This document shows positions 1-37,712 of a stretch of 37,712 nucleotides of DNA, one piece after another. The stretch comes from Spirochaetes bacterium ADurb.Bin218. Its GTDB lineage: Bacteria; Spirochaetota; UBA4802; UBA5550. The notes beneath the pieces are model-generated. The model saw only the letters and a list, made by a program, of their open reading frames with translations, was not told where the DNA came from and ran no database searches. A program made the translations under genes and the position numbers. The first letter of the stretch is position 1. Every line of letters begins with the position of its first letter. The stretch is taken from NCBI GenBank assembly GCA_002069965.1, contig MWCI01000029.1:1-37712 (forward strand), given 5' to 3'.

Positions 1-1
1 G

Positions 2-73
2 ATTTACCTTGTGGGAATAAACTTTGACATGGATAAGAGAAATATTGCCCAGTATAAATGGGAAGAGCTGTGA
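2..73 (+). CDS. C-terminal end of a probable PD-(D/E)XK nuclease / AAA-ATPase-like protein (partial)
   Basis: An open frame enters from the left edge and stops with TGA at 71-73. The 23 visible residues include LVGINFD followed by RNIAQYKWEEL. As I recall the family, this 'GI-x-FD-x(4)-RNI' ending is typical of the PD-(D/E)XK nuclease domain at the end of expanded AAA-ATPase-like proteins common in anaerobes and spirochaetes. Only the tail is visible, so the family call is tentative; the coding call rests on frame and ending. Confidence 0.45.
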   Translation: MYLVGINFDMDKRNIAQYKWEEL

Positions 74-122
74 GTATATCCTGCATTTTCATTTAAAAAA
101 ATTCATCCAGAGCATTTATATG

Positions 123-277
123 TAAAATTTGTATTTTTTATCAGTAATTATTCCTAAATATACTTTTTAATCTAAAATCAAGAAACTATTATCCCCTCAG
201 CCGAAAGAGGCGGCGATAATAGAGTATTTTTATTTTAAAAGAAGTTAAAGAATAAATAGCGATTTTTTATATAAAAG
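123..277 (+). repeat. Dispersed ~150-bp non-coding repeat, copy A (hairpin-bearing)
   Basis: This stretch is repeated in inverted orientation at 7642-7790. Nearly identical blocks, read on this strand, include TAATTATTC, TAAATATA, TAAAATCAAGAAA, TATTATCCC, then GTATTTTTATTTTAAAAG and AAGTTAA, and GAATAAATA. The copies differ mainly in an 18-nt patch at 196-213. In this copy CTATTATC...GCCG (186-205) pairs with CGGCGATAATAG (211-222) around an AAAGAGG-like loop, with a small bulge. The pairing is retained in the other copy although the sequence differs. No open frame is shared. It could be a small non-autonomous mobile element or a structured RNA. Confidence 0.7.
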
Positions 278-297
278 GTGGCTTTTATATAAAAAAT
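262..297. other. Perfect 16-bp inverted repeat with 4-nt loop
   Basis: ATTTTTTATATAAAAG (262-277) is the exact reverse complement of 282-297, with loop GTGG. It sits at the downstream end of repeat copy A and about 115 bases before the next gene. The stem is almost pure A/T and is not followed by a T-run, so it is not a normal terminator. TAGC (257-260) and GCTA (302-305) could extend it with bulges. Confidence 0.7.
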
Positions 298-410
298 AAT
301 TGCTATATTAGTATTATCCTGTAAAATTTTACCATATATTACTGGAAATTTTCAAAAAGCTATTGCCAGTCGTAACTATAAAAATAATCAATATCAGGCA
401 AAATACAGAG

Positions 411-1901
411 ATGGAAACAGGGGATTTTTTTACAAAACCATCAGATTTCAAAAGTGCTCTTGAATCTGGAGAAGATTTCTATATACAGTTTAAAAAGGTA
501 ACGCCAGAAGCTGATGCTCAAATAATTAAAATTCTTCACAAATTCCTTGGTCATTACGATCTACTTTATCACAAAGAAACTATAGCTTCTATAATAAGGG
601 AATTAGTTAACAATGCCATTAAGGCAAATCTTAAGAGGATCTATTTTGAGCAAAATGGTTTAAACATAAATGACGTCATAGATTACAGAGTAGGAATGGA
701 AAACTTTAAGGAGGAGGTATTTCAAAATAAGCCTGAGCACTACGCAAAATCTCTTGCTGAGTCAAAATATGTTGTGAGAGTAAATTTTTCTGCAAGAGAC
801 AATAATTTAATAATATCTGTTCTTAATAATGCATCAATTCTGGAAAGTGAAGTTGTCAAAATAAAAGCAAGGGCATCTAAGGCCTTCAGATATGCTGATA
901 TATCCGAAGCTTTCCAGGATGTTTTAGATGACTCTGAGGGTGCAGGACTTGGGCTTATTATGGCAATGATGTTGCTCAGAAGCTCTGGATTTCCACGGGA
1001 ATCCTTTACAATAAGCAGAAAAGAAAACATTACAGTCATGAGCATATCTATTCCTCTGTTCTTTGGCAATCAAGAAGTGAGACTAAAGATTGCCGATGAG
1101 ATTACAAAGGAAGTGGAAGAAATCCCAACACTGCCTGCTATCATAAAGGAAATACGTAATCTCTGCAGAAACCCAGAAAGCGATATAAAGACCATAGCCA
1201 ATGCAATATCAAAGGACCCAGGGCTTACAGCCTCAATAATAAAGCTCTCAAATTCTGCCGGTTATATGCACATGAACCGTATAGAGACCATTGAGGAGGC
1301 TGTTAAAGTTGTTGGAATGAGAGGGATAAATACCCTACTCATTGCAACTGGAGTTCACAAGATTGTTGAAAAACGTTATCATAGATTTGAGTCTATATGG
1401 AATGAATCCAACAGAAGAGCCTTTTATGCTCAAAATTTGATTAAAAGACTTGAAAACAATATGCGATACAGCGATCAGGTCTTTCTGGCAGCTCTTCTTG
1501 CAGATATTGGAAAAATTGTTATGCTTTCCCTGGAAACAGATCTCCTCAACAGGTTAAAAAAGTTAGTGGGATTTAAAGGCATTGAGGATTCAACTCTTCT
1601 TGAGGAGATGAGTCTTGGCATAAGCCATAGCTCCCTTGGAGCTCTCATATGCAAAAAATGGAACTTTAATGAAAACCTCATCAAGATAATTGAATTTCAC
1701 CACAGACCACACATTGCTCCTCCAGAGGTAGCAACATCTATTTATTCAGTTTATCTGGCGGATATATTCGTGGAAATTGAAAATAAAAAGTCACGCTTTG
1801 AGTTTGTAGATGAAGACGTACTTGCGCGCTTTAACATATCTCAAAAAGAGGCATTTGAGAGATTACACAGAGAGCTCAAAGAAAAATATATACCTTATTA
1901 A
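411..1901 (+). CDS. Histidine-kinase-type ATPase fused to an HDOD domain
   Basis: 496 residues from ATG 411, the start I prefer; an in-frame TTG at 363 would add 16 residues but has no ribosome site. Residues ~50-215 form a GHKL-like ATPase module: an N-box ELVNN at 64-68 and a G2-type EGAGLGL at ~176-182. The usual DxG box position reads LNNA, so nucleotide binding may be altered. Residues ~236-440 are an HDOD domain (IPTLPAI start, DPGLTASIIKLSNSAG, FHHRP near the end). At the HD motif position the sequence is ADIGK, so metal-dependent hydrolysis is unlikely, as is usual for HDOD. There is no membrane segment. It is probably a cytoplasmic signalling or regulatory protein whose partners are not visible here. 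A TTGACT box and a palindrome separate it from glyQ, so it may be transcribed on its own. Confidence 0.8.
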   Translation: METGDFFTKPSDFKSALESGEDFYIQFKKVTPEADAQIIKILHKFLGHYDLLYHKETIASIIRELVNNAIKANLKRIYFEQNGLNINDVIDYRVGMENFKEEVFQNKPEHYAKSLAESKYVVRVNFSARDNNLIISVLNNASILESEVVKIKARASKAFRYADISEAFQDVLDDSEGAGLGLIMAMMLLRSSGFPRESFTISRKENITVMSISIPLFFGNQEVRLKIADEITKEVEEIPTLPAIIKEIRNLCRNPESDIKTIANAISKDPGLTASIIKLSNSAGYMHMNRIETIEEAVKVVGMRGINTLLIATGVHKIVEKRYHRFESIWNESNRRAFYAQNLIKRLENNMRYSDQVFLAALLADIGKIVMLSLETDLLNRLKKLVGFKGIEDSTLLEEMSLGISHSSLGALICKKWNFNENLIKIIEFHHRPHIAPPEVATSIYSVYLADIFVEIENKKSRFEFVDEDVLARFNISQKEAFERLHRELKEKYIPY

Positions 1902-1942
1902 AGAGTTAATTAAAACAAAAAGGATGTAACCATTTAATTTAC

Positions 1943-1995
1943 TTGACTTTGTCTCACAGATCAAAAATATCAGCATATTAAAAATATGCTATAAC
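1943..1995 (+). promoter_or_regulatory. Possible promoter and palindrome upstream of glyQ
   Basis: TTGACT at 1943-1948 resembles a -35 box, but the best-spaced -10 is poor. An 8-bp perfect inverted repeat, AGCATATT / AATATGCT with a 3-nt spacer, lies at 1972-1990, ending about 17 bases before the glyQ start. The space is far too short for a T-box leader. It may be an operator or a small leader hairpin. Confidence 0.35.
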
Positions 1996-2007
1996 AAAGA
2001 GGATGAG

Positions 2008-2925
2008 ATGTTTTTCCAAGATATAATTGCCAAACTCAATGAATACTGGGGAAATCAGGGATGCGTTGTTTTACAGGGATATGATCTTGAGGTAGGAGCA
2101 GGAACTTTTAACCCTGCAACATTTTTGCGAGTCCTTGGACCAGAGCCTTGGAATGTGGCTTATGTTGAGCCATCACGAAGACCAACAGACGGCCGATATG
2201 GCGAAAATCCCAATAGATTGCAGCATTACTATCAATATCAGGTGATAATGAAGCCATCACCAGTAAATATTCAGGATTTATATCTTCAGTCCCTTGAATA
2301 CCTTGGTATAAACCTGAAAGAGCATGACGTGCGCTTTGTTGAAGATGACTGGGAGTCACCAACACTTGGAGCAGCAGGGCTTGGCTGGGAGGTATGGCTT
2401 GATGGCATGGAGGTAACTCAGTTTACATATTTTCAACAGTGTGGCAGCATTGACCTTAATCCTATTTCTGTTGAGCTGACATATGGACTTGAAAGAATTT
2501 GCACATATATACAGGGAGTGGATAATGTCTTTGATATTGCATGGAACAGAGATTTGACATACCGCGATGTTCATCATAGAAGTGAATTTGAATTTTCACA
2601 CTATAATTTTAATGTAGCAGATACAGATATGTATTTCAGGCTCTTTGATATGTATGAAAAAGAATGCCTTTCTATACTGGAATATAAAGAGGCAAATATT
2701 GTTTTACCGGCTTATGATTTTGTGTTGAAATGTTCTCACGCTTTTAATATGTTAGATGCAAGAGGCGCTATATCTGTAACCGAAAGAGTTGGTTATATAG
2801 CCAGAGTCAGAAACATAGCACGAAAATGCGCAGAAAGATATGTCCAGATAAGAGAAGAAATGGGCTACCCTCTTTTGCGCAACAACGCAAGAGGAGAATA
2901 TGAACAAAGCTATAAAGAACCTTGA
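2008..2925 (+). CDS. glyQ: Glycine--tRNA ligase alpha subunit
   Basis: 305 residues, normal length for the alpha chain of the tetrameric (alpha2beta2) glycyl-tRNA synthetase, which charges tRNA-Gly with glycine using ATP in the cytoplasm. The N-terminal half carries the family-specific class II core: [45 protein letters not shown], and later [13 protein letters not shown] as motif 3. The ATG has GAGGA upstream. The gene encoding the beta subunit (glyS) is not in this window, although the two are often adjacent; in some spirochaetes and other bacteria they are apart. The last 26 bases overlap the start of nrnA, so the two are almost certainly co-transcribed. Confidence 0.96.
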
Positions 2926-3895
2926 AGACTTTCTCAATAAATATGATAAATTTATAATATCCACCCATGAGAGCCCTGATGCAGATGGGCTCGCATGCAC
3001 CATAGCATTTCTCGATCTTCTCAAACAACTTGGTAAAAATGCAATAATACTGAACTCTGACCCAACACCAGAAATATGTAAATTCATGGACATTGATAAC
3101 GAAATAAATATACTGGATGATGAATCAAAAATTCCAGAAGGCATTCATGAATATGCTCAATTTGTCCTTGATACAAATGACTATGATAATACAGGAAACG
3201 TCTATAAATTATTAAAAGATAAAGTGAGAGATTGCTTCATAATAGATCATCATATTGGTGATGAAAACAAGGCAAATAAAAACTATGTCAAGGTAGAATC
3301 AGCCTCTGCTTCTGAAATAATATATACCATTTTTGCACATTACAAAAAAGACCTGAGCTTTAAGACAGCTCAAGCCCTTTATGCTGGCATTGTTTTTGAT
3401 ACAGGCTCTTTTCGATTCCCCAAAACCACTTCTGAGACATTTAAAATAGCATCACATCTGGTAAGCTTTGGAGTAGATCCCTTCAAGGTTTATGAACATT
3501 TATATGAAAGCAATTCCATAGAAAGCTTTCAGCTTAGAGGTAAAATTCTATCCACTATGGAAGTTCTTTTTGATGGCAAAATGGTAGTCATGAAGCTCAC
3601 TCCAGAAATGGTAAAAGAGACCGGGGGCTCCTTTTCTGAAGGAGAATCAACAATAAATCAACCCTTCCAGGTGAAGGGAGTTGTGGCAAGCCTCCTCATT
3701 AAACAGGATATCGAAGGTCCTGTCAAGGTCAGCATGAGAACAAAAGGGGATCTCAATGTAGCTGAAATAGCAATACGAAATGGAGGCGGAGGCCACAAAA
3801 ACGCTGCAGGCTATAAATCAAAGCTCTCCTTTGAAGAAGCATATAAAAAAGCAATTGAAGATATGTCGGTATTTTTCAAAAAAAATAAATCATAA
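2900..3895 (+). CDS. nrnA: DHH/DHHA1 phosphoesterase, NrnA-like oligoribonuclease / pAp phosphatase
   Basis: 331 residues, typical for NrnA. Such proteins degrade nano-RNAs and remove the 3'-phosphate from pAp. The DHH domain shows [12 protein letters not shown] near residue 20 (first metal motif), a D in VLDTND, and the signature IIDHHIGD near residue 115. The C-terminal DHHA1 domain ends with [11 protein letters not shown] near residue 295, the substrate-binding loop. A GAGGAG ribosome site lies inside the end of glyQ, just before the ATG. The 3' end overlaps the convergent kinase gene by 6 bases, with no terminator between them. Confidence 0.9.
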
Positions 3896-4879
3896 AACCA
3901 CAGACAAATCTATATCTTTTTCTGCTCTTGCCCCAGGAGAAGCAACAACTGCAGCAGCAGATAAACTGGCAATTTTTCCTGCAATTTCAATACTCTTACC
4001 TGAAGAAATCCCATAAAGAAAACCAGCTGCATACATATCCCCAGCGCCATTTGTGTTTACAACATCAGTTTTAAATGACGGAATTTTAATTATCAAATCC
4101 CTTTGTTTTATGAGGCTGCCATTTTCTCCAAGTTTTATCACCACAACTGAAGATCTCTCTGGAAGTTTTGAAAAGGCGCTTTCATCCCTTGCTCCCGTAA
4201 GAGAAAAAGCCTCCTCCTCATTCATAAAAAGAATATCAGCATGATTTTTAATGACATCATCAAAAATATTACCTATACGCTTTATCAAAGCAGGATCAGC
4301 AAGATCTACAGAAACAAGTGTGCCTGCATTGTGAGCTGTTTCCATTGCCCTGTAACATATTTCTCTTAAAGAAGGAGACTCAAAGAGATAGCCCTCTAAA
4401 TGAAGGAAGGATGAAGATGCAATAACTGAAAAATCAACATTTTCAGCAGAAAGATTAAGAGCTGCACCAAGATGAGTGGCAAAAGTTCTCTCACTATCTG
4501 GTGTTATAAAGGTGATAGCATGACCAGTAAGACCTTGCTCCCTTGAGATAAAAGACTGGACGCCAGATTCCCTCGTCTTATTTATATAGACAGTGCCATA
4601 ATCGTCATTGGCAACAGCTCCTATAAAAGCAGCCTTTCCCCCGAGTTTTGCAACTCCTGCTGCTGTGTTGGCAGAACTCCCACCAGGAGCGATATCAGAT
4701 TTTATGCCATTCATAATTGCAAAGATCTCTCTGCTTCGTTCCTCGTCAATGAGGTGCATCTCCCCTTTTTTCAATTTAAGTTTATCAAGAAAGCTATTAT
4801 CCACGTTATAAATAAAATCAAGCAGAGCTGATCCTATTGCGCATAGATCATATTGTGATTTTTTTACATTCAAAGCCAT
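3890..4879 (-). CDS. PfkB-family carbohydrate/nucleoside kinase (ribokinase / adenosine kinase-like)
   Basis: 329 residues, family-normal length. PfkB kinases transfer phosphate from ATP to a sugar or nucleoside hydroxyl. The first signature is PGGSSANTAAGVAKLGG near residues 65-81, and the second is TNGAGDMYAAGFLYG near residue 275, which includes the catalytic Asp of GAGD. The usual DTxGAGD reads NTNGAGD here, a small change just before the anion hole. The fold resembles the adenosine-kinase-like branch, but the substrate cannot be fixed from sequence alone. It is the last gene of a minus-strand operon (rsgA, ABC ATPase, kinase), 15 bases after the ATPase gene. Confidence 0.85.
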   Translation of the reverse strand: MALNVKKSQYDLCAIGSALLDFIYNVDNSFLDKLKLKKGEMHLIDEERSREIFAIMNGIKSDIAPGGSSANTAAGVAKLGGKAAFIGAVANDDYGTVYINKTRESGVQSFISREQGLTGHAITFITPDSERTFATHLGAALNLSAENVDFSVIASSSFLHLEGYLFESPSLREICYRAMETAHNAGTLVSVDLADPALIKRIGNIFDDVIKNHADILFMNEEEAFSLTGARDESAFSKLPERSSVVVIKLGENGSLIKQRDLIIKIPSFKTDVVNTNGAGDMYAAGFLYGISSGKSIEIAGKIASLSAAAVVASPGARAEKDIDLSVVL

Positions 4880-4894
4880 TTTTCTCCTTCCATA

Positions 4895-5644
4895 TCAAAA
4901 TAAATCTATTGGACCATTTTCCAGTCCATTTATAAACTGCAAGGCATATTCATTATTGCCATAAAAAAATTCTTCTTTGTCACCAAAAAAGACAAAATTT
5001 CCATCAAACAACAAAGCAACTTCATCTGCAAGTTTCAAAGCCACATCTGCATCATTTGTTACAACAATTGCAGATCTGCCAGAGTTCCTTGTAACATCAA
5101 GTATTAAATCTGCTATTGAATCAGACAATATAGGATCAAGCCCTGCAGTTGGATCATCAAAAAGAATCACATCAGGCTCCATAGATATTGCTCTGGCTAT
5201 TCCCACTCTCTTTTGCATGCCCCCTGAAAGCTCCGATGGAAATTTAGTTTCATTTCCCTTTAAGCCTACCTTCTCAAGGGAATCCATAACTCTAAGGGAA
5301 ATCTCACTTTCATTAAAGCCAATTCTATGCAAACCAAAAGCTACATTTTCATAAACGCTCATGGAATCAAAAAGTCCTCCCTTTTGAAATACATAGGCAA
5401 GCAAAGGCTTTATACCTGCAGGATAAACACCTTTAATTGAGTTAACAGAAATATCCCCAAGCAAAACATCACCCTTGAAATCACGAACAAGTCCTGCTAT
5501 AATTTTAAGGAGAAGCGACTTTCCTGAACCATTTTTACCAAGCAAAACAATCACTCTCCCACTGTGCAGAGAAAAGCTTATATCCTTGAGAATAAATCTG
5601 CCATTGATTGAAAACTCTATATGTTGCGCTGTAAGCAATTCCAT
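4895..5644 (-). CDS. ABC transporter ATPase, MlaF-like, with altered catalytic residues
   Basis: 249 residues, a single ABC ATPase domain of MlaF/MCE-importer type (FQKGGLFDSMSVYENVAFGL resembles MlaF). Such ATPases drive lipid movement between outer and inner membranes with MlaE and MlaD partners, none of which is in this window. Walker A GKNGSGKS is at 36-43, Q-loop Gln at 87, and signature LSGGM at 139-143. Two catalytic positions are unusual. The Walker B motif reads LFDD, so the catalytic Glu is Asp164, and the H-loop VVTHD reads VVTND, so the switch His is Asn197. Hydrolysis may be slow or the protein regulatory. It lies 5 bases after rsgA, in one operon. Confidence 0.85.
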   Translation of the reverse strand: MELLTAQHIEFSINGRFILKDISFSLHSGRVIVLLGKNGSGKSLLLKIIAGLVRDFKGDVLLGDISVNSIKGVYPAGIKPLLAYVFQKGGLFDSMSVYENVAFGLHRIGFNESEISLRVMDSLEKVGLKGNETKFPSELSGGMQKRVGIARAISMEPDVILFDDPTAGLDPILSDSIADLILDVTRNSGRSAIVVTNDADVALKLADEVALLFDGNFVFFGDKEEFFYGNNEYALQFINGLENGPIDLF

Positions 5645-5649
5645 AGGGG

Positions 5650-6567
5650 CTAATACATATTTTTAAGATTTTCTTTTATTGAATAGAGAATATTTAGATA
5701 GGAGATATATCTCTCCTCATGAATTTTCCCTTTATCCACAAGGCGTTTTACCTCACAGCCAGGCTCATGTTCGTGGGAACAGGGCCTAAACTTGCATTTT
5801 AGAGAGGCTTTTTTAAAGTCCATAAAGTAATTGCCCAATGTATATGGATCTACATCAACAAGACCAAATTCCCTCACACCAGGGGTATCTATGATCTCTG
5901 TCCCATCAGGTAGCCTCACCAGATGAACATTTGTAGTGGTATGCCTCCCCTTGCCTGTGCTTTCTGAGACCTCAGAGGTTCTTAAATCCAATGCTGGATA
6001 TAATTTATTAAGAAGAGATGATTTACCAACTCCAGAATAGCCAACAAGTAGATTTCTTTTTTTTGAAATAAGCTCTTTCAGGTTACTAAGTCCATCACCT
6101 GTTAAAGCAGAGACAAAGAAAACATCAACACCTGAGCCTTTATAGTATTCCTTAACATATTCAAAATCATCATCTGAGGCCATATCTGATTTATTAACCA
6201 CAAGTGCTACAGGGACTCCACCCTTGCCTGCTCTGACAACGATTCGATCTGAGAAACGCAAATTGAGCTTTGGAATTCCAAAAGATTGCACAACTATAAT
6301 CTTATCCAGATTACAAGCTATTAAGTCCTCCCGAGAGCGCACCCCATCCTTACGGGTAAAGACATTTTCCCGTGGATGAACATTTTTTATTAGACCATGG
6401 CCATTGCTATCAACCTCAAAATCAACAATATCACCAACAGCAACGGGATTAGAATAGTTATCTTCAGAGAGAATTTTAAGCTTACCTCTCAAAACACAGT
6501 CAACTATCCCTTCGTCATAAAAAACAGTATAAAATTTACCAAAAACCCTTATTACATGACCTGTCAT
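5650..6567 (-). CDS. rsgA: Ribosome small-subunit biogenesis GTPase RsgA
   Basis: 305 residues, normal for RsgA, the circularly permuted GTPase that checks late 30S subunit maturation. An N-terminal OB-fold comes first, then the permuted G motifs in order: NKSDM (G4) near residue 125, GYSGVGKSSLLNKL (G1) near 177, the TTTNVHL (G2) region, and DTPGV (G3) near 227. The C-terminal zinc site is visible as CKFRPCSHEHEPGC. It is the first gene of a three-gene minus-strand operon with the ABC ATPase and the PfkB kinase. Confidence 0.95.
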   Translation of the reverse strand: MTGHVIRVFGKFYTVFYDEGIVDCVLRGKLKILSEDNYSNPVAVGDIVDFEVDSNGHGLIKNVHPRENVFTRKDGVRSREDLIACNLDKIIVVQSFGIPKLNLRFSDRIVVRAGKGGVPVALVVNKSDMASDDDFEYVKEYYKGSGVDVFFVSALTGDGLSNLKELISKKRNLLVGYSGVGKSSLLNKLYPALDLRTSEVSESTGKGRHTTTNVHLVRLPDGTEIIDTPGVREFGLVDVDPYTLGNYFMDFKKASLKCKFRPCSHEHEPGCEVKRLVDKGKIHEERYISYLNILYSIKENLKNMY

Positions 6568-6622
6568 TTTATCATCTGTTAAAAATTTTTTAAAAAATAA
6601 AATTTAAGCTAAAGTTAAGACT

Positions 6623-6628
6623 ATTATA
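6623..6628 (-). promoter_or_regulatory. Probable -10 box for the rsgA operon
   Basis: On the minus strand the bases read TATAAT, about 56 bases upstream of the rsgA ATG. The best -35-like hexamer (TTGTAG) is only 14 bases away, so the promoter is plausible but not canonical. Confidence 0.4.
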
Positions 6629-6646
6629 TACCGATATAAGTCCTAC

Positions 6647-6750
6647 AAGCATTGATATGATAGTTCCCTCCCGTTCTTATCATATCACTGTCTTGACACT
6701 GCAAAATGAAGAAGGCAGGATAGCCGCCCAGCTATTCTGCTTTCTTTTTT
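6647..6750 (+). ncRNA. Putative small RNA: C-rich hairpin followed by an intrinsic terminator
   Basis: A hairpin with perfect 9-bp arms (GATATGATA 6654-6662, TATCATATC 6678-6686) displays a 15-nt loop containing TCCCTCCC. That loop could pair with Shine-Dalgarno sequences, as C-rich loops of known bacterial small RNAs do. About 28 bases later comes a strong plus-strand terminator (6715-6750). No gene on the plus strand precedes that terminator, and both neighbours run on the minus strand. A TATAAG hexamer at 6635-6640 could be the -10 box, with no clear -35. The 5' end is a guess. Confidence 0.45.
6715..6750 (+). terminator. Intrinsic terminator on the plus strand with no upstream gene
   Basis: GCAGGATAGC pairs with GCTATTCTGC as ten base pairs including one G-U, with loop CGCCCA, followed by TTTCTTTTTT. 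On the minus strand the same stem has an A-C mismatch and a weaker T-tail (CTTCTTCATTTT), so the plus strand is the better reading. It may also serve the minus-strand gene that ends at 6749. Confidence 0.7.
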
Positions 6751-7129
6751 ACTCTGGCAGCTTTTCTGCAAAAAAAGGAACAAAACTCTTCAACTGGCCA
6801 ATTATTAAACCAGAGGGCGTAAGACCACTTACTCTAAAAGTAACAACATAAAACATTCCTTCGTGAATATTTTTCATATATGGCCCAAGGAGAGCTTTTC
6901 TTTCCTTGCCAGATATATCAAATTCCACATCTATATTGGAAGAATCGTAAAATACAATCTTCTCAAAAGTCAAATCCACATTTTTTAATCTCATTGTAAG
7001 AGTTATTTCTTTATTGAGATACTGTTCTATATCCACAGCAATTGTGCTAAGATTTTTAACCTCCTGAGAATAAATAAAAGAACTCACAGTGATAATTAAA
7101 CAAAAAAAGATCCAACCAAGAGATTTCAT
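6749..7129 (-). CDS. Small exported protein of unknown function
   Basis: 126 residues, with an N-terminal signal peptide: a lysine at position 2, a hydrophobic stretch to about residue 19 and a likely cut near SFIYSQ. The mature part is about 105 residues, rich in beta-type alternation (ITLTMRLKNVDLTFEKIVFYDSS; MFYVVTFRVSGLTPSGLIIGQL). This resembles small OB-fold-like periplasmic proteins, but I cannot assign a family. There is no lipobox and no cysteine after the signal. A hairpin lies directly after the stop codon. It is separated from rsgA by about 180 bases. Confidence 0.65.
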   Translation of the reverse strand: MKSLGWIFFCLIITVSSFIYSQEVKNLSTIAVDIEQYLNKEITLTMRLKNVDLTFEKIVFYDSSNIDVEFDISGKERKALLGPYMKNIHEGMFYVVTFRVSGLTPSGLIIGQLKSFVPFFAEKLPE

Positions 7130-7259
7130 TCTACCATAGATATTTTGAAAGATTTTAATTAAGAAGAGACAAAAGATGAGATTATGTCAATTAGAAAGTG
7201 ACAGTGCAGGGCTTTATAAAAAAATTTTTATGCAAAAACTAATAAACAAAAAGCACAGA

Positions 7260-7382
7260 CTACTTCTTTTCATCGTGAAAAATATCCTCAATGCCTCTGC
7301 CCTTATTGAGTTTTTCGCTAATAATTTCTATTACAAACCAGAAAATAAGGACAACCCAAAACATATATACAATTTCGCTCAT
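7260..7382 (-). CDS. 40-residue single-pass membrane protein
   Basis: An ATG at 7382 is preceded, at 6 bases, by a consensus AAAGGAGG (7389-7396), one of the strongest ribosome sites in the window. The product is a short N-terminus, one hydrophobic helix of about 18 residues (IVYMFWVVLIFWFVIEII) and a charged tail ending HDEKK. The frame extends upstream to 7448, but the ribosome site decides this start. No family is recognised. An overlapping plus-strand frame (7176-7436) lacks such a signal. Confidence 0.6.
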   Translation of the reverse strand: MSEIVYMFWVVLIFWFVIEIISEKLNKGRGIEDIFHDEKK

Positions 7383-7546
7383 AACAGGCCTCCTTTTTTT
7401 AATTTTATATATGCAGAATTCATGCCAAAAATATAAAAAACAATACAAGATTTTTGGCTGATTTAATCAAAGGTTTTATCCAATGATGGTTTAAAATGTC
7501 AGATTCAAAGGCTTTTATACAGGTTATATGGTATTCCTTTTTTCTC

Positions 7547-7578
7547 ACTGTATCATTTTTAACACACTTAGATACAGT
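7547..7578. other. Inverted repeat in the gap between the small membrane protein and pcm
   Basis: ACTGTATC (7547-7554) and GATACAGT (7571-7578) are perfect complements with a 16-nt spacer. Neither strand has a T-run after it, so it is not a terminator. The rest of 7383-7804 holds repeat copy B and no gene I can support. Confidence 0.5.
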
Positions 7579-7641
7579 CAAAGACTTAACTTAAACCACA
7601 AAACAACAAAAAACTTTAAGCCCTACAATAAAATCCTTTAC

Positions 7642-7790
7642 TGATATTATATAATCTTTCAGTATTTATTCCTTAACTTCTTTTAAAATAAAAATACCCT
7701 ATTACACCGTCATAGAAGGCGGCGGGATAATATTTTCTTGATTTTACACTAAAAATTATATTTAAGAATAATTAGTGATAATCTTTGTAA
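7642..7790 (-). repeat. Dispersed ~150-bp non-coding repeat, copy B (inverted)
   Basis: Read on the minus strand, this copy aligns with 123-277 over its whole length, at an estimated 80% overall and above 90% outside a variable hairpin. The variable part still folds, with TATTA...CCG pairing with CGG...TAATA around 7699-7732. After the conserved AAGTTAAGGAATAAATA block a second AT-rich hairpin follows (ACTGA...TCAGT, about 7640-7663). The outer end lies about 15 bases from the possible TTG start of pcm. See copy A for the shared blocks. Confidence 0.7.
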
Positions 7791-7828
7791 AATTTTGATT
7801 ACTGTTGATTGAAAATATACAGGTCAAT

Positions 7829-8488
7829 ATGATTGATGAAATAAAAAAGAAAGAAATAATGGAAAGCCTCAGAGAGCGGATGATTAAAGAGCACCTCATT
7901 GGCCGCGATATAACTGATCGCAATGTGCTTAAGGCAATGAATGAAATTCCAAGGGAGCTTTTTATACCTGAAAAATATCTCATTGATGCCTATGGAGATC
8001 ATCCTCTGCCAATTGGCCATGGCCAGACAATATCTCAGCCATACATAGTAGCCCTAATGACCCAGCTTGCAGAGCTAACGGGAGATGAGAAGGTCCTTGA
8101 GATTGGATGCGGCTCTGGATATCAGGCTGCTATTCTCTCGAAACTGGCTTCTAAAGTTTACACTATTGAAAGAATTGAGGCTCTTGCAAAAAGGGCAAGG
8201 TCCACTTTAGACTCACTTAGAATTTCTAATGTCGAAGTAATTCATGGGGATGGATACAATGGGCATGAGAAAGAAGCACCTTTTGATGCCATAATTCTTA
8301 CAGCTGCCCCAGAGACAATACCTCAAAAGCTCCTGTCACAGCTTAATAATAATGGCAGACTCATAGCTCCAGTTGGGGATTCTATTCAGGAGCTTGTAAA
8401 GATTACTCGAAGCGGAAACCAATTCCATAGAGAAACCATTACTTACGTTCGCTTTGTCCCAATGCTTAAGGGTGCAATTAATAATTGA
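7829..8488 (+). CDS. pcm: Protein-L-isoaspartate O-methyltransferase
   Basis: 219 residues from ATG 7829; TTG 7805 in the same frame would give 227, and neither has a clear ribosome site. The enzyme methylates isoaspartyl residues in aged proteins with S-adenosylmethionine, beginning their repair in the cytoplasm. The family signature GHGQTISQPYIVALMTQLAEL is followed by the SAM-binding motif I VLEIGCGSGYQAAILS and the acidic loop YTIERI; FDAIILTAAPE is motif II. Length and motif order are normal. The next gene starts 59 bases downstream with its own possible promoter. Confidence 0.93.
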   Translation: MIDEIKKKEIMESLRERMIKEHLIGRDITDRNVLKAMNEIPRELFIPEKYLIDAYGDHPLPIGHGQTISQPYIVALMTQLAELTGDEKVLEIGCGSGYQAAILSKLASKVYTIERIEALAKRARSTLDSLRISNVEVIHGDGYNGHEKEAPFDAIILTAAPETIPQKLLSQLNNNGRLIAPVGDSIQELVKITRSGNQFHRETITYVRFVPMLKGAINN

Positions 8489-8496
8489 CAAAGACA

Positions 8497-8524
8497 TTGC
8501 TTTTGATGACTTTTAAAGTATAAA
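8497..8524 (+). promoter_or_regulatory. Candidate promoter for the 611-residue gene
   Basis: TTGCTT (8497-8502) and TATAAA (8519-8524) are separated by 16 bases, and the expected start of transcription is about 17 bases before the TTG start codon. A TTGACA at 8485-8490 overlaps the pcm stop codon but is badly spaced to any -10. Confidence 0.4.
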
Positions 8525-8547
8525 GTTTTAGTCAAAGGGGAGATAAC

Positions 8548-10383
8548 TTGGCTTTTACAAGAAATGAAAAATTTCCTTTTTTAAATGAAAGGTTATCCAG
8601 AGAACCTCATATAGAGGAAATACTTACAGAAATTGATTTTCTTCAAAAAAACTGGATTAAAAACAAAGCAGGTGAACTGGCAACAGCTGCATACTTAAAC
8701 GAATCCAGAAATGTGAAGCTACCTTTGACCCAGAAAAGGCTAATGAATATTGAATTCCTTTTAAATGAGCTTGTAAAACATCATCCAGATGAGGTAAAAC
8801 CAGTTTATTCATTTTTATTCTCTGTTGAACCAGAAAGCAAGAAGCTAAATATTGAAGAAAAAGTTGAATACACACTTTTAATGGACGAAGGTGACTACCA
8901 TGCTCTTCAATATGCCCGAGATTCAATCTCAACAAGAAGTCTTCTCGAATTGCTTAAAACCTTTAGACTATTTAATCTTACAAAGCTAATCAAAAAGGCC
9001 AAAAATCGAAATCATCTCTCTCAGCTAATAAAGCAGCAGATTGGCAAGACAATTTTTACTTTTAAAAACTACTCCCTGGACAAAAGCGGAGTGGAAATAG
9101 TAGAAGATTATTGCTTTCACAAAGATAACTACGAAGCTGTAAAAAATCGGCTGGATGTTGAAAAACTTAAAGATATAATAGATCTGCACTCGCTGGCCAT
9201 TAATAGGAGACTAAAAAATCTTGGTATACTTAATTCATACATCAGCGACTACAGAGACTCAAAAATTGACTATATCCTAAACATTCTCACAGTGGAGCTT
9301 GCAACAAGCCTTGATCGAAAGGATATTCTGGAAGTAAAAAATTTTCAGTCACTCCGTGATTGTATAAATAAAGTTGAGAGGATACTGGACCCTGTTGTAA
9401 TGCTTGATGGTGATATTTCTGAATATATAAAAAATAATTTCTTTATTACCGACAGAGAAATTCTCTCAATGTTCAGGGATCTCACAGGAGAATCTCTTAA
9501 CAGATGGCTATCAGAAAAAATCTCTACTGGTAGAATTGTTACATTCTCTTTACCAGATGGAACTTTGTATCTCTTTGATTCAACTCAATTTATGTCTAAA
9601 TATGAAGAAGTTGTTCATCTAATTCTCCATAATCCTCATTTTAAATTTATGGAAGATAAACAAAAGGAAGAGATGTTCTTTAAGGCGGATCTACTTACTG
9701 ATGTTGGCAAAAAAATAACATCCTCCCCAGAGCTTTCACGGAAAATACTAACTGGCGATAGTGCAATGCACTTTAAAAAATTGATGAGTGAATATGAAGC
9801 CTTTAAATTTGCTCAAGAGGAGCTTGATGAATACTTTGAAACTGCTGAACAAAAGACTTCCTTTTTCTCTTCTATTATTTATGCAGTGGCATCTCTTTTT
9901 AAAAAGAAAGAAAGAGTCAAGAATAAGGGAAAACAGGCGACAGGCAAAAAAATATATAAATCCCGCATGAAAAAAATTTCAAAGGAAAGTCAGGATATTT
10001 ATAAGCTCATTGCAGATAAAAAATCACCTCTCATACCTTTATCTGATTTTATAGAATTAAAACCTGAAAATGAGCCAAAAATTGATACCATTATAAGAGA
10101 TCTAAGGGGAAATGACTTAAAGATTGTTATACCAATCTATAATGCCAGGCAGGTGCTATATCCTATTCGCAGTAAAAAATATCTCATGTCTGATGTTGAA
10201 TATTTACTTGTGGACCCAGAAGTTGCAAAAACGCCTGAATCCATAAGAGAGTTTATCGATAATATAACAGGCTATAAGTTTAAAGAGGATACAATTTCTG
10301 GAAATGCTCTGTTCTCCATAGAAAAATATCTATTTTCTATACACAGGCAGAACAGAGCAAAAAACTTAAAAAATCAAAAGTAG
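8548..10383 (+). CDS. Unrecognised 611-residue cytoplasmic protein
   Basis: It starts with TTG, supported by a strong GGGGAG site 6-7 bases upstream. There is no signal peptide and no clear membrane helix; a short hydrophobic stretch SSIIYAVASLF near residue 440 is followed by a very basic stretch (KKKERVKNKGKQATGKK). The N-terminal ~300 residues are charged and helix-rich. The last ~110 residues (SPLIPLSDFIEL... IVIPIYNARQVLYPIRSKKYLMSDVEYLLVDPE) look like a separate compact domain. I recognise no family, and spirochaete-restricted proteins of this kind are common. It ends two bases before the convergent FmdB-type gene, with no terminator visible. Confidence 0.8.
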   Translation: MAFTRNEKFPFLNERLSREPHIEEILTEIDFLQKNWIKNKAGELATAAYLNESRNVKLPLTQKRLMNIEFLLNELVKHHPDEVKPVYSFLFSVEPESKKLNIEEKVEYTLLMDEGDYHALQYARDSISTRSLLELLKTFRLFNLTKLIKKAKNRNHLSQLIKQQIGKTIFTFKNYSLDKSGVEIVEDYCFHKDNYEAVKNRLDVEKLKDIIDLHSLAINRRLKNLGILNSYISDYRDSKIDYILNILTVELATSLDRKDILEVKNFQSLRDCINKVERILDPVVMLDGDISEYIKNNFFITDREILSMFRDLTGESLNRWLSEKISTGRIVTFSLPDGTLYLFDSTQFMSKYEEVVHLILHNPHFKFMEDKQKEEMFFKADLLTDVGKKITSSPELSRKILTGDSAMHFKKLMSEYEAFKFAQEELDEYFETAEQKTSFFSSIIYAVASLFKKKERVKNKGKQATGKKIYKSRMKKISKESQDIYKLIADKKSPLIPLSDFIELKPENEPKIDTIIRDLRGNDLKIVIPIYNARQVLYPIRSKKYLMSDVEYLLVDPEVAKTPESIREFIDNITGYKFKEDTISGNALFSIEKYLFSIHRQNRAKNLKNQK

Positions 10384-10385
10384 AA

Positions 10386-10640
10386 TTATTCTGAAGCAGC
10401 AGCACAGGAGCAGCATCCTCCCTGACAGGCGGGAGTTGATTCTGTAGAACTTGAGTTATTCTTGTTTTTATAATCTGTTACGTAAAAGCCATTACCTTTA
10501 AAGATAATACCCGCTGCGTTGAAAATCTTCCTTACGGGCTTACCACATTCTGTGCACACTTTAATTGGCTCATCATTCATTGATTGGAATACTTCAAATC
10601 TGTGTTTGCACTCAAGACACTCATACTGATATGTGGGCAT
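10386..10640 (-). CDS. FmdB-family zinc ribbon protein
   Basis: 84 residues. The start MPTYQYECLECKHRFEVFQSM with a second pair CTECGK forms the CxxC...CxxC zinc ribbon of the FmdB / CxxC_CxxC_SSSS family, and GIIFKGNGFYVTDY is the typical middle. These small proteins are proposed regulators, with no firm role. The tail is serine-rich, then CQGGCCSC, giving four extra cysteines that could bind a second metal. It ends two bases from the convergent gene at 8548-10383. Confidence 0.9.
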   Translation of the reverse strand: MPTYQYECLECKHRFEVFQSMNDEPIKVCTECGKPVRKIFNAAGIIFKGNGFYVTDYKNKNNSSSTESTPACQGGCCSCAAASE

Positions 10641-10827
10641 AGTCTCACCTCTATCTCAATAGTTTTTTATAATCAAAAATCAATTTAGCCGCAAAATTTT
10701 AAATTTTCTTTATTGCTTAACAGTTTAAATAGCTCTTTTCCTTTTAGCTACAAAAAGAAAAACTTAACTTTGTGTCAAGGAAAATAAGGAAAATAATTAT
10801 ATAGAAAATTATAAAATATTAAAAAAC

Positions 10828-11850
10828 TTAAAATTCTAAAACATTAAACTCGCTACTATGAGTATACTCATAGCTAATTTTTGTTAAAAAAAATTTTTCT
10901 TTTAGATAGTTTATATTTTCTTTTTTATGACCTATATATTCCTCTTTATGCTCAAAGGGGATCAAAAGCCTCACATCTTTAACTAAAGGAAATCTTTTTC
11001 TCCATTGAGAGAGAATTTTCTCCATACAATTTCTTCTAAAGCGCGACTTTACAAGAAAACCAAAGGCTACATGATAAGGACCTGCTACAATCGGGCACTC
11101 CCCCTCTGCAAAATCCATTGGATGTAAGCCCATTCTTATAACATTAATTTTAGCATCGTAAAAGATCTCATACATCTGTACAACCCACAGAAGAGCCTCC
11201 TCAAGTGAAAGTGGCTTGTATTTCCCTGCTAAATAAAGCCTTTCAAGCTCTGTCTCTCTAAGCACAACTGCGGGATAAATTCGCACATCATCTGCACCAA
11301 GGGACTGTGTAATCTCTGCACTGGAAATAGATTTATCAATTGTGTCACCTGGCAACCCGGGTAAAAGTTGAACTCCAAGCCTCATGCCACTTTTCTTTAT
11401 CAAAGTACAGGCCCGAAGAGAATCTTCCCTGCTATGGCCTCTTCCTGAGTATAAAAGCACTTCCCTATCAAAGGATTGCACTCCTATTTCTACAGTCTCA
11501 ACATAATGGCTTTCAAGAAATGTCAATATATTCTGGTCAATATAATCTGGCCTTGTGGAAATCCTTATGGATTTTATAGAACCAGAAGTAACATAGGGTA
11601 AAGCCCATGAAAGATATTTTCTCTGAAGCTCCTGATCTATGGCTGTAAAAGTTCCCCCAAAAAAAGCCAGCTCTACTCTCTCAATCTCAGGGCCAGCTGT
11701 TGATAGATAGCTTTCCACTGTCTTTTTAAAAAAAGCCTCTGTTGGCTCATTATGAGAACCTGTTACTTTCCATTGATTGCAAAAGACACAGCAATGAGGG
11801 CATCCACTGTGAGGTATAAAAATTGGGATTGTTATGCGCCTCTTTGACAT
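10828..11850 (-). CDS. Elp3-like radical SAM protein without acetyltransferase domain
   Basis: 340 residues. The N-terminus reads ITIPIFIPHSGCPHCCVFCNQ, with the CxxxCxxC radical SAM cluster motif at about residues 17-25, preceded by the HxGCPxxCxFCNQ context typical of Elp3-type radical SAM proteins. AFFGGTFTAI and GVQSFDREVL are SAM-binding and barrel motifs. Eukaryotic Elp3 has a GNAT domain for tRNA wobble-uridine modification. Here the C-terminal ~100 residues do not show one, as in the short bacterial relatives, so the substrate is unknown. It lies 41 bases after panC on the same strand and is probably co-transcribed. Confidence 0.85.
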   Translation of the reverse strand: MSKRRITIPIFIPHSGCPHCCVFCNQWKVTGSHNEPTEAFFKKTVESYLSTAGPEIERVELAFFGGTFTAIDQELQRKYLSWALPYVTSGSIKSIRISTRPDYIDQNILTFLESHYVETVEIGVQSFDREVLLYSGRGHSREDSLRACTLIKKSGMRLGVQLLPGLPGDTIDKSISSAEITQSLGADDVRIYPAVVLRETELERLYLAGKYKPLSLEEALLWVVQMYEIFYDAKINVIRMGLHPMDFAEGECPIVAGPYHVAFGFLVKSRFRRNCMEKILSQWRKRFPLVKDVRLLIPFEHKEEYIGHKKENINYLKEKFFLTKISYEYTHSSEFNVLEF

Positions 11851-11891
11851 TAAATTTTAGAACTCACAAGTTACCTAAAATCAGATCTCTA

Positions 11892-12761
11892 TCAATATAT
11901 AAATTTATAAGAAGAGCCATCCACATGAACTATCATATTGTCAATAAGCCTTGTTGTTCCCCAGAAAGCAGCAACTGCAATTACACTTTTGCTCTGGATA
12001 TAGGAAACTGGCTGCAGGTCTTCATAATTGACAACTGATATATAATCAATCTTTGTTGGATTTCCAGATTTAATGACAGAGGTCATTTCTGCAATTATTT
12101 TCTCTGCTTTATTCTCACCTGACTTGAGAATTTCCTCACATTTCTGCAAACTACTGTATAAGGCAAGAGCATCCTTTCTTTCCTTCTCTGAAAGATGCTT
12201 ATTGCGAGAGCTCATTGCAAGACCATCAGACTCTCGCTTTATTGGCCCAATTATCATTTTTATTGGAAAATTCAAGTCAAAGACCATCTTCTCTAAACTT
12301 ACTGCCTGCTGTATATCCTTCTGGCCAAAAACTGCAACATCTGGCTGAACTATATTAAAAAGCTTTGATACAACTGTAAAAACCCCTTTAAAATGCCCTG
12401 GCCTGTGTGCACCACAAAGGTTGTCTGTTAATAATGCCACATCAACTGTTGTGAGATTGTTCTTATACATCTCAGAATCATCCGGCACAAAAAGCAGATC
12501 CACTCCTCCTGCTTTTGCCTTTTCTATGTCTCTCTGAAGATCCTTTGGGTATGTATTAAAGTCATTTATATCATTAAATTGCAATCTATTGACAAATATG
12601 CTCATCACCTGAAAATCAGAATAGGATTTTGAAATCTCCACAAGGCTTATGTGTCCATCATGTAAAAAACCCATTGTGGGCACAAAGCCTATTTTTTTGC
12701 CAGACCTCTTGGCCTCACTTATAATTCTCCTGACATCATCTATCTTATGAACAATCTCCAT
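11892..12761 (-). CDS. panC: Pantoate--beta-alanine ligase (pantothenate synthetase)
   Basis: 289 residues, normal for PanC, which joins pantoate and beta-alanine with ATP to make pantothenate for coenzyme A. FVPTMGFLHDGHISLV holds the HxGH nucleotidyl-transferase motif near residues 34-37. IFVNRLQFNDINDFNTYP is the substrate loop, GAHRPGHFKGVFTVV the pantoate site, FGQKDIQQ the central motif, and LAMSSRNKHLS the KMSKS-like motif. The other pantothenate genes (panB, panD) are not in the window. The upstream gap (12762-12999) holds no gene I can support. Confidence 0.95.
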   Translation of the reverse strand: MEIVHKIDDVRRIISEAKRSGKKIGFVPTMGFLHDGHISLVEISKSYSDFQVMSIFVNRLQFNDINDFNTYPKDLQRDIEKAKAGGVDLLFVPDDSEMYKNNLTTVDVALLTDNLCGAHRPGHFKGVFTVVSKLFNIVQPDVAVFGQKDIQQAVSLEKMVFDLNFPIKMIIGPIKRESDGLAMSSRNKHLSEKERKDALALYSSLQKCEEILKSGENKAEKIIAEMTSVIKSGNPTKIDYISVVNYEDLQPVSYIQSKSVIAVAAFWGTTRLIDNMIVHVDGSSYKFIY

Positions 12762-12999
12762 AGCATTCCTTCTGTTTTTAGTTAATATGTTGCCATATAA
12801 ACCTCTTCAGCAACCTAAAATTGGAGAATAGAAATATATGCTATGATGTCAAATATTTATTTTTCTACAAAATCCAAAAAAAGTTGTTGTTGCTTTTGCA
12901 TTTACACTCTAAATTAATATATATGGTAATTCACGCTCATATTATTTCTAACATTAATGCAAGTTTACAACAATCTCTAAATAAAAAGAGGAAGTTCCA

Positions 13000-14049
13000 A
13001 TGGTAAAATGCTCTGATAGGGTTATAGTAATCTCAAAAAAAGAAAATTCCATTGCTGCAATAAAAACTTTTATAGAGGCCAATAGCCTTGAAGAAGAAAT
13101 ATTTCAACCAAATATATCTACCATTGACTATATTACCGATTTGATAAAGCAGCATAATAGCCTTGCATGGATAAAGAAATTTATTCTTCAATATCTTCAA
13201 GAAAAAGGTTATCCTTTAATGACTATACTTGATCTGAGAATAAAAACAGATCTTGCCGATGACCATGAGGGGTTAAAATTCCTCAGGAGTTTTATGCTTT
13301 CATTTATTCTCATAATTCAAATAGATTCTCTCAAAGAGGCATTCTGTAATCTTTTCATTATTACAGATGAACCTGACTACAAATTGCTCAAAGACACAAT
13401 CAAAGAACCAAGATTTTTCTTTAGAAACCTCAAGACAAATGATGAAAAAATAAATTCAATCATTGATAAAATAAAAAATGACCAGAGCGTATATAACAAA
13501 AACTTCAATATTTTTATAAGCAACGGTGATGCGAACCATGCTATATTAAGATCTGAACTGCTTACATTTTTAAATATGGTTAAGGCTAAAGAAAAATTGC
13601 GCAACAAAGTATCAGCACCAGTAAACAAAACAATATCTCCAGACAATTCAGTTGCAGATGCTGCTGATATAATATACAAATTCAATGACAGCTTCTATAT
13701 AAATGGAGAGATAACCACCAACTACCCCTATGATCTCAAAAATGAAGAAATATATATAAATGGGAACTTCACAAGCTTTACAAGACTTGAAGTTATAACA
13801 AGGCTTCTTGCTCTTGTGCGAAAGGGACCAAAACCTGGATACAACATCAACAAAAAGAAAGATCTCATTATCAATATAACACAAGGCTCAAAAGTGGATA
13901 TAACAACTCCGGTAACACTGGCACAACTTATCAGCAATGAATTGAGAGAGTTTAAAAGTGTAAAAATATATGTGCCGGTAGCTTTAATGCCAGTAATAGA
14001 AGAATCAAAGGCATATAACATGATTCAAAAAAATATAGTGGTATCATAA
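13000..14049 (+). CDS. Unrecognised 349-residue protein
   Basis: The ATG has AGAGGAAG about 6 bases upstream. The product lacks a signal peptide and clear membrane helices. Residues ~1-180 are helix-rich, and a more beta-rich part follows (IIYKFNDSFYINGEITTNYPYDLKNEEIYINGN). ITRLLALVRKGPKPGYNIN and DIIYKF are the most structured-looking stretches. I cannot place it in a family. It ends exactly where the convergent dnaE ends (14049/14050), with no spacer or terminator. Confidence 0.75.
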   Translation: MVKCSDRVIVISKKENSIAAIKTFIEANSLEEEIFQPNISTIDYITDLIKQHNSLAWIKKFILQYLQEKGYPLMTILDLRIKTDLADDHEGLKFLRSFMLSFILIIQIDSLKEAFCNLFIITDEPDYKLLKDTIKEPRFFFRNLKTNDEKINSIIDKIKNDQSVYNKNFNIFISNGDANHAILRSELLTFLNMVKAKEKLRNKVSAPVNKTISPDNSVADAADIIYKFNDSFYINGEITTNYPYDLKNEEIYINGNFTSFTRLEVITRLLALVRKGPKPGYNINKKKDLIINITQGSKVDITTPVTLAQLISNELREFKSVKIYVPVALMPVIEESKAYNMIQKNIVVS

Positions 14050-17000
14050 TCAATATCTGGCAAAGGAATATCGAATTGAATCGTGGCCTACAATAGAGGA
14101 CATATCTTTTATAAAATCATCAGATGGTGAGACGTTAAATGATGAATGAGCTTTTATTACCTTTTCATCCTTACCCTCTTTGATGTGAAAATATATTGGG
14201 CAGGAACCCTTTGCCTTTTCTATAATCTCTTTCATTTTCTTTATAATATCATCATCAACGCCCAGGGGGTCAAGTTTTATGTGAACAGATACAACAGCAT
14301 CCCTTCTAACATCCTTTAATAATTTAACAGAAGAAGCCAGCATCTTTTTAGCCTTATCGCCTTCAAACTCAATCTTACCAGTTACCATTACAGGCTCATT
14401 ACCTGTGATGAGATGATCAAACTTATCAAGAGTTTTTGAAAAGAAAAAGACCTCAAGTGTCCCACTTAAATCCTCAAGATTAGCAACAGCATAACGATTC
14501 CCATTTTTTTGAGATTTTCGCATAGTAAGATTGCTTATGATTCCAATGATAGAGATTTCTTCTTTGCAATGAGCCTCTGTTATTTCAGAGATAGAATAGG
14601 AAGGAAAGGACTTAAGCTCCTGCTCATATTTCTGTAGAGGATGCCCGGAGAGGTAAAGTCCAAGAACGTCTTTTTCAAAGGAAAGCTTAAGATGCTCTCC
14701 CCAATCAGCAACAGGAGGGAGATCTGAAGAAAGTTTCAAATTCTCCTGCCCTGAAGAGAATAGATCCATCTGCCCGGAAATCTTATCCTCCTGATATCTC
14801 CTTGCAAGTTCAATAATAAGATCAAGGCATTCAAAAAGCTGGCCTCTGTTACTGTGGATTTCATCAAAGGCACCAGATTTTATTAATGATTCAAGGGCTC
14901 CTTTGTTGACTACAGCAAGATCTACATTTTCAAGAAACTCACGCAGAGTTTTAAATCCACCGAGTTTCTCTCTTGCCTCTATGATATTTTCTATTACCTT
15001 TGAACCAATGCCTTTTATTGCCCCAAATCCAAATCTTATAGCATTGCCCTCTATTGTAAAGTCTGACTTGCTTTTATTTATAGATGGCGGTAAAACCTTT
15101 ATTCCATTTTCTTTGCAGTCTGTTATATATTGGATAACGTCTTCCTGCTTGTCAAGCTGAGCAGAAAGCAAAGCTGTCATATACTGAACTCTATAATGAG
15201 CCTTTAAAAAGGCTGTCTGATAAGTAACTAAGGCATAGGCGGCTGAGTGAGATTTATTGAAGCCATACTCTCCAAACTTCTTAATCATGTTATATAACTC
15301 AACGGCTATGGATTCATCTACATTATTCTTTCGAGCGCCCTCTAAAAATTTGGCTTCCAGGGCATCGATAATATCCATCTTTTTTTTGCCCATAGCCTTG
15401 CGCAATTTATCAGCCTCTGGCAAGGTAAATCCTGCAATGATTTGCGAGATGAGCATTACCTGTTCCTGATATACAACAACCCCGAGTGTATCTTTTAAAA
15501 CAGGTTCAAGGGATGGATGAGGATAGCGAACTAAATCTGGATTTTTTTTCCTTTCAATAAAATCATCAACCATGCCAGAGCCAAGTGGGCCTGGACGATA
15601 AAGAGCAACAATTGCTATTATATCTTCAAACTCCGTTGGACCCAGCCTTCTGAGTATATTTTGCATACCAGAACTTTCAAGCTGGAATACACCCCTTGTA
15701 TCTGCTTTTTGCAGCAATTTATAGGTCAATTCGTCATCAAGGGGAATATTGTTAATGTCAATTTCTTCTCCTGTTGTCTCTTTGATAAGCTTCAGACAAC
15801 TATCTATTATGCTTAGGTTTTTTAATCCCAAAAAATCCATCTTTACAAGGCCAGCAAGCTCAAGAGTAGTCTTTTCATATTGCGAAGAAATACTACCATC
15901 TTTATCTTTATACAAAGGCACATAATCAGTAAGAGGGCCTCTGGATATAACAACACCTGCAGCATGCTTTCCAGCAGAACGTGTTAGCCCCTCAAGCCTG
16001 AGAGAGATATCAATGAGTTCCTTACCCTTTTCTGTCTGTGTAAGTTTTTTTAGCTCTGGTGAGCTTTCTATAGATTTTTTAAGAGAACTCTCATCAATAA
16101 ATTTGCTAATTTCATTAGCTTCCTGGAATGGAATATCTAAGGCTCTGGCAACATCCTTGACCACAGCCTTTGCCTTCATTTTATTTATTGTAATTATCTG
16201 ACTTACTTTATCCTCTCCATATTTATTTTTGACGTAGTCAATGACCTCCTCACGCCTATTGGCACAAAAATCAATATCCATATCTGGCATTTCATTTCTG
16301 TCTGGATTTAAAAATCTTTCAAAGAGTAGATTATACTGCATCGGATTGAGAGCTGTTATCCCAAGACAATAGGAGACCATGGAACCAGCAGCAGACCCTC
16401 TGCCAGGACCTACAGGTATATTTCTGCTCCTGGCATAATTTATAAAATCCCATACAATCAAAAAATATCCAGAAAACTTCATGTTAATGATAACAGAAAG
16501 CTCATACTCAATTCGCTTCTTTATCTCTTCTGGAATGTTGTTTTTAAAAATTTTAGCTGCACCTTCATAAACAAGATGCCTTAAATAGGTATCAAGATTA
16601 AATCCATCTGGAACCTCAAAGTTGGGAAGAATTGGATTACCCAGTTCAATCTCAAGATCAATCATCTCTGCTATTTTACATGTATTAAAGAGAGCATCAG
16701 GATAATCAGAAAAATTGAGTCTCATCTCATCAAGAGTCTTGATATAAAACTCATTAGTTGAAAAGCGCATCCGATTTTCATCAGAGAGGGTTTTGCCAGT
16801 TTGAACGCAGAGCAAGACCTCATGGGAAAAGGCATCATCGCGCGAGACATAATGAGCATCATTTGTTGCAATAAGAGGAATATCAAGTTTTGCAGCAATT
16901 TTAACGATCTCTCTGTTGGCCTGTTCCTGTTCCTTTAGTCCATGATACTGCAATTCAAGGTAAAAGTTATCTTTACCAAAAAGCTCCTTATATTTTCCTG

Positions 17001-17481
17001 CAATATCACAAGCCTCCTTCAACTTACCTCTCAGTATATTAACAGGAATCTCACCTGCAATGCAGGCAGAGGAAGCAATGAGCCCCTCTGAGTATTTTTC
17101 CAATACCTCCATGTCTATTCTTGGTTTATAATAAAAACCCTCAGTATAGCCTATGGAAGAAAGCTTCATCAAATTTTTATAGCCAATATTATCCTTTGCA
17201 AGCAATATGAGATGATATGCAATGTCTTCTTTATTATCACGGGCAATTTCTTTGCTAAATCGTGAACCTGGTGCCACATAAAATTCCTGACCTACTATTG
17301 GCTTTATGCCCTTCTTTTTGGCCTTCTGATAAAATTCTATTGCACCGAACATATTTCCATGATCAGTTAAAGCAATAGCAGGCATGCCAAGCTGTGCTGC
17401 TGTATCAACCAGCCTGTCAATTGTAATCGCACCGTCTAAGATTGAATAATCTGAGTGATTATGAAGATGAACAAAATCCAT
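14050..17481 (-). CDS. dnaE: DNA polymerase III subunit alpha
   Basis: 1143 residues from ATG 17481, the catalytic chain of the replicative polymerase. The frame stays open to 17559, but that extension would read through the terminator hairpin at 17541-17573, and the conserved start MDFVHLHNHSDYSILDGA decides. An N-terminal PHP domain (HLHNHSDYS, ALTDHGNMFGA) comes first. The polymerase palm has the catalytic Asp motif PDMDIDF near residue 400 with RGSAAGSMVSYCLGIT before it, then fingers, the beta-clamp region and a C-terminal OB-fold. The KFGEYGFNKSHSAAYALVTYQTAFLK block is diagnostic. There is no proofreading exonuclease insert, so this is DnaE rather than PolC. Confidence 0.96.
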   Translation of the reverse strand: MDFVHLHNHSDYSILDGAITIDRLVDTAAQLGMPAIALTDHGNMFGAIEFYQKAKKKGIKPIVGQEFYVAPGSRFSKEIARDNKEDIAYHLILLAKDNIGYKNLMKLSSIGYTEGFYYKPRIDMEVLEKYSEGLIASSACIAGEIPVNILRGKLKEACDIAGKYKELFGKDNFYLELQYHGLKEQEQANREIVKIAAKLDIPLIATNDAHYVSRDDAFSHEVLLCVQTGKTLSDENRMRFSTNEFYIKTLDEMRLNFSDYPDALFNTCKIAEMIDLEIELGNPILPNFEVPDGFNLDTYLRHLVYEGAAKIFKNNIPEEIKKRIEYELSVIINMKFSGYFLIVWDFINYARSRNIPVGPGRGSAAGSMVSYCLGITALNPMQYNLLFERFLNPDRNEMPDMDIDFCANRREEVIDYVKNKYGEDKVSQIITINKMKAKAVVKDVARALDIPFQEANEISKFIDESSLKKSIESSPELKKLTQTEKGKELIDISLRLEGLTRSAGKHAAGVVISRGPLTDYVPLYKDKDGSISSQYEKTTLELAGLVKMDFLGLKNLSIIDSCLKLIKETTGEEIDINNIPLDDELTYKLLQKADTRGVFQLESSGMQNILRRLGPTEFEDIIAIVALYRPGPLGSGMVDDFIERKKNPDLVRYPHPSLEPVLKDTLGVVVYQEQVMLISQIIAGFTLPEADKLRKAMGKKKMDIIDALEAKFLEGARKNNVDESIAVELYNMIKKFGEYGFNKSHSAAYALVTYQTAFLKAHYRVQYMTALLSAQLDKQEDVIQYITDCKENGIKVLPPSINKSKSDFTIEGNAIRFGFGAIKGIGSKVIENIIEAREKLGGFKTLREFLENVDLAVVNKGALESLIKSGAFDEIHSNRGQLFECLDLIIELARRYQEDKISGQMDLFSSGQENLKLSSDLPPVADWGEHLKLSFEKDVLGLYLSGHPLQKYEQELKSFPSYSISEITEAHCKEEISIIGIISNLTMRKSQKNGNRYAVANLEDLSGTLEVFFFSKTLDKFDHLITGNEPVMVTGKIEFEGDKAKKMLASSVKLLKDVRRDAVVSVHIKLDPLGVDDDIIKKMKEIIEKAKGSCPIYFHIKEGKDEKVIKAHSSFNVSPSDDFIKDMSSIVGHDSIRYSFARY

Positions 17482-17535
17482 GACCTTATAAATACACTTT
17501 TTGATCGAAGAGACATAATTGCAAGAACTATTTTT

Positions 17536-17573
17536 CAAAAAAAACGAGCCCTGCCTCAAACAGGGCTCGTTTT
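17536..17573 (-). terminator. Strong intrinsic terminator after the FecR/PQQ gene
   Basis: AAAACGAGCCCTG (17541-17553) and its exact complement (17561-17573) form a 13-bp stem with a 7-nt loop. On the minus strand the stem runs into eight T's. It ends the cyclase-FecR/PQQ operon (stop at 17593) and separates it from dnaE. Confidence 0.92.
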
Positions 17574-17592
17574 ATATAAAAATTAATCTATG

Positions 17593-20500
17593 TTATTTTA
17601 CTACCTGGACAATAGAATTTCTTACAGAGACAACCTCTCCATTTTGTAAACCTAAAACAACACCATCAGAAATCATAACAGGAGAAGTCTTTACCTTACC
17701 TGTAAGTCCGCTTTGCCATACAAGGGCACCGTTTGAAGGATTAATAGCATAGACATTGTATTCATCAGCTATAATCAAATTGCCAAAGGCTACAATTGGA
17801 CTTACCTTTACAGGTTTAAGAGTCTTAAAGCTCCAGAGCAGTTTGCCAGTGTTTACTTCCAAGGAGTAAATAAAACCATCTCCTGAGCCAAACATTATAC
17901 TCTTGTTAAAGGCCACTGGCGATGAAAATATTGGACCGCCTGTTTTATATGTCCACATAATATCTCCATCATCTGCATCAAGAGAATAGAAGGTGCCAGA
18001 GTAGCAGCCAAAATAAATATAGTTATTTAAAATAAGAGGTGCCGCAGTAATTACTCTTCCATCTATTTCTGTTTCCCATTTTTTTCTGCCATTTTTTACA
18101 TTCACTGCATAGAGATTTAGCTCATCTGTGGCAAATATTAACAACTCTCCATATATCTGTGGGGTATTGTAAACAGACTCACCATAATCCTTGCTCCAGA
18201 TCTTTTTACCAGAATGATCATAGGCCTCAATAATTCCCTTGCCTGTTGCAATAAAAATCATGTCCTTCGTAGCAAGTGGTTCTGATTTAAAAAGCACAGG
18301 TCCTCCTGTCTTAACAGACCAATTTATCTTACCTGTCTGGATAGACACAGAATGAAGCACCCCATCTGTGTCAACTATATAGGCATTATTGTTAAATATA
18401 GCTGGTCTGGATTCAATGCCAGAGGCAATCTTTTTGGAAAAAAGAATTCCACCCTCTTCTGTCATAACAGTGAGATTTCCATTTTCGGAACATGCTATTA
18501 TTTTCTCACCATTGTAAACAGGTGCAGAGCTTAAAGGCGATGAAAGAGGATTTACCCACTTTATTCTCTGCAGTAGTTTACTCTTTTCCATTGCAGGTCG
18601 CAATGTATAGACCTCTCCTTCTGGAACTTTTAGAGTCGTTGTAAATTCTTTAAATTCTGTGGCTACAATCCTGACATTGACTTTATCCTCAGGATTGACC
18701 TCTAATTTAACATTGGCATAGCCTTTAAACTTTTCATTTATATAGATCTTTGCCCCCCTTACAGGTGCTACCACAACCAGAAAAGTTTTTGGCTTTTCTA
18801 CAGGTTTTTCAACCTCTGCTAAGAAATTTGAAACCTCACTTTTTTGAATCTCTCTGCCCTTTGAATCCCTTAAAATGACTCTCCAGTAATACTGTCCTGA
18901 TTCTGGGATAGATATGTCGCCACTGGATTCCTCTTTAAAATTGATTACCCTTGGCTTTGTAAACTCTGGATTATTGGCAATTATGACTGAATAAGTTCCC
19001 TTATCAGGAATTTTATTCCACATAAATTTTATCATATTAGCAGTTCTATCTGCTGGGACCTTGATAGCCTCACCATTTTTTGGAGAAAGTGTTACAAGCT
19101 TTTCTCTCTCTACCAGTTCAAAGGCACTGCTCTTACTAAAAGATGTATTTTCTGTTTCTGAAACAACAGCCTGAACTCTCCAGAAGTACTTACCCTTATC
19201 AAGAGACTTAGGCAGATCCATAAAATTTACAGATCGTTGCTCTGATAGTAAAACTTGATTAAAATCATCACTTTTTGCAATCTGGACATTATATGCTTTA
19301 AAGGATTTATCACTGCTCCATGAAAGGACAATCCCCTTTGACTTAAGTATATCAGCATCTAAAACTGCACCATATCCAGGTGAAAGCAGTTTTGGAGGAA
19401 ATATTTCCTTTTGCTTTTCTACATTAAAAGAAATAATCGGACTTGTGAATTCAAAATTTTCACCACTTATAGAAAGAGTGCTTTTTACTCTTGCGAAGTA
19501 TTTGCCAGAGGATAAATTATCAACAGCAATGCTTTGCAAAGGAGTATTTATGGAATGAATTACATTGGCAAAATTGTTGTCATTTGAAATTTCCAGTATG
19601 TAATTTCCAGAGTTCTCACTATCTGCCCATCTAAAAAATATAGAATGAAGGTTTCCTGCTGTTTCAAGAGATTCATTATTTGTAGGAGATACGATCCTTG
19701 GTGCCTTCTTATATACTATGTTGAACTTAGCTGTATCGCTCACTTCAGTCTTTTTAGTATCTTCATTTAGAGCAACTATTCTCCAGAAGTAAGTTCCCTC
19801 TGATAACTTAAAGCTAACATTCTTTTGGGAAGATACACTTGCAGTTTTCAGAATCTTTGCAAAAGCTCTGTCGCTACTTATCTGCAATTTAATATCCTTA
19901 AATTTGCCCTCCACATCCCATTGAAAATTCACATCCCTTTGGGTAGTTCCGGTTATGATATATCTATTTGCCTGAGGTTCTTTAAGTATAAAATTAAGTT
20001 TCTGAACTTTTGTCTCTTTGAGATCTGGAGCAATTATTGCTTTTTCATTTGCCTTAACAATTGTTTCAGCATCACCGCTTAAAACCTTAGCCTCCCCATC
20101 AGAAACCTTGAGATCAAGGCCCTGTCCACCAGACTGACTTAGCTGAATATTTCCTTTATCTATTGATACAGTGGTATTAAGAGACTTAATATTAACAGCA
20201 TAAATATCAGCACCTGTTGCACCAGCACCCCTTGAAGCAGAAATTGATCCATGCTCGAAATTTATATTTATAGCATTTTCAAGGGCGGCAAGGACTATCA
20301 TCGTATTTTCATCAATGTTTATTTCTGTGCCATCATTAAGATGAATAACAGCCTCTGACAGATCAGAGGTTCTTATGGCATCATTATTATAAACAGGGAA
20401 ATTCTGTTCAACATCCTCCCATACAACCTGAGTCTGATATTTCCTCTGAGCCACTTCTTTTTTAAAAGTAATGGTTCCTATCTGTTTTAGATTCCCTGCA

Positions 20501-20601
20501 TCAATTTTTCTATTGAAATCAGCATAAAGCAAAACAGAACAGGTAGTTATCACCACTGCTGTTGTTGATACAAAAATAAAATCACTCGTTAAGAATTTCA
20601 T
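17593..20601 (-). CDS. Membrane-anchored FecR / Fn3-like repeats / PEGA / PQQ-propeller protein
   Basis: 1002 residues. One hydrophobic segment at ~8-27 (a signal anchor) places the rest outside the inner membrane. A FecR domain spans ~45-190 (RTSDLSEAVIHLNDGTEINIDENT). About four Ig/Fn3-like repeats follow (~205-600), each ending in a 'YFWRIVAL' or 'YYWRVILR' strand. A PEGA domain (GAKIYINEKFKGYANVKLEV) is at ~610-670, and a C-terminal beta-propeller with PQQ-like blades lies at ~690-1000 (repeats such as GKINWSVKTGGPV and GDIMWTYKTGGPI). It overlaps the upstream cyclase gene by 20 bases and shares its operon, which suggests an envelope-stress or ligand-sensing partner for that cyclase. Confidence 0.85.
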   Translation of the reverse strand: MKFLTSDFIFVSTTAVVITTCSVLLYADFNRKIDAGNLKQIGTITFKKEVAQRKYQTQVVWEDVEQNFPVYNNDAIRTSDLSEAVIHLNDGTEINIDENTMIVLAALENAININFEHGSISASRGAGATGADIYAVNIKSLNTTVSIDKGNIQLSQSGGQGLDLKVSDGEAKVLSGDAETIVKANEKAIIAPDLKETKVQKLNFILKEPQANRYIITGTTQRDVNFQWDVEGKFKDIKLQISSDRAFAKILKTASVSSQKNVSFKLSEGTYFWRIVALNEDTKKTEVSDTAKFNIVYKKAPRIVSPTNNESLETAGNLHSIFFRWADSENSGNYILEISNDNNFANVIHSINTPLQSIAVDNLSSGKYFARVKSTLSISGENFEFTSPIISFNVEKQKEIFPPKLLSPGYGAVLDADILKSKGIVLSWSSDKSFKAYNVQIAKSDDFNQVLLSEQRSVNFMDLPKSLDKGKYFWRVQAVVSETENTSFSKSSAFELVEREKLVTLSPKNGEAIKVPADRTANMIKFMWNKIPDKGTYSVIIANNPEFTKPRVINFKEESSGDISIPESGQYYWRVILRDSKGREIQKSEVSNFLAEVEKPVEKPKTFLVVVAPVRGAKIYINEKFKGYANVKLEVNPEDKVNVRIVATEFKEFTTTLKVPEGEVYTLRPAMEKSKLLQRIKWVNPLSSPLSSAPVYNGEKIIACSENGNLTVMTEEGGILFSKKIASGIESRPAIFNNNAYIVDTDGVLHSVSIQTGKINWSVKTGGPVLFKSEPLATKDMIFIATGKGIIEAYDHSGKKIWSKDYGESVYNTPQIYGELLIFATDELNLYAVNVKNGRKKWETEIDGRVITAAPLILNNYIYFGCYSGTFYSLDADDGDIMWTYKTGGPIFSSPVAFNKSIMFGSGDGFIYSLEVNTGKLLWSFKTLKPVKVSPIVAFGNLIIADEYNVYAINPSNGALVWQSGLTGKVKTSPVMISDGVVLGLQNGEVVSVRNSIVQVVK

Positions 20602-22492
20602 ATTTCACTTCACCTTCTTCACCTGCTTCTTCTGTTGGCTTACCCTTCATCTCTATGCCAAGCATCTTCCGTAAATCTTCAAGTGTCTTTGGGGCAGAGG
20701 GATCATCAAGCCGACCTAAGACAGCATATATCTGCTGTGGTTCTGATTTTCCTTTAACCTTAATTTTCTGCATTGGTTCCACTCGGAATATATCCTTAAT
20801 CTCATTGTAAGTATCTGTGGATATCAAAATATCTGTCCCAAAGGGTTTATTGAGCGCCTCTATTCGTGAGGCAAGGTTTACGGCATCTCCTATAACGGTA
20901 TACTCCATTCTCTCTGAGGATCCAATCTGACCTGCAAGAACTGGTCCTGTATTTATTCCACAACCAATTTTTATAATTGGCTTTTTATCTCCACCTCTTC
21001 CCTTGTTAAATTCCATGAGGGCTTTCCTCATCATGAGAGCGCCATTTAGGGCATTTTCTGTATCATTGCCATGGGATATAGGAGCACCCCAAACAGCCAT
21101 TATAGCATCTCCAATAAACTTATCAACTACACCATGAGTTTCATTGACACACTGGACCATTCGGGTCATATAATCGTTTAAGAATTCAACAACTTCTTCT
21201 GGTTCGAGCTTTTCGGATATTGCAGTAAAGGATCTTATATCAGAGAAGAATATTGTGGCCTTCTTCCTCTCACCGCCAAGCTTGATCTCACCTCGTAAAA
21301 CCTGCTCTGCAATCTCTTTGTTTACAAATTTGCCAAAAGCATCCTTCATCCTCTCCCTTTCTTCCAGTCCTCGTCCCATCTGGATAAATGATTCTGTAAG
21401 GATTCCTATTTCATCTGCTGTTGCAGGTTTTATATCAACGTGAAAATTTCCCTTTTCAATTTCCTTTGTTGCTCCAAGGAGATTTATTATAGGAGTTGTA
21501 AGAGATTTACTGAAGAAGTAAACAATCAATATTGCAAGATTAAGAACTATTATTGTAATATATATATTCCTTCTCTGGATATTATATACTTCCTGCAGAG
21601 CAAGAGCCTCAGGCACAGAGCTTACAACACCAATTCCGCTAAATCCAATCTTCTGGAAGGAGCCAAGATGGTAAACTCCATCCTCATTCCTATATCTTGT
21701 CTGGCCATTGCCTATCTTACTCTTCATCATCATATCAACAATAGGGAGCTTCAGCATGTTGGCATGACTCAAAATAAGCTTTGTGTCTGGGTGAGCAATA
21801 ACATCCCCATCGCCATTTACCATAAAGGTATCAGTTATTCCATTTTTCACAAAGGAACGTAAAATTTTATTAAGCCTTATATAGCCAATAACTATAGAGT
21901 TAACTTTATCATCAGAGGATCGCTGGAATGGAAAAACAACAGCTACGACCGGATTTTGAAACTTCGCTGATACATTGTGCACAAAGGCCTCTCCATTAAA
22001 GGATCTAAGGTACTTTGAGTTATTTTCTTTGTTAGCCTCAGCAATTATAGAGATATCTAAATTATTCTCAGAAAAAAATTTCTCATTAAATATGCTCTTT
22101 GAAAATACAATATTATTTTCCTTATCAAGAGTCCCTATGGATACATAAAGAAAATCCCTGTCATTGGTAAAAAACAAATCTGTGAAAAGCTTCTTTTGCT
22201 GCTCACTTTTAAACTCCTGAAGCATAGTGGTAGCCATTATATTGAGCTTTTCTACAATAGAAGAAAAATCTGACTCAGTCTTTGAGGCAATTACCTGAGA
22301 AATTGTTAAATTGCTTTCTTTTACCCTAACCTCGTTATCTTTTTTAAAGAAAATTGTTGCAAGAGTTATCATAGAGGCAAGAGAGGTAACAATTATTATT
22401 GAAATAATTGATATGAGCTTTGATCTTATTTTAAGTCTTGAAAAAAATCCAAATTTTTTTTGCTCTTCACTCTGTCTATCTTCAACAGCCAT
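20582..22492 (-). CDS. Sensor-HAMP class III adenylate cyclase
   Basis: 636 residues from ATG 22492. An in-frame TTG at 22525 would lie on the predicted -10 box, so the ATG with GGAAGG is preferred. TM1 (~25-49), a periplasmic dCache-like sensor of ~260 residues (FMVNGDGDVIAHPD, GIGVVSSVPEALAL), TM2 (~310-327), HAMP (~328-380) and a cyclase domain (~405-590) follow in order. Two metal aspartates are visible in FFSDIRSFT (D418) and FIGDAIMAVWG (D462). The purine-specifying Lys is in VDKF (K458), and IGDAVNLASR holds the transition-state Asn and Arg. It makes cAMP at the inner membrane in response to an outside signal. It is first in the operon with the FecR/PQQ protein. Confidence 0.9.
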   Translation of the reverse strand: MAVEDRQSEEQKKFGFFSRLKIRSKLISIISIIIVTSLASMITLATIFFKKDNEVRVKESNLTISQVIASKTESDFSSIVEKLNIMATTMLQEFKSEQQKKLFTDLFFTNDRDFLYVSIGTLDKENNIVFSKSIFNEKFFSENNLDISIIAEANKENNSKYLRSFNGEAFVHNVSAKFQNPVVAVVFPFQRSSDDKVNSIVIGYIRLNKILRSFVKNGITDTFMVNGDGDVIAHPDTKLILSHANMLKLPIVDMMMKSKIGNGQTRYRNEDGVYHLGSFQKIGFSGIGVVSSVPEALALQEVYNIQRRNIYITIIVLNLAILIVYFFSKSLTTPIINLLGATKEIEKGNFHVDIKPATADEIGILTESFIQMGRGLEERERMKDAFGKFVNKEIAEQVLRGEIKLGGERKKATIFFSDIRSFTAISEKLEPEEVVEFLNDYMTRMVQCVNETHGVVDKFIGDAIMAVWGAPISHGNDTENALNGALMMRKALMEFNKGRGGDKKPIIKIGCGINTGPVLAGQIGSSERMEYTVIGDAVNLASRIEALNKPFGTDILISTDTYNEIKDIFRVEPMQKIKVKGKSEPQQIYAVLGRLDDPSAPKTLEDLRKMLGIEMKGKPTEEAGEEGEVKYEILNE

Positions 22493-22523
22493 AACCTTCC
22501 CAATCCACAAAAATATTTTTATC

Positions 22524-22554
22524 AATATAAATACTAATTTTTATATTATGTCAA
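22524..22554 (-). promoter_or_regulatory. Promoter of the cyclase-FecR/PQQ operon
   Basis: On the minus strand there is a perfect TTGACA (22549-22554), then either TTTATA at 17 bases or TATATT at 19 (22524-22529) as the -10. An 8-bp inverted repeat, AATATAAA / TTTATATT, overlaps the -10 region and might be an operator, although A/T-rich palindromes arise easily. Confidence 0.6.
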
Positions 22555-22650
22555 GCACAATGCAAAATTTAGCATTTTTTATCCAGAATTGAAATCCTCG
22601 AAAACTTAAAAAATTTTCATAAAACTTTTATAAAAAATACATTAATAATA

Positions 22651-22678
22651 TTGATCTAAAAATAAAAATTTTTATAAT
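22651..22678 (+). promoter_or_regulatory. Promoter placing transcription start at the hydrolase start codon
   Basis: TTGATC (22651-22656) and a perfect TATAAT (22673-22678) have a 16-base spacer. The ATG begins 7 bases after the -10, where transcription would start, so the mRNA may have no leader. Confidence 0.6.
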
Positions 22679-22684
22679 GCGCAC

Positions 22685-23476
22685 ATGGGTATTTCTTTGA
22701 ATTACATAGAAAAAGACAGTAAAAAAATTTTTTACAGAAAAAATGGCGATGAAAACAGGAATGCTATGATTTTTATCCATGGCCTTGCTGGTGATTCACG
22801 GTTTTTCCACAATCAGCTAAAATACTTTGGAGAAAGATTTAAAACCATAGCTATAGATCTTCCTGGCCATGGAAGGTCAAAAATTCACCTCAATCAATCC
22901 CTTGAGCTTTACAGTAAGGCTATATCTGAAATAGCAGCAACAGAAAACATCAAAGACTACATACTCATAGCTCACTCCATGGGCGGAGCAGTTGCTCTGG
23001 AACATCTAAAAGAGCACCAGGAGCGAGTCAAAGCAATCATCCTTGTATCAACAGCCGCTCAGCTTCCCATAGAGGATAAAATAGTTAATGAGGCTCAAGA
23101 GAACTTTGAAGTTTTTTTCCATAAAACCCTCTCCCTTATCTTTAATAAAAAGGCAGGACTTTTTATAATTGCTGCCAGGAAACAAATTGACGAAGAAGAA
23201 AAAGCCATTATAATAAACGATCTTCTTCTGTGCAAAAATAGTGATTATAGAGCTATTGTGCCTGCAATTAAAATCCCAGCTTTACTAATAGCAAACAGAT
23301 ATGATAAAATAATCCCCTGCGAAGCGACAGAGCACATGCACAGGCAGTTACAAAATTCAAAATTTGTTGTTTTTGACCAAAGGGGACACATCCCATTTTT
23401 TGAAAATAGTGAAGAATTCAACAGAGTAGTTGATGAATTTATTGCATCACTTCCAGAAAAACAACACAGCCTGTAA
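22685..23476 (+). CDS. Alpha/beta hydrolase
   Basis: 263 residues, one hydrolase fold. MIFIHGLAGDSRFF is the oxyanion-hole loop, IDLPGHGRS the following strand, and IAHSMGGAVAL holds the nucleophile Ser98. RYDKIIP (~Asp211) and QRGHIPFFE (~His237) complete the triad. There is no signal peptide, so it is cytoplasmic. The substrate is unknown; serine esterase or lipase-like is likely. No Shine-Dalgarno sequence precedes the ATG, and a perfect -10 box lies 7 bases upstream, so translation may be leaderless. The last 38 bases overlap the convergent exported-protein gene. Confidence 0.88.
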   Translation: MGISLNYIEKDSKKIFYRKNGDENRNAMIFIHGLAGDSRFFHNQLKYFGERFKTIAIDLPGHGRSKIHLNQSLELYSKAISEIAATENIKDYILIAHSMGGAVALEHLKEHQERVKAIILVSTAAQLPIEDKIVNEAQENFEVFFHKTLSLIFNKKAGLFIIAARKQIDEEEKAIIINDLLLCKNSDYRAIVPAIKIPALLIANRYDKIIPCEATEHMHRQLQNSKFVVFDQRGHIPFFENSEEFNRVVDEFIASLPEKQHSL

Positions 23477-23963
23477 CTGGAAAATCAGAATTTTCATCAA
23501 AAGATGAAACTCCTCTATTTACCCATTTACCATTTTTAAAATAATCATAAAAAAATGAATAAAGTACAAATTGCCTGCCAGTGCTATCTTTAAGTTGAAA
23601 TTTATTGAAAAAACTTAGATTGCTCTCTAAAACAAACTTGCTGCCGTCTTTGAATAAAATCTCATACTTTGATGGATAAAATACATATCCTCTCTTTGCC
23701 TCTCTCCTCTGCCATTGAATAATCTTGAGGACTTTAATTTCACCAAAAGATCTTTGCCAGTTTCTTTCTTTAATAGTAATAATTGGCTCACTTTCAAAGA
23801 TAATATAGCCAGAGAGTCTACCTTTGTTAAAAAGTTCAATGTAAACCGGAAAACCAACACCATAACCAGGATCAAAATCCACAGAAGGCAGTTGTGGTTC
23901 CTTTGGCTGAGAATAAGCAAATGCAACCCAAAATAAAGCTAAAAGTAAAACGAACCTGCTCAT
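23439..23963 (-). CDS. Exported protein of unknown function
   Basis: 174 residues with a signal peptide (~1-18, hydrophobic core LLLALFWVAFAYS, likely cut before QPKEP). The mature protein is about 155 residues, rich in aromatic and beta-type segments. The pattern GYIIFESEPIITIKERNW... YEILFKDGSKFVLES resembles the conserved 'regulation by a nearby strand' of small beta-barrels, but I assign no family. It is the last gene of a five-gene minus-strand operon and starts 3 bases after xthA. Its 3' end overlaps the convergent hydrolase gene by 38 bases. Confidence 0.65.
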   Translation of the reverse strand: MSRFVLLLALFWVAFAYSQPKEPQLPSVDFDPGYGVGFPVYIELFNKGRLSGYIIFESEPIITIKERNWQRSFGEIKVLKIIQWQRREAKRGYVFYPSKYEILFKDGSKFVLESNLSFFNKFQLKDSTGRQFVLYSFFYDYFKNGKWVNRGVSSFDENSDFPVTGCVVFLEVMQ

Positions 23964-23966
23964 CTA

Positions 23967-24740
23967 TCACAGAGAAATTTCTGCAAGTATTGGAGTATGA
24001 TCAGAAGGTTTTTCCCAAAGTCTTGGCTCCCTGTCAATCCAGCTTCGAATAGACTTACCTGCAATACTCTCAGTTGCCCATATATGATCCACTCGCCAGC
24101 CAAGACCTCGTGCAACTCCATCTTTAACACGATAATCCCAGAAGGTGTAATGGCCTCCTTCTTTTATATGCTCTCTAAAAACATCAACAAAGCCCCACTC
24201 TTTCACAATTGCAAGAGCCTTGTGCTCCTCTGGATGGTATCCCACACTCCCCAGAAGCCTTTTAGGATTATGAACATCTATTGGCTCTGGTGCTACATTA
24301 AAGTCTCCAAGCCATATAAGTTTATCACTTTTTTTATATCTTGATTCAAAAAAAGTCCTTAGCCTGCTAAACCATTGTAATTTGTATTGAAATTTTTCAG
24401 ACTGAGGATCAAACCCTTGAGGAATATATGTATTCACTATATGAAGCTTTTTGATCTGAACAGCAAGGAGTCTGGAGCCTTCATCAGCTCCCTTTCCATC
24501 AAAACCATAAAAGACATCGTCAAATTTATATTTTGATAGAATAGCCACACCATTATAGGATTTTTCTCCTTTAAAGGCAATCTCATAACCCAAGGACTGG
24601 AAATCCTCTGCAGGAAAATCCTTATCCTCCACCTTTGTCTCCTGCAAAGCCACAACATCTGGATTTGCCATAGGAAGCCACCGCTTTAAGACCTCAATCC
24701 TTGCACGTATGGAGTTACAATTAAAACTTGCAATAACCAT
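23967..24740 (-). CDS. xthA: Exodeoxyribonuclease III / AP endonuclease
   Basis: 257 residues, normal for XthA, which cuts at abasic sites and removes damaged 3' ends during base-excision repair. ASFNCNSIRAR supplies the metal-binding Asn near residue 7, VVALQETKVED the metal-binding Glu (~34), TYIPQG the catalytic Tyr region, WLGDFNVAPE the Asp/Asn pair (~150), and SDHTPI the catalytic His near the end. Its start overlaps the preceding gene's stop codon (TGATG), so it is translationally coupled. It sits inside an operon otherwise made of signalling and envelope genes. Confidence 0.93.
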   Translation of the reverse strand: MVIASFNCNSIRARIEVLKRWLPMANPDVVALQETKVEDKDFPAEDFQSLGYEIAFKGEKSYNGVAILSKYKFDDVFYGFDGKGADEGSRLLAVQIKKLHIVNTYIPQGFDPQSEKFQYKLQWFSRLRTFFESRYKKSDKLIWLGDFNVAPEPIDVHNPKRLLGSVGYHPEEHKALAIVKEWGFVDVFREHIKEGGHYTFWDYRVKDGVARGLGWRVDHIWATESIAGKSIRSWIDREPRLWEKPSDHTPILAEISL

Positions 24741-25558
24741 CAGTCAAACTCATTATAGAATATATTCAGTATAAGCTTTATCTCTTTGTCTTTTACTTTT
24801 ATATTTTCTGATTCAAGTTGCTGCTTTATCTTTTCCTTAGTGAGATCTGGATTATCTTTTCGCAGCTCAATTACTCTTTTTATAATCTGTGGCGAAACAG
24901 GGGTATTGCCAAATCCCAGAAAGCCGGTGTTTTCAAAATAAAGCAAAGCATTAACTATGCGGTCATATTTATCTTCCATAGTTTTTTCTGCCTTTATCTG
25001 AGCCTCCTCAAGCTCACTCACCTTTCTGAGAATATATTCAGGATCCCGACGTTTGAGGTAAGTTACAGGATCATCCACAGCCTCTTTTATTCTCTGACAG
25101 AGAAATTTTTCATCCAGGAACCTATCGTTAAGCCTCAAAAAGAAATCGTCCTTTGTAACTCTGAAATTATAGCGGAGATCATAATCATATATAAAGATTA
25201 TTCCTCCTGGAACATGGGGCAAAAAGTTAGTTCCCTCAAAGGTAAAATAAGATGGGATAATCAATATCTCCAGATTATTATTACTGGCTAAAAATTCCAT
25301 CCTCTCAACCTTCATGTATTCCCATGTCCTGAGCTCTTTGTTTAGCTTTGCAATAGTATCAACCCATTTCTGTGGGAGTTCTCCTTGAAATTTAACCTTG
25401 ATATTGTTGGAATTACTATCTTTGAGAATAATGAAATTTTCCTCTCCAGAGCTACCTGAGTCAATCAATTCAAGGCCACTATTACTCAAATCATAGGCAT
25501 AGAGATTCAGACCAAAAATCAAAATAAAAAATATAAATAAAAAACTCTTAGCTTTCAT
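24740..25558 (-). CDS. Exported protein of unknown function, 272 residues
   Basis: A signal peptide is clear (KAKSFLFIFFILIFGLNLYA, likely cut before YDLSN). A ribosome site, AGGAAAGAT, precedes the ATG. The middle is mixed alpha/beta (NNNLEILIIPSYFTFEGTNFLPHVPGG), and the C-terminal third is a long charged helix pair with a helix-turn-helix-like KENP stretch (KRVIELRKDNPDLTKEKIKQQL). The C-terminal helix pair may be a coiled coil. No family is recognised. It overlaps xthA by one base and follows the coiled-coil membrane protein gene by 9 bases. Confidence 0.7.
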   Translation of the reverse strand: MKAKSFLFIFFILIFGLNLYAYDLSNSGLELIDSGSSGEENFIILKDSNSNNIKVKFQGELPQKWVDTIAKLNKELRTWEYMKVERMEFLASNNNLEILIIPSYFTFEGTNFLPHVPGGIIFIYDYDLRYNFRVTKDDFFLRLNDRFLDEKFLCQRIKEAVDDPVTYLKRRDPEYILRKVSELEEAQIKAEKTMEDKYDRIVNALLYFENTGFLGFGNTPVSPQIIKRVIELRKDNPDLTKEKIKQQLESENIKVKDKEIKLILNIFYNEFD

Positions 25559-25567
25559 ATATCTTTC

Positions 25568-26908
25568 CTATTTAACTTTTATTAATATTCTGTCAAAGGG
25601 TCGAAGCTTCTCCTTCCCTGCAAGGCTATCAAGCTTACCTTTAATTCCATCTGATGTCCTGTATAAAATTATCTTTCCTATATACAGATCATCAGTTCTA
25701 AAAACAAGAGCCTCATCTCCATCATGTACAGGAATAAGCCTATTTATATGAACTGATATTTTTGATGTATCCTTTGCAGAAATTATATAGCCGCTTTCTG
25801 GCTTTTCTTTCAACACTGCATCAAGGGCTATGCGATAATCCTCAAGCTCTGAATTCTTTTCCTTAACTGTAGACAGAAGGCTAAAAACTAAGGTCTCATA
25901 ATCATTAACAATTGAGTGAGATAAATTATCTATAGTGCGCAAGGCAACTGGAACAGAATTTTCATATCCCACACCAATTAGACGCTGAATTAGAACATTC
26001 TGGTCATAAATCTTTTGCCTTGTCTCATCAAAGCGTTTTTTGCTTATAATATTTTCTTTTTGGTAAAGGTCATCATAGCCCTTTAAATTAAGTGTCTCAT
26101 CCCTTTTCATATTTCTATCAAGGGCTGATTTGACCTCTCCTGAGGAAAATAGTGGATTATACTTTTGAATTATATATCTGACATACCTTTCGTAAAAATT
26201 GGCCATTAGAGCAAGGCCGCTTTGAGAGGATTCTGTAAGCATTTTCATTTTCTGTTCATAGACCTTATTCTCATCACTGAATTTGCCAAATTTTTTGCTT
26301 TGCTTTTCCAGCTCTCTGAGGGCCTTAATCTTTTCCTGCTCAACAGAGCTTACATAAGCGCGCTTTTCTGATATAAGGCCATCATATTTTTTCTTTATAG
26401 AGTTAACCTCTGCCTCTTCTTCTTTTTTTAACAAGGCAAGCCTTGATTTTACCTCTGCATCTGAATAGCCTTTATCAAGAAGGGCATTCTGGCTCTGCAA
26501 ATACCTGTTATTTACCTCAAGAATAGCATTTCTCATTTCAACCTGAAGTTTTATAATATCATTCTTGGCCAGTTGTATATTGTTATCTGTAATTCTGGTG
26601 CTATTTAAGATCTCTTTTAATCTCAGATCATCAAACTCTGTTATATTTACCTCAATATTACGATCTTTATCTGTTGAGTAGTTATAAATCAAATAAGTAA
26701 TAAGTGAGATAAAAAGTATGAATCCCACAACAGTAAATATAACAAACCAATTTTTATTCTTTCTGGTCTTTGCATATTCCTCTTCCAGAGAATAAATTTC
26801 TGTTCTGCCATCGGAGTTTACTATCTCCTCTGGTAAAAATTTACCAGCCAGAGAAACTATCTCTTTACTTTCATCTTTCTTCTTTTTCATTTTGTTGTCA
26901 TTTGCCAT
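25568..26908 (-). CDS. Coiled-coil inner-membrane protein of unknown function
   Basis: 446 residues from ATG 26908, preceded by GGGATGG; an in-frame GTG at 26932 is a weaker start. A basic, polar N-terminus (~50 residues) precedes one membrane helix near 55-77 (WFVIFTVVGFILFISLITYLIYNY). A long coiled-coil region (~95-260, with blocks such as LLKKEEEAEVNSIKKKY) follows, then a mixed region. The C-terminal ~70-residue beta-type domain (ISVHINRLIPVHDGDEALVFRTDDLYIGKIILYRT) looks like an SH3-like fold and is probably outside the membrane. I recognise no family. It overlaps the cyclase end by 22 bases, so it is likely a coupled partner of that cyclase. Confidence 0.72.
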   Translation of the reverse strand: MANDNKMKKKKDESKEIVSLAGKFLPEEIVNSDGRTEIYSLEEEYAKTRKNKNWFVIFTVVGFILFISLITYLIYNYSTDKDRNIEVNITEFDDLRLKEILNSTRITDNNIQLAKNDIIKLQVEMRNAILEVNNRYLQSQNALLDKGYSDAEVKSRLALLKKEEEAEVNSIKKKYDGLISEKRAYVSSVEQEKIKALRELEKQSKKFGKFSDENKVYEQKMKMLTESSQSGLALMANFYERYVRYIIQKYNPLFSSGEVKSALDRNMKRDETLNLKGYDDLYQKENIISKKRFDETRQKIYDQNVLIQRLIGVGYENSVPVALRTIDNLSHSIVNDYETLVFSLLSTVKEKNSELEDYRIALDAVLKEKPESGYIISAKDTSKISVHINRLIPVHDGDEALVFRTDDLYIGKIILYRTSDGIKGKLDSLAGKEKLRPFDRILIKVK

Positions 26909-28578
26909 ACGCCATCCCAGTTGCTCGGACACTTTTGAGATGTCCTTTCTTTAAATATATCAGCCAGCTTCAAACTACATCTGGCAAATTTCTTTCTGGC
27001 ATCAACCCATTTCCCTGCATAGTAAAGCTCAAGACCATACTCAAAGGATTCAATATCTTTTTTAAGCTTTTCATCCATCTCTGTTGCCATAATAGGCCAA
27101 TAAATTTTCTGCGCACGGGTCTTACCCTTTACCATAACCCTATCTATCTCAAGAAAATATATTCCATGATCTGGAACATTTTCCTCTATATCCTGCTTAA
27201 CATATTCAGAGCATATTACAGGGGCCTTATAAATTCGAGTCAGGCCTTCAAGTCGTGATGCTGAGTTTACATTATCTCCTATAACTGTATTGGTCATTCT
27301 CACATAAGAACCAATTGTTCCATAGAATACATTCCCTCCATCAATGCCTACTCCTATCTCAAGAAGAACTGCCTTATAAACCTGTAATTCCTCTTTTGTA
27401 AGCTTTCCTTTCTCTTCCTCAACCTCTGCTTTAATCCTCTCCATCCTGAGACGAAGCAACTCTGCCACCTCATGAAGTTTATAAGCAGCCTTCACTGCCT
27501 GATAGGATTTGTTTTCATTGGAATCATCCAGTGCACCAAAAACAGCCAATAGGGCATCTCCAATAATTGAGCCTATAACTCCATCTAACTTAACTATTTC
27601 CCTTATGGCACGGTCATAATGCATGTTGAGCAATTTAATTATATCATTGCCGAGAGTCTCTGTAATGTATGTAAAGCTCTTTATATCTGAAAACAAAACA
27701 GTTAATTCCCTCTTTGTGCCCTCAAGCTTAACCTCAAGCTCATTGTAGGCCTTGCGAACCACGTCCTGATTTGCAAACTTCTGGAAAATATTTACAAGAT
27801 TGCCCACAGTATTTGCAAGAGAGTTAAAGGCCACTCCCATATATGTTACATCATCATTGGTAGCTCCCTCCAAATTGATCAAGGTGAGTTCCTTGCGTGC
27901 AATCATATTCATAATTGAATCAGTTATTACGTTAATATATTTTAGTATTCTTCGTAAAATCACTATGCCTATAATAGCAGTGAGCAGTGTTATAGCAATA
28001 ATTAGAGCACTTACCTGAGCAAAAATAAGCCTGGACTCTCTGAAGAACTCATTCTTTTCCTCTGCCCTTAGTATAAAGATATCCCACTTAGGATTGTATT
28101 TAAAAATGCCAAAATATTCTTCACCATTAAAGTAAAAATTAATATGGCCTTCCTTTCCTGCATCTGAATCACTCTCCAGATGTTGCGCCATTGCTTTAAG
28201 AGCGCTAATGTCATTAAAGGTATCGTATTTGCTGAACTTTGAGCTCTGGAAAAAGATCGCTCCATCTCTTTTAATGCCAAGAACAACTGCCTTTTCATTT
28301 TTTATATCATTGAGCCCCTTATCTTCAATACTTTTTATTGAATCTTCCAGCTTTCTGTCAAAGGCATAAATCTCGTACTGATTATTGCAAAAGCTATACA
28401 TGGATTTTAAATCCTTAATCAGTAATTGATTCATGAGGCGCAATAGCTCAGATCTATTAAGTATGAGATTTATATAATTTGAGGCAAAATTCGATATAAG
28501 TATGAAAAGGGTAAAGGCTAAAACAATCTTTGTTGTAACACGGAAAACCCGTGTATTATTGACCTTCCTTGCAAGCAT
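26887..28578 (-). CDS. Membrane class III nucleotide cyclase with substituted purine-specifying lysine
   Basis: 563 residues. TM1 (~17-39), a periplasmic domain (~50-180), TM2 (~186-208), a HAMP-like linker and a cyclase domain (~285-465) come in order. The metal aspartates are in FSDIKSFT (D298) and IIGDALLAVFG (D341). VNSASR holds the transition-state Asn438 and Arg442. The Lys four residues before the second Asp, which selects adenine in standard cyclases, is Ser337. A ~40-residue helical insert (RMERIKAEVEEEKGKLTKEE) also sits inside the domain. The C-terminal ~60 residues are TPR-like and end in WDGVWQMTTK. It heads the operon that continues with the coiled-coil protein, xthA and two exported proteins. 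Confidence 0.87.
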   Translation of the reverse strand: MLARKVNNTRVFRVTTKIVLAFTLFILISNFASNYINLILNRSELLRLMNQLLIKDLKSMYSFCNNQYEIYAFDRKLEDSIKSIEDKGLNDIKNEKAVVLGIKRDGAIFFQSSKFSKYDTFNDISALKAMAQHLESDSDAGKEGHINFYFNGEEYFGIFKYNPKWDIFILRAEEKNEFFRESRLIFAQVSALIIAITLLTAIIGIVILRRILKYINVITDSIMNMIARKELTLINLEGATNDDVTYMGVAFNSLANTVGNLVNIFQKFANQDVVRKAYNELEVKLEGTKRELTVLFSDIKSFTYITETLGNDIIKLLNMHYDRAIREIVKLDGVIGSIIGDALLAVFGALDDSNENKSYQAVKAAYKLHEVAELLRLRMERIKAEVEEEKGKLTKEELQVYKAVLLEIGVGIDGGNVFYGTIGSYVRMTNTVIGDNVNSASRLEGLTRIYKAPVICSEYVKQDIEENVPDHGIYFLEIDRVMVKGKTRAQKIYWPIMATEMDEKLKKDIESFEYGLELYYAGKWVDARKKFARCSLKLADIFKERTSQKCPSNWDGVWQMTTK

Positions 28579-28643
28579 AACCTATTACCCCTGCTTTTTA
28601 AATAATAGTTAAGTTAACAAAGAAAGCATAGAAAACTCAAGTG

Positions 28644-28682
28644 AAAAAAAAAATTTTTTTTTGATTTTATTTATATAAATAA
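28644..28682. promoter_or_regulatory. A10T9 tract and perfect 16-bp palindrome upstream of a cyclase operon
   Basis: Ten A's are followed by nine T's at 28644-28662, then a perfect 16-bp palindrome (TTATTTATATAAATAA) at 28667-28682. The A-tract should bend the DNA and could also fold as a terminator for the lipoprotein gene. The palindrome could be an operator for the cyclase operon starting at 28578. No gene is seen in the rest of 28579-28850. Confidence 0.45.
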
Positions 28683-28850
28683 GGGTAAACTCTGGAAAAT
28701 TACATTCAAAATGATGAATTTACCAGCTGTTGACTATAAATTAACCCAAAATAGATAAACTAATAAAGTAATAAGAAATTTTACCTTTTAAAAAGGTGAG
28801 ATTAAAAGCAGAAATAAAAATTATAAGGAGTAAAAAGATCCCTCAAGAAC

Positions 28851-29535
28851 TTATTGGCTATAAATAAGGCTACTGAGCCTATCTATATAGCTAAACTTAG
28901 CTTTTAAGTAGTAAAGGTCAGACCCTATATAAGATGTCGACTGTGAGTCCTGCAAAACATTATCTGACTCATCATAGACTATATATCCTGTTGCTCCTGG
29001 TAATTTTGTCCAGGTAAAGCCATCTTGTGTGGGAGTTATTTGTATTTCTCCAGACATATCACTCATAAGGATAGTTACATTCACCTCTTGGTCTGCTGTC
29101 AAAGAAATAGCCTCACTCTTACCATAATAAAGAATTTCATCAACTGTTTCTCCTGTTTGGACTTGATATATTGCCTCAGCTAAAACCAGAATTATTATGT
29201 TTTCACCTTCTGGAACTTCAAATTCAGTTGTTTCAATATATGGCTTTTCAGGGTCTTTAACTACAACTTCGCTTATATCAAGACTTCGCAAAGCTATTAA
29301 ACTATCATTCTTCCAGGCGACTAAATGGAGTTTTTTTTACCTGATTTGGATGATCTGCATAGGCTTCTTTTGTAAAAAGCATAAAGATTTTATCTATGAA
29401 AGATCTCTTTGGCATTTCTCTGGCAATTGGCATTCCAGATAGGTTTATATGAACTATTGCCCTGTCTTTTTCTTCATAACATCCATATAATAATAGTGCA
29501 ACTATAATCAATGGCATAATTTTTATAGACTTCAT
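28851..29535 (-). pseudogene. Lipoprotein gene interrupted by a one-base frameshift in an A8 tract
   Basis: The N-terminal part starts at ATG 29535 with a GGGGG site, a lipoprotein signal peptide and lipobox LLLYGC, so Cys near residue 19 would carry lipid. The frame stops at 29305. The C-terminal part (to 28851) lies in the next frame. Between them is a run of eight A's on the coding strand (29331-29338). Removing one A joins the two into one 227-residue protein with HPNQV-K-LHLVAWKNDSLIAL across the join. It is either a genuine phase-variable or slippage site, a dead gene or a sequencing error. The mature part is beta-rich, and no family is recognised. Confidence 0.75.
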
Positions 29536-29662
29536 GGCTTACCCCCAATGAATAAGGCTACTTTAAAAGTGTTTTTTAATCACCTACACCTTACATTAAA
29601 AATATCTGAATTCCCTTTGCCTTAAAATAAAAAAGGCAACAAAATTTATATAAAGAACATTT

Positions 29663-29705
29663 ATTTGTTGCAATATACTAAAAAAATATATATATTACAA
29701 CAAAT
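29663..29705 (+). promoter_or_regulatory. Promoter with a 15-bp dyad covering -35 and -10
   Basis: TTGCAA (29668-29673) and TATATT (29691-29696) have exactly 17 bases between them. Arms at 29663-29677 and 29691-29705 are complementary at 14 of 15 positions around ATTTGTTG, and they overlay both promoter boxes. This is the likely promoter and operator of the FecR-barrel-cyclase operon. The expected transcription start is near 29703, with an AAGGAG site at 29713. Confidence 0.65.
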
Positions 29706-29725
29706 TTTTCACAAGGAGCGTTAAA

Positions 29726-30463
29726 ATGAAGCATTTTTTTGTAGTCATATTTTTAAGCGGCTCTTTATTATGTGCAAGCAATTCCTTTGCTGAAATTGTT
29801 GTTACAAAGGTTGAAGGAACAGCCGCATATAGAGATGGCAATAAATGGTCCCCTTTAAAAGAAAAAATGAAACTGCCAGAAGGTGTAAAAATAAGCACAG
29901 GTGCAAATTCCTATGCAATTGTATCTCTAAACTCCCTTAACCACACAGTAAAAATTGAACCTCTTTCTATGCTTCAAATTTACAGTCAAGAAACAACAAA
30001 TAAGACAAATACCCATATTGGTTTAAAAAGAGGCCAAATAACTGCAAATGTCCCAAAAAATGAAAGCGTTAAAACTATTTTTAAGGTCTCAACTCCTGTT
30101 GCTACATCATCCGTTAGAGGTACGGAGGAGAGAATCACCTATGGAGAAAAGACTGGAATGATAGTTGAGGTATTAAGAGGTAGCATAGAGGCCACTAACA
30201 GGTTTGGGCGGAGCAATGTAATTAGTGGTAAACAAAAATTTATGCAAATATCAAATAGTGCCAATTCAAGAAATATTCTCTCAACTGTAAGATCTATCTC
30301 CATTGTTTCTGTAAATGGCCATGGCTTAACCTCTGAAGAAACAGCAACTTCTCAATACTCTGGAGGAGATCAAACAGGAAGCCCAGATGGAGATACAGGC
30401 ACACTTTTTGAAAATATTTCAAAGAATGCAACAGTTACTGTAAACCTTCAATGGCCATGGTGA
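29726..30463 (+). CDS. Exported FecR-domain protein
   Basis: 245 residues. A signal peptide (1-22, likely cut after SFA) leads to a periplasmic protein that is essentially one FecR domain. PEGVKISTGANSYAIVSLNS is the domain start, LKRGQITANVPK the repeat strand, and VSTPVATSSVRGTEERI the classic 'TPxAxxxVRGT' signature near residue 125. The ~45-residue tail is Gly/Ser/Thr-rich and ends in QWPW. AAGGAG precedes the ATG. It is first in an operon with a small exported protein, an outer-membrane barrel and a CHASE2 cyclase. In FecR family systems such proteins relay a cell-surface signal; the partner here may be the cyclase. Confidence 0.88.
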   Translation: MKHFFVVIFLSGSLLCASNSFAEIVVTKVEGTAAYRDGNKWSPLKEKMKLPEGVKISTGANSYAIVSLNSLNHTVKIEPLSMLQIYSQETTNKTNTHIGLKRGQITANVPKNESVKTIFKVSTPVATSSVRGTEERITYGEKTGMIVEVLRGSIEATNRFGRSNVISGKQKFMQISNSANSRNILSTVRSISIVSVNGHGLTSEETATSQYSGGDQTGSPDGDTGTLFENISKNATVTVNLQWPW

Positions 30464-30474
30464 AGGAGAAAAAT

Positions 30475-30906
30475 ATGCTAAAAAAAATTATACTATCCAT
30501 AACGTTATTTCTATTACCACTACTGGCACTTGCTCAAAACACAGAAGAAATTGAGTGGATAAATAAACTGGATACAAAAGCAATTGCAACTTTTGGTGAT
30601 GCAAAGAGACTCTTTTATTCAACATTTCCAGACCTATCTAAACAACAGAGCAACACAATTAAATTATTAAATCAATACAAAGATGATGCACCTCTCAAGA
30701 GAGGTATGATTGCAGCAATAATAGCCAGAGAGCTAAATCTTAAGGGAAGCCTTTTTTATATGCTTACAGGATTGGAGAGATATGCCTGCAGAGCCTGTAT
30801 TGCAGAGGGGATAATGTCTGCAAACTCTTCAGAAAACGATTTAATAAGCGGGCCAGAGCTCCTTGATATTATGATTCAGGCAAAAATTGCAAAAGAGGGG
30901 AACTAA
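30475..30906 (+). CDS. Small exported protein of unknown function in the FecR-cyclase operon
   Basis: 143 residues from ATG 30475, preceded by GAAGGAG; the frame opens earlier at 30451, inside fecR, but that start has no ribosome site. A signal peptide (~1-20) ends before QNTEE. The mature protein is helical, with a pair of cysteines in YACRACIAEG near residue 100 that could form a disulfide or bind metal. No family is recognised. The stop overlaps the next gene's start (TAATG), so it is translationally coupled to the barrel gene. Confidence 0.7.
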   Translation: MLKKIILSITLFLLPLLALAQNTEEIEWINKLDTKAIATFGDAKRLFYSTFPDLSKQQSNTIKLLNQYKDDAPLKRGMIAAIIARELNLKGSLFYMLTGLERYACRACIAEGIMSANSSENDLISGPELLDIMIQAKIAKEGN

Positions 30907-32275
30907 TGATGAAAAAATTTTTCAAGTTGTTCATAGCCTTTTTTATTCTACTTTCCCTTTATGGATATGGCGAGAGCTCTACAAGAGATGAGGATCGCTT
31001 TTTCCCATCAGAAAATATTGATAAAGATATGGAATCCTTTTCTGCTGCTGATTCCTTTTCCACAAAGGGGATTCAGTATGGTCTAATTTTAAATCCTCTC
31101 TATCTTTATGAGGACAATGACAGAGGAAAATTAGGCTCATATATAATAAATGCAAGGTTATGGGGGAAAGTATACCTCTGGGATAATGCATTTTTATATT
31201 TAAGGGTAAAAAACTCATACCTTGGCACAACTGTTACAGAGGGAGCTTATAGCTCTGTTGAATCTGATAATGTTATAGATTTAGATTTATCTTATATCTC
31301 CTCTAATTTTAACAATGGCGCAATTGTAATTTCTGCTGGAAGAAAGTTTTATTCAATTGGAACAGGGCTTGTCTTAAATGGACGAGGTGATGGAGGAGAG
31401 ATTTCTCTTTCTACTTCAATTTTTACAATCAACATTCTTGGACTATACACAGGGCTTTTACTCAAGGACAATAACCCCTATGGTTTAAGCGATAGAGATA
31501 TAGCTGACGGAGCAAAAAGAACCTTTGCTGGAGCAACAGTTTCTGCAGATTTTTGGAATCAAAAATTATATATATTTGGCCTTGCTCAAATAGACAATGG
31601 CAAAGAAGATGAAACTTCAAAATCAAAATACAACTCTCAATACTATGGGATTGGCATTGAGGGAGTTTTAAAAGATCTCTCTTATTTTGCTGAGTTCATT
31701 ACAGAGCAAGGCAAAAGCTATATATCTGGAAGTGATGAAAAATCTTCAATCAAATCCTTTGGCTTTAACAGTGGAATTGATTACTTTTTTTCACTACCAT
31801 TAAATCCAGCAATAATACTCCAATATTCATATGGATCTGGAGACAAAGACAGATCCTCTGTAAAATCACCAACACAAATTGCAGGATCAACAGGAGATGC
31901 ACTGGCTTTATATACTTTGGAACATTTTCTGGAGGATATGCTCTAAAGCCATACTTAAGCAATATCCATGTGTTTAAAACAGGCTTTTCTTTTACTCCCT
32001 TTTCATGGGCAGATGCTTTTTACCTAAAAAAAATGTCTCTTAGTGCTAAATATCTCTATTATCTAAAAGATAAAAAAGAAGCCCCGATTGGACAGGGAGA
32101 AGCAAACCTTCCTCAATCTTTTATTGGGCAGGGAATAGACATTTCTTTAAGATGGCAAATCTTTTATGACCTATCAGCATATATAAATTATGGTCTATTT
32201 ATACCAGGTGATGCCTATGATTCAACCGAAGGGAATCGCAACTTTATAATGTGTGGAGCAAATTTTAGCCTTTAA
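30906..32275 (+). pseudogene. Outer-membrane beta-barrel protein (alginate-export-like) with a one-base frameshift
   Basis: A signal peptide and a barrel-type protein run from 30906 to a stop at 31946, and the frame then resumes to 32275. Adding one base near 31905-31912 (the TTT of GGCTTTATAT is the simplest place) gives a continuous 456-residue barrel reading GDALA-FIYFGTFSGGYAL-KPYLSNIHVFKTGFSF. GYALKPYLSNIH is the end block of this family as I recall it. Barrel strands such as RKFYSIGTGLVLNGRGDGGEI are visible. It may be a real decay event, a programmed shift or an assembly error. It lies between the small exported protein and the CHASE2 cyclase gene. Confidence 0.8.
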
Positions 32276-32329
32276 AAATCAAATTGCTGCTTTAGCAAAT
32301 GTGAAAAATAAACTTTAGCGAGAGGGAAG

Positions 32330-34954
32330 ATGAAGTTTAATCTTAAAAAAAAAGTTGAAGCGATAAATGTATTTTTCCAAAAAAATAAGCAATCTGGTTT
32401 AATTATTGGATTTATTGCCTTCTTATTTCTTCTCCCTCTTAGCTTTACAGATTTCTATGAGACCTTTGAGCTAAAGTTATACGATCTCAGATTTTCGCTC
32501 AAACCTTCAATATCTGAATGGGATAAACTCTATTTTGTAGATATTGATGAAAATAGCATAAGCAGCCTTGGTCAATTTCCATGGACAAGGGATATTTATG
32601 CTGAGGGTCTTTCTACTTTAAAAAACGTAGAGATTTCTCAAATTGCCTTTGATATAATGTTTCCAGAAAACTCCCCATCTCAGGTTGATACATCCACATT
32701 GCAGCTTCTAAAAGAAAAAATTGCAAGGAGAAAACTACCCTCCACTGAAGAGCTGGAATCTGTAATAAAAAATAACGACGATCTCTTTGCAAAAGCTATA
32801 AAAAACCATGGCAGGGTAATTCTATCCTACACCTTCACAGGAGAGCCCTTAACTGTTGATGCCATTGAAAGACAAAAAACAAAAAAATTCATAGAAGCAG
32901 CAAAGCGATTCACTGAATTATCTTCAATTCCAGTTCCTCAAGGTAAAGAAAAGCAATTTGAATCTCTCCAAAGCAATGATGCAACAGCAATAGTTTATCC
33001 TATTCCTGAGTTGATGAATGCTGCAAAATCCTTTGGTTTTGTAAACAGATTCACTGATATAGATGGCACTGTCCGAAGGGTTAAACTCCTGCAGGTATAT
33101 AATGGAAGAATTTACTTTAACCTTTCATTGATGATGTTAATTGATGCCTGCAATGTTACACTCAATGACATAGAAGTAAATCCAGGAAAGAATATCATAC
33201 TTAAAAATGCCTTTAATCCAATGACTCAAACAAAAAAAGATATTGTTATACCAATTGACAAAGGAGGAATGATCTATGTTAACTGGGCTGGCCCTGGGCC
33301 AAGGGAAAAATCCTTTCACCTCTTCCCTTTTATGGGACTTCTTGAGTATCCTAAGTTTGCCTCTTCGGTCCACGATTTTTTTGATTCAGCTCTTGGAATT
33401 GAAGGTATTACAAAGAGGATGGAGATTGAACAGCAACTTGCTTTTCTTAAAGAAAAATACCTCTCTGCCAAAAATGATGAAGAAAGAAAAAATATATCGA
33501 AAGAGCTTATATCAAAAAACTCTCAGCTACGAAATGAATATCTGAAAGCTCTCGAATTGCTTAAAGAGGAAAAGAAAAAGCTGGAAGAAAAGGCAAAATC
33601 TGACCCCAATAACCTCCAAAAGGAAATCGAAAGTATTGATAATGACATAAAGGCTGTGGAGCTTGTATTAAATACTGAATCCCTTAAAGATAAAATTGGA
33701 ATAATTGGACTCACTGCAACAGGAACTCACGATATTGCATCAATCCCTCTTCATAACGAATATCCTGGTGTTGGAACATATCACAATACAATAAACACAA
33801 TCATAAATAACGAATACATCAAAAGAGTGTCCACAGCTTTTTCAATCTTTATGATTTTTATCATAGCCCTTATCTCCGGGTTTATAATTCAAAAGCTTGA
33901 CTCTCGAAAATCTCTCACTGTGGCTACTTCTGGCTTTATTTTGCTTAATATTATCTGCTTTTATTTATTTTCATTTCACAATGTATGGATTGAACAACTA
34001 GGGCTGAATCTTGCTTTTATTGTCCCTGCAACTTTCATTATATCAATAAAACTCATAAACGAAGAAAGCCAAAAAAGATTCATAAAAGGTGCCTTCTCCA
34101 GATACCTGGCTCCTGATGTTATTGAACAGATAGTTGCTCATCCAGAGACTCTGGAGCTTGGTGGAGAAGAGCGAATAATTACAATTTTCTTTTCTGATGT
34201 AGCGGGATTTTCAACCATTTCAGAAAAGCTCACGCCTCCAGAGCTTGTGTCTTTGCTAAATGAATATCTATCAGAAATGACAGACATTATAATTTCCCAT
34301 GGAGGAACTGTTGATAAATATGAGGGAGATGCGATCATGGCTTTTTACGGTGCACCTCAACCCTATGTCGACCATGAATTACGAGCTTGCCTTGCTGCAA
34401 TTGACATGAAAAGAAGACTGAGAGAATTACAGGAACACTGGAAAGCTATGGGGCAATATGCACTTTCTGCGCGAATGGGTATGAATACAGGAAAAGCAGT
34501 TGTAGGCAACATGGGTTCCAGACTCAGAATGGACTACACAGCAATGGGAGATTCTGTTAACCTTGCCTCAAGGCTTGAAGGGGCAAATAAGTTTTATGGA
34601 ACATCAGCAATGATAAGTGAAAACACATACAGAGGAGCAAAAGATCATATTGAAGCACGAAAGCTTGATATAATAAAAGTTGTAGGCAAGTCTGAGCCTG
34701 TTGCAATTTATGAACTGCTCGGTAAAAAAGGAACTTTGCCTCAATATGTGTATGACTGCCTTGAACATTACAATAAAGGACTTGAATTCTTTCAAGAGCG
34801 CCAATGGAAAAAGGCACACAGTGCCTTTACTGAAGCACTGAAAATTTTACCTGATGATGGTCCATCAAAAACATATATTGCAAGATGTGAAGAATTTATG
34901 AAAAAACCACCTTCCAAGAAATGGGATGGAGTTTATACATTAACATCTAAATAA
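32330..34954 (+). CDS. CHASE2 adenylate cyclase
   Basis: 874 residues with GAGGGAAG before the ATG. TM1 (~24-40) leads into a CHASE2 extracellular sensor (~42-495). The CHASE2 domain is interrupted by a ~90-residue coiled coil (~365-450) before its last block (IGIIGLTATGTHDI). Three membrane helices follow (~502-520, 531-548, 558-574). The cyclase domain (~615-800) has metal aspartates D623 (FFSDVAGFST) and D667 (KYEGDAIMAFYG), the adenine-specifying K663 and NLASR. A TPR-like tail (~815-865) ends WDGVYTLTSK. It probably makes cAMP in response to a periplasmic signal, with the FecR protein and barrel of its operon as partners. Its last eight codons and stop lie inside the first tandem repeat unit. 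Confidence 0.93.
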   Translation: MKFNLKKKVEAINVFFQKNKQSGLIIGFIAFLFLLPLSFTDFYETFELKLYDLRFSLKPSISEWDKLYFVDIDENSISSLGQFPWTRDIYAEGLSTLKNVEISQIAFDIMFPENSPSQVDTSTLQLLKEKIARRKLPSTEELESVIKNNDDLFAKAIKNHGRVILSYTFTGEPLTVDAIERQKTKKFIEAAKRFTELSSIPVPQGKEKQFESLQSNDATAIVYPIPELMNAAKSFGFVNRFTDIDGTVRRVKLLQVYNGRIYFNLSLMMLIDACNVTLNDIEVNPGKNIILKNAFNPMTQTKKDIVIPIDKGGMIYVNWAGPGPREKSFHLFPFMGLLEYPKFASSVHDFFDSALGIEGITKRMEIEQQLAFLKEKYLSAKNDEERKNISKELISKNSQLRNEYLKALELLKEEKKKLEEKAKSDPNNLQKEIESIDNDIKAVELVLNTESLKDKIGIIGLTATGTHDIASIPLHNEYPGVGTYHNTINTIINNEYIKRVSTAFSIFMIFIIALISGFIIQKLDSRKSLTVATSGFILLNIICFYLFSFHNVWIEQLGLNLAFIVPATFIISIKLINEESQKRFIKGAFSRYLAPDVIEQIVAHPETLELGGEERIITIFFSDVAGFSTISEKLTPPELVSLLNEYLSEMTDIIISHGGTVDKYEGDAIMAFYGAPQPYVDHELRACLAAIDMKRRLRELQEHWKAMGQYALSARMGMNTGKAVVGNMGSRLRMDYTAMGDSVNLASRLEGANKFYGTSAMISENTYRGAKDHIEARKLDIIKVVGKSEPVAIYELLGKKGTLPQYVYDCLEHYNKGLEFFQERQWKKAHSAFTEALKILPDDGPSKTYIARCEEFMKKPPSKKWDGVYTLTSK

Positions 34955-35130
34955 ACTTTTTTTGTTCATATACAGATAACTCTGTATATGGGTAGTGAGT
35001 TTATACATTAACATCTAAACAAACTTTTTTGTTCATATACAGATAACTCTGTATATAGGTAGTGAGTTTATACATTAACATCTAAACAAACTTTTTTGTT
35101 CATATACAGATAACTCTGTATATAGGTAGT
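34931..35130. repeat. Three tandem ~67-bp repeats starting inside the cyclase stop region
   Basis: Units begin at 34931 (68 bp), 34999 (67 bp) and 35066 (65 bp, incomplete end). Each contains GTTTATACATTAACATCTAA, then AACAAA...TTTGTT as a short hairpin and CATATACAG - ATAACT - CTGTATAT as a second, near-perfect 9-bp hairpin. Unit 1 includes the coding end (VYTLTSK, stop). The copies differ at only a few bases, so the expansion looks recent. Units are not in-frame multiples of three, and the stop codon comes first. Confidence 0.9.
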
Positions 35131-35660
35131 GTTCATAATTTCATGTCATTTTCATTATCCTTTTAACTTTAGCAATTATTTTATCTGTAATTTCACTAAT
35201 TGTTCCTGGTGATATGTTTATTCCATACAGCTCTGTTATATGTGATGAAATATCCTTATAAGTCATCCCTGAAGTTATACATAGATAAAATTTTACCCTC
35301 TATTTCATCACTTAAGGTTGTTTGATGTTTTTTTACTAGTTGAGGCTCAAATTCACCATTTCTTTCTCTTGGAATGTTTAATTCAAAAGTACCTGATGAA
35401 CTTTTCATGGTCTTCTTATTATAACCATTACGACGGTTTGGCTTATCTTGGAAATCCTCAGAATTTAGATGCATACTTATTTCTGCTTCAAGTGCTGTTT
35501 CCACTAAAAATTTTATCAAGGGAGTTAATATTCCATCTTTACCTGTTAATTTCTTCCCTGAGCAATTCTTCCACTGCTTCTTCAAAATTAAATCATTTGT
35601 CCATGTCAAAGTTCCTCCTGATTTATTATTTATTATAGCACCTTGACAGGGAATTAAACA
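35130..35660 (-). mobile_element. Internally deleted IS256-family insertion sequence remnant
   Basis: Imperfect terminal inverted repeats TGACATGAAATTATGAACA (minus, 35130-35148) and TGACAGGGAATTAAACA (plus, 35644-35660) match at about 14 positions. Between them is a broken IS256-type transposase start (see next entry). Intact members are about 1.3 kb, so about 0.8 kb is missing. It joins the tandem repeats on the left and a broken gene on the right. Confidence 0.7.
35141..35609 (-). pseudogene. IS256-family transposase fragment with three frameshifts
   Basis: Minus-strand translation gives LTGKDGILTPLIK, LEAEISMHL, NRRNGYNKKTMKSSSGTFELNIPRERNGEFEPQLVKKHQTTLSDEIEGKILSMY, then in the next frame GMTYKDISSHITELYGINISPGTISEITDKIIAKVK. 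This is a good IS256 N-terminal half. A one-base loss near 35580 and a compensating gain near 35550 garble EEAVEELLRE, and another shift sits after ILSMY near 35265. The catalytic C-terminal two thirds are absent, ending at TGA 35141-35143. It cannot make a transposase. Confidence 0.85.
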
Positions 35661-36297
35661 GTTTTTTTGTCAGATGCAACAGTCAGCATGTCCAGGTTGC
35701 AGTCTCTGTTGAAATTTGCAACTGTACCGTCATAACCGGTGGAATAACCCGCGAAACCGCTTTCTGGTAAAGATTAACATCTGAATCTAACACTAGCTCA
35801 ATGCTCATAACTGATTTATCTTTTAACGCAGCGTGCCCTGTAGGTACGCCATCTTCAATTGTCCCTGATCTGTCATCATAAACCGCCCTGTTTATGGAGG
35901 GGCCGAATGCCAGGGAGGGGGCTATCTTCACTCGTTTATAGAAAAAAACAGACATCCTGTACTCGTAGTTTAAAAGGAAAGGTATAATGAAACCTTCGCT
36001 TATTCCTGTTTTATAGCCGTCATCAGTCTCCTCTTCTGCAATAAGGTAGAAGTATCCTATCCGCAATGAAAATCTATAGTTCTGCTGCCTTTGAGCTACA
36101 TAAGAAAGATCAAACATGCCACCGAAGCCTATCTTGTAAAGATCGCTGAAATCCCCGATAGGGAGTAATTCCGCTGCTGAAAATTCAGCCTGAACCTTTT
36201 TCTCATATGTTGTGGGATCAAACCATTCGTCTGCTTTGATGGCAGCTGCCGGTATGGCTATTATTAATAGGGGGAGCAGAAATTTATAGAGTTTCAT
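35654..36297 (-). pseudogene. Exported outer-membrane-type protein, frameshifted and truncated by the IS
   Basis: ATG 36297 begins a clear signal peptide (KLYKFLLPLLIIAIPAAAIKA, cut before DEWFD). The mature part is beta-rich, with strand-like stretches (NYRFSLRIGYFYLIAEEETD, FIIPFLLNYEYRMSVFF) as in small outer-membrane barrels. The frame ends at 35683, but one base gained at about 35763 restores a sensible continuation (GFAGYSTGYDGTVANFNRDCNLDMLTVASDKKTV) that runs into the IS end at 35654. Base composition looks slightly richer in G+C than the flanking genes. It is not a usable gene as it stands. Confidence 0.7.
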
Positions 36298-36382
36298 ATT
36301 TAATCCATATAAAAATAATCGTTGCCCACTGATATTGCTGAAAACAAATTTAAGCGTTACTATTCCTCTTTCGAAGCATAAT

Positions 36383-36647
36383 TTAAACATTACCGCTCTT
36401 TTGAATATATATTGCTGAGCGATTTTTCCCTTTGCTTTTTGCTTCATACATGGCTTTCTCGACCTCCTTATAAGTTCATCAAGGTCTATGTCATCACCAT
36501 AAAAAACAGCTACTCCTAAGCTTGCTGTGATACTGATGGTTCCGTCGATCAAGAGAAGGGGTTTGTTCTCAGTAAACGATCTAAGCCTCTCTGCTGTATT
36601 GAGTCAGGCATCACTGTCAACTTCAGGAAGAAGGGTAAACTCCTATT
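36383..36647 (-). pseudogene. GGDEF (diguanylate cyclase) C-terminal fragment with stop and frameshift
   Basis: The minus strand reads EFTLLPEVDSDA - stop - LNTAERLRSFTENKPLLLIDGTISITASLGVAVFYGDDIDLDELIRR, which is the second half of a GGDEF domain (TASLGVA is the core strand). A further shift follows (AMYEAKSKGKNRSAIYIQKSGNV, ending at 36383). Everything before the catalytic GGDEF signature is missing. It is a relic. Confidence 0.85.
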
Positions 36648-36681
36648 GATATGAGTATTGAAAAACAGGATTCCCCGTAAG

Positions 36682-36782
36682 TCAACACAAATTTAACACA
36701 AATCCCCTGTTTTTTAAAAAAATAGCGCAGCTTACACAAGTGTTACTCAAATAAAGAAATGAACTATATCAGATTTACACAA
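36682..36782 (+). repeat. Four TTACACAA-like short repeats
   Basis: TCAACACAA (36682), TTAACACAA (36693), TTACACAA (36732) and TTACACAA (36775) share an ACACAA core. They lie in the ~330-base gap (36648-36977), which otherwise holds a weak hairpin (AAAAACAGG...CCTGTTTTTT, ~36660-36715) and no gene. Function unknown. Confidence 0.35.
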
Positions 36783-36910
36783 AATATGTCAATCAGACAT
36801 GAATTTCACAAGAAAAGCGGTCACAAGATAGAAAAATGAGGGGAACATCTAAATAAATTTTTTCTTGCAACCCTTCGACTTTTCCTTATATGTGGTAATT
36901 ATTACTAATA

Positions 36911-36932
36911 AAGCCTGCAGAAATACAGGCTT
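36911..36932 (+). other. Hairpin in the leader of the last gene
   Basis: AAGCCTG (36911-36917) and CAGGCTT (36926-36932) form a perfect 7-bp stem with an 8-nt loop, about 45 bases before the ATG. It is not followed by a T-run on the plus strand, so a role as a leader structure is possible. Confidence 0.4.
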
Positions 36933-36977
36933 GCAAAAAATTCAACTGTGATCTTAATTTCTTTGATGGGAGTTTTT

Positions 36978-37712
36978 ATGGAAAATATTACTAAGGCTCA
37001 AAAGGGAAGAATCGCAATCAGGATGTTTAAAACTGTTGCAGATGCCCTATCCCTTAGAGGATACTATAAGCCCTCTGGTAGATCTGGCCAAACTCTGGAA
37101 GAGGCTTTAAAAATGCTTTCACCAGAAATTTACGGAACAATGAACGACCCCCGGATTATAGAGCTTAAAGGCCTTGAATATGTTATGGACAGGCTTCCCA
37201 GAGGCATTGAGGAATGCAACAGAATAATACTCACAGCAGAAGAGCAACTGGAGCATACTGCCTTTGAAAAGATAATACCTTCAAAAAGACGCAGAGTTTC
37301 TTATCGCATAAGCGAAAGAGAGATGAACTTTGTAATAACTCAAGGGATGAGCGAAATATACGATATTTTGACACATCTGACTTTTTTGAATATAGAATCT
37401 CACAAAATAAAAAAACAAATTTATGATGAAAACAACAGACTTTCCCGTGAATGGTCTCTCCTTGAGACTCACGTCAATTCAGGGGAACTTAAAGGTCCTG
37501 AGCTTGATAGAGCTCTATGGAACTTATCTATAATACTGGGAAGGACTTTTCAAGAAACAAAAGAAACATACCTCTATATGGAGGCAGGCCGTAAAGAAAA
37601 AAACAGCAATAGTGGGCTCTTTAAAATTATATATAACCTTGGGAAAAGAGCTCTGGCTGATGATACTGACAAAGATAGCATGGTTACAATATATTTTACA
37701 CCATCTCTGCGG
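36978..37712 (+). CDS. Unrecognised protein, partial (right edge)
   Basis: 245 codons run from ATG 36978 to the window edge with no stop. GGGAG lies ~6 bases upstream. The sequence starts MENITKAQKGRIAIRMFKTVADALSLRGYY, then ...LEEALKMLSPEIYGTMNDPRIIELKGLEYVMDRLPRGIEEC. It has no signal peptide, is helix-rich and charged, and is probably cytoplasmic. It reads like a conserved hypothetical protein; I cannot name the family. It lies downstream of the broken-gene region and uses the same AT-rich coding style as the left part of the window. Confidence 0.75.
   Translation, partial: MENITKAQKGRIAIRMFKTVADALSLRGYYKPSGRSGQTLEEALKMLSPEIYGTMNDPRIIELKGLEYVMDRLPRGIEECNRIILTAEEQLEHTAFEKIIPSKRRRVSYRISEREMNFVITQGMSEIYDILTHLTFLNIESHKIKKQIYDENNRLSREWSLLETHVNSGELKGPELDRALWNLSIILGRTFQETKETYLYMEAGRKEKNSNSGLFKIIYNLGKRALADDTDKDSMVTIYFTPSLR

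Follow-up and report, generated by a model that had tools for sequence, protein, structure and literature searches.

A Conserved Small RNA with a C-Rich Loop and a Putative FliA-Type Promoter in an Order of Free-Living Spirochetes

Introduction

Small RNAs driven by sigma28 (FliA) have so far been described in enterobacteria and Campylobacter (PMC10578931, PMC4626219). The E. coli representatives are UhpU, MotR, FliX, and FlgO (PMC10578931), and those of Campylobacter are the sigma28-dependent noncoding RNAs CjNC1 (CJnc10) and CjNC4 (CJnc170, FlmR) (PMC4626219, PMC11187230). Another kind of system that is relevant here is represented by staphylococcal RNAs with UCCC-type seeds, which bind to G-rich Shine–Dalgarno (SD) sites (PMC9217828). 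In the spirochetes, the flagella are periplasmic and run along the cell (PMC11607428); Treponema denticola has a mapped sigma28 promoter at flaB2, with the −10 element CCGATAA (PMC9481697), and Borrelia is without sigma28 (PMC11607428).

Here, we describe an intergenic locus in the window, that is, the whole stretch of 37,712 nt analysed from the assembly of Spirochaetes bacterium ADurb.Bin218 (contig MWCI01000029.1). It has a sigma28-type promoter, a hairpin with a C-rich loop, and a terminator of its own.

Layout and Fold of the Locus

The locus occupies positions 6640–6751 of the plus strand, where the covariance model described below gives a match of 109 bits, and the predicted RNA is about 105 nt long (Table 1). 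A previous sequence-only reading had placed two hairpins here, a 9-bp hairpin upstream and a ten-bp terminator stem with a U-tract, and had noticed that no plus-strand gene precedes the latter. Both hairpins are found where it had put them, the T-tract is present, and the neighbouring rsgA and exported-protein genes do indeed both lie on the minus strand; the stems, however, are longer than had been thought. That of hairpin 1 has 10 bp, in which TGATATGATA (6653–6662) pairs with TATCATATCA (6678–6687) below a 15-nt loop containing TTCCCTCCCG, while that of the terminator (6708–6747) has 17 pairs, including G-U, with the loop CGCCCA at 6725–6730 and the T-tract next to it. The plus-strand RNA folds with −39.6 kcal/mol against −18.2 ± 3.1 for shuffled sequences (z = −6.9), and none of the 200 shuffles was as stable, whereas the minus-strand fold is weaker (z = −3.1). 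A repeat element can be ruled out, since hairpin 1 is found only once in the genome.

Table 1. Positions of the predicted small RNA, its parts, its putative promoter, and the flanking genes in the window.
Feature	Position	Strand	Remarks
−35-like element TAAAG, sigma28-type promoter	6610–6614	+	T(A/C)AAG aligned in relatives (about 39 of 40 distinct ones)
−10-like element CCGATA	6631–6636	+	16 nt past TAAAG
Small RNA	6643–6749	+	5' end inferred about 7 nt past the −10 element; 3' end within the T-tract
Hairpin 1	6653–6687	+	10-bp stem in this genome; fold, covariation
C-rich loop GTTCCCTCCCGTTCT	6663–6677	+	proposed seed complementary to G-rich SD sites
Outer helix below hairpin 1	6646–6695	+	CAAG (6646–6649) with CTTG (6692–6695)
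Near-invariant unpaired segment	6696–6702	+	ACACTGC here, GGCACTGC in most relatives
Terminator hairpin and T-tract	6708–6749	+	stem and loop mostly near-invariant in sequence
rsgA	5650–6567	−	divergent from the small RNA; Pfam RsgA_GTPase, 169 bits
Exported-protein gene	6749–7129	−	converges on the small RNA; in relatives, its orthologue is the neighbour in synteny

The exported protein matched no Pfam family. Its gene runs towards the RNA, with about 2–20 nt between their ends, which means that both transcripts may end at the hairpin; probably, the exported-protein gene is indeed served by this terminator as well. Upstream of this gene, the minus strand has, at 7260–7382, a reading frame with an ATG and a good ribosome site for what is likely a membrane peptide of 40 aa (MSEIVYMFWVVLIFWFVIEIISEKL...), and a peptide resembling it is encoded at the equivalent place in L054.

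Conservation and Distribution

In BLAST searches of relatives with the region 6568–6760 as the query, identity was 90% and 87% in two congeneric species and 72–89% elsewhere in the family, while in other families of the order only a shorter core was conserved. In the sister species, 90% identity is maintained across 123 nt, while RsgA and the exported protein are only 73% and 47% identical, respectively. RsgA identity is 72–73% within the genus and 47–64% beyond it, and that of the exported protein is 31–50% among relatives.

A scan for the terminator pattern in one genome per species (84,980 species) yielded 32 stretches, 30 of which were from Spirochaetes MAGs; the two others, from Bacillaceae, have an unrelated context and were attributed to chance. 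A covariance model (R1), built on 34 sequences, found the RNA in 41 of the 46 genomes from the order (Spirochaetota) to which the window belongs, and the five genomes without a match are 66–76% complete. Among 347 other Spirochaetota genomes, there was no credible match to R1; the single weak one (in G059, E 8.8e-4) was discarded on inspection, as its terminator and flanks differ. A plasmid collection gave no match either. The homology in related genomes by which the sequence-only reading had proposed to check the region therefore extends across a bacterial order. This reading had also made the small RNA depend on conservation of the loop, the CCCTCC core of which is invariant across the 34 aligned sequences and is unpaired in the consensus structure. 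Alignment columns C58, C60, T61, and G62, which belong to the CACTG segment, are invariant too; this segment as a whole is near-invariant, as is the bulk of the terminator stem, the terminator being even better conserved than the loop. The first alignment was partly collected via the terminator pattern, which by construction inflates the invariance of the terminator there, but BLAST and the model also recover copies that deviate from this pattern, and in these the core is still near-constant. One genome of the order (G030) has two near-identical copies of the RNA around 31 kb apart, L086 and L088 (G030:C77:4153-4270 and 34923-35040); only one promoter of the two is intact, the −10 element of L086 having decayed.

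At gathering thresholds, Rfam 15 gave no family in the window, and at relaxed thresholds the best sub-threshold matches were far under the cut-off. A weak covariance match of the whole RNA to tfoR (RF02100) reaches 16.8 bits, far under the gathering score of 70, and is treated as chance. In the open-licence literature, no sigma28-dependent RNA was found for this order, though one may be described elsewhere. With neither an Rfam family nor a description in open-licence papers, the small RNA appears to be previously uncatalogued.

Covariation and Strand

Covariation was counted on 43 distinct sequences in an alignment fitted to the model, which leans towards structure: 95.3% of the helix cells are paired, 16 of the 26 pairs change on both sides, and double-change cells number 117 against 33.7 in shuffles (a value reached by none of 500 shuffles). 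When the partner is slid by 1–3 columns, pairing falls to 39–53%. A MAFFT alignment, which is fitted to no structure, has double changes in 13 of the 26 pairs. Both-side changes affect all six of the modelled pairs of hairpin 1 and three of the four pairs of the outer helix (in which 86.9% of the cells are paired), while 7 of the 16 terminator pairs never vary. Wobble pairs reveal the strand: G-U far exceeds A-C (112 versus 10), which assigns the RNA to the plus strand. Judging from these alignments, we regard it as almost certain that the locus is a conserved, structured RNA gene on this strand.

The Promoter and Its Sigma Factor

The promoter at 6610–6636, which is absent from the sequence-only reading, is as conserved as the RNA itself. 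Of 40 distinct copies, about 39 proved, in a best-match search that permitted several spacings and mismatches, to have both T(A/C)AAG and a CCGA-type element, with a spacing of 16 in 34 copies and of 15 in 6; the −10 element is 28–29 nt from the loop in 33 of 40. One copy, L009, had been aligned at a poor site, and a TCAAG-N16-CCGAAG-like site is present at the usual place. The strict pattern occurs only once in the window, at the RNA site, with 0.23 occurrences expected by chance. For comparison, the consensus for sigma28 in E. coli is TAAAGTTT-n11-GCCGATAA, i.e., TAAAG-N15-CCGATAA (PMC2859248), and the spacer of the RNA promoter is one base longer.

The genome encodes one FliA (TIGR02479, 294 bits, above the curated cut-off), along with two additional sigma-70-family proteins that score well below it, and has six flagellin matches; flagellins are present in all 57 genomes sampled. 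A stricter TAAAG-type scan of the upstream regions of the order's best-scoring flagellins produced no convincing match. The −35 element was relaxed to TNAA after this failure, so the test was not fully pre-specified, and TNAA-N17-CCGA (equal to the TAAAG-N16 spacing) was then found in 18 of 65 flagellin upstreams of the order, as against 0–8 for eighteen other spacings. Most of these 18 sites lie 99–107 nt ahead of one flagellin gene class, and the pattern is absent from most of the flagellin upstreams sampled. In a 400-kb sample of this genome, TNAA-N17-CCGA was not enriched upstream of genes generally, which makes the regulon look small. We consider it highly probable that the RNA is driven by FliA.

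Two observations were made in passing. TNAA-N26-CCGA occurs in 8 of the 65 flagellin upstreams, above the other off-spacings. In one flagellin class (L112, L210-L213, L215, L219, L220, L225, L226, L231, and L233), the SD lies within a small hairpin, GATTCA(T/G/A)GGAGGAATC, which looks to be of the CsrA type, with a sigma28-like promoter about 100 nt upstream.

The Loop and Its Candidate Targets

The CCCTCC core resembles the UCCC-type seeds of the staphylococcal RNAs and is both conserved and unpaired, as is characteristic of sRNAs that pair with SD sequences. In this genome, the complementary GGGAGGG is found 3–10 nt ahead of ATG 16 times, versus 8 times for a reversed-pattern control. Plausible genes with this site are ftsZ, a flagellin, a PBP2-like transpeptidase, rtcB, and two short unknowns. 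Among the candidates bearing GGGAGGG, one of 61 aa was considered as FlgM, for which Pfam gives no support.

Of 369 sampled genes, a set into which the GGGAGGG regions had purposely been put, ftsZ had the best pairing with the loop. Across the order, 18 ftsZ start regions have a median loop pairing of −13.7 kcal/mol, compared with −7.4 where other genes have good SDs; for ftsZ, pairing with the loop is also preferred to pairing with the 16S anti-SD (delta −2.4 versus +1.1, p = 5e-5). This comparison is between orthologues related by descent, with starts called mechanically and all from within the order, and ftsZ was chosen post hoc, after its GGGAGGG had been seen in this genome. For these reasons, ftsZ is a lead rather than a result, and that it is a true target seems possible but somewhat doubtful. 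Its sites differ between genomes (GGGAGGG, GGGGGA, AGGGGGGG), such that G-richness is kept but exact 7-nt complementarity is not. As an observation in its own right, the ftsZ SD is unusually G-rich in this order (start regions L246-L275). Flagellin mRNAs were rejected as conserved GGGAGGG targets: one flagellin here has GGGAGGG, while those of the order mostly have AAGGAGG, AAAGGAG, or CATGGAGG, and, opposite to ftsZ, the favoured partner of flagellins is the ribosomal anti-SD rather than the loop (+2.8).

It was the sequence-only reading that proposed a regulatory sRNA whose loop is complementary to SD sites, and this idea has gained support from the invariant loop core, the covariation, the strand of the wobble pairs, the promoter at a near-fixed distance, and the order-wide conservation. 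That the RNA acts through SD pairing is, on this evidence, a reasonable expectation.

Discussion

The locus specifies an RNA that is structured, noncoding, equipped with its own terminator, and conserved as RNA, which are the properties of trans-acting, base-pairing sRNAs. The model that best fits these properties, and which we think likely to be correct, is that of a FliA-dependent, intergenic, trans-acting sRNA with a C-rich loop that pairs with G-rich SD sites. A stand-alone intergenic RNA of about 105 nt would be made by FliA-bound RNA polymerase from the plus strand, would end at its own terminator, and would accumulate once the late flagellar genes are switched on; its exposed loop, UUCCCUCCCG, would pair with the G-rich SD of target mRNAs and block ribosome binding, leading to repression of these targets. 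From the sequences, we infer the drive by FliA, the action by base pairing, the repression, and the choice of mRNAs. The RNA probably ties the building of the flagellum to the control of other genes, possibly ftsZ; the latter is the best candidate target, through which the RNA may, among other things, couple cell division to the expression of flagellar genes. A bolder proposal would be that an order-wide, FliA-controlled sRNA represses the translation of ftsZ while its near-invariant terminator hairpin binds a putative RNA-binding protein, a combination that we consider speculative and improbable as a whole.

How do other explanations fare? The SD-pairing model gives no account of why the terminator should be better conserved than the loop. 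One answer would be that the sRNA mainly binds a protein, rather than mRNA, with the terminator hairpin or else GGCACUGC as the binding segment, and that the C-rich loop is part of the protein site. The sequence constancy of the terminator stem-loop does exceed the needs of pairing (as witnessed by the pairs that never vary), and the GGCACTGC segment is near-invariant and unpaired; however, a fully invariant CCCTCC loop is the typical seed of an SD-pairing RNA, and the GGA motif for CsrA is not constant in the loop, so we judge this explanation to be unlikely. A separate explanation, that the promoter belongs to a different sigma factor and that the RNA is outside the flagellar regulon, could appeal to the extra base in the spacer, to the absence of the element from most of the sampled flagellin upstreams, and to the two further sigma-70-family proteins, which score well below FliA. 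Against this, TAAAG and CCGATA fit the FliA consensus (PMC2859248), the mapped sigma28 promoter of T. denticola flaB2 has CCGATAA as its −10 element (PMC9481697), the identical spacing peaks at the flagellin genes of the order, and every sampled genome has flagellins, all of which makes another sigma factor quite unlikely.

The alternative offered by the sequence-only reading was a bidirectional terminator for the exported-protein gene, with the hairpin as an rsgA operator; taken as the whole explanation, it would mean that the locus holds nothing more than a two-way terminator separating two genes and an inverted repeat, upstream of it, to which a protein binds. The first part retains some substance, as the exported-protein gene converges on the hairpin and ends right at it, and may share it, and there is a modest T-richness on the minus side, even though the conserved T-tract is mostly a plus-side feature (66% T versus 39%). 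The operator is unsupported: hairpin 1 does lie between rsgA and its divergent neighbour, but its arms change in a compensatory manner while the loop is fixed, which is how an RNA behaves and the reverse of what an operator would show. Moreover, terminators need no conservation of sequence, yet stem and loop are mostly near-invariant across families, and the G-U pairs speak for a plus-strand RNA, on the strand where a promoter is conserved; as a complete explanation, therefore, the alternative is very improbable. There is, finally, an open reading frame on the plus strand (6657–6851), the ATG of which, at 6657, might start a short peptide, and an ATG is frequently located within the hairpin stem. 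Among relatives, however, the spacing from loop to terminator is distributed over the three phases (18/16/7), so the frame is not kept, the lengths of the reading frames span 1 to 48 codons, and the ATG is absent from 8 of 41; the chance that a peptide is encoded is close to nil.

The preferred reading, that of a FliA-dependent sRNA with an SD-pairing loop, would extend the sigma28-driven sRNAs to another phylum. The RNA would be a well-defined, deeply conserved sRNA family in free-living spirochetes that are known mostly from metagenome assemblies, and the RNA, its promoter, and its loop are recognisable across several families, which offers a clean starting point for the mapping of targets. 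If the link with ftsZ were true, it would constitute a direct route from the assembly of the flagellum to cell division, which would deserve attention in view of periplasmic flagella that run along the cell.

Comparison with Known Systems

One close likeness is to CjNC1 and CjNC4 of Campylobacter, which are intergenic, have a FliA-type promoter and their own terminator, and have been proposed to pair with the 5' regions of mRNAs. These are, however, two paralogues of less than 50 nt from a different phylum; the spirochete RNA has a covarying hairpin with its C-rich loop and a near-invariant terminator, is distributed order-wide, and matched no Rfam family. UhpU, MotR, FliX, and FlgO of E. coli are controlled by FliA and link flagella to other cell processes, in which they resemble the role proposed here; they are, though, derived from UTRs, bound by Hfq, and conserved in some Enterobacteriaceae, whereas the spirochete RNA stands alone between genes. 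With the staphylococcal RsaE and RNAIII (PMC9217828), the RNA shares an exposed C-rich seed directed towards G-rich SD sites, but it differs from both in sequence, promoter, and phylum, and it has no Rfam match to either.
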